The notes under the pieces: generated by a model
The model's input: only the letters and a program-made list of their open reading frames with translations
Told to the model about the DNA's origin: nothing
Databases searched by the model: none
Program-made: the position numbers and the translations under genes
Origin: Candidatus Hydrogenedentota bacterium
Lineage (GTDB): Bacteria; Hydrogenedentota; Hydrogenedentia; Hydrogenedentales; JAJRTN01
Direction of reading: 5' to 3'
Length of the DNA stretch: 54,897 bases
Assembly: GCA_024278275.1 (NCBI GenBank)
Contig: JAJRTN010000008.1
Span: forward strand, 1-54,897
Shown here: positions 1 to 54,897 of the stretch, one piece after another
How the letters are laid out: each line of letters opens with the position of its first letter
Position numbering within the stretch: position 1 is the first letter of the stretch

Positions 1-358
1 CCTCCCAGAAAAACTGTGCCTCGCCAAATCAAATACCGCGAAAAACCAACAAAACCCGCTGCCGGACGAAGGAAGACTAACCGCGAGGCAACCGCGGAAG
101 CAAGGAGACATAGAAATTCACCTTTTTGGGACAGGCTCTATTTACAAAACACCGGGACCGAACGCGGTCCCATGAATGGCATGTAAGAAGATCCCGATTA
201 CGCAACGGCCTCACCCGTATGTCCGTTTTCCGAAAAGGCCGCCGTTCATGCTTTTCCCGAGCCGTCATTGAGGAAGCCAAGCGTCCGTGGCAATCCGCGT
301 ACATCCAAAGCCATTCCCTTGTAACCCGGCTTGCCGCTTCACGGCGTTTTGCTCCGTT
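1..358. other. Intergenic edge region without a supported gene
   Basis: No reading frame here looks like a protein: the candidates overlap on opposite strands and lack recognisable domains. A short inverted repeat, GGGACCG (154-160) and CGGTCCC (165-171) around a 4-base loop, could form a hairpin. The region lies beyond the 3' end of the minus-strand GH172-like gene, so the hairpin may help end transcription, although no T-tract follows on that strand. Confidence 0.5.
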
Positions 359-2371
359 CTACTTCACCGGTTTCAGGAGCAGGTAGTCCAAACCAAACAT
401 ATTGCCCGGCCTGGCATCGGGGTTGGCGCCGATCACCTCCGCGGAGAAGGTGTTCTCACCCGCCTTCAGGTCAAAGGTCCCCAGCGACAACTCTTCCGTG
501 GGTTTTACGTCGTCCTTGAGGTAGAAATCCAGGGGGTCGCCCGCTTCTTCACCATTAACGCGCAGTTGCAGGATGCCGTAGTCGACCGCCCTGGTGAAGA
601 CGGCCCGCACCTCGTAGCGACCGGCAGCCTCCACCGGGAAGCCCAAGGTCAACGTGTCGCCCACCGCGCCGTGGGTCCACCACAGTTGCTCGGATCCGCT
701 CCAATTCCAGGTGAAGCTCTCCTGGGTACGGGTGTTGCCGCCCGTCTTCGACAGAATCTTCAGTTTCTCCCCCTCCAGGGCGCCCTTCACCTGTTTGATA
801 TCGGGCAGCTTTACAACCGGTACCACCATGTCCCTGGGGTCAATCTTCGGGAAGTTGTCGGTGCTCTCCGCGGTGGCGTACCAGTAGGTCATGGCGGACT
901 GGCTGATAGTCACGTCTTTCCAATGCCACACTTCCATGTCGAAGCGGAAGGACCGGGTGAAGGGAATGTTATCGAGAATGTGGAAGCGGCTCACGCAGGT
1001 CTGGCCGAAGTTTCCGGGGCCGTCGCAACGGACCTGGTTGTGGTAGGCGTGGGTGAAGATTTCGTTGCTGCACCAGGCATAACCGAAGTAATCCTCCGAA
1101 CCGGTGCCGAAATGGCTGGGAAAGGTCTCGCCATCCACGTAGATCTTCTCGTCACCCTCGCCCCACCAGCTTGTGGTGGGATTGCTGACCTGGAGCATGT
1201 CGCCCACGAAGCGACCCTTGCCCGCCAGGGTGACGAAGTTCCAGTCCCGCCGGGGCCGTGTGGGCATGTCGTGCCCGGCCCGCCACTTGGCATGGAAGTA
1301 CAGGTCGCCGTCCCGCCACGGGCGTTCGCCATACTGGTACGTCATGGTAACCCGGCACGTGTCGTCCGTGTGATTGATGAGACGTATGCCCGCGATCCGC
1401 TGGTAGGGCATCACCCAGTTGCTGAAGAGCACGCCATTCTTCCCCGCGCCGCCCACGAGGGAATTGAAGGGGTTGATGCCGGGGGCCGTGGCGAAAAAGT
1501 CTCCCAGGGGCGCTTGAACGAAGGCCGGGAGATGACCGTCGAAAAAGATCTCGATGAGACATCCGCGCAGGGCCTTTTCCACGTCTTTGGCCTCCACCTG
1601 CGCGGTGAGGTAGTAGATCGCTCCCGGCCCGGGCATTTTGTAGAGTGGGGACTTTCGTCCCGGTGACATGGGGAGTGAGAAATTGCCGATCCGGAGATTT
1701 TCCGCTTGGGTCTCGAAAGCCTTTTTGGGATCCTTCAGGGCTTCGGCGATTTTCTCGACCTTGGGCATCGCCGCCTGCGCCGCTTCCATGGTGAAGGTTT
1801 CGACCGGGGTGCCGGCGGCGTAGGTACGGTAATTGATTTGGTAGTAAAAGCTCAGGTCGCTGGAAGTCACTTTGCAATGCTTGCCGTAGGGGATGGGCAG
1901 GTAGCTGTTCCAGCCTCTGCCGCGTACGCCCGAAATGGGTTCGAGGAAGGGCGCGGTAGATCCGTCGAGCATCTTCTCCAAAGGCATTTCAATGGCCGGT
2001 GTCGGGGCGTGGTCGAGATAAACCCGTACCACGTCCGCATCGTCGGCGTTGGCCGACCAGAACCGCACGATGGCACCGGGACCGTCCACGTCCATGAGCA
2101 CGTATTCCGTGCCGCGCGGCCCTTCTTCCACGCGAATGACCTGGCCGCGGTCGGCGTTGGCGAACCAGTTCGCGTCGGTCGGCACGGCGGGGTCCGTGGA
2201 GGCCCGGTCATAGCTGGAGAACTGCTTGCAGGTATAGGGCGGGTCGGGCAGGCGGGTCAGGGCTTCCAGATCGATCAGCTCGTCGAGCATGGAATCGAAG
2301 GTGATTCGGGGCGCCGCCAGGGCGGCCAGGGCCGGGCAGAGCACGAGCGAGAAGAAGACAAGTCGTTTCAT
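359..2371 (-). CDS. Secreted DUF2961 / GH172-like glycoside hydrolase
   Basis: About 670 residues, starting with a signal peptide (MKRLVFFSLVLCPALAALAA). The body matches the DUF2961 family, now glycoside hydrolase family 172, known for difructose dianhydride hydrolase and alpha-D-arabinofuranosidase members. Visible family features are the N-terminal GPGAIVRFWSANADD stretch, the central WWGEGDEKIYVDGETFPS segment and SHFGTGSEDYFGYAW. The C-terminal ~130 residues look like a carbohydrate-binding beta-sandwich. I chose the ATG at 2371 over the one at 2380 because AAGGAG (2386-2381) sits 9 nt before 2371 but touches the 2380 codon. It lies 98 bases after the sulfatase-fold gene on the same strand, probably as one operon for polysaccharide use. 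Substrate is not deducible. Confidence 0.88.
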   Translation of the reverse strand: MKRLVFFSLVLCPALAALAAPRITFDSMLDELIDLEALTRLPDPPYTCKQFSSYDRASTDPAVPTDANWFANADRGQVIRVEEGPRGTEYVLMDVDGPGAIVRFWSANADDADVVRVYLDHAPTPAIEMPLEKMLDGSTAPFLEPISGVRGRGWNSYLPIPYGKHCKVTSSDLSFYYQINYRTYAAGTPVETFTMEAAQAAMPKVEKIAEALKDPKKAFETQAENLRIGNFSLPMSPGRKSPLYKMPGPGAIYYLTAQVEAKDVEKALRGCLIEIFFDGHLPAFVQAPLGDFFATAPGINPFNSLVGGAGKNGVLFSNWVMPYQRIAGIRLINHTDDTCRVTMTYQYGERPWRDGDLYFHAKWRAGHDMPTRPRRDWNFVTLAGKGRFVGDMLQVSNPTTSWWGEGDEKIYVDGETFPSHFGTGSEDYFGYAWCSNEIFTHAYHNQVRCDGPGNFGQTCVSRFHILDNIPFTRSFRFDMEVWHWKDVTISQSAMTYWYATAESTDNFPKIDPRDMVVPVVKLPDIKQVKGALEGEKLKILSKTGGNTRTQESFTWNWSGSEQLWWTHGAVGDTLTLGFPVEAAGRYEVRAVFTRAVDYGILQLRVNGEEAGDPLDFYLKDDVKPTEELSLGTFDLKAGENTFSAEVIGANPDARPGNMFGLDYLLLKPVK

Positions 2372-2469
2372 TGGGAGCATCTCCTTGCGTGGAACACAAC
2401 ACCGCGTTACATGGGAACCTAACAGCTTTGCACGGGCCCCCGGTGCGATGCAAGGCGGCGAATCGGGAC

Positions 2470-4836
2470 CTATTGCACGTAGCCGAGGGCTTCAAGGCGC
2501 TGCAATTCTTCTTCCGAGAGCGCTTCGGTTTCATCGGCCGCCCTGGCGGAACCGGGCCAGGGCTTCACGGGAACCACGGGTGAGACAATCGGGCGGCATC
2601 GAATCGCGACAAGGTGGAAACCCTTTGCCTGCCGGGTATCGAAGCGAAGCGTGCCCCGGTCCGTCGATGGCGTAATGACTACCTGGAAAGTTTTCTTCTC
2701 TGGGCGGGCCTTGTAAAACGCGTAGGTGAAGAAGGGTTTGGCGCTTTTCGCCGTCACTCCTTCAAGGCGCACCGGCCCGCTTTCGAGGGTGTAGTCCACT
2801 TCCAGCAGGTGCTGCCGTCCCGGCGTGGTGAAGACGAGGGGGATGGCGCGCAGGGGGCCGCTGTCCCCGGGAAGTACGATGGGGGGCGATGGCAGGAAGG
2901 AGAGGGTTTTGGGTCGTGCGGGCAGGGCATCGGGGGTGGCGTATTCAAAGCGCGGGCTGGCGGCGCGGAGCAGGCGGTTCATGGCGGCCAGACGTTCGGG
3001 TTCTCGCGCCGCGAGGTTGGTTTGGCAGGCGGGATCCTGGTCGAGATGATAGAGCAATTGCCGGATGGGCCAGGGATCCCAGGGGCGTGTAAAGGCATTG
3101 GCCCGGAGGTTCAAATAGTACAGCCATCCATCACTGACCATGACCCCCACGTCGCCCCGGCGGGGGCTGGCCTCGGAGAAGAGTGGCACGGCCGCGAGGG
3201 TTTCGCCCCTGAGCGCGGGAAGAAGGCTCCGTCCCCGCGCGCCCCCGGGCACGGGCATGCCGTAGATGTCGCAGAGCGTGGGGAGAATGTCCGACAAGCC
3301 GACGGGAGTTTCCACCGTTCGCGCGTCAAGACCGGGATATCGGATCAGCAGGGGCACATGGATCTCCTCGATGAGGGTGCTCTTGTTGTGACCGATAAAG
3401 CCGTGTTCGTAGAATTGCTCGCCATGGTCGGCGGTGACCACGAGCAAATCCTCCTCGGGCCGGTAGTTCAGCGCGCTCAACAGGTCGGGGAAATAGGCGT
3501 TCACGTAGCGGATTTCCCCGTCATACTGGGACAGGGCCTGCCGGATGTCCGCCGCCTGCACGTCGCTGCTTTCGGCCCAATAAGGTTGCAGGCCGATGGC
3601 CTCCTTTCCGTCAAAAGCGCGCATGGACCCGTCCCGGAAGGTTTTGCGTCCATAGGGCTTGGCCCACAGGTCGCAGAAGGGCGCGGGCGGCGCATAGGGG
3701 TGGTGGACATCCATGAGGTGGACGTACAGGAACTCCTTCCCCCGGCTCTCGCGGTAGGTCTGGCGAATGGCGCGAATAACATGCTCGATGCGGGAGTAGA
3801 TGACCCCCGAAGGCCACAGTTCATGGAAGTTATCGAAGCCCTGGTCGTAATGGGTTCGCTTGCTGACGTGGGGGTTGGTGCTCCACCCGAGGGTGCGGAA
3901 ACCCGCGTCGCGGAACAATTCGCCCAGGGTGATGTTTTCTTCGAGGAGGCCCGCCTCCCACGGCGGATCCTGGTAAAGCTGGCTGTAGAACTTGCCGGTA
4001 AAGATGGCGGGCATGGAGTACACCGTGCCGTCACCGTGGGCAATGGTGAAACGGAAGTTGGCGGCATGCTTCGATAACGCGTCGAGGTAGGGCGAGGTGT
4101 CGCGGTCGTAGCCCATGTAGCCCAGGTGATCCGCCCGGAGCGTGTCGATAAGCACGAAAATAACCCGCCGCGGCGCGCCATTCTTCGTGGTGGTGTCCGC
4201 GGACACGGTGCTTTCGGCGGGCACGGGGGACGCCGGGGGCTGCCGCTCCGAGAGAAACGCGATGGATTCCACGGCAACACGCCAGGGCCTGCCTTGCGCT
4301 TCCGCCGGACCGTGAACCTCGATGAAGGCGTCGCGGATGGTACCGATCCAATTCCCGTGGGTGCCCATGTCACCCCGGTAGACGCCCGGATCTCCGGCCA
4401 CGGCTTCCAGGGCGACGCTCCGGCTGCCGTCGAAGGGCCAGTTCGACCCCCGCCCCACATCCGCCTGGCGCGCCCAATAAAGCCGCACCGAACGCGGCGC
4501 GGCCTGCACGATCCCTCCCGCCGTGTCATAGGCAATACCGAGTTTCACGGCACAGGCCGAAACATCCAGCGCCCGAAAGCGGAGGGCCTGGTTCCGCAGG
4601 ATGGGACCGTTCTTCACTTGCCGGAGGGTCACGCCCCGTGCGTCGAAACCGCCCGCCTCCCCACCCGCAACACGCCACCCGGCGTCGGGGCGTTTACCCG
4701 GCGCGGTGAAGTCCCACGCACGGTAAACGTCGTAATCCACGGAAGTTTCACCGGCGCCCGCGCCCTGGGCGAGGGCCAACAGCAGCGCGGTGCAAAGCAG
4801 GAAGGAACGAGGTAGTGCCGGCATGCTATTCATCAT
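2470..4836 (-). CDS. Secreted sulfatase-fold (alkaline phosphatase superfamily) protein with unusual active site
   Basis: A 788-residue protein with a signal peptide, an N-terminal ~200-residue beta-rich domain and then a sulfatase fold from about residue 222. The metal-binding start (VIFVLIDTLRADHLGYMG, D231) and the later VVTADHGEQFYEHG motif are intact. The Cys/Ser-x-Pro-x-Arg signature that is converted to formylglycine is missing: the aligned stretch reads TVYSMPAIFTG (T271 onward). It may therefore be a phosphohydrolase, a phosphotransferase or an inactive relative, not a formylglycine sulfatase. The C-terminus ends LQRLEALGYVQ, a tail I associate with sulfatases of PVC-type bacteria. 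It is upstream of the GH172-like gene and probably co-transcribed with it. Confidence 0.85.
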   Translation of the reverse strand: MMNSMPALPRSFLLCTALLLALAQGAGAGETSVDYDVYRAWDFTAPGKRPDAGWRVAGGEAGGFDARGVTLRQVKNGPILRNQALRFRALDVSACAVKLGIAYDTAGGIVQAAPRSVRLYWARQADVGRGSNWPFDGSRSVALEAVAGDPGVYRGDMGTHGNWIGTIRDAFIEVHGPAEAQGRPWRVAVESIAFLSERQPPASPVPAESTVSADTTTKNGAPRRVIFVLIDTLRADHLGYMGYDRDTSPYLDALSKHAANFRFTIAHGDGTVYSMPAIFTGKFYSQLYQDPPWEAGLLEENITLGELFRDAGFRTLGWSTNPHVSKRTHYDQGFDNFHELWPSGVIYSRIEHVIRAIRQTYRESRGKEFLYVHLMDVHHPYAPPAPFCDLWAKPYGRKTFRDGSMRAFDGKEAIGLQPYWAESSDVQAADIRQALSQYDGEIRYVNAYFPDLLSALNYRPEEDLLVVTADHGEQFYEHGFIGHNKSTLIEEIHVPLLIRYPGLDARTVETPVGLSDILPTLCDIYGMPVPGGARGRSLLPALRGETLAAVPLFSEASPRRGDVGVMVSDGWLYYLNLRANAFTRPWDPWPIRQLLYHLDQDPACQTNLAAREPERLAAMNRLLRAASPRFEYATPDALPARPKTLSFLPSPPIVLPGDSGPLRAIPLVFTTPGRQHLLEVDYTLESGPVRLEGVTAKSAKPFFTYAFYKARPEKKTFQVVITPSTDRGTLRFDTRQAKGFHLVAIRCRPIVSPVVPVKPWPGSARAADETEALSEEELQRLEALGYVQ

Positions 4837-4866
4837 GGTTTCCTGACGGTTGGTGTGTGGACCTGA

Positions 4867-4895
4867 ATTATAGGCAGCCCCTGTCCACTCCGTCC
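4867..4895 (-). promoter_or_regulatory. Putative sigma-70 promoter of the sulfatase-fold/GH172 operon
   Basis: On the minus strand a perfect TATAAT (4872-4867) lies about 30 bases upstream of the sulfatase-fold start codon. TGGACG, 18 nt further upstream, is an acceptable -35. Three 9-nt-spaced AGTGGAC repeats overlap the -35 region. Confidence 0.5.
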
Positions 4896-4907
4896 ACTAT
4901 GTCCACT
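4883..4907. repeat. Triple GTCCACT direct repeat, 9-nt period
   Basis: GTCCACT occurs at 4883, 4892 and 4901, separated by CC and AT. The repeats overlap and extend upstream of the putative promoter of the minus-strand sulfatase-fold gene. They could be a regulator-binding array or simply a simple-sequence expansion. Confidence 0.6.
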
Positions 4908-5400
4908 TCGTTCATGAAACGCCTCCGCAACAAGGGCGCAACGGCCTTTCCAGGTTCAACCACGAAATACACAAAATACACGAAAAAATTAGTAGACAAT
5001 TCTTGATTCCGGCTACGCCGGGTTAGGGTAAAAGGGAGCGCTATGGCGATTTCTCACAAACGACCCGCCACTCCCACGCCTTCCACCGTATCGCCGCCCG
5101 CCCGGGTATGGGAATGCCCCGGCAGAGGTTCGAAAGGACAGGCGCAGGGCCATGCAGTATGCATTTCCACGCAGAGCGTGGGAACGGGAAAAGAGGCACG
5201 TTGCGCGATCCAGGGCCTCGATCCGGAAGAAGAACATTCATTTCGCTATTCCTCTTGACAATGAGCAGGGGCATGGCCTACCTTGGTGGACGACGGGCGT
5301 AATGGGTCCGGCAGGGGTCACGCTGCCATTCCTGGTGATTCCTGTGTTGCGGAACAGACGGCTCCGGGTGTTTTTGCCGCTTCGGTACACGGCTTGGGCA
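4908..5400. repeat. Gene-free stretch with degenerate repeat units
   Basis: No convincing gene. It contains an A-rich ACACAAAATACACGAAAA segment near 4970, of a type often found in intergenic repeats. A hairpin unit, TTTCCACG-CAGAG-CGTGGGAA at about 5164-5184, resembles the hairpin family at 16786-16811 and 17012-17033. The region also contains a TTGACA (5255-5260) with a poor -10. Confidence 0.45.
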
Positions 5401-5404
5401 CCTC

Positions 5405-5433
5405 TTGCCGTCAACCGTCCGGGATGGTACTGT
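5405..5433 (+). promoter_or_regulatory. Putative sigma-70 promoter of the NCS1 transporter
   Basis: TTGCCG (5405-5410), a 17-base spacer and TACTGT (5428-5433) lie 25 bases before the GTG start at 5458. The predicted leader is about 18 nt and contains the ribosome-binding site GGAAAGGGGA. Confidence 0.5.
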
Positions 5434-5457
5434 ATTCCACGGAAAGGGGAAAACGCT

Positions 5458-7302
5458 GTGTCTAGCGAACACGAAATCACGGCCGCGAAAAAACTGGATG
5501 CCCTCTACGAGTTCGAACGAGAACCGGTTACGGAGGATAAACTTCTTCCGGGCCGCCATTTCGCAGGCATGTTTGCCGGCGAACACGTGGCCGGCACGGA
5601 GTTCACCATTGGCGCGCTCTTCGTGGCCTGGGGCTTCAGCGCCTTCGATGTCTTTGTCGGCCTGGCCATTGGCAACCTCATGGCGGTGCTCACGTGGACC
5701 TTTATCTGTGCGCCCATTGCCGTGCGCACGCGGTTGACCCTCTATTGGTACCTCCGCAAGATCGCCGGGCCGGGCACCACCCTCGTTTACAACGTGTGGA
5801 ATGCGTTCCTTTTCTGTATTCTCGCGGGCTGCATGATTACCGTGTCGGCGTCGGCGGTGCGCATACCCTTCGGCATTCCGCCGAACACAGAGTGGTATCC
5901 CACGGATTACCGTTTCGTTCTCGTTGTCCTGGGCGTGGGGTCGGTGGTGGTGCTGCTGGCCATTCTCGGCTTCAAGCGCCTGGCCCAGTTCGCTTCGGTC
6001 TGCTCCCCCTGGATGGCCATCATGTTCCTGGCGGGGGGCATGGTCATGCTGCCCTGGCTGGCCGCGCAGAAGCTGGCGGGAGGCAGCATCAGCAGTTGGG
6101 GCGACTACTGGAAGCTCGCCAACGATTTTATCTGGACCGGCGTGCCGGCGGAAGGCGGCGAAAAGGCCAGCTTCTGGCAGGTGGCCGCTTTCGCCTGGGT
6201 ATGCAACCTCGCCATGCACGGCGGCCTGTCCGACATGGCCATCTTCCGCTATGCCAAGAGCCACTGGTACGGGCTTTTCTCCGCCTTCGGCATGTTCATC
6301 GGCCATTACATGGCATGGGTCTTCGCCGGAACGATGGGCGCCGTTACGGTACTCATGCTCAAGGCCGGCGCGGGGGTTCTTCCCGCCTCCGTCTCCGCCG
6401 ATACCGCCGCGAACCTGGCCCGTGACGGGCTGACGCTGGCCGACTCCACCATCGCCTATATCGATCCCGGCGCCATGGCCTTCACGGCCCTGGGCGTGGC
6501 CGGCATTCTCGCGGTGATTATCGCCGGCTGGACCACCTCCAATCCCACGCTTTACCGCGCGGGCCTCGCCATGCAGGCCATCACCCCCGGCTGGCCCCGC
6601 TGGGCGGTCACCCTGGCCGTGGGCACCCTCACCACCGTCGTGGCCTGCTTCCCCTTCGTCTTCACCGGACTGCTCAATTTCGTGGGACTCTACGGCTTGC
6701 TCCTCGTTCCCATCGGCGCCATCGTGTTCACCGAACACTGGATCTTTCCCATGATCGGTTTGACCCAGCTCTGGTGCGAGAAGAAGAAACTCTTCATCAG
6801 TTGGCCCGCGTTGATCAGTTGGTTCGCCGGACTTGGCTTTGCGCTCGCCCTCAACCATTGGCCGACGCTTGTCGGGTGGTTTTCAAATCTGGGCGTTAAT
6901 CTTCCGTTCAGCGAATTTGAAGGCGTTAATCTTTTCTACCTCTTCATCCCCACCTCGCTGGTCTCCATGGTGCTCTACATCCTCCTCGCCTCCATGATGG
7001 GCGCGCGGGAGAAGTTTCCCGAGACCGAGGAGGAAGCCGCGGCCAGGCTCAAGGCCGAACAGCCACCCGCGCCCGTCGCAGCCTCCCCGGGCCCGGATGC
7101 CGACGCCGTGCTGTGGCTGGCGCGCATTGTGGCTCTTGCCTGCCTCGCCGTGTGCCTCGGCTGGCCCATCTGGATCTTCCTGCAGGGCGGCGACGGTTTC
7201 GATGAACGCTTTCTTGCTTTCCGCAAATGGCTGATCGTTCCCACGGTGATCTACTTTATCTTCGGAACGATCTGGGCGGTGAAGCGTGACAGGGCCTCGT
7301 AG
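5458..7302 (+). CDS. NCS1-family (purine/cytosine permease-like) transporter
   Basis: About 614 residues with some 12 hydrophobic membrane segments. A short charged N-terminus leads into LPGRHFAGMFAGEHVAGTEF, resembling the start of nucleobase:cation symporter-1 permeases. The substrate is probably a nucleobase, hydantoin or related compound taken up with Na+ or H+, but nothing local fixes it. A cytoplasmic loop rich in Glu, Lys, Ala and Pro (roughly residues 520-545) precedes two final membrane helices, longer than usual for the family. The GTG start at 5458 is chosen because GGAAAGGGGA lies 7 nt upstream and the N-terminal region before it is not protein-like. Family assignment is moderately secure. 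Confidence 0.75.
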   Translation: MSSEHEITAAKKLDALYEFEREPVTEDKLLPGRHFAGMFAGEHVAGTEFTIGALFVAWGFSAFDVFVGLAIGNLMAVLTWTFICAPIAVRTRLTLYWYLRKIAGPGTTLVYNVWNAFLFCILAGCMITVSASAVRIPFGIPPNTEWYPTDYRFVLVVLGVGSVVVLLAILGFKRLAQFASVCSPWMAIMFLAGGMVMLPWLAAQKLAGGSISSWGDYWKLANDFIWTGVPAEGGEKASFWQVAAFAWVCNLAMHGGLSDMAIFRYAKSHWYGLFSAFGMFIGHYMAWVFAGTMGAVTVLMLKAGAGVLPASVSADTAANLARDGLTLADSTIAYIDPGAMAFTALGVAGILAVIIAGWTTSNPTLYRAGLAMQAITPGWPRWAVTLAVGTLTTVVACFPFVFTGLLNFVGLYGLLLVPIGAIVFTEHWIFPMIGLTQLWCEKKKLFISWPALISWFAGLGFALALNHWPTLVGWFSNLGVNLPFSEFEGVNLFYLFIPTSLVSMVLYILLASMMGAREKFPETEEEAAARLKAEQPPAPVAASPGPDADAVLWLARIVALACLAVCLGWPIWIFLQGGDGFDERFLAFRKWLIVPTVIYFIFGTIWAVKRDRAS

Positions 7303-7412
7303 AGGCATTGGCGAAAGAAAGGATCTTTATTACGTGCCGTTCCGTTTGTTGCGACCGGGAGCGCCGCACCAGGCCCAAGCAGGAGGGGGCGGTGGGCCGG
7401 AAATCATTTTTT

Positions 7413-7461
7413 CGCAAATGGCGCGTGAAACATGGTGTTCCAGCCCATTCTGTGCTATGCT
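7413..7461 (+). promoter_or_regulatory. CGCAAATG motif with downstream -10-like element before the PilZ gene
   Basis: TTCGCAAATGGCGCG (7411-7425) is one of several similar intergenic motifs in the window. A TGCTATGCT sequence (-10 TATGCT at 7456-7461) starts 43 nt after the motif's first C. It would give a leader of about 90 nt to the PilZ gene at 7560. Confidence 0.35.
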
Positions 7462-7559
7462 CTAAGTGGAAGCGCCGATGCGTGCGGGGCGGTCCGTTTC
7501 CGCGTGGGGTGTACTCCTACGCGGGCCGTCGCGATACATGGCCGGGGAGAGTGGTTGTC

Positions 7560-7946
7560 ATGGCTGGGAGTACCGAATCGCGTGAGTTTTCACGCAGTTC
7601 CGTTCGGACACGCGTGGAAATTCGCCTTGCCACCGGCGTGCTGGTCGAGGGAGAAGCGCGGGATGTAAGCCTGAACGGACTCTTGTTCGAGACGGAACGG
7701 GCGTTGCCCATTGGGCATGAGGCAAAAATTTCCCTTATCCTGTCCGGGGGTTCAAAGGAACACCGCATTGAGACCACCGGGCGCGTGGCACGCATCGAAG
7801 CACGGGGCGTGGCATTTACTTTCGATCGTGTTGACGCGGAAAGCCTGGAGCACCTGCGCCAATTGGTGCTCTTTAACGCCGATGACGTGGAACAGGTGGA
7901 GCAGGAGTTTTCCGAACACGTGGGATTACGCCGCAAGGGGAACTGA
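7560..7946 (+). CDS. PilZ domain protein, probable c-di-GMP receptor
   Basis: 128 residues, essentially one PilZ domain. Both nucleotide-binding motifs are visible: RSSVR (RxxxR) near residue 12 and DVSLNG ([D/N]xSxxG) near residue 35. PilZ proteins bind cyclic di-GMP and control motility, polysaccharide output or virulence by protein contact. The ATG at 7560 is preferred because GGGGAGAG lies about 8 nt upstream and the domain begins soon after. It stands alone between a transporter and a secreted protein, so its partner is unknown. The flagellar operon and pilT elsewhere in the window are plausible outputs. Confidence 0.85.
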   Translation: MAGSTESREFSRSSVRTRVEIRLATGVLVEGEARDVSLNGLLFETERALPIGHEAKISLILSGGSKEHRIETTGRVARIEARGVAFTFDRVDAESLEHLRQLVLFNADDVEQVEQEFSEHVGLRRKGN

Positions 7947-8202
7947 AGGACGGACGGGAATAAGGGCCCCCTTTTTAACCGGGCGGGGGAAATCATTGAC
8001 AGCCCAACGGGGCTTATGTTACGGTTTTTGATGAATTAGGCCGTCCTGTGCCGCGTGGAACCGGGGAAGTGGGTTTCGCGGCGCCGGGGCTGAGGGCGTG
8101 TGCACAGGTACTCGTCTTGAAACCAGGACACGGGCTGACAACGGGAAGACACTTGAGCACGCAAACGGGTTGTGTCGTTCAGGTGAATGAATGAGGATCG
8201 CC

Positions 8203-9981
8203 ATGACACGCAAGTTCACCAAGATGGCCGTTTCGCTCTCGCTGGTAATATGCTTCGCCGGCGCCAATGCTTCGGCCTGGGAAACCCAGGCCCGCCAGAA
8301 AATCGTTATAATGGCGATGCAACTGCTCCGCCCGGCTCACCCCACCTTTTTCCGACCCCTCGAAGGGGATCTCACCTATGAAAAGGACGTGATCCAGGGG
8401 GCGACGGATGGACTTTCGGCGTTGAAGGATCGTATTTCCTTCACCAGCGCCCCGGAACTCATGGAGGCGATTGACGCCCAGATCGAAGTGCTTCGCGACG
8501 TGCGGCCCTATGGTCCCACATCGTACTACGCCTACCGCATGGGCGTACTCGCGGCGCTTTCAGCCGACCTGGTTCTTCCCTACGGCGTCGTTTTCTCGGA
8601 ATCCGGGAAGAAGCTGCAATCTGCCATTAACCGCGATATCGAGGCGAATCTCCCGGATTTAATCTACACCGGCGGGGAGCGGGAGCTCGTTTTCATCATG
8701 GACGCCGTGAAGTATTTCGGGGCACGGCGCCGTTTCTACACCAGTGACCAGGCCATGATTGCCAGCGATTATGCGTCGGGCAAGGGTTACAAAGGCTATC
8801 TCGCCGACAGCGTGGCCCAGTATTTCACCCGGGCCGCGGAGTCGGTGGCCGATGTGTGGCACACGGTGCTGCAACTCAGCCAGAACCGGGGCCGTGCCGC
8901 CACGCCGAGAAACGTCAAGGCCTGGTATTTCGTCGATGAGATAGATTACCTGCTCAACAACAAGAATAACCTGTTCCTCGCCGACAAGGTGTATCGCAAT
9001 TTTGAGCAGGTCAGCGAAGACCTGCCGGACCCTTATGAAAAGCTCGGCGATCTCTACTACCAGTACGGTGGCGAGGAAGGCGTGGCCCGGGGGGTTCGCG
9101 AGTGGCGTGTCGCGCACAGCGTGGCCGGTCCCAGCCGCAACCGTATTGCAAAGAAACTTTCGCACCACTTCATGGAAGTGGGTGATCGGCTCATTGATGC
9201 CTCGAAGGTGCCCGGGGCCGACGACATGACACTGCCCAACGCCCTCAATGCGTTCAAACAGGCCCTCGACTATGACCGCCGCAGTGTGCGTGCCGAGGAG
9301 CGCATTCAACTGGCCAACCAACTCATTCAGGAGCGGAAAGCCCGCTTCGAGGACAACATGGCCCTCTTGGCCAAGGCACAGGAGACCATGGAAGAGGGCA
9401 ACCAGTCCAGGCGCGGCGGCGGTTACACCAACGCCATCATCGCCTACCAGAAGGCCATCTCCATCTTTGACTCCGTGAGCGATGAGTTCACCAAGATTTA
9501 TTCCGCCGCCCAGGACGGCCTCGCGGAGGCCGATGATGCCATCGAAGGCGTGGTTACCGAGGTGCTTGGCAAGGCGGACGGCGCCATCGCTGATGGCGAG
9601 GCCGCCGTGGATGCGCATCGCTTCGAGCAGGCGGTCAACCTCTACCAGTCGGTGCCCGCCATCCTGGGTTCCATTCCGAAGGGCGCCACCAAGGATTCCG
9701 ACGCCGACAAGGAAGAACTGAACAAGTTGGCCAAGCAGAAAATCGAGGAGGCCAAGATCGCCAAAACCCAATGGGAGAAGCGGTTGGCCGAGCAGGAAGC
9801 GGCGAACCAGGCGGGCAACGCGCCCGCGGCCCCCACGGCGCCCGCGGCCCCCGGCGCGGGACAAATGCCTGGAATGCCAGGCATGCCCGGGATGCCGGGA
9901 ATGCCCGGAATGCCAGGCATGCCCGGAATGGGCCAGTTCCCGGGCATGGGACAAATGCCCCAAGCCCCGGCGCCCCGCTAG
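8203..9981 (+). CDS. Secreted helical/TPR-like protein of unknown function with Met-Pro-Gly tail
   Basis: About 592 residues. A signal peptide ends NASA, placing Trp (WETQAR) at the mature N-terminus. Residues ~20-130 weakly recall the all-helical zinc-dependent phospholipase C fold (YAYRMGVLAALSADLVLPYG), but the expected histidines are not apparent. Residues ~260-500 look like TPR-type or coiled helices (for example NALNAFKQALDYDRR and YTNAIIAYQKAISIFD). The C-terminus is Ala/Pro-rich and then about seven MPG repeats. An upstream ATG at 8191 is possible; I prefer 8203 because GAGGAT precedes it by about 6 nt and the signal peptide follows. It is a single-gene unit ending in a strong terminator. 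I do not recognise the family. Confidence 0.7.
   Translation: MTRKFTKMAVSLSLVICFAGANASAWETQARQKIVIMAMQLLRPAHPTFFRPLEGDLTYEKDVIQGATDGLSALKDRISFTSAPELMEAIDAQIEVLRDVRPYGPTSYYAYRMGVLAALSADLVLPYGVVFSESGKKLQSAINRDIEANLPDLIYTGGERELVFIMDAVKYFGARRRFYTSDQAMIASDYASGKGYKGYLADSVAQYFTRAAESVADVWHTVLQLSQNRGRAATPRNVKAWYFVDEIDYLLNNKNNLFLADKVYRNFEQVSEDLPDPYEKLGDLYYQYGGEEGVARGVREWRVAHSVAGPSRNRIAKKLSHHFMEVGDRLIDASKVPGADDMTLPNALNAFKQALDYDRRSVRAEERIQLANQLIQERKARFEDNMALLAKAQETMEEGNQSRRGGGYTNAIIAYQKAISIFDSVSDEFTKIYSAAQDGLAEADDAIEGVVTEVLGKADGAIADGEAAVDAHRFEQAVNLYQSVPAILGSIPKGATKDSDADKEELNKLAKQKIEEAKIAKTQWEKRLAEQEAANQAGNAPAAPTAPAAPGAGQMPGMPGMPGMPGMPGMPGMPGMGQFPGMGQMPQAPAPR
9864..9926 (+). repeat. Tandem 9-nt repeats encoding Met-Pro-Gly
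   Basis: Seven in-frame copies of ATGCCNGGN encode consecutive MPG triplets, followed by looser copies (MGQFPGMGQMPQ). Such a tail is probably unstructured and extracytoplasmic. Copy number could vary by slippage. Confidence 0.85.
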
Positions 9982-10003
9982 CCGGGAACGTTTCAGACCA
10001 TGT

Positions 10004-10038
10004 GCGCCGCGGTGGATGGAGTCCATCGCGGCGCTTTT
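10004..10038 (+). terminator. Strong intrinsic terminator after the MPG-tail protein
   Basis: GCGCCGCG (10004-10011) pairs with CGCGGCGC (10027-10034), with additional inner pairing of TGGA and TCCA around TGGAG, followed at once by TTTT (10035-10038). It lies 23 bases after the stop codon and separates this gene from the convergent ABC ATPase gene. Confidence 0.85.
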
Positions 10039-10095
10039 CACAGGGGGATAAGGAAACACCACGGCGCGTAGGGGCGTGGTGCCGGCAAGAAGCGT

Positions 10096-11601
10096 TTACA
10101 CCGTGGCGGTGACGCCCCCGGTGGCCAAGGCCATGATACGTTCCTGCGTGGCCTCGTCCCGCGTAAGCTCACCCGCGAGGCGTCCCTCGTGCATCACCAG
10201 GATGCGGTCGCACATGCCCAGCACTTCGGGCAACTCACTGGATATCATGAGGACGGCCACGCCCTCGCGCACCAGGTTATTCATCAGGCGGTAGATTTCG
10301 ACCTTGGCGCCCACGTCGATTCCCCGTGTGGGTTCGTCGAACAGGAGTACCTTGCAGTCCGTGAAGAGCCATTTTGCCAGGACCACCTTCTGCTGGTTGC
10401 CGCCGCTGAGATTGCGCACGGCCTGTTCGATGCCGGGCGTCTTGATGTTCAGGCTCTCGACGAACTCCCCGGCCACGGCGCGTTCGCGACGGCGGCGAAC
10501 AAAGGGGCCCATGGTCAATGCGTCGAGATTCGCCAGGGTGGCGTTTTCCCGCACGCTCATATCCAACACCAACCCCTGGTTTTTCCGGTCCTCGGTCAGC
10601 AGGCCAATGCCATGCCGAATGGCGGCCTCGGGACTCTTGCAGATCAGTGTCTCGCCGTTGAGATGGACAACGCCGCCATCCACCGGATCAGCGCCGAAAA
10701 TGGCCCGTGCCACCTCGGTACGTCCCGCGCCGACAAGCCCGGTGAGTCCCACAATTTCGCCCTCATGGAGGGAAAAGGAGATGTTCTCAAACACGCCCCT
10801 GCGCGTAAGCCCCTCCAGCCGCATCCGCTCCCGGCCCTTCCGGAAACGTTCCTTTGGAAACTCTTCCTCCAACCGTCGGCCCACCATCATGTGGATGAGC
10901 CGTTCCCGGTTCGCGTCGCGCACGTTCTCCGTGCCCACGTACCGTCCGTCGCGCATCACCGTCACCCGGTCGCCCACCTCGGCGATCTCTTCGAGGCGGT
11001 GGGAAATATAGATCAAGCCGATCCCCTGTTTCTTGAGCGAAGTGATAAGGGCGAAGAGTGCCCGCAATTCGTGGTTGGTGAGCGTTGCCGACGGTTCATC
11101 CATCACGATGATCTTCGCGTTGACGGAGAGGGCCTTGGCAATCTCGACCATCTGCTGTTCCGCCACGCTCAGCCCGCTCACGGGACGCCGGACATCCATC
11201 TCCACGCCAATACGGCCCAGTATGGCCCGTGCGTCCGCGTAAAGTTTTCGCCAATCAATGAAAGGGGTCGGGCCGCGCCGCGGCTCCCGGCCCAGGAAAA
11301 TGTTCTCCGCCACGTTGAGGTTCGGACTCAGGTTGAACTCCTGGTAGATCATGCTGATCCCCAGTTGCTGCGCATGATAGGGGGATTGAGGGCTGCGGGG
11401 AACGCCCTCCAGAAGCAACGTCCCCTCGTCCATGGGTTGCGCGCCGGAAAGAATCTTCATCAGGGTTGATTTGCCGGCGCCGTTTTCGCCCACCAGGCAA
11501 TGCACTTCCCCCGCGCGAAGGTTAAGCTGCCCGTGATCCACCGCCAGCACGCCGGGAAAGCGCTTCACGATGTCACGCATTTCAAGAATGTATTCACCCA
11601 T
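10096..11601 (-). CDS. Sugar ABC transporter ATPase, RbsA/MglA type (duplicated ABC domains)
   Basis: 501 residues, the usual length for fused double ATPases of ribose/galactose/xylose importers. The first half has Walker A GENGAGKSTLMK, signature LSVAEQQMVEIA and Walker B IIVMDEPSATLT. The second half has a degenerate P-loop GLVGAGRTEVA, signature LSGGNQQKVVLA and Walker B VLLFDEPTRGID. It would energise uptake of a monosaccharide with a BPD_transp_2-type permease and a periplasmic binding protein, but neither is adjacent. AGGAGAAC lies 4 nt before the ATG. Specificity within the RbsA group cannot be read from sequence alone. Confidence 0.92.
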   Translation of the reverse strand: MGEYILEMRDIVKRFPGVLAVDHGQLNLRAGEVHCLVGENGAGKSTLMKILSGAQPMDEGTLLLEGVPRSPQSPYHAQQLGISMIYQEFNLSPNLNVAENIFLGREPRRGPTPFIDWRKLYADARAILGRIGVEMDVRRPVSGLSVAEQQMVEIAKALSVNAKIIVMDEPSATLTNHELRALFALITSLKKQGIGLIYISHRLEEIAEVGDRVTVMRDGRYVGTENVRDANRERLIHMMVGRRLEEEFPKERFRKGRERMRLEGLTRRGVFENISFSLHEGEIVGLTGLVGAGRTEVARAIFGADPVDGGVVHLNGETLICKSPEAAIRHGIGLLTEDRKNQGLVLDMSVRENATLANLDALTMGPFVRRRRERAVAGEFVESLNIKTPGIEQAVRNLSGGNQQKVVLAKWLFTDCKVLLFDEPTRGIDVGAKVEIYRLMNNLVREGVAVLMISSELPEVLGMCDRILVMHEGRLAGELTRDEATQERIMALATGGVTATV

Positions 11602-11750
11602 GGATGTTCTCCTGGTCTCAGAGCATCACTGTAGCCGGGAAGCGCCGCCCTTGGCAAGCCGATGGACAAACACGGCACCCTTCACGCCCACCCAAACCGT
11701 CATCCCCGCGAAGGTGGGATTGACGGCAGGGAACTGCCCGAAAAAAGAGC

Positions 11751-11796
11751 TTGACAAAACGCATACGCTCGTATATTTTAATGTATACGAGCGTAT
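11751..11796 (+). promoter_or_regulatory. Promoter and palindromic operator of the blaI-like gene
   Basis: TTGACA (11751-11756), a 17-base spacer and TATTTT (11774-11779) form the promoter. A perfect 13-bp inverted repeat, ATACGCTCGTATA (11763-11775) and TATACGAGCGTAT (11784-11796), with an 8-base spacer covers the -10 and start point. Repressors of the BlaI/MecI family bind such dyads as dimers and block their own promoter, so autoregulation is expected. Confidence 0.8.
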
Positions 11797-11816
11797 TTAA
11801 TAAAAGGAAACATGCC

Positions 11817-12266
11817 ATGAGCGACCGGTCAAAGAAAAAAAAGGGCCACGCGGAACCGGAGTCCGTGCCCTCGGCGGAACTGGAGGTGCTGGCCTGCCTG
11901 TGGCAGCGAGGCCGGGCCACGGCGCGGTCCATTCGCGAGGCCATGACGCCCTACCGTCCCATGAGCCACGGGGCCATGTGTACCCTGCTCAGGCGGCTGG
12001 AGGAAAAGGGCCTGGTGTGCCGCACGGAAGAAAAGGTGGGCAAAGCCTTCGTATACCGCGCCGCGGGCACGCCGGAGAAAACCTTCGGCGAACTGTTGCG
12101 CGAAATGCGGCGGCGCATCTTCGGTGGGAGCGGGGTAACCCTGGTGGCGTCCCTCTTCGAGTCGGCCCCGCCGAACGCGGAAGAGCTGGAAGAACTCGAG
12201 CAGTTGCTGAGCAACCTACGCCGACAGCGTAGCAAAAGGGGCGAGAACGATGGAAGCGACGGTTAG
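11817..12266 (+). CDS. BlaI/MecI/CopY-family transcriptional repressor
   Basis: 149 residues with a winged-helix domain at residues ~18-95 (ELEVLACLWQRGRATARSI and MSHGAMCTLLRRLEEKGLV) and a dimerisation tail. Family members hold a promoter shut until a membrane M56 protease (BlaR1) causes their cleavage. The ATG at 11817 has AAAGGAAA 6 nt upstream; earlier in-frame starts lie inside the operator. The gene overlaps the following M56 gene by 17 nt, so the two are translationally coupled, as in bla/mec-type systems. Targets other than its own operon are unknown. Confidence 0.92.
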   Translation: MSDRSKKKKGHAEPESVPSAELEVLACLWQRGRATARSIREAMTPYRPMSHGAMCTLLRRLEEKGLVCRTEEKVGKAFVYRAAGTPEKTFGELLREMRRRIFGGSGVTLVASLFESAPPNAEELEELEQLLSNLRRQRSKRGENDGSDG

Positions 12267-15200
12267 TTATCTCAACACCGCCGCCGAATCCTGGTGGCCT
12301 CACGTGTTTCACGGCGCCTGGCAGGCGGCCCTGGTGGCCCTGACGGCCTTGGTGGTGGTCGGGTTGTTCCGCCGCCGTCTCCCGGCCACCCTGTGCTACG
12401 GGCTGCTTTTCCTGGCGGTGATGAAGTTCGTGGTCCCCCCCATGGCCGCATTGCCGACGGGTGCGTTCAGTTGGGGCCCCGCCGCCACATCGGAGACACC
12501 GGGCGAGGCCACGCTGCTCGCGCCGGTGACCGGAGGTTTCACGGGGGCGTATGAACCTGTTCCGGCGCCACCGGTGGCGCACCCGGTCCCGGCAAGACCG
12601 CGTGTTCCCGCACCCATGGCCGCGTCATCGGCATCCGCCACCATCACATCCGCATCGGCCGTGCCGGAACCCGCCGTGGCCAAGACGCCGCTGCGTCCCA
12701 CCTGGCTGGGGCTGCTGTTCGCCCTCCATCTCGCGGGGATGGCCGCCATGGCCCTGTGGATCGCGGGATCCACCCTGGGGCTTTACCGGCAAGTACGCCG
12801 CGTCCGGGCCGTCCGGAGCGGGGCGGCCCACGAGGCGTTGCAGACCCTCCGCGCGCAATTGGGCATCAAGCGGGAGATTCGCCTGCTCATCGGCGAGGAC
12901 GACCGACCACCCATCGCGTTCGGCCTGTTTCGTCCGGCCGTGTTGCTGCCCGCGGCCTTGGCCGATCAACTCGACACGCCGGAAGCGCGGGCCATCCTGG
13001 CGCACGAGCTGGCCCATCACCGCCGCCGCGATCCGTGGGCCATCGCGCTGGAGAACCTGGCGCTCCTGGTGTGGTGGTTTCATCCGGTGCTCTGGCGGCT
13101 CATTCACCGTTCGCGCCGAACGCGCGAAGAATGCTGCGACGACGTGGTGCTGAGCCTGGGCGTGAGCGACGGCGCCACCTATTGCGAAGGCCTGCTACGC
13201 ACGGCGGTGGCCGTCTCGGGACCGAAGCGCTTCGCCATGCCCCTGGGCCACGCGAACGCCCTGCACCCCCTCGGGCCGAGGATGAAGCGTATCATGGACA
13301 CCACCTTGCACCGCCGTCCGAAGCTCTCCCTGGCGGGCCTGCTGACCGTGGTGGTCCTGGGACTCGTGGTGTTGCCGGGGCTGCGCGTGGCCGATGCCCG
13401 CTCGGGTTCCGGGAGCGCGGCAACGGAAGCCCTTCCCGCCGCCCAACCGGCCAAGCCGCCAGTGTTTCGGCCCCTCGCCACGGCGGGCAAGGTCATCTTC
13501 AGCGGAGCGTACCAGCATTTCAGCCGGGGCGGCGCGTACCCTGATCCCGGCGACGTGGAGATCCGCGAGGACGAGGACGGCACCCTCACCGTTACCGGTT
13601 TGTTTCGTGACACGGGCTACCAGGCCAAGTCCGGGCCGGGGTTAAGCACCGGCGAATACGCGACCGGCCAGTTGTTTCTCGACGGCACGGCCAAGTACAG
13701 CATCCATCTGCAAATGGAGGACGGCACGGCCTTTCTCACCCGGCGCGGCATTCGAGAGGATGTCGATGACAAGCCACTCTCCGTGCCCAAAGGCGCCGTC
13801 TTTGATCCCAACACGCGGCCCGACCCTTATCTCGTCGCGCAGATCATGATGCGGCGGTTGAACCTGAAAGAGGGCGAGGAGAAAACGCTCCAGGTTTACG
13901 ATTGGGACAACGCGGGCGAAGGCATGGCGGTCTACGAGATCGCCTATCGCCACCAGGGCCGGGAAACCGTCACCGTCCCGGCGGGCACCTTCGCGGCGAA
14001 CCATATCGTGCTCGAACAACGCACTTCGGCGAACACGTGGTTCAAGAAACGGGCGGGCCACCTCACCGATTTCTGGGTGCTCGACAATGGCGTGATCGTG
14101 CGCATTCTGCGCCACCGCGAGCCCTACGAGCTGCGGTTGTCGCGTTGCAGCATTCCCACGCTGGAAACGGCTACGCCTCCCGTGTCGGAGGCCGTGCCGG
14201 ATACGCCCATCACCCCCGTGGACTTTCCCAAGGCATCGCCCACCTGCACGGTGGACTTCACCGCCGAGGAAGACCGCAAGGGCATGGTCAAATGGACCGA
14301 CATGCCCGTCATGGTGGAAGAAGGCGACATCCTCTACATTCAGGCCTCGGGGAGCATGGGCTTTTTCGCGGGTTCGCCGGACAACGTGATGGGCGGCCCG
14401 AACGGACAGGGTATGCACCCCCTCTACCAGAAGTACTTCCTCTTCTCCGACCGGGCGTTCATGGCCCTAGTGGGACTCATCGGGCTCGACCCCATCGTCT
14501 CCGACGACGAGCGCACCGGGATGTATGGACCGGGGTTTATCGGCGCGGGCATCAAGGCGACCAAACGTACGCCCGGCGCGGCCCGGCTCCGGTTGGGCGT
14601 GAATGATTCGACCGGCAGGAACCCCGGTTCCTACCAGGTCCGCATCTGGCTGGTGCGCAACGGGGCCGTGTTGTCACGAGACGAAGCGGCGGCGGCTCGG
14701 CCGCGCAAACCGGACCCCGATGCCCCGGCCCTCGAAATCCTGGAAGCCCGCTATGGCCGGGGCACGCGCTGGACGGATGCCACCGCAGCGCTGAAACGGC
14801 GGGCCGCCGACGGAAGGCTGGTCCTAAACGTGACGGACACATTGGGCCAAAATCCCTGGCCCAACGTAAACGACTCGCTCCATGTGCGTTACCGCGTGCA
14901 AGGCGTCGAGCAAACCATCATCGTCCAGGAAGGGGAGACCCTGCGGATTGGGGCGGGGGAGAAATCCGCGCCCACCGTGTACGTCGATGTGTCGAAGCCC
15001 TTGCACGCCCTGCCCTTCACGGAGGACTTCAACGACGGCAACTTCACCGCCAACCCTGCTTGGAAGGAATACAACCTGGGAAGCCACTTGGGCACCGTCG
15101 AGGTAGTGGACGGCACGCTGCGCATCGTTCGAAGAAGTGACGTCGTCCGACGGGTGAACGGGAGTGACGGCGGTACGGGCATCACCCTGGAAGCCGATCT

Positions 15201-16641
15201 GCCCGTTACCGATGCCACGGAAGTCGTATTCGATGGCAAGGTCGTCTTTCGCGACATCCCGGGCGGCTCGGGCCTGAGCGGCAGAAACCATCCCGTAAGC
15301 GTCCAGGTCATCGTGGATGACGTTGAAGGAAAAGAGGTCATCGTCCGCTACGGCCTGAACTATGGCAACGCCGTAAGGCGAGTGGACACGACAGCATACA
15401 AACAGGCCGGCCTCGCGGTTCTCCAAAACGAGTGGACCCGGAACGTGCGGTTCAGGATCCGCGCTCTCTGTCCGAAGGCCGTGAGGGTCACCAACCTGGG
15501 CATCCTCGCCTATGGCTGGGACTACGAAGGTTATGTGGATAATCTGCGCATCATCGACACGCCCGCTTCCCTGGAGATCCTCGCTGCCCGCTACGGCGCG
15601 GGAGGCAAGTGGGTCGATGTGACGAAAGAGTTGCGGCAATGCGTGAGGAATGGTGCATTGACCGTGAGCGTATCCAACGATCTCGCGGGGGATCCCGTCG
15701 CCAACGTGGAAAAACAACTGGAGGTACGCTACCGCTTCGCTGGAGAAACGGGAGAAATCAGCGCCAGAGAAGGCGAGATGCTTCGGATTCCGGCGGATGC
15801 CGGGAAGAGCGCGGCGCCGCAAGCGGCGCCCGCGAAAGCGGCGGAATACCACCCCCTGCCCACAGCGGGCAAGGTGATCTTCAACGGCCAGTACAAACAC
15901 TTCAGCCGGGGGCGCGCGTATCCCGATCCCGGCGACATAGAGGTCCGCGAGAGCGAGGACGGCACGCTCACCGTGTCGGGCTCGTTTCGTGGCGGGGGCA
16001 ATCAGGCCAAGTCCGGACCCGGACTAAGCATCGGCGAATACGTGAGCGGCCAGCTTCTGCGGGACGGCACGACCAAGTATGAAATGCGCTTGCGAATGCG
16101 GGATGGCAAGGTTCTTCTCACCCGCCGTGGCGTGCGGGAAGATGTTGACGATAAGGCGCTTCCCGTGCCCGAGGGCGCGGTCTTCGATCCCAACTCCCGG
16201 CCCGACCCCTATCTCGTTGCGCAGATCATGATGCGGCGGTTGAACCTGAAAGAGGGCGAGGAGAAAACGCTCCAGGTTTACGATTGGGACAACACGGGCG
16301 AAGGCATGGCGGCCTACAAAATCGTCTATCGCCACATGGGCAAGGAAACAGTGACCGTCCCGGCGGGCACTTTCGAGGCTAACCACATCGTGCTCGAACA
16401 GCGTACCTCGGCGAACACGTGGTTCAAGAAACGCGCCGGGCACCTGACCGATTTCTGGGCGCTCGACAACAGCGTGATCGTCCGCATCCTGCGCCACCGC
16501 GAGCCCTACGAGCTGCGGTTGTTGCGTTGCAGCATTCCCACGCTGGAAACGGTTGAACCTCCCGTGTCGGAGGCCGTGCCGGATACGCCCGTCACCGCAT
16601 GGCGGGTGGCCCAAGATTGCTCGCGAGTACGTTCGCGATGA
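12250..16641 (+). CDS. BlaR1-like M56 membrane protease with giant duplicated multi-domain sensor
   Basis: 1463 residues. The N-terminal ~380 residues are an M56 peptidase: membrane helices, zinc site HELAH (H252-H256) followed by EECCDD, and a last helix near 357-376. Instead of the penicillin-binding sensor of BlaR1, the outer part carries (approximate residues): a DUF3108-like domain (405-654), a PA-IL/LecA-like lectin domain with GLIG and LGVNDST (657-805), a DUF3395-like domain (826-903), a concanavalin-like domain starting EDFNDGNF (917-1103), a second DUF3395-like domain (1107-1183) and a second, nearly identical DUF3108-like domain (1199-1448). It probably senses an extracellular ligand, perhaps a glycan, and signals to the BlaI partner. 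The last 14 residues differ from the equivalent point of copy 1 and read into repeat DNA, so the 3' end may be truncated. Confidence 0.85.
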   Translation: MEATVSYLNTAAESWWPHVFHGAWQAALVALTALVVVGLFRRRLPATLCYGLLFLAVMKFVVPPMAALPTGAFSWGPAATSETPGEATLLAPVTGGFTGAYEPVPAPPVAHPVPARPRVPAPMAASSASATITSASAVPEPAVAKTPLRPTWLGLLFALHLAGMAAMALWIAGSTLGLYRQVRRVRAVRSGAAHEALQTLRAQLGIKREIRLLIGEDDRPPIAFGLFRPAVLLPAALADQLDTPEARAILAHELAHHRRRDPWAIALENLALLVWWFHPVLWRLIHRSRRTREECCDDVVLSLGVSDGATYCEGLLRTAVAVSGPKRFAMPLGHANALHPLGPRMKRIMDTTLHRRPKLSLAGLLTVVVLGLVVLPGLRVADARSGSGSAATEALPAAQPAKPPVFRPLATAGKVIFSGAYQHFSRGGAYPDPGDVEIREDEDGTLTVTGLFRDTGYQAKSGPGLSTGEYATGQLFLDGTAKYSIHLQMEDGTAFLTRRGIREDVDDKPLSVPKGAVFDPNTRPDPYLVAQIMMRRLNLKEGEEKTLQVYDWDNAGEGMAVYEIAYRHQGRETVTVPAGTFAANHIVLEQRTSANTWFKKRAGHLTDFWVLDNGVIVRILRHREPYELRLSRCSIPTLETATPPVSEAVPDTPITPVDFPKASPTCTVDFTAEEDRKGMVKWTDMPVMVEEGDILYIQASGSMGFFAGSPDNVMGGPNGQGMHPLYQKYFLFSDRAFMALVGLIGLDPIVSDDERTGMYGPGFIGAGIKATKRTPGAARLRLGVNDSTGRNPGSYQVRIWLVRNGAVLSRDEAAAARPRKPDPDAPALEILEARYGRGTRWTDATAALKRRAADGRLVLNVTDTLGQNPWPNVNDSLHVRYRVQGVEQTIIVQEGETLRIGAGEKSAPTVYVDVSKPLHALPFTEDFNDGNFTANPAWKEYNLGSHLGTVEVVDGTLRIVRRSDVVRRVNGSDGGTGITLEADLPVTDATEVVFDGKVVFRDIPGGSGLSGRNHPVSVQVIVDDVEGKEVIVRYGLNYGNAVRRVDTTAYKQAGLAVLQNEWTRNVRFRIRALCPKAVRVTNLGILAYGWDYEGYVDNLRIIDTPASLEILAARYGAGGKWVDVTKELRQCVRNGALTVSVSNDLAGDPVANVEKQLEVRYRFAGETGEISAREGEMLRIPADAGKSAAPQAAPAKAAEYHPLPTAGKVIFNGQYKHFSRGRAYPDPGDIEVRESEDGTLTVSGSFRGGGNQAKSGPGLSIGEYVSGQLLRDGTTKYEMRLRMRDGKVLLTRRGVREDVDDKALPVPEGAVFDPNSRPDPYLVAQIMMRRLNLKEGEEKTLQVYDWDNTGEGMAAYKIVYRHMGKETVTVPAGTFEANHIVLEQRTSANTWFKKRAGHLTDFWALDNSVIVRILRHREPYELRLLRCSIPTLETVEPPVSEAVPDTPVTAWRVAQDCSRVRSR
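13465..14215 (+). repeat. Internal duplication, copy 1 (DUF3108-like domain)
   Basis: This ~750-nt segment of the M56 gene recurs at 15847-16597 in the same frame, offset by exactly 2382 nt. Long runs are identical or almost so, for example 13834-13911 against 16216-16293. That is too similar for an ancient protein repeat and points to recent duplication or gene conversion. Confidence 0.85.
15847..16597 (+). repeat. Internal duplication, copy 2 (DUF3108-like domain)
   Basis: Second copy of the segment at 13465-14215. Similarity stops abruptly after 16597, where copy 1 continues into the lectin-like domain and copy 2 enters non-coding repeat sequence. Confidence 0.85.
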
Positions 16642-17400
16642 CAGCGTGGTACGGATTCGAGATGACACGAGGCGGCATGTCCCCCTTTTTGTCATCTCGA
16701 ATGTAATCATGAGAGATCCGATCCCGTGAGCGGTGCGCCCTGGGCATCGAACAGAGGCCGATGCGGGCGGGACGCCCGCGACAGGCGTTCCCACGGAGGA
16801 CCGTGGGAACGAGATAACTTGGTAGTGACGCTTCTCCGACCACCGTCATTCCCGCGAAAGCGGGAATCCATGAAAAAGGTCGATGTCTTGTCGTTGGCCC
16901 GTGGATCCCCGCGTGCGCGGGATGACGATCTTGGCGGTGTTGGGAGTAACGCGGTTGGCAGGCGGCGCTTCGGGTTATACAACGATGCGGGCGAGACGCC
17001 CGCGACATGCATTCCCACGGAGGACCGTGGGAACGAGGATATAGCTTGGTCACGAAGGGCAATACTCCAGAAAACCGGAAGGAGGACCGGAACCGGGTTC
17101 AGACTGCCTTGCTGCTGTTGCTCTGCCGGGATCCTCGCGAAGGCGCGAAGACCCACCTGAGCGTGCTCACTGCTGGGGACTGGCGGAACCTTGCACGCAA
17201 GTCACGCGCGCTGGGGGTAGAACACCAGGCAGCCCATCCTGGCGAGGTCATGTAACTGATGCCCATGTGTACGCGGGACCAGACCACGAGCAACGATGAC
17301 GGTGAATTCTGTTTCTCTCCCCTCGTCGCGGGCGACATGAAGTGGATTACATGGGTCTCTCTCTGCCTGTCACGATCTCCGCGGGGAAGAGCCGGGGCGG
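16621..17400. repeat. REP/BIME-like cluster of hairpin repeats
   Basis: A gene-free stretch dense in inverted repeats. TCGCGA pair at 16621/16633; ATTCGAGATGAC (16655-16666) with its complement (16691-16702); two copies of a double hairpin at 16763-16811 and 16987-17034, each a GCGGGCG/CGCCCGC stem followed by a TTCCCACGG-AGGA-CCGTGGGAA stem; and between them TTCCCGC-GAAA-GCGGGAA (16849-16866) with an inverted relative at 16908-16921. Such units are typical non-autonomous extragenic palindromes. They begin within the last codons of the M56 gene. Confidence 0.8.
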
Positions 17401-17514
17401 TCTGCGTTTATCCTGACAGGCGGGATGGCGCGTAAGCAGATCTCTATTCCTCGGATCCTCAATCGGGAGAGGGCTGAGTTCGTCCATCGGCGTTTCTCTG
17501 CTATCATGATATCC

Positions 17515-18180
17515 ATGGAAGCCAAACAGCCGCATTGGGATCATGACGCATTGGCGCGCTATGTGCCCGCGTCCGCGAAGACGGTTTTGGATTGCACGCC
17601 GGCCCCTTCCTTTGCCGCCGCGGCGCGGTCCGCCGGGCGCAAACTGTATGGGGCGGATTTTTCGGGACGGGAAGGCGCCTTTTCGTGCGAGGGCTATGAT
17701 GACATGGTGGCCGTCAACCCGGATGAACCACTTCTCCCCTTTGCCGATGGCCAAGTGGATTGTGTCATTGGCGGTGACGTGCCGGCCACGTTGCGTGATC
17801 CCGGTCCGTTGGTGCAAGCATTGGCGCGGGTGCTGGCACCGGGCGGCCTGGCCGTGTTCATCTTTCCAAACCTGCAATACCACCGCCATGTCGTCGCGCT
17901 GGCACGGGGCCAATGGCGAAGCGGGACGCCGCCCGCGCTGGTGCGTCGATACCTGCGTTACTTCACCGCCTACGAGATCCACATGCTGCTGGCGCGGGCT
18001 GGTTTTCCGAACCCCCTGTGCGAGGTGTTCGCGGGGGATCACCCGGAGGAAACGCCCCTCGACGAGCACGGCTGCATCGTCCATGGGCGCGTCACCCTGG
18101 GCCCGCTCACACCCGGTGAACAGGCCGCCTTTCTCGCCCGGCAATACCTGGTGCTCGCGGCGAAGTCTCCGGATGGATAA
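17515..18180 (+). CDS. Class I SAM-dependent methyltransferase-like protein
   Basis: About 221 residues with the Methyltransf_11 layout: a degenerate motif I region (TVLDCTPAPSFAAAAR), acidic GADFSGREG, then the VDCVIGGDVPATLRDP loop and post-motif LARVLAPGGLAVFIFP. The usual glycine-rich SAM loop (DxGxGxG) is poorly kept, so activity is uncertain. No clear ribosome-binding site decides between ATG at 17515 and 17506. It is 78 bases upstream of a CgeB-like glycosyltransferase on the same strand, which suggests a joint role in surface glycan or natural-product modification. Confidence 0.65.
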   Translation: MEAKQPHWDHDALARYVPASAKTVLDCTPAPSFAAAARSAGRKLYGADFSGREGAFSCEGYDDMVAVNPDEPLLPFADGQVDCVIGGDVPATLRDPGPLVQALARVLAPGGLAVFIFPNLQYHRHVVALARGQWRSGTPPALVRRYLRYFTAYEIHMLLARAGFPNPLCEVFAGDHPEETPLDEHGCIVHGRVTLGPLTPGEQAAFLARQYLVLAAKSPDG

Positions 18181-18258
18181 GGGGGGTGCAGTGCGTGTCC
18201 CATCACACGGCGTTTCCCGCGGGGTGATGCGTGCCCGTGGAAAAGGGAGGGGGATGGC

Positions 18259-19980
18259 ATGAATATCCTGGCCATGGGATTGCCCCTGTGGAGGGACATG
18301 GAGCACCTTCGGCGCTATAAATCGCATGCGGGACACGAGGTGCGCCACCTGGCCGTGTCGGACCCCGCGCACTACCATTTCGCCGCCCACGAGACGGCGG
18401 CGGCGGTGATTGACCGCATTGCGCGGGAGTGGCCGCCCGATATGCTCATCTGCTTCTGTCCCGAGTTCTACCCGCCGCCGCGCGAGGTGGAGCACTGTCC
18501 CGTCCAGACCGCAGCCGTGATTTCCGACTGGAATCTGTACCAGCCGCAACTTGCGTACAACCTGGCGCGCTTTGATGTGGTGCTCACCGACCGCCTGGGT
18601 TCTCAATGCCTGCGGCTCGAAGGCGCCACGCCCCGGTACTTCGAGCCTCTTTACGCGCATCGCGCCTTGGTTCACCGAAGATTGAACCTGCCCCGCGACG
18701 TGGACATCATGTTCCTCGGCAACCTCAACCACGCCATTCACAGACGGCGGGGACGTATCCTCGAAAGGGTGGCCGCCTTGAGCGAGGAATACCGTGTTTT
18801 CATCGCGGGCGAGTTTACCCCGGAGGAGTACGCCCGGCACCTGAACCGCGCCCGAATCGTGGTAAACCATGCCGTGCGCCGCGAGATGAACCTGCGATGC
18901 TTCGAGGCCACGGCCTGCGGCGCCCTCCTGTTTCAGGAAGCAGACAACCTGGAGGCCCATGATTGGCTTGAAGACGGAAAGCATGCCGTGTTCTACACGG
19001 AAGAGAACATCACCGGAAAATTGCGGTACTACCTGGAACACGAGGAAGCGCGGGCGCGCATTGCCGACCAGGGCTGGCGGCGCTCACAGGAATTGGCCGC
19101 GGAGCGGCGCATGGACCGGCTCTTTGACTGGATAAGCCGGCAGCCCCGGTCCGGGCGCCGTTTCCTTCGCTTTTCCTCCAGGACCCGCGCCCTGGCCGAA
19201 GTGATGCTGCTGGCCTCCAGCCAGGTTCCCGCGCAGGCGGAATTGCTGGCGCCCACCCTGGAAAGGGCGCGGGCCGACGCGCCCGACGATGTGGGGCTGT
19301 TGCTGGCCGCGGGATGCGTGGCCTTGTCCGGGGCCGGCGGCGCCGAAGGCAAACGCCGGGGGGATTTGGGTCGCGAAGCCATCGCCTGTTTTCATGAGGC
19401 CACGCGCCTGGCCCCGGAACAGGCGGTTCCGTGGATTAATCTCGCCATCGTTATTCACCAGGCGGGCCGCGCCGCGCTGGCGGCCCGGGCCTTGGAAATG
19501 GCCGTTGGCGCCACCGGGGCGGCGCATGGGGGCTTTATGTTGGGTAAAATCGACGATCCCTATTACGCCGACTGGCGCTTGGCCCTGGCCTGCGGGGAGG
19601 CGGAGGTTTCCTTGCTTCACGGGCTGGCGGCTTGCCGGCTGGCCTTGTTGGCGCTTGAAGACGGCCGGCCGGAAGCGGGCTGCGATTGGGCGCGCCGCTC
19701 CATCGAAGCCTACGGGGAGGTCGCCCGACCGTACCGCTTCGCCGCGATTGGGTGCAGCCAAGTGGGCGACTTCGAAGGCGCGGCACGGTACCTCGAAGCG
19801 GGCCTGGGTCTGACCGCCTTTGATGCCGACTACCGCATGGACCTGGTGACCGTTTACAACGTGACCGGGCGGCGGGAGGAAGCGCGGAAGCTGGCCCGGG
19901 CCTCGGCGCGGATCTTTCGGGCCTGCCCGGACAAGGCTTCCACGGCGGACGAATTCGCCGACTTGTCGAGACATTCGTGA
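18259..19980 (+). CDS. CgeB-like glycosyltransferase with C-terminal TPR region
   Basis: 573 residues. The N-terminal ~300 residues resemble the spore-protein CgeB/Glyco_trans_1_2 group: DVVLTDRLGSQ, DIMFLGNLNHAIHRRR, then the donor-binding end RIVVNHAVRREMNLRCFEA and ACGALLFQEADN. The C-terminal half (from ~residue 320) is helical and Ala-rich with TPR character (EATRLAPEQAVPWINLA). It probably transfers a sugar to a protein or polymer, with the TPRs holding the acceptor. AAGGGAGGGGG precedes the ATG. It shares orientation with the methyltransferase-like gene upstream. Confidence 0.8.
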   Translation: MNILAMGLPLWRDMEHLRRYKSHAGHEVRHLAVSDPAHYHFAAHETAAAVIDRIAREWPPDMLICFCPEFYPPPREVEHCPVQTAAVISDWNLYQPQLAYNLARFDVVLTDRLGSQCLRLEGATPRYFEPLYAHRALVHRRLNLPRDVDIMFLGNLNHAIHRRRGRILERVAALSEEYRVFIAGEFTPEEYARHLNRARIVVNHAVRREMNLRCFEATACGALLFQEADNLEAHDWLEDGKHAVFYTEENITGKLRYYLEHEEARARIADQGWRRSQELAAERRMDRLFDWISRQPRSGRRFLRFSSRTRALAEVMLLASSQVPAQAELLAPTLERARADAPDDVGLLLAAGCVALSGAGGAEGKRRGDLGREAIACFHEATRLAPEQAVPWINLAIVIHQAGRAALAARALEMAVGATGAAHGGFMLGKIDDPYYADWRLALACGEAEVSLLHGLAACRLALLALEDGRPEAGCDWARRSIEAYGEVARPYRFAAIGCSQVGDFEGAARYLEAGLGLTAFDADYRMDLVTVYNVTGRREEARKLARASARIFRACPDKASTADEFADLSRHS

Positions 19981-20304
19981 AATGGACAATCGTTTTACGT
20001 GACCTGCGGAATCCTGTATCTTTTTACAGGAAGGCCCCGTTTGCACCGCCGGGTTGGATTGTAGCAGACTGGGTGACAACCTGATACACTGCTTTGAGTT
20101 TGTCGAGGCATTTGCGAAATACAGGCGCTTTTTGCGTGCCATCCGTGTGACCGCGGTTGGCCCCGGTATCCCGTATGTTGCGGCCAGGACAGCCGCGACA
20201 TGGGGGAGCATGTGGCGGTCCCGTTGGAAATGGCCTTTTCGCAAATGGCGCCTGTTGGCCCAAAACATATTCCCGGCTATCGGGGGAAGAGGAAGGATTA
20301 TTCC
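19981..20304. promoter_or_regulatory. Intergenic region with two opposed CGCAAATG motifs
   Basis: No gene. One motif is on the minus strand (CATTTGCGAA, 20109-20118) and one on the plus strand (TTCGCAAATG, 20238-20247). The plus-strand copy lies 58 nt before the SGNH hydrolase start codon. The minus-strand copy is followed by TGCTACAAT (-10 at 20063-20058) but no gene lies downstream on that strand. Confidence 0.35.
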
Positions 20305-22212
20305 ATGTTTCACCGATCTCACCACTGTGCGCCATCGTTTGTCCGAAGCACCATGGTGCTTGTCCTGGCGGCCATGGCGCTATTACCCGCCCAGGCCGTT
20401 CATGCCGCCGGAAACACGGCGCTTGTTCCCGTTCCGCAGTCCGGGGCCTGGTGGGCCCAACGGCACGAGGAGAAGTTGGCGCGGGTGCGGCAAGGCGATA
20501 TCGACCTGCTCTTCGTCGGCGATTCCATTACCCATGGGTGGGAGGGCTATGGCAAGGCGGTCTGGGAGGAATACTACGGGGATCGGAAGGCGGCGAATAT
20601 CGGCTACTCGGGCGACCTGACCCAGCATGTGCTGTGGCGCTTCGACCATGGCGAGCTGGATGGCATCGCGCCCAAGCTGGCCGTGGTGATGATCGGCACC
20701 AACAATTGCATGTCCAACACGGCCGAGGAAATCGCCGAGGGCGTGGACGCCGTGGTGCGGGGGTTGCGGGAGAAGCTGCCTCAAACCCGGGTGTTGTTGC
20801 TGGCCATTTTCCCGAGGCGGGATGTACCGAAAGAGATTCAGGATAAGTTGGTGGAAACCAACGCGCTCATTGCCGCGTCCATCGACGACGACGCGGTTCA
20901 CTACCTGGACATTGCGCCCTGGTTCCTGGAGACCGACGGTGCCATATCCAAGTCGATCATGCCCGATTTGCTTCATCCCAATGAAAACGGCTATCAGCTT
21001 TGGGCGGAGGCCATCGAGCCGAAGGTGGCGGAGTTGCTGGGTGAGGATGCCCCCAAGGGCTGGGAGTCCATGTTTTTCGGCGAGGGCCTGAACGGCTGGA
21101 AGGGCCTGGTGGAGAATCCCGAGAAGCGGGCGAAAATGAGTCCGGAAGAATTGGCCGCCGCCCAGGTGGAAGCCGATAAAGTGATGCGGGAGCACTGGAA
21201 GGTCCAGGACGGTATGTTTGTTTTCGACGGGCATGGCAGCCATCTTTGCATGGCGCGTGACACGGAAGATTTCGACATGCTGGTGGATTGGAAGATCGAG
21301 GCCGGCGGCGACAGCGGCATTTACCTTCGCGGTTCGCCCCAGGTGCAGATCTGGGACACCGCCCAGTGGCCCCAGGGATCGGGCGGCCTCTACAACAATA
21401 AGAAACATCCCTCCGACCCGCTGGTCCGGGCCGACAATCCCGTGGGCGAGTGGAACCACTTCCGCATCCGCATGATCGGCGAGGAGGTGACCGTCTATCT
21501 CAACGACAAACTGGTCGTGGATCGCACCCCCCTGGAAAACTACTGGAACCGGGATATTCCCATCTATCCGTCAGGCCAGATTGAATTACAGAGCCATGGC
21601 TCGACCCTGTGGTTCAAGAACCTCTATCTCCGCGAAATCCCCCGGGGCGAGGGTTGGGCGCCTTTGTTTAATGGAAAAAACCTTGATGGCTGGAAACAGA
21701 TAGGGTCGGAGTCCTGGAAAGCGGAGGATGGGGTGCTCTATACCGTGGGCGGCGAAGGCGGTTGGCTCAGCACGGAAAAAGAGTATGGCGACGTGGAGCT
21801 TGAGTTGGAGTTTCGCGTGCCTCCCGGCGGCAACAGCGGCGTCTTTTTCCGCGCGCCCCGCGAGGGCAATCCCGCCTACGGCGGTTTCGAAGTGCAGATT
21901 ATCGATGACTACACGGATGCCTACGGTGAATTGAAGCCTTGGCAGTACACCGGTTCGGTGTACGCCGTGGCCGCGCCTTCGCGCCGGGTGACCCTGCCCG
22001 CCAATACGTGGCAGAAAATGCGCGTGCGTCTCCAGGGCTCGCGGGTAAAGGTGGCGGTCAACGGATTCCCGGTGGTGGACGTGGACCTGGCCACGGCCAA
22101 GAGCCAACACGGCGACCATCCCGGAATGCGGCGGGAACGGGGTTATATCGGTTTGCAGAACCACGGTTCCCGGTTGGATTTCCGGAACATCCGTCTTCGC
22201 GAGCTTAAGTGA
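20305..22212 (+). CDS. Secreted SGNH/GDSL hydrolase fused to two DUF1080 domains
   Basis: 635 residues with a signal peptide ending AVHAAG. Residues ~40-250 are an SGNH hydrolase: block I LLFVGDSITHGW (catalytic Ser), block II IGYSGDLTQ, block III VMIGTNNCM and block V DLLHPNENGY (catalytic Asp-His). Two DUF1080 (3-keto-disaccharide hydrolase-like, concanavalin fold) domains follow, starting near WESMFFGEGLNGWKG and WAPLFNGKNLDGWKQ. SGNH enzymes often remove acetyl or other ester groups from polysaccharides, so this may be a combined esterase and glycan-processing enzyme. AGGAAGGA lies about 9 nt before the chosen ATG. Confidence 0.88.
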   Translation: MFHRSHHCAPSFVRSTMVLVLAAMALLPAQAVHAAGNTALVPVPQSGAWWAQRHEEKLARVRQGDIDLLFVGDSITHGWEGYGKAVWEEYYGDRKAANIGYSGDLTQHVLWRFDHGELDGIAPKLAVVMIGTNNCMSNTAEEIAEGVDAVVRGLREKLPQTRVLLLAIFPRRDVPKEIQDKLVETNALIAASIDDDAVHYLDIAPWFLETDGAISKSIMPDLLHPNENGYQLWAEAIEPKVAELLGEDAPKGWESMFFGEGLNGWKGLVENPEKRAKMSPEELAAAQVEADKVMREHWKVQDGMFVFDGHGSHLCMARDTEDFDMLVDWKIEAGGDSGIYLRGSPQVQIWDTAQWPQGSGGLYNNKKHPSDPLVRADNPVGEWNHFRIRMIGEEVTVYLNDKLVVDRTPLENYWNRDIPIYPSGQIELQSHGSTLWFKNLYLREIPRGEGWAPLFNGKNLDGWKQIGSESWKAEDGVLYTVGGEGGWLSTEKEYGDVELELEFRVPPGGNSGVFFRAPREGNPAYGGFEVQIIDDYTDAYGELKPWQYTGSVYAVAAPSRRVTLPANTWQKMRVRLQGSRVKVAVNGFPVVDVDLATAKSQHGDHPGMRRERGYIGLQNHGSRLDFRNIRLRELK

Positions 22213-22370
22213 AGCCGGGCCTCGGAACCCGTAACCGGCATACCCGCCTTGCGGCGGCCCGCCCTGGTCGTGGTCGGAGGGGACGGCTCTTCCCGGCTTC
22301 GCGCGGCTTCACGCGGCCCTGGATGGCCTCCAGGGGATATTGCCGTGGGCACAAGGAAAGGCATGGCCCA

Positions 22371-22379
22371 TGGTATAAT
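22371..22379 (+). promoter_or_regulatory. Extended -10 promoter before a small ORF
   Basis: TGGTATAAT is a perfect extended -10 element (TGnTATAAT). No good -35 is visible, as often with extended -10 promoters. A start near 22386 would give about a 70-nt leader to the small gene at 22458. Confidence 0.5.
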
Positions 22380-22457
22380 AGGTATGGGAAGTGAGATGGC
22401 AGTACGGGGTTTCGGAGCCCTGCTCCGGCTCTCCGGCAGTACAGGAGGTGAGGTACG

Positions 22458-22643
22458 GTGGAGATGTACGGGATTCCGGAAAATCCGGGCGTGGTGACGT
22501 ATTCATGGCTGCGGGCGTGGTGGTTGCGTTCGGTCTGGGGCTACGATGTGGTGCAGGTGCGGCGTTCGCCCCGCATGAGCTGCTTCGGAGGCCTGGCCTA
22601 CGACGAACGGTACCTCATGTCACCGAAAAACAAGTCCCGTTAA
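22458..22643 (+). CDS. Small protein of unknown function (61 aa)
   Basis: A GTG-initiated frame preceded by a near-perfect ribosome-binding site AGGAGGTGA (22443-22451) at 6-nt spacing, and by a TGGTATAAT promoter element. The product is Trp/Tyr-rich (VTYSWLRAWWLRSVWGYDV) and basic toward the C-terminus, ending KNKSR. The middle could lie on a membrane surface. No domain is recognised. It is convergent with the arsenite transporter gene and separated from it by a hairpin. Expression signals, not homology, support it. Confidence 0.5.
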   Translation: MEMYGIPENPGVVTYSWLRAWWLRSVWGYDVVQVRRSPRMSCFGGLAYDERYLMSPKNKSR

Positions 22644-22666
22644 ACGGCGTGCGGGCCAAACGCCGT
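22644..22666. terminator. Hairpin between convergent small ORF and acr3
   Basis: ACGGCGT (22644-22650) and ACGCCGT (22660-22666) form a 7-bp stem with a 9-base loop right after the small ORF stop codon. There is no T-tract, so termination is only suggested by position. Confidence 0.4.
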
Positions 22667-22725
22667 CCGTAGAAGCCGGCGCCCAGCCGCTTTGAAAAGG
22701 CTGAAAGTTCCGTAGAGCCCGCGTC

Positions 22726-23919
22726 CTATCGCCGAAACAGGCCCCGGGTCCGCAGGCAGATTCGAACCAGCATGAGCATGACCGGCACTTCGATGAGCAC
22801 GCCGACGACGGTGGCCAGGGCGGCGCCGGAGTTCAGACCGAAAAGCATGACGGCGGTGGCAATGGCCACCTCGAAGTGATTGGACGCGCCGATGAGGGCG
22901 GTGGGCGCGGCGTCGCCGTAGGGGAGGCGCAGGGCGCGTGAAAGGCCATAGCCGAGGGTGAAAATAAGGACGGTCTGAAGGAAGAGGGGCACGGCGATCC
23001 AGAGAATGGTGAGGGGATGGGCGACAATAACATCGCCCTTGAAGGAAAAGAGGAGCACGAGGGTGACCAGCAAGGCGGTGATGGTGACGGGGGTGAGCTG
23101 GTGGAGAAAGTTCTCCCTGAACCAGGTTTCTCCCTTGAGCGCGAAGATGAGCTTGCGGGAAACATAGCCCGTCGCCAGCGGCAGGGCGACGTAAACGGTG
23201 ATGGAGAGCAGCAAGGCCTGCCACGGTACGGGCAGCCGCCCGACGCCGAGGAGGAATCCGCCCAGGACGCCGTAGAGGACAAGCATGGTGAGGGAGTTGA
23301 TGGCGACCATGACCAGGGTGTGCCCGTCGTTGCCCTTGGCGAGGTACCCCCAGACGAGGACCATGGCGGTGCAGGGGGCGACACCGAGGAGGATGCAGCC
23401 GGCCAGGTAACTGCGCCACAGGGGGATCTGGAGCATCTTGACGCCGTCGGACAGGACAACGGTACCCGCGCCATAGGCCGCGCCGGCCGGCAGGTCTATG
23501 CCAAAAGGCAGTTTCACCAGGTCGACAGCCTCCGCGCCGATGAAACCGCGAAACAGTACGCCCAAAAACAGCAGGGAAATGCCGTACATGGTAAAGGGCT
23601 TGACACCCCAGTTGATGATGAGCGTGAGGCTTACCGGCTTGAGGCTTTTTCCCGCCTTGATCACTTCCGCGAAATCAATCTTCACCATGATGGGATACAT
23701 CATGAAAAAGAGGCACAAGGCGATGGGCAGGGAAATCACGGGCGCTCCGTTGACGGTGAGGGTCATGCCGTCCAGGATTCGTGCCACCCCGGGGGCGGTG
23801 CGGCCCAAAAAGACGCCGCCCGCGATGCTGAGTCCCACCCATACGGTGAGGTAACGTTCGAAAACGCCAAGGCCCTTGCCTGGGGTGAAGGTACTTGTGG
23901 TGGTGTTACGGGGAGGCAA
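22726..23919 (-). CDS. acr3: ACR3-type arsenite efflux transporter
   Basis: About 397 residues with roughly ten membrane segments. Family features include [32 protein letters not shown] and the conserved cysteine region [17 protein letters not shown]3 expels arsenite (and the products of arsenate reduction) across the inner membrane using the proton-motive force. The start is probably TTG at 23919, with AAAGG 9 nt upstream; longer in-frame extensions run through the arsM stop region and are not protein-like. It is the last gene of the arsR-arsM-acr3 set on the minus strand. Confidence 0.9.
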
Positions 23920-24001
23920 CGGTGGAAACCTTTCTTCTTTGGTGAGCGTGCTTTTTGTAGGGGCAAGCGCCCGAATAAGGAACCGGGCAAGAATGACTCC
24001 G

Positions 24002-24847
24002 TCAATCCCGCAGGGGCTTGCGGGCGCGGATGCCCAGGCTGGTGATGAAATCCCCCGGTTTGGCGCGGGGAGGAAGGGCCGCCAGGATCCGGGCATAAAG
24101 CGGATCATTCGTGCCGGCCATGGCGTCGAGAAAACCGGGATTCTTCTCCAGGGTTACGTCGATCAGTCCCGCCGCCAGGGCCATGCGCTCCGTGTCCTCC
24201 ACGAGCACCGCCCCCGCGATACATCCCACGAGAGCTTCGGCCATCTCGGCGATTACCGCCGGGAGCGGTTGTAACAGGGCCAGGTCGGAAACGGCCACCC
24301 GCCCCCCGGGCTTCAACACGCGCGCCATGTCGCGCCACACTTGCGGCTTGTCCGGCGACAGATTGATGACGCAGTTCGAGATGATGACGTCCACGCTGTT
24401 GTCGGCAAGGGGCAGATGCTCGATTTCGCCGAGACGGAACGCTACGTTGTCCAGCCCGCTTCGCTCGCGATAAACAGCCACGTTCCGCCGCGCCTTCGCG
24501 ATCATCTCGGGGGTCATGTCCACGCCGATGGCCCGACCCGCCGCACCTACCCGCGCACCGGCGATAAAAACATCAAAGCCGGCCCCGCTGCCCAAATCCA
24601 CCACCACTTCGCCCGGCGACAGGGACGCCAGGGCCACCGGGTTGCCGCAGGAAAGCCCCATGTTCGCCCCTTCGGGCAAGGCCTCAAGGTCATCCAACCC
24701 ATAGCCGATGGCCTCGGCGAGGGCATTGTTCGCGGGCGTTTCACCGCCGCAACACCCCGCGCCGTTGCGGGCGATGGCGGCATAACCCGCACGCACCTGC
24801 TCCCGCATATCTTCGGGTGATGGCGAATGGCCACAACACTTATCCAT
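24002..24847 (-). CDS. arsM: Arsenite S-adenosylmethionine methyltransferase
   Basis: 281 residues of the ArsM family, which methylates As(III) to methyl- and dimethylarsenicals. Visible features are the N-terminal CCG cysteines, [14 protein letters not shown], the SAM site [16 protein letters not shown] and the diagnostic cysteine segment [16 protein letters not shown]. The ATG at 24847 lies inside the end of arsR (8-nt overlap), so translation is coupled. acr3 follows after about 80 nt. Together the two gene products methylate and export arsenic. No arsenate reductase gene is nearby. Confidence 0.93.
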
Positions 24848-25172
24848 GGTCACACATCTCCACGGTTGCAAAGCAGTCCGTCTCCATCCGCCCCTGGCAG
24901 CAATCTTCCATCAGGTAGGTAAGCAGCGCCCGTACACCGTCAAAGCGGACCGCGTAAATGATGGACCGTCCCTTCCGTTCGCTGCTCAGCAGGCCCGCAC
25001 GGGTAAGGTGGGCCAGGTGAAACGACAGGGTGGCCTTCGGCACGCGCAAGCCCGAGGCAATCTCGCCCGCCGGCAGCCCCTCCCGTCCCGCGCGAACCAG
25101 CATACGAAAGACCTCCAGGCGAGTCTCCTGCGCCAGGCTGGCGAGGGCTTCCACGGCGTCTGATGCTTCCAT
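24840..25172 (-). CDS. arsR: ArsR-family arsenic-responsive repressor
   Basis: 110 residues with an ArsR/SmtB winged helix (LASLAQETRLEVFRMLV, recognition helix PKATLSFHLAHLTRAGLL). C-terminal cysteines at EDCCQG, METDCF and VEMCDHG probably form the As(III) site, as in actinobacterial and acidophile ArsR types with C-terminal ligands instead of the alpha-3 CVC motif. Binding of arsenite should release the promoter. It leads the arsM and acr3 genes. Confidence 0.92.
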   Translation of the reverse strand: MEASDAVEALASLAQETRLEVFRMLVRAGREGLPAGEIASGLRVPKATLSFHLAHLTRAGLLSSERKGRSIIYAVRFDGVRALLTYLMEDCCQGRMETDCFATVEMCDHG

Positions 25173-25180
25173 GATTCCAA

Positions 25181-25196
25181 TAATATCAAACTATTA
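25181..25196 (-). promoter_or_regulatory. Candidate ArsR operator
   Basis: TAATA-TCAAAC-TATTA is a short AT-rich dyad 8 bases upstream of the arsR start codon, inside an otherwise GC-rich sequence. Its location is right for self-repression, though the arms are only 5 bp. Confidence 0.45.
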
Positions 25197-25505
25197 CGGG
25201 AAAGTCCAGAAAACCGCGCGGGGGGGCATTTGCGCTGACTTGGACTGGAGACCGGCAGCCAACGGGATGCAACCGCTTCGCCGCCCCCGGCTCCGTGCCC
25301 TATATTCGCCAGCGGGCACGGGCATGTGGCCGGTTAACGTTCGAAATGACAGGGGAAGCCGTACACGGGCACAGGTGAGGCGACTTTCCCCCACGGTCGA
25401 AGAGGCACTCGACCCTCCCCATGCTTCATCCCGGCCGCGTCGAGAGGGTGCTGTCCCCGGCCACCGCGTGAATGGTGTTTCCTTTCCCGCCGGGAAATAC
25501 CGCTT
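25197..25505. other. Intergenic region without a supported gene
   Basis: About 310 bases upstream of the arsenic operon and downstream of the oxidoreductase gene. I see no domain-bearing frame and no strong terminator. Confidence 0.5.
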
Positions 25506-26786
25506 CTACAGTCGCCAGGGGGCGCGCATGGGATAGCTCAGGAGGCGGTCGGCCTCGGGGTCGTTCACGAAGCGCTCCTTCGCGGGATCCCATTCAAGGC
25601 GGCGGCCCAGTTTCAGCGCGATGCCGCCGATGAGGGCCGCGGAAGTGGACCGGTGAGCCACCTCGACAGGGGTGATGGTTTCGCGGCGCGTGCGGATGCA
25701 CTCCAGGAAGTTGCGCTCGTGAAAATCACTCTTGTAGAGGTGGACATCGTTCGGACCGACAAACGCCTTCGCCAGGGATGCGGGCTCACAGGTGATGGCG
25801 CCACGGGTGTGGATCCAACCTTCCCGGCCATTGAATCGAACACCGTGGGGATTTTTTCCCGTGTCGGTCATGGTGATGGTGATCCCGTTGGCGTATTCAA
25901 AGGCGAGGTCGAAGGTGAGTACCGTGTCAAAGAGGCCGTCCCTGGGGAAGACGCCCTCGCCTTCGACAGCGATGGGGCCGGTGTGCTCCGTGTCCATGCC
26001 CCAATGGGCGATGTCGAGATCGTGTACACCATAGCCCGCGACCCACCCGGCCTTGCTGTAGTCGGAGACAAAGTACCAGCCGGGCAGTTCCCCGGGGGCC
26101 TTGACCCGGCGCGTGGTGTAGGGTTTGTAGGGCGCCGGGCCAAGCCAGCGGTCGTAGTCGAGGGTGGCGGGCGGATCCATGAGGGGCTGTTGGCCCACGG
26201 CGAGGCCGGGCGGTGATCCGATGGTGACGGACTGGAGTTCGCCGATACAATGATTCCGAACCAGTTCGCAGACGTAGCGGATGTTCCCGAAAGACCGTAA
26301 CTGGGTGCCGTGCTGAAACACCACGCCCGCACGCTTCACGGCGTCGACGACGGCGCGGCCTTCTTCGATGGTATTGCTGAGCGGCTTTTCGCAATAGACA
26401 TGTTTCCCCGCGTTGGCGGCGGCGATGGTGATGAGGGCATGCCAATGGTCCGGCGTGGCCACGAGAACGGCGTCAACGTCATCGCGGACTATCAGGTCGC
26501 GGAAATCGAGGTACGCCGCCTCGGGCGGAAGTTGCGTGCGCTGAAGAGCGTTGTCGCGGGCGGTCTTCTCCACATCGCACACGGCGACGGGTTGAGCCTC
26601 CTTGCAGCGCATGAAGTTGGCCAGCCCGCCGGTGCCCTTGCCGCCCAGTCCGATGAAGCCCATGGCAATACGGTTACTCGGCGCCACGGCGCCGTTGAGT
26701 CCCAGGGCGGAACCGGGAATGATCAGCGGCGCGGCACCCAGGGCGGCGGCCTGCTTAAGAAAACGGCGACGGCTGGTGGTCTTCAT
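25506..26786 (-). CDS. Secreted (Tat) Gfo/Idh/MocA-family oxidoreductase
   Basis: 426 residues with a twin-arginine signal (TSRRRFLKQAAALGAAPLII) typical of the exported members in Planctomycetota-like bacteria. The Rossmann domain starts at RIAMGFIGLGGKGTG, with the family EKP motif in VYCEKPLSNTIEEG and the catalytic-region HDLDIAHWG. It probably oxidises or isomerises a sugar using NAD(P) bound before export. CAGGAGAG precedes the start by about 11 nt. The PfkB kinase gene follows upstream on the same strand with a gap of about 190 nt. Confidence 0.9.
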   Translation of the reverse strand: MKTTSRRRFLKQAAALGAAPLIIPGSALGLNGAVAPSNRIAMGFIGLGGKGTGGLANFMRCKEAQPVAVCDVEKTARDNALQRTQLPPEAAYLDFRDLIVRDDVDAVLVATPDHWHALITIAAANAGKHVYCEKPLSNTIEEGRAVVDAVKRAGVVFQHGTQLRSFGNIRYVCELVRNHCIGELQSVTIGSPPGLAVGQQPLMDPPATLDYDRWLGPAPYKPYTTRRVKAPGELPGWYFVSDYSKAGWVAGYGVHDLDIAHWGMDTEHTGPIAVEGEGVFPRDGLFDTVLTFDLAFEYANGITITMTDTGKNPHGVRFNGREGWIHTRGAITCEPASLAKAFVGPNDVHLYKSDFHERNFLECIRTRRETITPVEVAHRSTSAALIGGIALKLGRRLEWDPAKERFVNDPEADRLLSYPMRAPWRL

Positions 26787-26831
26787 GTCGGCGGGCTCTC
26801 CTGTTGGGCCGCGTCGGGGCGGCCGCCCGCC

Positions 26832-26883
26832 ATGATACCAAAAAGGGCGTGCCCCAATCGCGGTGCCTGATGGCGCATTTGCG
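26832..26883 (-). promoter_or_regulatory. CGCAAATG motif and -10 element upstream of the Tat oxidoreductase
   Basis: On the minus strand CGCAAATG (26883-26876) is followed 46 nt later by GGTATCATGG (-10 TATCAT, 26837-26832), giving a leader of about 40 nt before the oxidoreductase ATG at 26786. Spacing resembles the copies at 7413 and 41491. Confidence 0.35.
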
Positions 26884-26973
26884 CAATGAGGATCCTGTTG
26901 CGTGTCATCCGCAGGACCGCGTTCGTTCGCGGTTGTTCATGCGTATCCCGGGAGGCCTGTTTGCAAAACGGTT

Positions 26974-28179
26974 TCAGGCCCCGGCGTCGTCGGGTCCTGC
27001 GAGGATGCCTGTCGCGGGATCGGGCTGCCAACCGTCAAGGCTGATCGTCACGTCGCGGCGTTGCCAACCCTTTTCGATGCGGGCCCGCAAGGTTTCCCAC
27101 GAGGGAACCCCGCTCACCGCGTCGGCCTGCTCCACGCAAAAAGCCCCGGTGCCCGAGGCGGCCGTGAGCGCGTCGGCTATCGGCACGTTTTGGGCCAGGG
27201 CCGCCAGGAAACCGGCGATGGAAGTGTCGCCCGCGCCGGTGGTGCCGACGACCTCCACCGTGAAACAGGGGGCGACCATCTCCCGCCCGATCCAAGAGGC
27301 ATCCACGGCGGAAAGACCGCGTCCCGCCCGCGCCATGCGCTCCGCATCGGCAGTGGTGCGAACGTACAGACCCTGGTCGCCCAGCTTGAGTCCCGCCACG
27401 GCGGTTCCCAGGTCGAGCAGTGTGTCCGCCACTTCATGGAGCAGTTTCCCGTCGGCGAGGGGGGTGATTTCGGGCGAAGCCAAGGTCGATTTCATCGTTT
27501 CAAAACGCGCCCGGTCCAGCATGAAGAGAACCTCGGGCAGACTGGGCATGAAAATATCCACGAAAGGCAGAACGTTTGCCAACAAGGCCCGCCAGTCGAT
27601 GCGTCCCGCGTCCGTGTCCGGGTCCGGCGTGCTCATGTCCAGGGACGTGGTGAGTCCCCGGGCCTTCGCCGCCGCAAACATCCGTTTGAGTTCGGCCCCC
27701 TGGTCGCGGCGCATGGCCGCCATGATGGTGGGATAACCGAAGTGGAAAAACCGTGCGCCCTGGAGCGCGTCATAATCGATGTCGTCCGCGCCGTACGTGT
27801 CATTCGGGCCGGAATAGTGAAGAAAACATCGATCCATCCCCGGAGGCTCCATCACAACCGAATAGGAACTCGACTCGTCCTCGGCGATGATCATGCCTTC
27901 GGCCAGGTGTTCCCCTTCCCGCCGGAGGATATCGAGCGTCGCCCGTCCCAACACGTCGCCGCCCACCTTGCCCAACAATCGTGTCGGCACGCCCAGCCGG
28001 TGACAGGCCAGGCCCGTGTTCGACACGGCCCCCCCGGTGCCCGTCACGGCGGGCTTCATCTGTACCATGCCGCCCGGCACGAACATTTCCTGGGCGGCGT
28101 TGTCCTTGGCGTCGGGGAACGTGGGGATAATGTCCAGGCAGATATGGCCGGCGACAACAATATCGGCGTTTGAGTACAT
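26974..28179 (-). CDS. PfkB-family carbohydrate kinase
   Basis: 401 residues of the ribokinase/PfkB fold. The N-terminal signature is visible (VTGTGGAVSNTGLACHRLG), and the C-terminal signature with the catalytic Asp and anion hole reads VVGTTGAGDTSIAGFLAAL. It phosphorylates a sugar or nucleoside with ATP; the substrate is not evident. AAAGGAG lies 8 nt before the ATG. At 401 residues it is longer than ribokinase (~310), with extra length in the middle (IDWRALLANVLPFVDIFMPS). It might act with the neighbouring oxidoreductase in sugar use. Confidence 0.88.
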   Translation of the reverse strand: MYSNADIVVAGHICLDIIPTFPDAKDNAAQEMFVPGGMVQMKPAVTGTGGAVSNTGLACHRLGVPTRLLGKVGGDVLGRATLDILRREGEHLAEGMIIAEDESSSYSVVMEPPGMDRCFLHYSGPNDTYGADDIDYDALQGARFFHFGYPTIMAAMRRDQGAELKRMFAAAKARGLTTSLDMSTPDPDTDAGRIDWRALLANVLPFVDIFMPSLPEVLFMLDRARFETMKSTLASPEITPLADGKLLHEVADTLLDLGTAVAGLKLGDQGLYVRTTADAERMARAGRGLSAVDASWIGREMVAPCFTVEVVGTTGAGDTSIAGFLAALAQNVPIADALTAASGTGAFCVEQADAVSGVPSWETLRARIEKGWQRRDVTISLDGWQPDPATGILAGPDDAGA

Positions 28180-28259
28180 GGATTAAACTCCTTTCCGCAT
28201 TGGTTTCGGGTCATGGTAAACGCTTGGCGGGGAAAAGAACAAGGGGGGAAGCGGAAAGG

Positions 28260-28545
28260 GGGAAGGAGCACCCGCGAAAGCGGGCATCCACCGAAAAGTT
28301 CCGTAGGATGGGCCAAGGCCCACCAAGACAGAAGCCTTGACGACGAAAGAGTCTCCCCTGGAATAACGGCCATGGTGGGCCAAGGCCCACCCTACATTTT
28401 CCCGCGAAGGCGGGCATTACGGGAAAAAGACCGGGCGTTCCCCCACCCCAAGGCGCCCCGCCTTCGCGGGGGTGAGTCTAACTTATCTGTCATATCTGTC
28501 TTATCTGCCCATGGGTCCCCGCCTTCGCGGGGAAAAAGGGCGGGC
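28260..28545. repeat. Cluster of short GC-rich extragenic hairpins
   Basis: At least five inverted repeats: CCCGCGAAAGCGGG (28271-28284), GGGCCAAGGCCC twice (about 28310 and 28378, the second flanked by GGT/ACC), CCCGCGAAGGCGGG (about 28402) and CCCCGCCTTCGCGGGG (about 28519). No gene fits here. These are the same families of REP-like units as at 16.8 kb. Confidence 0.7.
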
Positions 28546-28576
28546 TTCGACGTTTTATACGGCGTCCTGGAAACCG

Positions 28577-30484
28577 TTACCGGCGGCGCCAGGGACGCAG
28601 GAGAAGCGCACCGGCGCCCGCCAGGGCAATCGCGAAGGGCCACCAGGAAACCGGTACGTTTCCACCAGATTTCACGAGGTATTTTTCCCCCGATGAAAAA
28701 CCGCCCCGCATGAAGGAGCCCACCGTGTCCACGATGGTGGCGTCGTCGCGGACCCGAATGCCGAGCCGGCCGGTCCCTCTGCCCGTATCGACATCGACAT
28801 ACCACAGTATGTCCTCAATTTCACCGTTGTCACTGTAGGTGTCCAGAACGATGGGCGCCACCGGAAAATACCGGTTCCCGATATCCACGTCGAAATCTTC
28901 TATGGAAACCGCCTTCACAAGTTCATTGAACAACACGCGAAAGGTGACAACACTGTCTAAGGGGACCAGGGAGCCCTCCCGGAAGATCCCCACGACGCGT
29001 GGAGGCATCTCAAAGGCCACCAGGATGTCCTGGTCCTCGCCGATCTCCCCACGCAGGTCTTCCGTGGAAGACCATGCGGCAATCCATTCGCCCTGGCGGT
29101 CCGCGAGCAGCATGGGATGGGTGTCCTGACCACTGTCTTCACCCGCATTGATATTGAGCGGGACGGCGGGAACCCATGTTTCGCCAAAATCGCGTGACAA
29201 GGTCACCATGATGTCGTGGTCCGTGCCCAGCGTGCCGCCGAAGGAACTGTTCGTGTTCCATGCGGCCATCCAGTGACCGAGGCGATCCGTGGCCACCCAG
29301 GGGTTGAAGTCACCCACGGTCACCGTCGTCTCATCGTTGAGGGCATCGTTCACCGGGCGCGGGTCGGTCCAGGTTTCTCCGAAATCGACGGACTTGGACA
29401 TCATGATGTCAAAGTCGTTTCCCACGCCGTTGAGGTCTGCGTTCGAGGCCCACAGGCACAGCCAGTTTCCGCGGCCGTCCGTATCGATGGTGGGCGAACG
29501 GTCGATATCATCCTCCCCGTCGATAAGGCCCGAAGACAGGGCGAAAGGCGCGCTCCAGGTGTGGGCGTTATCCGTCGAACGTGCCAGCAGGATGTCCCCG
29601 TCCGTTCCGGTGGTGCCGTTCAGGTCGGCGTTGGATTCCCACGCCACCACCCAGCGTCCCCGCTCGTCCGTGGTCACCACGGGATTGTCGTCGCGCCCGG
29701 CTTCGGTGTTCGTGTTCAGCCGGGCTGGTGTCGACCACGTCGCTCCGTTGTCATCGGAATAGCTGTAGTAGATAAAGTCAAACTGCAACAGTTTGCTGTG
29801 CCGCCACACGACAAGCCACGTACCCCGGCGGTTGGTGCCGATGCGCGGGGCGCTGTCATCAATATCGCCATCCTCCCTGGCGCCGTCATACAGGGGCATG
29901 GGCACCGACCACGTCAATCCGTTGTCGGTGGATTTCGAAAGAAAGAGGTCGTCGTCCGTTCCCAGTCCGGCCACATCGAGAGACGCATTGTAGACAATGT
30001 ACCAGTTGCCTTTGCCGTCCGCGGCCACGTCCGGGGCCGCATTGGCCGTAGCCGCGCCGCTTAGGTTGATAAGCGTCTGCGGTTCGGACCAGGAACGGCC
30101 CGCGTTCGAGGACCGCGCATAAACCACCGCGTAGCCGGTAAATGACTTTTCGTCCGGCTTTTCCCCTCCCGTGTCTCCGGGCGCCAGAAAGAGCTCGGGC
30201 GAATCCTTGCGCAGCGTTGTCCACACCGCGACCCAGTGCCCGCGTCCATCCGCGGCCACGCGCACCCGTCCATCGGTGGAAAACTGGGTGGGACCGCTCA
30301 GATCGGTGTAAGCGGTATCATTCATCACCCCCGGCGTGACGAACCCCAACTGGGCCTGCGAAGCGAATGGCAGGAGCAGCAGGATGAACATGAGGAACAT
30401 GAGGCCCAAGAGGGGGGGACACGGCCTTCCATCAAGCGGCCACAAGGCCACGTATCGCCGGTCTTCGACCCGTTCCATCCTCAT
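28577..30484 (-). CDS. Surface BNR/sialidase-fold repeat protein with C-terminal membrane anchor
   Basis: About 635 residues. After a hydrophobic signal segment (LLGLMFLMFILLLLPFASQA) come about seven BNR-type repeats of ~60 residues. Each has a DxxGxW(V/I)xxW strand (DGRGHWVAVW, DERGRWVVAW, DRLGHWMAAW) and a later SxDxGxTW Asp-box (STDNGLTWS, SRDFGETWV). This is the sialidase-like beta-propeller fold. A bacterial Ig-like segment follows, then a C-terminal tail PVSWWPFAIALAGAGALLL with RPWRRR, the layout of a sorting or retention signal. Sialidase activity is not implied: catalytic arginines cannot be assigned by eye. The ATG at 30484 is chosen because the longer frame before it is not protein-like. 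Confidence 0.78.
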   Translation of the reverse strand: MRMERVEDRRYVALWPLDGRPCPPLLGLMFLMFILLLLPFASQAQLGFVTPGVMNDTAYTDLSGPTQFSTDGRVRVAADGRGHWVAVWTTLRKDSPELFLAPGDTGGEKPDEKSFTGYAVVYARSSNAGRSWSEPQTLINLSGAATANAAPDVAADGKGNWYIVYNASLDVAGLGTDDDLFLSKSTDNGLTWSVPMPLYDGAREDGDIDDSAPRIGTNRRGTWLVVWRHSKLLQFDFIYYSYSDDNGATWSTPARLNTNTEAGRDDNPVVTTDERGRWVVAWESNADLNGTTGTDGDILLARSTDNAHTWSAPFALSSGLIDGEDDIDRSPTIDTDGRGNWLCLWASNADLNGVGNDFDIMMSKSVDFGETWTDPRPVNDALNDETTVTVGDFNPWVATDRLGHWMAAWNTNSSFGGTLGTDHDIMVTLSRDFGETWVPAVPLNINAGEDSGQDTHPMLLADRQGEWIAAWSSTEDLRGEIGEDQDILVAFEMPPRVVGIFREGSLVPLDSVVTFRVLFNELVKAVSIEDFDVDIGNRYFPVAPIVLDTYSDNGEIEDILWYVDVDTGRGTGRLGIRVRDDATIVDTVGSFMRGGFSSGEKYLVKSGGNVPVSWWPFAIALAGAGALLLRPWRRR

Positions 30485-30991
30485 TACGCCCTCGGATAGC
30501 AAAAGGAAACACGTCCACGCTACCGTGCCACTGGAGAAGCATGGCGTCCGCGGCTTTCTTGGCCCCGATCGAACGTGACTACCCGGACCATTTACATTAT
30601 AGCTTAATATCCAACGGCTTGCCAGTGCCCGGGGAGAAGTTTGCGGAATTGGGGACCTGTTCGAAAGCCCGCGTTCGGTCCCCGTGTTCTGCAGGTTGCC
30701 GCTACGGCAGCCGCTCACGACCCTTATCGTGGCCACGTTGGTTATCCACGGCCGCCGGCACGGAGAGCGCTTGTGAATGCACCGGGTTTTGAAAGGCACG
30801 AATGGTTACAACCGTGGCAGATTGATCGTCGCTACAGGGAAGGCCGGCGCAGTGGACGAGACGAAAAACCGCGGAGAAAAGGCGAGACGGCTCTGTCGCG
30901 GCGGCTTATTTTCAGAACCACCCGCCCTTCCTCCGCTGGAAAAACGTGCGAATCGCCGTGCGTTCACACGGCAACCCGGCGATAGCAGGAC

Positions 30992-31057
30992 TGGAGAAAA
31001 CGGGGCCACTTTCCATGGTGGAGGTGAACAGAAAGCGGGGAGGCCCCGTTTTCTCCA
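30992..31057. repeat. Long inverted repeat, 16-bp perfect arms
   Basis: TGGAGAAAACGGGGCC at 30992-31007 is exactly complementary to 31042-31057. On either strand the RNA would form a stable stem with a 34-nt loop. It may act as a terminator or processing signal for the NifX-like transcript, but no T-tract follows. Confidence 0.75.
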
Positions 31058-31066
31058 CGGGAATGA

Positions 31067-31088
31067 ACCGATTGCCGTGGCAATCGGT
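31067..31088. repeat. Palindrome ACCGATTGCC-GT-GGCAATCGGT
   Basis: A 10-bp perfect dyad with a 2-base centre, adjoining the longer inverted repeat. It could be a protein-binding site or a hairpin. Confidence 0.7.
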
Positions 31089-31141
31089 GAAGGGGTTCAA
31101 CTGTCAAACGTCTTCGTGGAAACACCTTCCCCGACACGACC

Positions 31142-31564
31142 TCACTGGGAGGGGGATATCAAGGACGACTCCTTTCGAACCGGGATGGACACCGCATCGC
31201 GGGCTTTCCCGCCGACGGGTTCCGCCGGTCCTCGCGCCCCGGGCATGCGGAACGCTTCATCGGCGAGACGATCCTGCAAAAAGGCAGCCAGCACTTCGTC
31301 GACAGCGCCACAAATATGTTTCAAAACCCGGATGCCGGAGGCTTTCAATTCAACTTGTACACAGCGCGACACGGCGCAACAAACCACCACGTCAACACCC
31401 AACGCCGCAAGGACACCCACCAACCCCCTTTCCCTGATACCCGCCATGGATACCTCCCGACGGGCCAACACCCGACCATGGTTGGTGTCCACTATCTGAA
31501 ACCGTTCAGCCGTATCAAGCAAAGGTGAGATGCGCCGCCGCCACGTGGGTAGTGCGATTCTCAT
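31142..31564 (-). CDS. NifX/NifB-family (orange-protein-like) Mo-Fe cluster-binding protein
   Basis: About 140 residues. The fold start MRIALPTWRRRISPLLDTAERFQIVD matches the dinitrogenase iron-molybdenum cofactor-binding family, whose members carry NifB-cofactor or, in Desulfovibrio orange protein, a Mo-Cu sulfide cluster. The later GVLAALGVDVVVCCAVSRC segment is also typical. A Pro/Ser-rich tail of ~30 residues ends the protein. The start is uncertain: 31564 fits the domain, 31591 adds nine residues, and neither has a good ribosome-binding site. A sigma-54 promoter lies upstream and its likely activator gene is next door, so it is probably a regulated member of an ORP-like system. No nif genes are visible. 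Confidence 0.72.
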   Translation of the reverse strand: MRIALPTWRRRISPLLDTAERFQIVDTNHGRVLARREVSMAGIRERGLVGVLAALGVDVVVCCAVSRCVQVELKASGIRVLKHICGAVDEVLAAFLQDRLADEAFRMPGARGPAEPVGGKARDAVSIPVRKESSLISPSQ

Positions 31565-31797
31565 AAATAGGGAGAGCAACTGGCGTGCCATGTTGGCGTG
31601 GATGGGAGACACCTTCGTCAAACACAATGGCTCTTTACACGGTAAGGCATGAGATGACAGTGGGTTATGGATAAAGACAAGAAACGGCAGGGATTTTCGT
31701 GTCTTCGTTTCACCGCCTTCCAGGTGCATTTCGAATGGATATGACCGCCATTAGACATGCAAATTGCAAGAGGCTTGGAGGAGATGTTATTGCATAA

Positions 31798-31813
31798 TGC
31801 AACAATAGGCCCA
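31798..31813 (-). promoter_or_regulatory. Sigma-54 (-24/-12) promoter for the NifX-like gene
   Basis: On the minus strand TGGGCCTATTGTTGCA fits the TGGCAC-N5-TTGCW pattern with the invariant GG and GC exactly 10 nt apart. Transcription would start near 31787 and run into the NifX-like gene, leaving a leader of about 220 nt. A perfect 13-bp palindrome TTGCATAATGCAA (31790-31802) overlaps the -12 element. Confidence 0.65.
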
Positions 31814-31943
31814 TGTGGGGCATTTGCGAAATGGCGATTAACCACAAAGGAAAGGGCCGTCCCGCGCTTCATGGCCAATCGCCCCTTGTCCGGGCGTTCG
31901 GTCAAGGTTCGAAACGTGGAAAGGGGGAAAAGGCTATCGTGTA

Positions 31944-33305
31944 TCAGGCGTGACGCCCGTCCATCTCCGGCGTTGCGATCCCCATGGCGCGAATTTTCCG
32001 ATACAAGGTGCTGGGATTGATGCCCAGATCCAGGGCCGTTTTCGTGCGGTTGCCCCGGTTTCGCCGCAGGGCCTCTCTAATGTGCAGTATCTCCCATTCC
32101 TGGAGCGTGTGGTTTTCGGCCGGCGCCCTGCTTCCTCCCAGGACGTCCGAATTCCGGAAGGCCGGCGGCAGGTGTTCGCGGTGAATCAGGCCGCCGGGAC
32201 AGAGCACGAAGGCATGTTCGATGCTGTTGGCCAACTCGCGCACATTGCCCGGGTACGGGTGTTCCAGAAGCGCCACCATGGCATCCTCGGAAACGCCCAC
32301 GATATCCTTTCCCTTGATGCCGTTAAGTTGACCGATGAAATGATCAATGAGTGGCGGGATGTCTTCGGGGCGGTCGCGAAGCGGCGTAAGATGGAGGCAC
32401 ATGATGTTGATGCGGTAGTAGAGGTCCTCCCGGAAGCGGCCCTCGGCCACGCGTTGGGCCAAGTCCCGGTTGGTGGCCGCCACCACGCGCACATCCAGGG
32501 GGAGGGTTTCCACCCCCCCGAGTGGTTCGTAGACCCGCTCCTGCAACACGCGCAGGAGCCGAGTTTGCATGGCGGGCGATATATCGCCGATCTCATCCAG
32601 CAGAATGGTGCCCCCATCAGCCAAGGCAAACCGCCCGGGTTTGTCCGTCCGGGCATCGGTGAAGGCCCCCCGGCGGTAGCCGAAAAGTTCTGATTCCAGC
32701 AGCGTGTCCGGAAGGGCGCCGCAATTAACCGCGATAAAGGGCTTATCCTTGCGCCCCGACAGGCTGTGCAGGGCGCGGGCGACGAGTTCCTTGCCCGTAC
32801 CGCTGGGTCCCTGTATAAGCACCGTGCTGTCGCTTTCGGCCACTTGAGGCAGGATCTCGAAAAGCCGTTGCATGTCCGCGCTGCGCCCGATGATATCCGA
32901 AAAGGTGTACTTGCCATGCAGGGCCTTACGCAACTCCTCGACCACGGTAAGGTCGCGAAAAGTCTCCACACCACCCACCATCTCCCCGTGGCCGTTCTTC
33001 AACACGGCCGTGGAAATGCTGATGGGAATACGCACGCCCCGGGCGTTGACGATGTACACCGCGCGGTTCACCACGGGTTTGCCCGTCCGCATGGTGGTGT
33101 TGAGGACACAAGCGCTTTCACAGATATTGGCGTGAAACACATCGCAGCAGGGCTTCCCCAGCGCCTCCTCGCGGGGAACCCCCGTGATCCGCTCCGCGGC
33201 CCGGTTGAAGGAAGTGATGTTCCAATCAAGGCCGACGGTGAACACGCCATCGGCGATTGAATCAAGAATAACCGCGTGTTGTTCCGCCTGAACCATTTCT
33301 TGCAT
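31944..33305 (-). CDS. PAS/AAA+/Fis sigma-54-dependent transcriptional activator
   Basis: 453 residues. A PAS domain (residues ~12-120) carries a cysteine group (C53, C54, C62, C66) that could bind a metal, cluster or redox signal. The AAA+ domain has Walker A GPSGTGKE (166-173), Walker B ILLDEIGD and the sigma-54-contacting loop as GAFTDA (213-218), not GAFTGA. A Fis-type helix-turn-helix ends the protein ([20 protein letters not shown]). AAGGAG lies 9 nt before the ATG. Related regulators in Desulfovibrio drive orange-protein operons. Here the next gene on the strand is NifX-like and has a sigma-54 promoter, so that is the probable target. RpoN must be encoded elsewhere. Confidence 0.92.
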
Positions 33306-33496
33306 TTTGCACGACTCCTTGGGGAAGCATACCTTGCGCCACGATATGGTTCAAGCTGAGCCCTTTGTGAAGTATAGGGCCCGTTCCCCGCACCATTCCA
33401 TCGGTCGCGTTTCGACAACCGCAACAGACCATGCGCCGCATGGGAATGTATACGGCATGGCCCCGGGAGGTGCGCGGTCGCAGACGCCGGGCCGTG

Positions 33497-34102
33497 TCAG
33501 GCGGAGGCCTGGTGGGACCGGGGGCCTTCGAGGAAGCGCTGCCAGCCGGCCAACTGTTCCCGCTCAAGCACCATGCCGAAACGGGGGAGCCAGCGCGGCG
33601 CCGCCGGGTTCCGCAAGAGGCGCATGTTGGCCTCCTCCGGGGTGCGGTCGCCTTTTTTCACGTTGCACTTCTGGCAGGCGACAACCAGATTTTCCCAAGT
33701 GTCTTTTCCACCGCGGGACCGCGGGATGACATGGTCGATGCTCAACTCGTGACGGGGAGGGCGCTTGCCGCAATACTGACACTGGTGCCCGTCACGCAGA
33801 AAGAGATTGCGCCGTGAAAAATGGACTTCCTTCCGGATGAAACCGTTGAAGACACCCAGCAGAATGACTTCCGGCAAGAGCACCGTGAGGTTGGGAGAAT
33901 GGATGTAACGATGCCCGTTCGGTGTCCCGCGTAACTGCTCTTCGGAAAACTGCACCCACTCCTCGAAACCGTAGAGACCAAAGTTGCGGGGATGGACGAC
34001 CCGGGCATGCCCCTGGCACAAGAGCACAAGCGCCCTGCGGGCGGTGGCCACATTGACCGCCACCCAGGAACGGTTCAGTACCAGTACACCCGAATTCAAC
34101 AT
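33497..34102 (-). CDS. HNH endonuclease
   Basis: 201 residues. The C-terminal half is an HNH domain with a zinc finger pair: CQYCGKRPP, the LSIDHVIPRSRGGKDTWENL core and CQKCNVKKGD. The N-terminal half (VLNRSWVAVNVATARRALVLL) is typical of a widespread stand-alone HNH group in Planctomycetota and Deltaproteobacteria. Its biological role is not established; DNA repair or restriction are possibilities. GAGGTG lies 4 nt before the ATG at 34102, and the longer upstream extension does not look coding. Confidence 0.9.
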   Translation of the reverse strand: MLNSGVLVLNRSWVAVNVATARRALVLLCQGHARVVHPRNFGLYGFEEWVQFSEEQLRGTPNGHRYIHSPNLTVLLPEVILLGVFNGFIRKEVHFSRRNLFLRDGHQCQYCGKRPPRHELSIDHVIPRSRGGKDTWENLVVACQKCNVKKGDRTPEEANMRLLRNPAAPRWLPRFGMVLEREQLAGWQRFLEGPRSHQASA

Positions 34103-34580
34103 GGGGCACCTCGGAAACACGGGCCGGGCCGCACGCAAGTGATTGCCCAAGAGTATAGGGCCACAGGGAGGTGTTTTCAAGAGGCCGAATCGAGACATGC
34201 GAGATTTTACTGGGGAAGGTATCGTCGCGCCATTTACGATCTTACCGGCCAGAGAAGCGCGGCATACAGGATCGCATGGCGGCCTCGTTGAAAAACGTCT
34301 TTCGCAAATGCACATGATTCGGGGCAACACCTTGACTTTTCCCGTGGATTTCCGTGTTCGCGGGAATGACGGAAGGGGAGAAAACATTTAATCGCAACCA
34401 TGGGTACAGAACTTCATGGGAAAGGGACTATAATCCTGCCGGGGGGGATGACGGCGCGGTTGTCTTTCGCGGCGATGGCAACTCGGGCAGGATAAAGCTT
34501 ACCGGGGACGCCAAAGGTGGATGGGGCGGCTTACCACCGCCTGAACGGTTACAGGCAAAGAGAGGCTGAGCATCGAATCC
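34103..34580. promoter_or_regulatory. Divergent intergenic region with CGCAAATG motif and a TATAAT
   Basis: No gene. TTCGCAAATG occurs at 34301-34310 on the plus strand. A REP-like remnant (TTCCCGTGGATTTCCGTGTTCGCGGGAA) lies near 34339. A perfect TATAAT at 34429-34434 could serve the CobA-HemD gene at 34581 with a leader of about 140 nt, but no -35 is clear. Confidence 0.4.
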
Positions 34581-36068
34581 ATGGGCAAGGTTTATCTCGT
34601 CGGCGCGGGTCCCGGCGACCCGGGGCTGTTGACGCTCCGGGGACGGGACTGCCTGGCCTGTGCGGAGGCCGTGGTTTACGATGCCCTCGTGGACCCGGCG
34701 TTTCTGGCCTTCGCGCCGCGGGCCGAAACCGTTTACGCGGGCAAGGAAGCGAGCCGCCACAGCCTCCCCCAGGCGGATATCAACCGCATTCTCATCAGCT
34801 TGGCCCGCCGCCATGCCGTGGTGGTGCGGTTGAAGGGGGGCGACCCCTTTGTCTTCGGCCGGGGCGGAGAAGAAGCGGCGGCATTGGTCGAAGCGGGGAT
34901 CCCCTACGAAGTGGTGCCGGGTGTCACGGCGGGCATCGCCGCACCCGCCTACGCGGGCATTCCCCTGACGCGGCGCGGGTTGGCCTCCACCCTGTCGTTC
35001 ATCGCGGGTCACACACGGGACAATGACAAGCCCTTCGATATCCCGGCCATGGTGGCCTCGGGGACGCTGGTTTTCTACATGGGCGTGCGCAACATGCCCC
35101 GCATCGTGACGGCGGTCCTCGCCATGGGCCGTTCGCCGGAAACCCCGGCGGCCGTCATCGAGTGGGGTACGCTGGCGCGGCAGCGCACCATCGTGGGCAC
35201 CTTGAGCGACCTTCATGCCCGCTGCGTGGCGGCGGCCGTGGAGGCGCCCGCCCTCATCGTGGTGGGCGAAACCGTGGCCCTCCGCGAGAACCTGGCCTGG
35301 TTCGAGGCACGGCCACTCCATGGCCTGCGCATCGCCGTGACCCATACCACGCAGCGCCGGGGCGCGCTGGAACGCCGCCTCACGGATTTGGGCGCGGAGG
35401 TGTTTTCCTTCCCCACCCTGACCATCGAGCCGGTAGCGGACAGCGCCATGGATTTCACGCCGGGCGAGTATGACTGGGTCGTTTTGACCAGCGTGAACAG
35501 CGCGGACCTCCTCTTCGAGGGCCTTGCGCGCCGCGGGCAGGATGCGCGGGCGCTGGCGGGCGTGCGCTTGTGCGCCGTGGGAAATGCCGCGGTGGACGCC
35601 ATAGAGCGCCGCTTTCTGCACGTGGACGCCGTGGCACCGGGCTACCGGCCCCACGAAGTATTGGCCGCCATGGGGCCCCTCCGGGACAAGCGGGTTCTCC
35701 TGCCCCGTGCCGATATCACCCGTTCTTCCCTGGCCGCGGCCCTGCGCGAGGCCGGCGCGCGCGTCACCGAGGTGGCGGCGTGCGAGACGCGCCCCCGAAC
35801 ACCGGACGCCGAAGCCCTGGCGGCTCTTCGCGACTTTTCGCCCGAGGTGGTGGTGTTTACCAATGCCACGGCGGCGGCGAACTTTGCCCGTGTGGCAGGC
35901 GATACCGTGGCCCCGGAAACGGTTTTTGCTTCCATCGGACCGGTAACCACGCAGGCAGCCAGGTCCGCCGGGCTGGCCATCGCCATCGAACCGGCACGCC
36001 ACGACCTCCCCAATCTAGTCGAAGCCATTTGCGCTTGGCGGGCAAAGAGCGTACAACGTGATTCCTGA
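34581..36068 (+). CDS. cobA-hemD: Fused uroporphyrinogen-III C-methyltransferase / uroporphyrinogen-III synthase
   Basis: 495 residues. Residues 1-~245 are the SAM-dependent methyltransferase (CobA/SUMT) that makes precorrin-2: VYLVGAGPGDPGLLTLRG, VVRLKGGDPFVFGRGGEE, VVPGVTAGIAAPAYAGIPLT. Residues ~255-495 are uroporphyrinogen-III synthase (HemD), with WVVLTSVNSADLLFEGLA and VVFTNATAAANFARV. The fusion performs two successive steps leading to siroheme, cobalamin or the alternative heme route. Such fusions are known in Firmicutes and other groups. Here it stands alone, without hemC, hemB or precorrin-2 dehydrogenase genes beside it. The start lacks a textbook ribosome-binding site (AGAGAGGCTGAG is about 12 nt away). 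Confidence 0.92.
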   Translation: MGKVYLVGAGPGDPGLLTLRGRDCLACAEAVVYDALVDPAFLAFAPRAETVYAGKEASRHSLPQADINRILISLARRHAVVVRLKGGDPFVFGRGGEEAAALVEAGIPYEVVPGVTAGIAAPAYAGIPLTRRGLASTLSFIAGHTRDNDKPFDIPAMVASGTLVFYMGVRNMPRIVTAVLAMGRSPETPAAVIEWGTLARQRTIVGTLSDLHARCVAAAVEAPALIVVGETVALRENLAWFEARPLHGLRIAVTHTTQRRGALERRLTDLGAEVFSFPTLTIEPVADSAMDFTPGEYDWVVLTSVNSADLLFEGLARRGQDARALAGVRLCAVGNAAVDAIERRFLHVDAVAPGYRPHEVLAAMGPLRDKRVLLPRADITRSSLAAALREAGARVTEVAACETRPRTPDAEALAALRDFSPEVVVFTNATAAANFARVAGDTVAPETVFASIGPVTTQAARSAGLAIAIEPARHDLPNLVEAICAWRAKSVQRDS

Positions 36069-36158
36069 GCATAGGCTCCCTGTCCCGTCAGCAACATGGG
36101 AATCTTCGAAGACCCGTCGGATTTTCCACGATAAGCGCAACGAGATCACCCGTTTCGC

Positions 36159-36164
36159 TATAAT
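36159..36164 (+). promoter_or_regulatory. TATAAT -10 element before the Schlafen/AlbA-type regulator
   Basis: A perfect TATAAT sits 119 bases before the next start codon. No matching -35 is seen, so promoter status is tentative. Confidence 0.3.
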
Positions 36165-36282
36165 CGCCCGAAACCGACAGGCGATGGACCGCGATAGAGT
36201 CCGGACCGTTTTCCGACCCGCTCAAATCAATTGATGTGGAAGCGCTCGTGAGACGGGGTGTCGTTGAAGAAAAGAAAAAGAA

Positions 36283-37749
36283 ATGACCGGCTACCATCCA
36301 GAGGCATACCTGCACGGACTTGTGCGCGAATTGTGTGCCTTGCCACACGAGACCGAGTGGGCTGAATTCAAACACAACAACAGCGATCCGCAAACCATTG
36401 GCGAGTATCTGTCGGCCTTGTCCAATGCGGCCGCTCTGAACGGCAAAGCCTCGGCCTACCTTGTTTGGGGGATTGAAGATACTACCCATGAAATCGCGGG
36501 CACGGCGTTCTCTCCCCGTGAAGCCAAGAAAGGCAATGAGCCGCTGGAAACATGGCTTCTCCAGGGCCTCACCCCCAAGGTGGATTTTCGCTTCTATGAG
36601 CTGACGGTGCATGATCGGCGTGTTGTTCTATTGGAGATCGGGCGAGCCTTTCGTCACCCCGTTCGGTTTCGAAGTATGGCCTATGTTCGGGTAGGCCCGG
36701 TCAAGAAACCGCTCAAGGAGGCTCCGGAACGAGAGCGCGCGTTATGGCGCATCCTTGATGTAACGCCATTCGAAGAACATGTTGCGGCAGAGCATGTTAG
36801 TTCGGACAAAGTGCTTCGTCTTCTGGATTACCCGGCCTATTTCGACCTGTTGGAACAGCCGCTTCCGGCGGACCGCGATGGTATTTTGGCGGCGTTCGTG
36901 GATGACTGCCTGCTCCGCCGTTGCGAGGCTGGTGGGTGGGACATTACGAACCTGGGGGCCTTGCTGTTCGCTAAGAACCTGGGACACTTTAGTGGCCTCA
37001 AGCGGAAGGCCATGCGCGTGGTTCATTACAGAGGCGCCGGGCGCATGGACGCCCTGAAGGAGCACGAGGAAACCAGGGGCTACGCCAGTGGGTTTGAAGG
37101 ACTTGTCGCATACATCAATAGTCAGATCCCGTCAAACGAAGTCATCGGGCAGGCATTTCGAAAAACGGTGCCCATGTTCCCCGAACCTGCCGTGCGTGAA
37201 TTGGTGGCCAATGCGCTTATTCATCAGGATTTTTTCGTTGGCGGCGCGGGACCCATGGTAGAGATATTCGATGAAAGAATGGAGATTACCAATCCCGGTG
37301 AACCTTTGGTAGATACGCTGAGGTTTGTCGATACGCCCCCCAAATCCCGCAATGACGCTCTCGCATCGTTGATGCGCCGATTCCGCATTTGTGAAGAGCG
37401 GGGTAGCGGAATTGACAAGGTGGTTGCATCAATTGAAGCCTTCCAACTTCCGGCACCGATTTTTGAAGCCCCCGAAGGTTTCACAAGGACCGTCCTGTTC
37501 GCTCACCGGCCCCTGTCGGAGATGGACAAGGAAGATCGTGTGCGGGCCTGCTACCTTCATGCGTGCCTGAAGCACGTAACGCGGGGCTACCTTACCAACG
37601 CCTCTCTGCGCGAACGGTTTGGGGTGGAGGAGAAGAATAAAGCGGCGGTTTCCAGGTATATCCGGGAGGCCGTCGATGCCGGAAAGATCCGTGCCTACGA
37701 CAAGACGGCTGGAAAAAAGATGATGAAATATGTCCCCCACTGGGCATGA
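36283..37749 (+). CDS. Schlafen/AlbA_2-domain putative transcriptional regulator (RecG-related HATPase type)
   Basis: 488 residues. Residues ~15-150 are the AlbA_2 (Schlafen-like) putative nucleic-acid-binding domain (ETEWAEFKHNNSDPQ, NAAALNGKASAYLVWGI). The middle and C-terminal parts match the HATPase_c_4 group often labelled RecG-like regulator, with FPEPAVRELVANALIHQD and ERGSGIDKV; a helix-turn-helix may lie in the last 90 residues. Function is unproven in this family; roles in gene control or defence have been suggested. Base composition is visibly less GC-rich than its neighbours and both flanks are AT-rich, hinting at acquisition by transfer. The start is preceded only by an A-rich stretch (GAAGAAAAG). 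Confidence 0.82.
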   Translation: MTGYHPEAYLHGLVRELCALPHETEWAEFKHNNSDPQTIGEYLSALSNAAALNGKASAYLVWGIEDTTHEIAGTAFSPREAKKGNEPLETWLLQGLTPKVDFRFYELTVHDRRVVLLEIGRAFRHPVRFRSMAYVRVGPVKKPLKEAPERERALWRILDVTPFEEHVAAEHVSSDKVLRLLDYPAYFDLLEQPLPADRDGILAAFVDDCLLRRCEAGGWDITNLGALLFAKNLGHFSGLKRKAMRVVHYRGAGRMDALKEHEETRGYASGFEGLVAYINSQIPSNEVIGQAFRKTVPMFPEPAVRELVANALIHQDFFVGGAGPMVEIFDERMEITNPGEPLVDTLRFVDTPPKSRNDALASLMRRFRICEERGSGIDKVVASIEAFQLPAPIFEAPEGFTRTVLFAHRPLSEMDKEDRVRACYLHACLKHVTRGYLTNASLRERFGVEEKNKAAVSRYIREAVDAGKIRAYDKTAGKKMMKYVPHWA

Positions 37750-37824
37750 TGTTTTAATTGACAGGTATATGGCTGAGACGCATTATCGCGACGTGCTTGA
37801 ATTGTAACTCATTTTATTAAAACA
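37750..37824. repeat. AT-rich segment bounded by a 9-bp inverted repeat
   Basis: TGTTTTAAT (37750-37758) and ATTAAAACA (37816-37824) are perfect complements 57 bases apart, immediately after the Schlafen-like gene. The enclosed DNA is AT-rich, unlike the rest of the window. It might be a terminator region or the scar of an insertion. Confidence 0.4.
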
Positions 37825-37995
37825 GGTTAGAGAAGCCTTGTTTGATTGACGGGTAATTGACAGCCTCTCGGGCCGGGATGTTTGTTTCTGTCGGTTTGCA
37901 GATGCCGCAAAAAAGTGAATGCCGGACAGATGTAAAGGTTCCAACATGGCCCCAAGGCATATCAACAGCAACACAAAGCGGAAGGACAACGAAAC

Positions 37996-39033
37996 ATGAC
38001 GGTACGAATCGGATTCATCGGCGCGGGCGGAAACTCGAACTGGCACATGGACAGCCTGGCCGAGGTGGCGGACGCGAAGGTGGTGGCGGTGTGCGACCTG
38101 GACCCGGCGAAGGCCAAGACCACCGCGGAGAAGTGGGGCGCCAAGGCCCACACAAGCCACAAGGAGCTGTTGGCGGAAAATGAACTGGATTGCTGCTACA
38201 TCTGTATTCCACCCCACCAGCACGGGGAACCGGAAATTGACGTGATCCAGAAAGGGTTGCCCTTTTTCGTGGAAAAGCCCCTCGCCCTGCGCATGGAACT
38301 GGCCGAGGATATCCTGGAGCGCATCGAGAAGCGCGGGATCAATACCTGCGTGGGATACCAGATCCGCTATCTCGATATTTGTGACCGGGCGCGGAAGATG
38401 CTCGAAGGCCGGCAGATCAACGCGGTACACGCCCATTACACCGGCGGTTGTGTCGGCGGCTGGTACACCCGCCTGGCCCTCTCGGGCGGGCAAATCACCG
38501 AGCAGGCCACCCACCTTGTCGATCTCATGCGCTTTATCCTGGGCGACGTGGAATGGATCGCGGCGGCGAAACGGACGGGCGCGGTGGTGACGGAAGATAC
38601 CCTGGACGGAACAACCCTCGGCAAGGGTTCGGTGTCGAGCGAAGCGGCGGGGCTCCAACTGCACGACTACAACATCTGGGACGCCACGGCCATGCTGATG
38701 CAGTTTGAATCGGGCGTGCCCGCCACCTTCATCTGTTCCTGCCAGGCCCCTTACCAGTGGGATGTAATGTTCGACATTTGGACCACCGAGTTCCGCCTCC
38801 GCCTGAGCTTCGGCGGAATGGAAATCATCCACGTGGTGGACGGTGAACTGAAAACGGAAAAGATGGAGGCCGTGGCACCGAAGGGTATTGACGCCACTTT
38901 CGTGGACGCCGTGAAGACCGGCGATTTCTCGCAGGTACGAAGCCATTACAGGGACGCCATGGAGAGCCTCCGCGTGACCCTCACGGCGGCGGAGGCCGCG
39001 GTGAAGGGAGGCGTGTTGTCCGTGCGGGGGTAG
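37996..39033 (+). CDS. Cytoplasmic Gfo/Idh/MocA-family oxidoreductase
   Basis: 345 residues, no signal peptide. The Rossmann nucleotide-binding start is VRIGFIGAGGNSNWH. The family EKP motif lies in FFVEKPLALRMEL, and the substrate-domain motif is GGQITEQATHLVDLMRF. It should oxidise or epimerise a sugar, inositol or similar polyol with NAD(P). AAGGAC sits about 9 nt before the ATG. It is a monocistronic-looking gene between the Schlafen-like regulator and the cell-wall cluster, so the pathway is not revealed. Confidence 0.9.
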   Translation: MTVRIGFIGAGGNSNWHMDSLAEVADAKVVAVCDLDPAKAKTTAEKWGAKAHTSHKELLAENELDCCYICIPPHQHGEPEIDVIQKGLPFFVEKPLALRMELAEDILERIEKRGINTCVGYQIRYLDICDRARKMLEGRQINAVHAHYTGGCVGGWYTRLALSGGQITEQATHLVDLMRFILGDVEWIAAAKRTGAVVTEDTLDGTTLGKGSVSSEAAGLQLHDYNIWDATAMLMQFESGVPATFICSCQAPYQWDVMFDIWTTEFRLRLSFGGMEIIHVVDGELKTEKMEAVAPKGIDATFVDAVKTGDFSQVRSHYRDAMESLRVTLTAAEAAVKGGVLSVRG

Positions 39034-39109
39034 TGCGCGGCGTCGGCGAAGGGCTTTTGTGGACGGAGTCCCCTTTTCCCGGAGGGGGCTTTTCCCTTTC
39101 GTTCGCTCC

Positions 39110-39138
39110 TTTCGCTGGTGGTCCTTTTCTGCTATACT
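39110..39138 (+). promoter_or_regulatory. Putative promoter of the murC-ftsQ operon
   Basis: TGCTATACT (-10 TATACT at 39133-39138) with TTTCGC 17 nt upstream. A start near 39145 leaves about 35 nt before the GTG of murC. Confidence 0.45.
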
Positions 39139-39179
39139 GCGCTCCAACCACAATATATTGTATTCTCAGGAGTTGAGCC

Positions 39180-40613
39180 GTGGAAGGTCTGAGGCGAAAG
39201 GTGCATTTTGTCGGCGCCGGGGGCATCGGCATGAGCGGGCTGGCGGAAATCCTGCTCAATCTTGGCTACGAGGTCTCCGGCTCGGACCTGTGCGCCTCGG
39301 ACATCACCCGGCGGCTGGAAGACTACGGCCTTTGTTTCCACGAGGGGCACGACGCGGCCCACCTGGGCAACGCGGGGATCGTGGTGGTGTCGGCGGCGGT
39401 GGGCGATGACAACCCGGAGGTGGTGGCGGCGCGGGCGCGGGGCATCCCGGTGATCCACCGCAGCGAGATGCTGGCCGACCTGATGCGGCTGAAGCCCAAC
39501 GCGGTGGCCGTGGGCGGCACACATGGCAAGACCACGACCACCTCCATGATCAGCGCCTTCCTGGACCGGGCGAACATTGGCGCCACGAGTATCATCGGGG
39601 GCATCCTCCACCGCAGCGGCACGAACGCCCGATGGGGCACGGGCGACTACCTGGTGGCGGAGGCCGACGAGCATGACGGCTCGTTCCTTCGGCTCCACCC
39701 GACCATCGCGGTGGTGACGAACATTGACGCGGAACACCTGGAGTACTATGGCACCATCGACCGCATCAAACGTGCTTTCACGGAGTTCTGCAATGGCGTG
39801 CCCTTCTATGGCCATGCCATCGTCTGTGGCGACGACCCGAACGTGCGGGACATCCTGCCCGACATAGAGAGTGTCTGCCTCACCTATGGCCTCGGGGAAG
39901 GATGCTCCCTCCGCGCCGAGAACATGACGCTCACTTCGATTCGGCCGGACAGCGGCGTGGCGGAACGCCTTCGCGGACTTCGCACCCGCTTTGATGTTAT
40001 CTGCGAGGATGACCGCTTGTCACGCACGGGACGGCTGGGGGCCATCGAGATTGCCGCACTGGGGGAGAACAATGTGCGCAACGCCCTGGCGGCCTGTGCC
40101 GTGGGGCTGTGCCTGGGAATGCGCTTCAGCCTCGTGGCGGACGGTTTGCGCCTTTTCGACGGGGTGCGACGGCGGATGCAGGTTCGCGGCGAGCGGCGCG
40201 GGGTGACCGTGATGGAGGACTATGCCCACCATCCCACGGAGATCGCCAGTACCGTTGAAGCGATACGCCGTGTGACGCCCACGCGCCTTATCTGCGTATT
40301 TCAGCCCCACCTCTATAGCCGGACCAAGTTCTTCTGTGATGATTTCGCCCGCGTACTCTGCACCGTGGATCGCGCCATCGTGACCGACATTTACCCGGCG
40401 CGCGAAATGCCAATGAAAGGGGTGGACTCGGGCCTCATCGTCGACGCGGCCCGGGAACTGGGCGAGGGACGGGTTGAACTGGTGAAGGACATGAACCACG
40501 TGCCGGACATGCTGGCCCCGGACCTGGAGCAAGGTGACGTGGTCCTCGTCCTCGGCGCCGGAAGCATCAACCGCATCGCGGCCCCCCTCCTGGAGTCGCT
40601 CGGGGGCGGATGA
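39180..40613 (+). CDS. murC: UDP-N-acetylmuramate--L-alanine ligase
   Basis: 477 residues, full length for MurC, which adds L-alanine to UDP-MurNAc in the cytoplasm as the first peptide step of peptidoglycan synthesis. Motifs are HFVGAGGIGMSGLAE at the N-terminus, the ATP loop GGTHGKTTT (112-120), EADEHDGSF, the central-domain AALGENNVRNALAA and the C-terminal DYAHHPTEI. The GTG start at 39180 has CAGGAG about 8 nt upstream. It overlaps ftsQ by 4 nt (ATGA), showing coupling. Its presence indicates a conventional cell wall. Confidence 0.97.
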   Translation: MEGLRRKVHFVGAGGIGMSGLAEILLNLGYEVSGSDLCASDITRRLEDYGLCFHEGHDAAHLGNAGIVVVSAAVGDDNPEVVAARARGIPVIHRSEMLADLMRLKPNAVAVGGTHGKTTTTSMISAFLDRANIGATSIIGGILHRSGTNARWGTGDYLVAEADEHDGSFLRLHPTIAVVTNIDAEHLEYYGTIDRIKRAFTEFCNGVPFYGHAIVCGDDPNVRDILPDIESVCLTYGLGEGCSLRAENMTLTSIRPDSGVAERLRGLRTRFDVICEDDRLSRTGRLGAIEIAALGENNVRNALAACAVGLCLGMRFSLVADGLRLFDGVRRRMQVRGERRGVTVMEDYAHHPTEIASTVEAIRRVTPTRLICVFQPHLYSRTKFFCDDFARVLCTVDRAIVTDIYPAREMPMKGVDSGLIVDAARELGEGRVELVKDMNHVPDMLAPDLEQGDVVLVLGAGSINRIAAPLLESLGGG

Positions 40614-41398
40614 TGCCCCAACCGGCCCTGACATACCAACAGCGCCGCAGGCCCCCGCGCCGGCGTTCCCGGTCATGGTTTTACCTTGCCGAGGCCCTTA
40701 TCTGCATCGTGCTGTTGGGCGGTTTCGCCTACGGAATCGTTCATTATGTGACCCGGTCGCCCACCTTCAGGGTGCGGGAGATCGTCGTGGATGGGGCCAA
40801 TGTCCTGCGGGAAGAGCATATTTGCGCGGTGGCCAGGGTGACGAGCGACGACAACCTCATGTTGTCCGATGTAAACGCCATTCAGCAGCGTGTGCAACGC
40901 CTGCCTTACGTGCGCTTTTGTGAAGTGCGCCGCGCGCCGCCCCATACCCTCATTATCCGTATTGAGGAACGTGTTCCCGAAGCGGCGGTTTTCACCAACG
41001 GCCGCCTCTACGAAATTGACGCGGAGGGCTTTGTCCTACGGGAGTTGGATCCCCTGGCCGACCATGTGGGCCCCCTCATCACCAACGTGCCCGGCCTGGG
41101 GGTGCCCGAGCCGGGCCGGCCCCTGAAGGCGGATGCGCTCACCGAAGCGCTGCGCGTTTGGCGGGCCGTGGCGGATACGAGTCTGCTCGAGGCGCTGACC
41201 ATCTCCGAAATCTCCGCGCCCGACACGCGGAAGATTTCCATGTTTTGCGACGAACTCCCCTATGAAATCCGCTGGGGCCGGGGGGACTACGCCATGCAGG
41301 CCGCGCGGTTTGAGACGCTGTGGGAAAACCAGGGCGGCGATCTGCCGTGCAGGGAATACCTGGATCTCCGCTTCGAGGGCGACCTGGTGTGCAAATAA
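40610..41398 (+). CDS. ftsQ: Cell division protein FtsQ/DivIB
   Basis: 262 residues: a basic cytoplasmic N-terminus rich in Arg, one membrane helix (LAEALICIVLLGGFAYGIV), a POTRA domain beginning FRVREIVVDGANVLREEHI, and the beta domain with LPYVRFCEVRRAPPHTLIIRIEERVPEA. FtsQ links early and late parts of the divisome across the inner membrane. It overlaps murC by 4 nt. ftsZ starts 207 bases downstream; in most bacteria ftsA lies between them, but not here. Confidence 0.93.
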   Translation: MMPQPALTYQQRRRPPRRRSRSWFYLAEALICIVLLGGFAYGIVHYVTRSPTFRVREIVVDGANVLREEHICAVARVTSDDNLMLSDVNAIQQRVQRLPYVRFCEVRRAPPHTLIIRIEERVPEAAVFTNGRLYEIDAEGFVLRELDPLADHVGPLITNVPGLGVPEPGRPLKADALTEALRVWRAVADTSLLEALTISEISAPDTRKISMFCDELPYEIRWGRGDYAMQAARFETLWENQGGDLPCREYLDLRFEGDLVCK

Positions 41399-41490
41399 GG
41401 AGCGGGGATGAACCCATGGGACGAACAGGAGCGATGGGACCAATAGGATACGGTGAAGCTCACGCCTCTGTCTGATAAGATCCTCCATTC

Positions 41491-41540
41491 CGCAAATGCT
41501 TTACGTTCTGTGGTTTGCGGCCCATGGCGGGTGATACTAT
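41491..41540 (+). promoter_or_regulatory. CGCAAATG motif and -10-like element upstream of ftsZ
   Basis: CGCAAATG (41491-41498) is followed by GTGATACTAT (-10 TACTAT at 41535-41540), the same ~44-nt offset seen before the PilZ gene. It would let ftsZ be transcribed separately from murC-ftsQ with a leader of about 60 nt. Confidence 0.4.
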
Positions 41541-41605
41541 GAGTACGGGCCCGGTGGCGGCGCCGGCGCCCAAACGCCCGCAAGACAGCTTCAGGAGCCT
41601 GTTTC

Positions 41606-42868
41606 ATGAATATCGGCATGTCGGACGAATTCCATACTTTCGACCAGCACGCGGTGATCAAGGTCTGCGGTATCGGCGGCGGCGGCGGAAACGCGGTGGG
41701 CCGCATGATTGAAGCCGGCATGTCGGACGTGGAGTTCATCACCATCAACACGGACGCCCAGGCCTTGCGCACTTCCCCGGCAGGCACCCGCCTCCAGATC
41801 GGCGTTGAAATGACCAACGGCCTGGGGTCGGGCGCGAAGCCCGAGGTGGGCAAATCCGCGGCGGAAGCAGATCGCGAGCGTATCCGGGAAATCATTCGCG
41901 GTGCCGACATGGTATTCCTCACCGCCGGGCTGGGGGGCGGCACGGGCACAGGCGCCAGCCCCATCGTGGCGGAGGAATCCAGCGCGGCGGGCGCCCTGAC
42001 GGTGGCCATCGTCACCTTGCCTTTCGACTTCGAGGGCAAGGAACGCATGGACAACGCGCTGAAAGGGCTTACCGAACTGGAAGACCACGTGGACACCCTC
42101 ATCGTGGTGCCCAACGACCGCGTGGCGGAACTCTGCCAGAGCAACATGTCGCTCCTTTCGGCTTTCGCCCATGCCGACGAGGTGCTCCACAACGGCGTGC
42201 GCGCCATTTCCGAGCTGATCACGGTGCCGGGTCTCATCAACCTCGATTTTGCCGACGTGCGCACCATCATGCAGGCCCGGGGCCGCGCACTCATGGGCAT
42301 CGGTGTGGCCGAAGGCGAAAACCGCGCTTCCCTGGCCGCGGAGGAGGCCATCGTCTGCCCCCTGCTTGAGCAGTCCAACATCAACGGTGCCAAGGGCGTC
42401 ATCGTAAACATCAAGGGGGGATGCGACATCGGCATGCGCGAAGTGCAGGCGGCGGTAACGGCGGTGAAGAAGGCCGCTCACCCCGAGGCGAATATCATTT
42501 TCGGCGCGGTGATCGACGAGGAGGAGCGGCCCGAACTCCAGGTGACGGTCATTGCCGCGGGCTTTCCCCGGGTCGCCCCCGGCACACAACCGGCCCCGGG
42601 GCAACCGGCCGAGACGCCCACGACCGTGACGCAATCGCCCCCGCCCGAGAAAAAAATCCCCGAGAAGAAATCCCCCGAGGCGCCAGGCCCCGCCGCGAAA
42701 GAGCCGGCACGGGAAGAACTGATACTCCCGACCACCGGGCAGGAAGAGCTGGAACTTTTCCCGCAACAGGAGCCGGCGCCGCCCGCGTCCGACATCGAGA
42801 CCGAAGAGGATTTGCGTTTACCCACCTTCCTTCGGGACCGCTGGAAAAGGAAAAAGAAAAGTGACTAA
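41606..42868 (+). CDS. ftsZ: Cell division GTPase FtsZ
   Basis: 420 residues. The tubulin-type GTP site is intact: GIGGGGGNAVGRM, the signature GLGGGTGTGASP (GGGTGTG at 110-116) and VVPNDR. After the globular domain (to ~residue 325) comes a Pro/Glu/Lys-rich linker and a conserved C-terminal peptide, DLRLPTFLRDRW, which normally binds FtsA, ZipA or other membrane tethers; a basic RKKKSD tail follows. FtsZ forms the division ring. AGGAG lies 8 nt before the ATG. Its end overlaps pilT by 8 nt. Confidence 0.97.
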   Translation: MNIGMSDEFHTFDQHAVIKVCGIGGGGGNAVGRMIEAGMSDVEFITINTDAQALRTSPAGTRLQIGVEMTNGLGSGAKPEVGKSAAEADRERIREIIRGADMVFLTAGLGGGTGTGASPIVAEESSAAGALTVAIVTLPFDFEGKERMDNALKGLTELEDHVDTLIVVPNDRVAELCQSNMSLLSAFAHADEVLHNGVRAISELITVPGLINLDFADVRTIMQARGRALMGIGVAEGENRASLAAEEAIVCPLLEQSNINGAKGVIVNIKGGCDIGMREVQAAVTAVKKAAHPEANIIFGAVIDEEERPELQVTVIAAGFPRVAPGTQPAPGQPAETPTTVTQSPPPEKKIPEKKSPEAPGPAAKEPAREELILPTTGQEELELFPQQEPAPPASDIETEEDLRLPTFLRDRWKRKKKSD

Positions 42869-43961
42869 GCAGGATTTCCTCAAGCTCTTTCAGCGCGCGG
42901 TGCAGTTGGATGCCTCTGACATCCACATGAAAACGGGCAGCCCGCCCTATTTCCGCGTTGACGGAACGCTGGCCGCCCAATCCAAGGAACCCCTCTTGCC
43001 GGATGATCTGGAAGTGGCCAAGGACATGCTGCTCAACCAGGAACAGAAAGCCCATTTCGCGCGTCATGGCGAGGTGGATCTATCCTACAACGAGAAAGGC
43101 ATCGGTCGCTTCCGCGTGAACATGTACCGTCAACGCGGCACGGTTTCGGCGGTCATGCGCCGGATCAAGACCAAAATCCTCACCTTCGACCAGTTGAACC
43201 TGCCGCCCGCCACGGAAAGCTTCGCCACCATGGTACGGGGCCTCATCCTCATCACGGGAACCACGGGCAGCGGTAAGTCGACGACCCTCGCGTCGATCAT
43301 CGATTATATCAACCACCATCGCCCCTGCCACGTGGTGACCATCGAAGACCCCATCGAGTACGTACACCAGGATCACCTGGCGGTGATCAGTCAACGGGAG
43401 ATCGCCATCGACACGCGGGACTTTTCCTCCGCCCTGAAAGCGGTGATGCGACAGGATCCCGATGTGATTCTCGTGGGCGAAATGCGCGACCTGGAAACCT
43501 TTCAGGCCGCCATCAGCGCGTCGGAGACGGGGCACCTGGTCTTCAGCACCCTGCATACGACAAACGTCATGCAGACCATCGACCGCATCGTGGATCTTTT
43601 CCCCTCCACCCATCACGACCAGGTGCGCAGCCAACTGGCCATGCAACTTCGCGCGGTCATGAGCATGCGCCTGCTGCCCCGGGCCGACGGAAGCGGCCGC
43701 GTGCCCATGTGCGAGATCATGTTCGGCACGCCTGCCGTGCGCAAGCTGATCAAGGAAAACCGGATTACCCAGTTGGAGCAGGCCATCCTGCAGGGACGGG
43801 AACAGGGGATGCAGACCTTTAACGAGAGCCTCTACATCCTCCTGCGGCGCAAACTGATCACCCACGAAACCGCCATGGAGATTTCCGACAATCCCGAGGA
43901 ATTGAACATGATGCTCCAGGGCATTCAACTCAGTTCACGGCGCGGCGGCATCCTGAAGTAG
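42861..43961 (+). CDS. pilT: Twitching motility/pilus retraction ATPase PilT
   Basis: 366 residues of the PilT family of type II/IV secretion ATPases. Motifs in order: the N-terminal KTGSPPYFRVDGTL, Walker A GTTGSGKSTT, the Asp box TIEDPIEYVH, Walker B with RQDPDVILVGEMRD and the His box TGHLVFSTLHTTN. PilT depolymerises type IV pili to power twitching, DNA uptake or surface sensing. It begins with GTG inside the end of ftsZ (8-nt overlap), an unusual pairing. No pilin or assembly genes are in the window. Confidence 0.94.
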   Translation: MTKQDFLKLFQRAVQLDASDIHMKTGSPPYFRVDGTLAAQSKEPLLPDDLEVAKDMLLNQEQKAHFARHGEVDLSYNEKGIGRFRVNMYRQRGTVSAVMRRIKTKILTFDQLNLPPATESFATMVRGLILITGTTGSGKSTTLASIIDYINHHRPCHVVTIEDPIEYVHQDHLAVISQREIAIDTRDFSSALKAVMRQDPDVILVGEMRDLETFQAAISASETGHLVFSTLHTTNVMQTIDRIVDLFPSTHHDQVRSQLAMQLRAVMSMRLLPRADGSGRVPMCEIMFGTPAVRKLIKENRITQLEQAILQGREQGMQTFNESLYILLRRKLITHETAMEISDNPEELNMMLQGIQLSSRRGGILK

Positions 43962-44143
43962 ATGAAATACCGCCGGGAAGGCGTCGCACAGGGCCGTGAT
44001 CGGTTTCGGCGGATTGCCCCTTCCCCGGGAAGCTTCGGGGGCTCTCCGGTGTTTCTTCTACACGTTGCAGCATCGAAAAACGACTCGCCGGGCCGCCGTG
44101 ATGGTGGCAGGAGAGAGAGGTTCAACCCCCGGGAAAAACGACC

Positions 44144-44893
44144 ATGCCCGCCTGGTTTTCCAAGGTTTTCAAATCGGAAGAGAATGTCCCGACACCCGCC
44201 GCGGGAGAAAACGACGCCCTGGCGCGCCGTGCGATGGAAGCCACCGTGCTGGACGTGAAGGATGCCAGGACCGGAAAGGATGGCGGTCTTCCGATCAAGG
44301 CCCGTCTCGAACCACGTCAACGAACCATCACCTTTCTTCCCGGCCACCCGGTACTGCCGGGGTATTCCTTCTGGTGTCCCGATGCGTACACGGCAAACGC
44401 CTACGCTCCCCTGGCCGCCGCGCTTTTCAACGCGGGTGACGTCGAAACGGTGCTGCTTCACGACGCCGCCATCACGGTGACCCTGCGTGAAAACGGGGCT
44501 CCCCTGGACGAGGCGGCACGTGAACTGGGCGGCCAGGTACGCGCCCATTTGCTGAGCGGCATGCCTGTAATCCTTCCGGAAATCCTCGAAAACATGCCCG
44601 ATGAGGACACCATCCGCGCCGGCCTGCAACGGGTGATTGATGAAGAACTCAACCCCGGCATTGCGGGGCATGGCGGGTTTATCGAACTGAGGCGGGTTGT
44701 GGGCAACACGGTCTACATCACCATGGGCGGCGGTTGCCAGGGCTGCGCGGCCGCGGCGTTCACCCTCAAGCAGGGCGTACACCGGGCCTTCCGGGAAGCG
44801 GTGCCCCAAGTGGGCGCCATTCTCGATGAAACCGACCACGACGCGGGGATAAACCCCTATTTCGCCGATGCTTCGTTCCCCGGAGAAGGTTGA
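44144..44893 (+). CDS. Nfu-type iron-sulfur cluster carrier (Nfu_N plus NifU C-terminal domain)
   Basis: 249 residues. Residues ~60-120 resemble the Nfu_N domain (ITFLPGHPVLPGYSFW, YAPLAAALFNAGDVETVLLHDAAITV). Residues ~150-235 are the NifU C-terminal domain with the cluster-binding CxxC in MGGGCQGCAAAAF. Such proteins accept a 4Fe-4S cluster and deliver it to target enzymes. The gene is followed after 3 nt by a divergent IscU-like protein and then by ispG, whose product needs a 4Fe-4S cluster. The ribosome-binding site is weak. Confidence 0.85.
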   Translation: MPAWFSKVFKSEENVPTPAAGENDALARRAMEATVLDVKDARTGKDGGLPIKARLEPRQRTITFLPGHPVLPGYSFWCPDAYTANAYAPLAAALFNAGDVETVLLHDAAITVTLRENGAPLDEAARELGGQVRAHLLSGMPVILPEILENMPDEDTIRAGLQRVIDEELNPGIAGHGGFIELRRVVGNTVYITMGGGCQGCAAAAFTLKQGVHRAFREAVPQVGAILDETDHDAGINPYFADASFPGEG

Positions 44894-44896
44894 ACC

Positions 44897-45340
44897 ATGC
44901 CCTGCAACGACCTCTCCGAGCGAATTGCCGTCACGATTGATGACGCGGACCGGTTTCGGTCCTACCGTTTCATCAAACGAAGCTGTGGCCGGGGCGTGGG
45001 CGTGGATGACCTCCTCTCCGGCTGGCTTGCAGGCCAATCCATCGAGGCGATCCTGGCCATCACCCCCCGCCAGTGTCTCGAAGATACCGGCGTTCCTGGA
45101 GGGATCGAGGAATTCCTGGCACTGAAACACCTCGTCGCCGTGCAGGCCGCCCTGGAGGCCCTCCTTGGGCGAAACAACGGGGAGGAGGACGGTTTCTGCA
45201 CGCCCCTGGAATGCATTTATGAAGACGGCCAAACCACCCTGCACGCCGCGATTCGTGTTGACCTCGTGACCGGCCGCATCGAGTCGTGCGGCGGTTGTAA
45301 GGGATGCGGCACCCAACGCACAGCTTTCCTGACGGCTTGA
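44897..45340 (+). CDS. Divergent IscU/NifU N-terminal-like protein with extra Cys cluster
   Basis: 147 residues. The central part (FIKRSCGRGVGVDDLLSGW, then AGQSIEAILAIT and LALKHLVAVQAALEALLG) follows the order of the NifU N-terminal/IscU scaffold: first Cys, a Gly-rich turn, the ikG-type helix and the K-H helix. The second scaffold Cys may be PRQCLED, while the usual Cys after His is absent. A C-terminal group ESCGGCKGCG adds three cysteines. It starts 3 nt after the Nfu-type gene, so the two are surely co-expressed and probably partner in Fe-S assembly. The family call is tentative. Confidence 0.55.
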   Translation: MPCNDLSERIAVTIDDADRFRSYRFIKRSCGRGVGVDDLLSGWLAGQSIEAILAITPRQCLEDTGVPGGIEEFLALKHLVAVQAALEALLGRNNGEEDGFCTPLECIYEDGQTTLHAAIRVDLVTGRIESCGGCKGCGTQRTAFLTA

Positions 45341-45498
45341 AACCTTATTGGCAGGCGGGGCATGCGCCGTCATACAGCCCCCGGGGATGGCGCCCGGCCC
45401 GCCCGAAAAGTTGCCGAGAAACGCTTGAAATCCGTATGATCGAAGCGACCCGTACAAGCCCCATGTGTCCGCCGCCAACCCCTGTTCCGGAGGCCGCC

Positions 45499-46728
45499 AT
45501 GTCCATCGCCAAACGACGCCGGACCATTCCCGTCATGGTGGGAAACGTGCGGGTCGGCGGGGGCGCGCCCGTGGTGATCCAGTCCATGACCAACACGGAC
45601 ACGGAAGACCCCCAGGCCACGGCAGCGCAGATCCTGCAATTGGCCGAGGCCGGCTCGGAGTTGGTCCGCATCACGGTGAACACCCCCCGTGCCGCGGAAT
45701 CGGTCGGAGAAATCGTGCGGCGGGTCCGGGACGCCGGCTGTACCGTGCCCATCATCGGCGACTTTCATTACAACGGCCACCGCTTGCTGGGCAAGTGCCC
45801 GGCCTGCGCCGAGAGCCTCGACAAGTACCGCATCAATCCGGGCAACGTGGGCAAGGGCAGAAAACGGGACGAACAGTTCGCCACCATCTGCGCCATTGCC
45901 CGCGATCACGGCAAGCCCGTCCGCATCGGCGTGAACATGGGCTCCCTCGATCCCGAGCTGGTGATGACACGGATGGCGGCGAACCGGGACCGTCGCCTGG
46001 GAAAAAGCCCGGAAGAGGTGATGAACGAGTGCATGGTCGTCTCGGCCCTGGAATCCACCAGGCAGGCCCTTGCGTGCGGCCTGAAACCCGAACAGATCAT
46101 CATCTCCTGCAAGACCAGCGTACCACGCCATCTTATCGCCCTCTACCGGGAGCTCGCGGAGCAAACGAACCAGCCCCTGCATCTCGGACTCACCGAGGCG
46201 GGCATGGGCATGAAGGGCCAGGTCTGGTCCGCCGCCGGCATGGGAGTTCTCCTCGCCGAGGGCATTGGGGACACCATTCGCGTATCGCTCACGCCCGAGC
46301 CGGGCGGCAACCGTTGCGAAGAAGTCTACGCATCACAGGAGCTGCTCCAGGCACTGGGCCTGCGTCAATTCGCCCCCAGTGTCACCGCCTGTCCCGGCTG
46401 CGGCCGCACCACGAGCGCCACCTTCCAGAAGCTGGCCCGGGAGACGCAGGCCTACATCCGCGAGCGCATGCCCGTGTGGCGGCGCGCGTACCCGGGGGTC
46501 GAGAATCTCACCGTGGCGGTCATGGGCTGCATCGTCAACGGTCCCGGCGAATCCAGGGCGGCAGACATCGGCATCAGCCTCCCCGGCAACGGTGAAGAAC
46601 CCGTTTGTCCCGTCTTCACCGACGGCGAAAAGCGCGCCAGTCTGACCGGAACGGGGGAAACGCTTTCCCTGCAGTTTCGCGATTTACTGGAAAAATACGT
46701 GCGGGACCGCTACGCGACCAAGGCATAA
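45499..46728 (+). CDS. ispG: 4-hydroxy-3-methylbut-2-enyl-diphosphate synthase (flavodoxin/ferredoxin)
   Basis: 409 residues. IspG (GcpE) is the penultimate enzyme of the non-mevalonate isoprenoid route and uses a 4Fe-4S cluster to convert MEcPP to HMBPP. The TIM-barrel start VRVGGGAPVVIQSMTNTDT, GDFHYNGHRLL and RINPGNVGKG are characteristic; the cluster cysteines lie in VTACPGCGRTT and AVMGCIVNGPGE. It is the short bacterial form, without the plant-type insert. CGGAGG lies 5 nt before the ATG at 45499. It is convergent with the flagellar operon, only 31 bases apart. Confidence 0.96.
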   Translation: MSIAKRRRTIPVMVGNVRVGGGAPVVIQSMTNTDTEDPQATAAQILQLAEAGSELVRITVNTPRAAESVGEIVRRVRDAGCTVPIIGDFHYNGHRLLGKCPACAESLDKYRINPGNVGKGRKRDEQFATICAIARDHGKPVRIGVNMGSLDPELVMTRMAANRDRRLGKSPEEVMNECMVVSALESTRQALACGLKPEQIIISCKTSVPRHLIALYRELAEQTNQPLHLGLTEAGMGMKGQVWSAAGMGVLLAEGIGDTIRVSLTPEPGGNRCEEVYASQELLQALGLRQFAPSVTACPGCGRTTSATFQKLARETQAYIRERMPVWRRAYPGVENLTVAVMGCIVNGPGESRAADIGISLPGNGEEPVCPVFTDGEKRASLTGTGETLSLQFRDLLEKYVRDRYATKA

Positions 46729-46759
46729 GCACCCTTCCCCCAATTCCTCTTTCCCGGCG

Positions 46760-47626
46760 TCAGCCGTTGCTGGCGAGGCCGAGGGTGCTGGCGAAACGGC
46801 GGAGGAAGCCTTCCTTCTTCTTCTCGCCGGGCACCGTCTGCTGATGAACCAGCCGGCGAGCGAGCAATTCGACGCAGCGGGTGGCGGGGGCGGCGGGGTA
46901 CTTGAGACTGAAGGGCCGGCTTTGCATGACGGCCTGGCCCACGTGAGGGTCGCGGGGAATGAAACCAAGGTAGGACACGGTGCGGCTGAGGTACTGGCGG
47001 GCCACGGTGGCGAGCTTGGAGGCCACGGCCTGGGCCTGGGCCTGGTTGGCCACCATGTTCACGATGAGCCGGATGGGCAGGTCGGCCCGTTGGGCGTGGA
47101 GCGTCTTGACCATGGCGTAGGCGTCCACGATGGCGGAGGGCTCGGGGGTGGTGACAAGCAGCACTTCGTCGGCCGCGGCGGCGAAGGACACCACGTTGAC
47201 GCCGATCCCGGCCATGGTGTCGATGATGATGAAGTCGGCTTCGTCCTGAAGCACCGCCAGGCACCGCAGCACGTTGTCCCGCGCCTCGGGCTCGAGGTCG
47301 GCCACTTTCGACAGGCCCGAGGAGCCGGGTACGATTTCGATGCCACCGGGTCCCGGCACGAGGATGTCGAGCATCTCCCTGGAGCCGTCGATGACGTGGC
47401 CCAGGTTGAACATGGAACTGAGGCCCATGAGGACCTCCACGTTGGCGAGACCCAGGTCCGCATCGAGGAGGATGACGCGGTGTTGCCGCGCGGCGAGGGC
47501 GATAGCGAGGTTGACGCTGGTGCTGGTTTTCCCCACGCCGCCCTTGCCGCTGGTGACGGCGATCACGTGGGCGCGGGTGCGCGCCTTCCACACGAGGTCG
47601 CGAAGGTTTTGTGCCTGATCAGCCAC
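46760..47626 (-). CDS. flhG: Flagellar number regulator FlhG (MinD-like ATPase)
   Basis: 288 residues of the MinD/ParA ATPase fold. The deviant Walker A is SGKGGVGKTSTSVNLA, followed by LLDADLGLANVEVLMG and Walker B FIIIDTMAGI. FlhG (YlxH/FleN) works with the SRP-like GTPase FlhF to set flagellar number and position. It overlaps flhF by 8 nt and is the last gene of the flagellar operon. The C-terminus (KKKEGFLRRFASTLGL) may contain a membrane-targeting amphipathic helix. Confidence 0.92.
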   Translation of the reverse strand: MADQAQNLRDLVWKARTRAHVIAVTSGKGGVGKTSTSVNLAIALAARQHRVILLDADLGLANVEVLMGLSSMFNLGHVIDGSREMLDILVPGPGGIEIVPGSSGLSKVADLEPEARDNVLRCLAVLQDEADFIIIDTMAGIGVNVVSFAAAADEVLLVTTPEPSAIVDAYAMVKTLHAQRADLPIRLIVNMVANQAQAQAVASKLATVARQYLSRTVSYLGFIPRDPHVGQAVMQSRPFSLKYPAAPATRCVELLARRLVHQQTVPGEKKKEGFLRRFASTLGLASNG

Positions 47627-48890
47627 GATTTTCCCTGCCTTCCAGAATGAGGCCGGCCACGTTTCCGGGGCTGGCCACGCGAATATCGTCGGGCACGCGC
47701 TGGCCCACGCTGAGGTAGCCCAGGGGCAGGCCCGTCTCCAGGAGCGCGCTCAGCATGACCCCGTACCGGCGCGTTTCATCAAGCTTGGTGAACATGACCG
47801 ACGTGGGCGACAGGCATTTGAAGTTCCCCGCCACATTGCGCAGGTCCTCCAGTTGCGTATTCGCCCCCATGACGAGCATGGTTTCATGGGGATTCACGAC
47901 GGCGAGCATGTGCTTCAACTCGTTGATCTGTTCCAGGTTGAACTGGCTTCCGCCCGCCGTATCCACCAGCACCAGGTCATACTCCGCGAAGGCTTCCAGG
48001 GCCTTCGTCATCTCCGGGTGATCGTTGGCCACCCGCATGGGGATGCCGATGATGTTGGCGTAGACCCGGAGTTGTTCGGGCGCGGCGATGCGGTAGGTGT
48101 CGGCCGTGACAAGGGCCACGCGGATTCGCTGACGCACCGAGAAATGGGCGGCCAGTTTCGCCAGGTTGGTGGTTTTGCCCACGCCGGTGGCGCCGCACAG
48201 GGCCACCACGTGACGGCGACCCGGCTGCAAGGCGATGCCCCCGGTGACGGGCACGATGCGACGGATCTCGTGGCCGAGGCGCTCGACGAAAACACGGGGG
48301 TCGCGCAGAATGTCCAGGTCGCTGTTTTTAAGCACGGCGCCCAGGAGCGCCGCGGCAATGCGGCGCGACACGCCGCGTTCCGTGAGGGTGCGGTAATGGG
48401 GCGCGAACTCCGTGGGCAGGCCGGCCCCGGGGTGCTCCGCGTAGAGCACCTGCATCATCTCGCGGATTTCCTGTACTTCACGCCGAAGGCTGCCCTGCTC
48501 GCCGGAAGACCGGTCGGGCGTGGGAAAGGGTACGACCGGCGCGGTGGCGGCGGCGGACGTGCCCTCGGCGGCGGAACCGGTCCTCGCGCGGCCCTGGGCG
48601 TTGCGGACGATCTCCTTGAAGTACTTGACGGAATCCTCGATTTGCGGGTCCCCGCCGCCCGGTCGCTGGGCCGCGTACTTGCGCTCGGCGGCGGAGGGAC
48701 GGCGACCCTGGGGGGACACGGGGACGGATACGGTCAGCTCCACGAGTTTGCGCCCGAAAAAGCCCAGGAAACCGCCTTCATTGGCTTGGGCCGTGTTGAG
48801 CACCACGGCATCCGCGCCGAAGCGCTGCCGCACGATGCGGTAGGCCTCTTCGAGGCTTCCGGCCCGGACTCTTTTCAACACCTGTGCCAT
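47619..48890 (-). CDS. flhF: Flagellar biosynthesis SRP-like GTPase FlhF
   Basis: 423 residues. The N-terminal basic B domain starts QVLKRVRAGSLEEAYRIV. The C-terminal NG domain has the G1 loop CGATGVGKTTNLAKLA, ALVTADTYRIAAPEQLR, the G3 motif DTAGGSQ (Arg is more usual than Gly here) and G4 FTKLDE. FlhF recruits early flagellar parts to the assembly site. It begins 1 nt after flhA and overlaps flhG, showing tight coupling. Confidence 0.94.
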   Translation of the reverse strand: MAQVLKRVRAGSLEEAYRIVRQRFGADAVVLNTAQANEGGFLGFFGRKLVELTVSVPVSPQGRRPSAAERKYAAQRPGGGDPQIEDSVKYFKEIVRNAQGRARTGSAAEGTSAAATAPVVPFPTPDRSSGEQGSLRREVQEIREMMQVLYAEHPGAGLPTEFAPHYRTLTERGVSRRIAAALLGAVLKNSDLDILRDPRVFVERLGHEIRRIVPVTGGIALQPGRRHVVALCGATGVGKTTNLAKLAAHFSVRQRIRVALVTADTYRIAAPEQLRVYANIIGIPMRVANDHPEMTKALEAFAEYDLVLVDTAGGSQFNLEQINELKHMLAVVNPHETMLVMGANTQLEDLRNVAGNFKCLSPTSVMFTKLDETRRYGVMLSALLETGLPLGYLSVGQRVPDDIRVASPGNVAGLILEGRENRG

Positions 48891-48891
48891 G

Positions 48892-50943
48892 TTACGCGCT
48901 CACCTGTCCCAGGCTTTCCAGGGTTACGGCGGGATCAATCTCATTATACGAGAGTACCACAATCTTTGGAATCCGCCGCTCCACGATGCGGCGGAAATAG
49001 CGCCGCACGGGGGCGGAGGTCAATACGATGGGATCCTGTCCCGCCGCCAGGAGCGGCTGGAGGGCCGTCGCCGTGGATTCGCTGATGGCGTCGGCGCGCT
49101 CGGGGGACACGGGGATAAAATCGCCCGCGTCCATCTGGTTCACGGCGTCCAGGATTTCCTGCTCCAACTCGGGCGCCAGGGAGATCACGCTCAGCTTGCC
49201 GTCCTCATCCACGTAACCCGCACAGATTTCCCGGGCCAGGGCGTGGCGCACGTACTCCGTGAGAATATCGGTGTCCTTGGTGCGCGGACCGTAATCGGAG
49301 AGGACCTCCGCGATGGTTTCCAGGTTGCGAATGGCAACCCGTTCGCGCAGAAGATTGTGCAGCACCTTCTGTAATTCGCCGTGGGTGAGGATCTTCGGCA
49401 GGAGTTCGTCCACCACCGTGGGCGCCGTTTCCTTGAGATGGGTGACCAGGGTCTGCACGTCCTCCCGGGTGACCAGTTCGTCGGCGTGAGCGTAAATCAA
49501 CTCGGTGAGGTGCGTGGCCAGCACGGCCGTCGGCTCGACGATGGTATAGCCCAGGCGCTCGGCACGGTCCCGGTTCTCTTTCGAGACCCACACCGCCTGC
49601 AAGCCAAAGGCCGGCTCCTGCGTGGGTATGCCCTGGATCTCCTCCTCCACGAGGCCCGGGTTCATCGCCAGGAAGTGATCGGGATAGAGGGTGTAGTTGG
49701 CGATGGTGGATTCGCGCAGTTTCACGGCGTATTCGTTGGGCCCCAAGCGCATATTGTCCACAATACGGATGACGGGCACAATGAAACCCATGCGCGTGGC
49801 AATCTGCTGGCGGATGATCTGGATGCGGGTCAGCAGGTCGCCGCCCTGACTTGGGTCGGCGAGCGCGATAAGGCCATAGCCCAATTCGATTTTCAGGGGA
49901 TCCACATCGAGCAGATCCTCGGTGCGCTCCGGGGTTTCCTCGCGCCGGGCCTCCTCGGCGGCGGCCTCCTCGCTCTCGGCCTCGGCGGCCCGTCGCGTCT
50001 GGAGCTGGGTCGCCGTGTAAGCCATGACGCCCAGGGCGATGGAGACGATGATGAAGGGAAGGGTGGGCATGCCGGGCACAACGGCAAAGAGCAGCAGCAT
50101 GGCCGCGGCGACACCCAGGGCACGGGGATACTTGAGGGCCTGCACGCTGAGGTCGCTGCCCAAGTCATCCTCGGAGACCGATCGCGTGACCACCAGGGCG
50201 GCCGCCACCGAGATAATGAGTGAAGGCACCTGGGACACGAGACCGTCACCGATGGTCAGTTGGGTATAGACCGCGGCCGCCTGGCTCAACGTCATGCCGT
50301 GCATGGAAACACCGATGATGAGGCCCATGACGATATTGACCAGGGTGATGACAATACCGGCGATGGCGTCACCCCGTACGAACTTGGTCGCGCCGTCCAT
50401 GGCCCCGTAGAAATCGGCCTCCTGCTCGATGGCGCGCCGCCGCGCACGGGCCTGCTGCTCGGTGATAAGCCCCGCGTTGAGATCTGAATCAACGCCCATC
50501 TGTTTGCCGGGCATGGCATCGAGGGTGAAGCGCGCGGCCACTTCGGAGATGCGCGTGGCTCCCTTCGTGACCACCACGAACTGGATCACCACGAGGATCA
50601 CGAAGATCACGATGCCCACGAAAATGTTGCCCTTCGTGACGAAGCTGCCGAAGGCCGCCACCACCGTTCCGCCGTAGGCGTCGGCGAGAATGATACGCGT
50701 GGTGGCCACGTTGAGACTCAGCCGGTAGAGGGTGAGCATGAGCAGCAACGAGGGGAAGACATTGAACTCCACCGGCCGCTTCAGGTAGATGGTCGCCAGG
50801 AGAACCACCACCGAAACGGAGATGTTGATGGTGAGCAGCACGTCGATGGCCCAGGGGGCAATGGGCAGAATGAGCACCAGCAAGATGCCGATGACGCAGA
50901 CCGACAGGGCCACATCGGGGTTCGCCGTCAGCGAACCGCCCAT
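48892..50943 (-). CDS. flhA: Flagellar export gate protein FlhA
   Basis: About 683 residues. The N-terminal half has around eight membrane helices; conserved stretches include NVFPSLLLMLTLYRLSLNVA and the FHIPEP-type region DAMPGKQMGVDSDLNAGL. The C-terminal cytosolic part (from ~330) forms the substrate-docking ring. FlhA is the ring-forming channel that uses proton flow for flagellar export. The start at 50943 has GGAGAG about 10 nt upstream; 50973 would add ten residues. A repeat-rich gap of about 170 bases separates it from flhB. Confidence 0.95.
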   Translation of the reverse strand: MGGSLTANPDVALSVCVIGILLVLILPIAPWAIDVLLTINISVSVVVLLATIYLKRPVEFNVFPSLLLMLTLYRLSLNVATTRIILADAYGGTVVAAFGSFVTKGNIFVGIVIFVILVVIQFVVVTKGATRISEVAARFTLDAMPGKQMGVDSDLNAGLITEQQARARRRAIEQEADFYGAMDGATKFVRGDAIAGIVITLVNIVMGLIIGVSMHGMTLSQAAAVYTQLTIGDGLVSQVPSLIISVAAALVVTRSVSEDDLGSDLSVQALKYPRALGVAAAMLLLFAVVPGMPTLPFIIVSIALGVMAYTATQLQTRRAAEAESEEAAAEEARREETPERTEDLLDVDPLKIELGYGLIALADPSQGGDLLTRIQIIRQQIATRMGFIVPVIRIVDNMRLGPNEYAVKLRESTIANYTLYPDHFLAMNPGLVEEEIQGIPTQEPAFGLQAVWVSKENRDRAERLGYTIVEPTAVLATHLTELIYAHADELVTREDVQTLVTHLKETAPTVVDELLPKILTHGELQKVLHNLLRERVAIRNLETIAEVLSDYGPRTKDTDILTEYVRHALAREICAGYVDEDGKLSVISLAPELEQEILDAVNQMDAGDFIPVSPERADAISESTATALQPLLAAGQDPIVLTSAPVRRYFRRIVERRIPKIVVLSYNEIDPAVTLESLGQVSA

Positions 50944-51006
50944 GCGCCGCAATCTCTCCGCAGGTACCGCCATGATCCAGGATCTACGCCTCCACTGATT
51001 CGGAAT

Positions 51007-51057
51007 GCCACCGGGGACGGTGGCGCCATGCCTTTCCACGGGGGACCATGGGAATGA
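51007..51057. repeat. Double-hairpin repeat inside the flagellar operon
   Basis: GCCACC-GGGGAC-GGTGGC (51007-51024) followed by a degenerate copy of the TTCCCACGGAGGACCGTGGGAA unit (51032-51055). It lies between flhB and flhA, where other junctions in the operon are tight, and is probably an inserted extragenic palindrome. Confidence 0.65.
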
Positions 51058-51115
51058 GCGTGTGGTTCGGTCTCATGCGTCCCATAGGTCCTCTTGTGGT
51101 TCTCCGCTTCATCGC

Positions 51116-52222
51116 TCAGGCCGCTCCCGCCATGTAGGACTGACGCTCGCGCACCTTTTCCGCGCGCTGGTCGATGCGGTAGACGAAGGAAAGCACCTCG
51201 GCCACGGCCCGGAAAAGGCTCGCCGGGATGGCATCCCCCACGTCGGCGGTCCGGAACAGGGTTCGGGCCAGGGGTGGATTCTGCACGATGGGAACCCGGT
51301 GCTCTTCACCGATTTCACGGATGCGTTGGGCCACCAGCCGTTGTCCTTTCGCCACCACCACGGGGGAATCCATGTGGCCCATGTCGTAGCGCAGGGCCAC
51401 GGCGTAGTGCGTGGGGTTGGTGATGATGACGTCGGCCGTGGGCACGTCGGCCATCATCCGTTGAGAAGCGATCTGGCGCTGCAACTGGCGGACGCGCCGC
51501 TTGATGTGGGGATCGCCCTCCAGTTCCTTCATCTCTTCCTTGGCCTCCTGGTGCGTCATGCGCAGTTCCTGGAGGTGCTGCCAACGCTGGTAGCCGTAGT
51601 CGAAAATGCCGAGAATGATCATGGCCAGGGCAATCCGCCACCATACCGTGGCAATGAGTTGGGCCACCGCGCTCAGCAGGCCCAGCGGTTCAAGTCCCAT
51701 GAGCATAACCACGTCGTTCAGGCGCGCGCGGAAGGTAAAGTAAACGATAACCGACACAATACCCAGTTTGAACAGCGATTTAACCAACTCGACGAGGGAA
51801 CGTAAGGATGTGAACTTCTTGAAGCCGCTGATGGGATCAAGGCGGCTGAGCTTGGGTTGCATCGGTTTTCCGGTAAGCAGGAAACCCACCTGGCCGAAAT
51901 TGACCAGCAGCCCCCCCACCACCATGACCGCCATGAAGGGCAGCGCGCACAGGCCCATCCGGTAGACCGCGGACCACGCCAGGGCCTGCGCGGGAATGCG
52001 CTCCGGCGTCAACTCGGGCGCGTTGCCCAGGTAGTATTGAAACGAGTCGAGAAGCACAACCGTCATCTGGCGGCCCAGGATGAGTAACGCCAACAGGGCC
52101 AGCGCCAGGGACAAACCGGAGGTGAGGTCCTGGCTTTTGGCGATATTGCCCTCTTCGCGCGCGCGTTGTATTTTGCGCCCACTCGCTGGGAGTGTTTTTT
52201 CGCCACCCGTGTCTTCCGCCAT
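51116..52222 (-). CDS. flhB: Flagellar export switch protein FlhB
   Basis: 368 residues. Four membrane helices in the first ~215 residues are followed by a charged linker and the self-cleaving NPTH motif at N269-H272 (DVIITNPTHYAVALRYD). Cleavage between Asn and Pro switches export from rod/hook to filament substrates. The start overlaps nothing; fliR ends 7 bases upstream. Length and motif position match well-studied FlhB proteins. Confidence 0.96.
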   Translation of the reverse strand: MAEDTGGEKTLPASGRKIQRAREEGNIAKSQDLTSGLSLALALLALLILGRQMTVVLLDSFQYYLGNAPELTPERIPAQALAWSAVYRMGLCALPFMAVMVVGGLLVNFGQVGFLLTGKPMQPKLSRLDPISGFKKFTSLRSLVELVKSLFKLGIVSVIVYFTFRARLNDVVMLMGLEPLGLLSAVAQLIATVWWRIALAMIILGIFDYGYQRWQHLQELRMTHQEAKEEMKELEGDPHIKRRVRQLQRQIASQRMMADVPTADVIITNPTHYAVALRYDMGHMDSPVVVAKGQRLVAQRIREIGEEHRVPIVQNPPLARTLFRTADVGDAIPASLFRAVAEVLSFVYRIDQRAEKVRERQSYMAGAA

Positions 52223-52229
52223 GATCGCC

Positions 52230-52997
52230 CTATCCCATGCCCCTGATCAGGGTATCCACGTTGCCCATCATGCGCTCGAACATGCCGTCAAGCACGTTCA
52301 GGTAGATGCCGATGATGAAGGCCGTAACAAAAAGCCCCGTCGCGATGGTGATGGGGAAACCCACCACGAAGAGGTGAATCTGCGGCACCACGCGTCCCAG
52401 CAGCCCCATGGTAATATAGGCCAACAGCATGGATGCCGATATAGGCGCCGAGATGATCAGCCCGTCGATGAACATGTCGCGGCCCCAGCGGCTCACTTCA
52501 TAAAGCAATTCCGGGTGTACGGCAAGGCCGCCCACCTGAATGACTTCATAGGTGTGGGCCAGGGCACGGATGGCGGTGTGATGAAAGCCGAGCACCAGGA
52601 AATAGAGCACGGCAATGATGAAAAGGAAAAAACCGAAGATAGGAAACTGGGTTTCAAGGGCGGGATTGAACACGTTCATCATGCCGAAACCGCTCTGCAT
52701 GTCCATGATCTGGCCGCCCACCTGGATCGCGGCAAAGAAGATGCTCATCACGAAGCCGATCATCAGGCCGATCAGCATCTCGCCAAGCGCCATGACACCG
52801 AAGGCCAGCGGACCGCTCGGCAACGGCGCGGCCAACACGGGGATGGTGGGCGTGATAAGAAGCGCCGTCAACGCGGTCAGCCCGATCTTCGCAATCGCCG
52901 GGAAATTGCCTGATCCCAGCACCGGCGCCGAGACCATGAGGCCGCTGAAACGCACCATGACCAAGGCGAAGAGCTTGAAGATCTCCACTTCGGCCAT
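52230..52997 (-). CDS. fliR: Flagellar export gate protein FliR
   Basis: 255 residues with five to six membrane helices (for example FALVMVRFSGLMVSAPVLGS and IGLTALTALLITPTIPVL). FliR joins FliP and FliQ in the helical export gate. It follows fliQ by 22 nt and precedes flhB by 7 nt, the common gene order. Confidence 0.93.
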   Translation of the reverse strand: MAEVEIFKLFALVMVRFSGLMVSAPVLGSGNFPAIAKIGLTALTALLITPTIPVLAAPLPSGPLAFGVMALGEMLIGLMIGFVMSIFFAAIQVGGQIMDMQSGFGMMNVFNPALETQFPIFGFFLFIIAVLYFLVLGFHHTAIRALAHTYEVIQVGGLAVHPELLYEVSRWGRDMFIDGLIISAPISASMLLAYITMGLLGRVVPQIHLFVVGFPITIATGLFVTAFIIGIYLNVLDGMFERMMGNVDTLIRGMG

Positions 52998-53019
52998 GGG
53001 CTATACCCCTCCTTCAAAG

Positions 53020-53295
53020 CTAATGGGCTTTCACAAGCTGGTCAAACGTCAACAACAGTTCACGCGTGAACCCAAGCACGGTCTCGGACATGAACGGCAG
53101 AAACACCACGAAGGCCACCAGCACCACCACGATCTTGGGCACGAAGGTCAGGGTGATTTCCTGGATCTGGGTCACCGACTGAAACACGCTGATGAGCAGG
53201 CCCACGATCATCCCCGCGAGCAGCATGGGCGCGGCCGCCAGGAGGGTCACCATCATGGCGCGCTGGGCGATATCCACAATATCATCAATCGTCAT
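53020..53295 (-). CDS. fliQ: Flagellar export gate protein FliQ
   Basis: 91 residues with two membrane hairpin helices (ALMVTLLA-type first helix near residue 15-35, IVVVLVAFVVFLPFM second) and the family VSVFQSVTQIQEITLTFVPK stretch. FliQ packs around FliP/FliR in the export gate. The ATG at 53295 gives the standard length and has GGGAG about 5 nt upstream. It is the first gene of the operon here; fliP, normally just before it, is absent. Confidence 0.92.
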   Translation of the reverse strand: MTIDDIVDIAQRAMMVTLLAAAPMLLAGMIVGLLISVFQSVTQIQEITLTFVPKIVVVLVAFVVFLPFMSETVLGFTRELLLTFDQLVKAH

Positions 53296-53354
53296 GGGGG
53301 GGCTCCCACAGCGTTTTCCGCCAACCGGACACAACATGCCCGATCTTAAGAGTA

Positions 53355-53383
53355 ATGTTACCACAACATATAGATGCAGTCAA
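53355..53383 (-). promoter_or_regulatory. Sigma-70 promoter of the fliQ-fliR-flhBAFG operon
   Basis: On the minus strand TTGACT, a 17-base spacer and TAACAT (53360-53355) form a strong consensus promoter about 60 bases upstream of fliQ. It supports fliQ as a true operon start and not a continuation from fliP. Confidence 0.7.
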
Positions 53384-53397
53384 CAAACAAGAACATT

Positions 53398-53426
53398 GCT
53401 AAGCCTTGAAAAAACAGGGGCTTAGC
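53398..53426. repeat. Inverted repeat between the divergent flagellar operon and menG/ubiE
   Basis: GCTAAGCC (53398-53405) and GGCTTAGC (53419-53426) form a perfect 8-bp dyad with a 13-base A-rich centre, just upstream of the flagellar promoter on the minus strand. It may be an operator or a hairpin. Confidence 0.5.
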
Positions 53427-53604
53427 ACGAGGATGCCATACAAGCGATTAATCGTCGCCACCATATCTTGGGGCACGCCCGGCGGGACCATCCGCCATGT
53501 CCACTGCCGTTCCACCCGGGGCCCGGCTTCGGTTGCATTCACGAACCCCGTCCCTTAGGATTGCGGCCGGAAATGCCGGAACCAAGGGAAGGACAACAGG
53601 CTTC

Positions 53605-54327
53605 GTGTCCGTTTCACCTCGTAAATCGCGGGAATTGCCACGTCAACAGGTCTTTCGTATGTTCGACCGCATTGCGCATCGCTATGACCTGCTCAACCGG
53701 CTCCTCTCTTTGGGCCGCGATGTGGCCTGGCGAAAAAAACTGGTACGTCACCTGCCCGAAGGGCGGGACCTGGAGGTGATCGACCTGGCCACGGGAACCG
53801 CGGATGTGCTTCTCGCGCTGGAAACTTCCGGCAGGGTACGCCGGGGGATCGGCGTGGACCTGTCGTGGGGCATGCTTACCTTCGGGCGAAAGAAAGTGGT
53901 GGCCCGGGGGCTGGATGACCGGTTGCTGCTGGTGCGATCCGACGCGACGCGACTGGGGGTTGCGGGCGAGGCCTTTGACGCCGTGACCATCGCCTTCGGC
54001 ATCCGCAACGTGACCGACGTGGCGGCGGGCCTCCGTGAAATACACCGGCTCCTCAAGCCGGGGGGCCGCGCCCTCATACTGGAGTTTTCCCTCCCGCAAA
54101 ACCGGCCTTTCCGGTGGCTCTACCTTTTTTATTTCCGCCACGTCCTGCCCCGCCTGGGCGGCCTTATCTCCGGCGACAGCCAGGCCTACCACTACCTCAA
54201 CCGGACCGTGGAGACATTTCCCTACGGTGCCGACTTCGAGGCGCTCATGGCCGACGCGGGATTCCGTCACGCCAAGGGCATCCCCCTCACCCTGGGCATC
54301 GCCACGCTCTATATCGGGGCGAAATAG
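53605..54327 (+). CDS. menG/ubiE: Demethylmenaquinone/ubiquinone methyltransferase
   Basis: About 240 residues. The UbiE/MenG start FRMFDRIAHRYDLLNRLLSLG is clear, followed by the SAM loop VIDLATGTADVLLAL, FDAVTIAFGIRNVTD and the LLKPGGRALILEFS post-loop. The enzyme adds the final ring methyl of menaquinone (or ubiquinone). The GTG at 53605, with AAGGGAAGGA about 12 nt upstream, gives normal length; an ATG at 53497 would add a 36-residue Arg-rich extension. No other quinone genes are adjacent. Confidence 0.92.
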   Translation: MSVSPRKSRELPRQQVFRMFDRIAHRYDLLNRLLSLGRDVAWRKKLVRHLPEGRDLEVIDLATGTADVLLALETSGRVRRGIGVDLSWGMLTFGRKKVVARGLDDRLLLVRSDATRLGVAGEAFDAVTIAFGIRNVTDVAAGLREIHRLLKPGGRALILEFSLPQNRPFRWLYLFYFRHVLPRLGGLISGDSQAYHYLNRTVETFPYGADFEALMADAGFRHAKGIPLTLGIATLYIGAK

Positions 54328-54897
54328 TCTTTCGGCGCGTGCTTCGTCACGGGACGGACAGGACGCCCCGCCTATCACCCCCTTTCGGCGTGTCCATGTG
54401 CAGATGGGGTCCGGCCAAGGGCCTGGCGAAGCAAGGCGGGCGACCGCGTGCCGTGCCACGGACGGCTTATCCGCCAACGCCTTTGCGCCAAGGCGCTCCA
54501 TGAATAATGTATCCGCAGATTGCGCAGATGAACGCAGATTCTCCCGTTCCCACGCAGGGCGTGGCGAGTAGGGACAAGCGCCCGCTTGTCCGTTGTGACC
54601 GAAGTGGGCTGCGTTTCACATGGAGTTTTGTCAGACAAGCTACTTGGCACGCTTGGCCTACACGCACAATAATCCCGCGAAGCATGGCCTGGTCAAGGAT
54701 GCCAAGGAGTCTTTCCGCCGAACGGTATGTTCCATAAAGTATGATGATGTAAACGTAATGGATGACTTCTAGCACGCAGCGGCAGCCCCAATATGGAGTG
54801 CGGCAGCTTGCTGCCGCTTTCCTTACCGGCGGCTTGCCGCCTCTTAAAATCATCTATGATATTCGAGGATCCATGAAAACCGCATCGTGCCCAGTCG
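54328..54897. repeat. Gene-free end region with hairpin repeats
   Basis: No supported gene. Elements include CGCAGATTGCGCAGATGAACGCAGATT-type micro-repeats (about 54512-54540), a TTCCCACGCAGGGCGTGG unit (about 54547), the perfect dyad GGACAAGCG-CC-CGCTTGTCC (54572-54591), GCGGCAGC-TT-GCTGCCGC followed by TTT (54800-54820, terminator-like), and GGCGGC-TT-GCCGCC (54828-54841). Confidence 0.6.

Follow-up and report, generated by a model that had tools for sequence, protein, structure and literature searches.

A BlaI-linked M56 receptor-protease with a large DUF3108- and DUF3395-containing ectodomain in a Candidatus Hydrogenedentota bacterium

Introduction

The BlaI–BlaR1 system is taught as a beta-lactam switch. 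The locus described here raises the question of what such a switch may respond to when its protease and repressor are retained and the outside part of the receptor is a very large region of a different kind. The window, a stretch of 54,897 nucleotides of contig JAJRTN010000008.1 (assembly GCA_024278275.1, positions 1–54,897 of the forward strand), comes from the 5.35-Mb genome of a Candidatus Hydrogenedentota bacterium and contains a blaI-type gene directly followed by a gene for an M56 protein of 1463 residues (Table 1). The initial annotation had proposed a standard M56 zinc site and BlaI partner, with the penicillin-binding sensor replaced by two DUF3108-like domains, a PA-IL/LecA-like lectin domain, two DUF3395-like domains and a concanavalin-like domain, and had suggested that the system is tuned to a polysaccharide or envelope glycan. 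In this study, the pair, its promoter, its ectodomain and its relatives across the phylum were analysed computationally.

Table 1 Features of the blaI–M56 locus (positions in the window)
Feature	Position	Strand	Basis or remark
blaI promoter, sigma-70-like: TTGACA 11751–11756, 17-bp spacer, TATTTT 11774–11779	11751–11779	+	Consensus match, predicted
Operator-like dyad O1, ATACGCTCGTAT	11763–11774	.	Between −35 and −10; exact ATACGNNCGTAT
Operator-like dyad O2, ATACGAGCGTAT	11785–11796	.	Just downstream of −10; exact ATACGNNCGTAT
blaI-type repressor, 149 aa	11817–12266	+	Penicillinase_R PF03965, E 5.6e-18; directly upstream of the M56 gene
M56 receptor-protease, 1463 aa	12250–16641	+	Start overlaps blaI end by 17 bp
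Span with four transmembrane segments, residues 22–40, 44–62, 153–171 and 359–377	12313–13380	+	Hydropathy scan
Peptidase_M56 domain, residues 120–341	12607–13272	+	PF05569, E 4.8e-33
DUF3108 copy 1, YmcC/LolA/MucB-like fold	13456–14178	+	PF11306, E 8.9e-7; model pLDDT 86.8; Foldseek
Divergent PA-IL/LecA-like segment, residues 658–813	14221–14688	+	Pairwise shuffles; weakly supported
DUF3395 copy 1, SUEL-lectin-like, core motif degenerate or lost	14716–14964	+	Pfam, alignment, profile against PDB
Segment without family (concanavalin-like domain of the initial annotation)	14968–15573	+	End overlaps start of DUF3395 copy 2
DUF3395 copy 2, SUEL-lectin-like, core N..GDP....K.L.V.Y kept	15562–15810	+	PF11875, E 1.3e-8
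DUF3108 copy 2, 80% identical to copy 1	15838–16560	+	Lineage-specific duplication under constraint
C-terminal tail, derived from an intergenic repeat	16595–16641	+	16595–16653 85% identical to intergenic G000:C185:14696

Results and discussion

Gene pair and protease core

The M56 gene is a single frame that is open throughout, and its product is the only M56 protein in the genome. The zinc site and the BlaI partner are indeed standard: both domains were matched with strong E values (Table 1), and the motif scan placed HEXXH at residues 252–256 and EXXXD at residues 293–297. The same two zinc motifs are found in the solved structure of S. aureus BlaR1; in that receptor, a ligand bound outside the cell causes the helices to move, and BlaI is cut directly by the protease on the cytoplasmic side (PMC9834060). 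All four hydrophobic segments lie before residue 380, and the C-terminal part would be located outside the cell, with the sidedness taken from BlaR1. BlaR1 structures were matched over the protease region by phmmer, whereas the NCBIfam blaR1_generic model, which has a cut-off of 400 bits, aligned with residues 155–381 and scored 76 bits; with a score this far below the cut-off over these residues, the resemblance of the protein to BlaR1 is confined to the protease. The upstream BlaI matched the NCBIfam CopY/BlaI/MecI models, all below their cut-offs. Its most likely start is the ATG at 11817, and a TTG at 11751, within the promoter, is an unlikely start.

The pair thus shares with the BlaR1/MecR1–BlaI/MecI systems of Staphylococcus and Bacillus licheniformis an M56 gluzincin protease with both zinc motifs, four membrane helices, a C-terminal extracytoplasmic region, an adjacent BlaI repressor and operator-like promoter dyads. 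It differs from them in that the Pfam and NCBIfam scans detected no penicillin-binding (class D beta-lactamase-like) sensor, in that no beta-lactamase, PBP or mecA gene was found among the ten flanking genes scanned, and in that the ectodomain is approximately four times larger and consists of different domains. A BlaI–M56 pair with a non-penicillin ectodomain, as initially proposed, is therefore present, and, judged by its domain content, its ligand is not a beta-lactam. An ordinary BlaR1-kind sensor of beta-lactams or cell-wall damage, in which the penicillin domain has been lost and the signal is read otherwise or peptidoglycan fragments act on BlaI, would agree with the BlaR1-generic similarity over the protease; the M. 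tuberculosis BlaR homologue has no sensor domain and another way of reading the signal has been proposed for it (PMC9834060), and BlaI is able to respond to a peptidoglycan dipeptide (PMC3305447). However, neither a transpeptidase nor a class D beta-lactamase-like domain was matched, the ten flanking genes scanned include no beta-lactamase or PBP gene, and a very large ectodomain is present instead; we regard this reading as improbable.

Two DUF3108 copies with a lipid-carrier-like fold

The ectodomain of approximately 1080 residues comprises two DUF3108 domains, two DUF3395/SUEL-like domains and about 350 residues of less certain nature. Both DUF3108 domains named in the initial annotation were recovered by Pfam, in the whole protein (PF11306, E 2.2e-14; 54.2 bits against a curated cut-off of 26) as well as in each copy scored singly (E 9e-7 and 8e-8; 29.4 and 32.7 bits). 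A structure model built from an 11-row alignment (pLDDT 86.8, pTM 0.82) gave as its best Foldseek matches YmcC-like exported lipoproteins, PA1994 and YmcC itself (E 6e-6 to 6e-4), followed by several LolA and MucB entries (probability up to 0.97, E 0.008–0.1), with TM-scores that were low throughout (0.3–0.46 by query). No sequence similarity to MucB/RseB, LolA/LolB or YmcC(GfcB)/PA1994 was detectable, and the likeness is one of fold class. Most known ligands of this class are lipids or acylated molecules, and the modelled fold suggests a lipidic or lipoprotein ligand for DUF3108 as well. One member of the class, MucB/RseB, acts in the periplasm, where it gates an envelope-stress pathway that works by proteolysis; a comparable sensor role for DUF3108 would be an attractive parallel, drawn by analogy only, with the difference that DUF3108 and the protease are parts of one polypeptide in the present case.

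The two copies are sisters in the tree (support 100/99), with a dN of 0.12, a dS of 0.49 and a dN/dS of approximately 0.24, which corresponds to purifying selection. Together with their identity, these values indicate that the duplication is lineage-specific and that both copies are constrained. Approximately 70 bp are nearly identical between the copies (13840–13911 and 16222–16293), and the synonymous divergence drops from about 0.6–0.8 to 0.2 along the domain; the pattern suggests gene conversion between them.

Two DUF3395 copies resembling SUEL lectins

Pfam likewise detected the two predicted copies of DUF3395 (PF11875, currently named DnaJ-like_C11_C; E 2.1e-10). A profile from a 24-row alignment, with rows from the window, L037, L045 and L121–L140, matched the L-rhamnose-binding lectins of the PDB (5h4s, E 6.8e-18; CSL3, 5.8e-11; CSL2, 2.5e-7) and the latrophilin lectin domains (E 0.02–0.04). 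The match is carried by an N.FGDP....K.L.V.Y core together with A.YG, motifs that are shared with CSL3 and the latrophilin lectin domain, and is mostly that of a 28-residue core; single sequences match weakly, with copy 2 alone reaching E 0.12 against the SUEL_Lectin family. Unlike the SUEL lectins, the DUF3395 alignment contains no framework of disulphide cysteines, its best Pfam family is DnaJ-like_C11_C and its sugar binding is putative. On these profile matches, DUF3395/DnaJ-like_C11_C looks related to the SUEL rhamnose/galactose-binding lectins. At G000:C196 in the host genome, and in eight further genomes of the phylum, DUF3395 has HEAT repeats on one side and a 3-keto-disaccharide hydrolase domain on the other, a setting that fits a sugar-related role. 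Proteins of this kind, of about 900 residues, form a family found in many genomes of the phylum (G000:C196:40635–40880, L045:5544–8183; L121–L140). In the open-access literature searched, the papers that name DUF3395 are eukaryotic J-protein or mitochondrial studies.

PA-IL-like segment, unassigned segment and gene end

The remaining segments gave less uniform results. On its own, the PA-IL-like segment matched nothing in Pfam or the PDB, and an HMM built from the PA-IL domains of two relatives misses it. In pairwise comparison with the relatives' PA-IL domains it scored Z 4.0–6.5 (0–3 of 1000 shuffles) against approximately −1 to 1.2 for unrelated controls, and when its row was added to the relatives' profile the matches to PA-IL structures improved and LecA was brought in. 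The ND and N.GS motifs are kept, and the loop at the position that holds the calcium/sugar site in LecA has three residues fewer than in G048 and G052. The PA-IL/LecA-like domain of the initial annotation is retained in part on this sequence evidence, as a probable but unproven assignment of residues 658–813.

The concanavalin-like (LamG) reading was not borne out. Residues ~907–1108 gave no Pfam match and no confident model, their comparison with LamG or 3-keto-disaccharide hydrolase domains of the phylum (Z approximately −1 to 1.3) gave no match, and no relative was detectable in Pfam, the 68 genomes of the phylum sample or plasmids. Neither this segment nor the PA-IL-like one has a close match among the 68 genomes. 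In a model of the central 561 residues (mean pLDDT 44), only the DUF3395 copies were moderately confident, and a Foldseek search with it returned nothing.

The last ~16 residues of the protein fall within an intergenic repeat, with DUF3108 copy 2 complete before this tail. Downstream of the gene there are REP-like sequences, and a 55-bp intergenic repeat with internal dyads occurs at 16759–16813 and 16983–17037 (95% identical).

The composition raises the possibility of a decaying or recently rearranged gene, in which a simpler M56–DUF3108 receptor was enlarged by duplication and insertion, ends in a repeat and carries an added part without function. The nearest relative, an M56 protein of 616 residues in genome G024, has one DUF3108 and could represent the simpler form; the sister relationship of the two copies, the repeat-derived tail and the degenerate state of DUF3395 copy 1 and of the PA-IL-like loop point the same way. 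However, the frame of 1463 codons is fully open and the dN/dS between the DUF3108 copies indicates that selection has maintained the two since the duplication arose, and we regard this explanation as improbable.

Promoter, candidate operators and neighbouring genes

Two perfect dyads of the form ATACG-NN-CGTAT, O1 and O2, flank the −10 box of the blaI promoter. They are TAC-type dyads placed on the promoter, as in BlaI-regulated units, and both are exact copies of ATACGNNCGTAT, which makes them candidate operators. Only four exact ATACGNNCGTAT sites occur in the genome, two at this promoter and two inside long ORFs; the relaxed dyad ATACNNNNGTAT occurs at 14 sites, against nine for the reversed control, and as a pair at the blaI promoter only. 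A regulon could not be drawn from this search, with a relaxed count near that of the control and a single paired promoter. Neither the exact nor the relaxed search found an operator copy at a promoter elsewhere in the genome, and no regulated target was found beyond the blaI–M56 pair. Since no promoter other than that of blaI was found to carry perfect dyads, the unit has the appearance of a private autoregulated circuit, and we infer an autoregulated pair with its own putative operator. Close relatives have similar dyads in their blaI promoter region, whereas more distant M56 pairs have different ones, for example ATTTACAAATGTAAAT.

Among relatives, blaI and the M56 gene are the only part of the neighbourhood that is conserved, no other neighbour being kept. 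For this reason, the divergent gene at 10096–11601 on the minus strand, which encodes an RbsA/XylG-type sugar ABC ATPase, is not taken as evidence of a sugar signal. This ATPase gene stands alone, with the next gene convergent and no adjoining permease or binding-protein gene seen. A further gene at 8191–9981 encodes a protein of 596 residues with a weak TPR match and a Pro-Gly-Met repeat tail (PGMPGMPGMPGM...).

M56 proteins across the phylum

The phylum sample comprised 68 genomes, in which the order of the host covers the whole phylum. M56 proteins were found in 38 of them, with 127 matches in total, up to 11 per genome, and open frames ranging from about 290 to 2,696 codons. None of the 29 M56 proteins scanned, including the present one, contains a penicillin-binding domain. 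Their ectodomains are mixed, with PA-IL, LamG, HEAT, LRR, ankyrin, secretin and thioredoxin parts as well as carboxypeptidase-regulatory, Sel1, SecDF-head, Big and subtilase parts. Very large examples combine ankyrin repeats with a subtilase domain (L142, G061), MlaD with a SecDF head and LRR (L044, G057), or HEAT repeats with a SecDF head (L150, G004).

DUF3108 of the present type was found in eight other genomes, weakly in G011, and was joined to M56 in all six complete frames examined. M56 proteins with two DUF3108 domains are also encoded in G044 and G050 (962 aa), which speaks against the suspicion that this kind of protein is an assembly artefact. PA-IL, LamG and HEAT parts occur on the M56 proteins of G048 (959 aa) and G052 (1494 aa), the latter with DUF3108 and DUF3395 in addition. 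The combination of M56 with a lectin domain recurs in relatives, but the exact order of the present protein does not: DUF3108, PA-IL-like, DUF3395, unassigned segment, DUF3395 and DUF3108 in succession were found in no other M56 protein examined. As in the present locus, blaI and the M56 gene overlap or are adjacent in these relatives (G024, G044/G050, G048 and G052), and blaI–M56 pairs are also present at two Verrucomicrobiota loci with 35–37% identity. The open-access literature searched contained no account of M56 proteins carrying ectodomains of this kind. The layout illustrates how a known kind of system varies across the phylum and is not an isolated new system. With the ectodomain behaving as an exchangeable module, different pairs probably sense different things.

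Proposed mechanism

The reading that best accounts for these results, to which we assign a probability of roughly 0.55, is that the two genes together constitute a self-regulating receptor-protease unit of the BlaI–BlaR1 kind that senses an envelope ligand other than a beta-lactam. BlaI dimers on O1 and O2 would repress the pair; the ectodomain would bind an envelope or extracellular ligand with the pockets of DUF3108, with the lectin-like DUF3395 domains or with both kinds of domain; binding would move the membrane helices, by analogy with S. aureus BlaR1, and the cytoplasmic protease would then cut BlaI, which would derepress the unit and give positive feedback. With DUF3108 lipid-carrier-like and DUF3395 lectin-like, a glycolipid, a lipopolysaccharide-like molecule or a polysaccharide is the most natural guess for the ligand.

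The proposal of a glycan sensor is a possible one, on different ground from that on which it was first put forward. The unexpected match of DUF3395 to the SUEL lectins is the strongest evidence of a lectin, whereas the concanavalin-like domain has fallen away, the loop of the PA-IL-like segment is short and DUF3108, the module that is both most conserved and duplicated, models as a fold of the lipid-ligand class, which speaks against a purely glycan reading. A more specific version, in which a glycolipid or polysaccharide is detected by two SUEL-like and one LecA-like lectin modules together with the pair of RseB/LolA-like modules and its detection leads to the cleavage of BlaI, the unit being one of many private BlaI–M56 circuits of the phylum with outside parts exchanged for many ligands, is put forward tentatively.

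The ectodomain might instead be mainly payload: an envelope protein, such as an adhesin or a lipid or lipoprotein handler, on an M56 anchor, with its amount set by the autoregulation of BlaI and the protease. This has to be taken seriously as a rival, since the operator searches of the genome located no further copy at a promoter and no conserved target gene was found beside the pair, and it gains from the enzyme- or transport-like parts among the ectodomains of the phylum (thioredoxin, secretin, subtilase and SecDF head) and from the shedding of the sensor domain of S. aureus BlaR1 by signal peptidase (PMC9834060). The protease and BlaI are, however, conserved intact, which fits signalling, and many ectodomains of the phylum are non-enzymatic binding modules; we consider the payload explanation less probable than that of a sensor.

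Conclusions

In conclusion, this study describes a BlaI–M56 pair that would constitute a self-regulating receptor-protease unit sensing an envelope ligand. In the phylum as a whole, one protease–repressor core is found on many unrelated outside modules, with dyads on its own promoters, in a manner comparable to the exchange of sensor domains by histidine kinases. The links of DUF3395 to SUEL lectins and of DUF3108 to MucB and LolA offer concrete ligand classes to try and, if the proposed reading is true, M56 proteins would make up a general class of receptors, each a single membrane-spanning protein, with ligands that can be tested.
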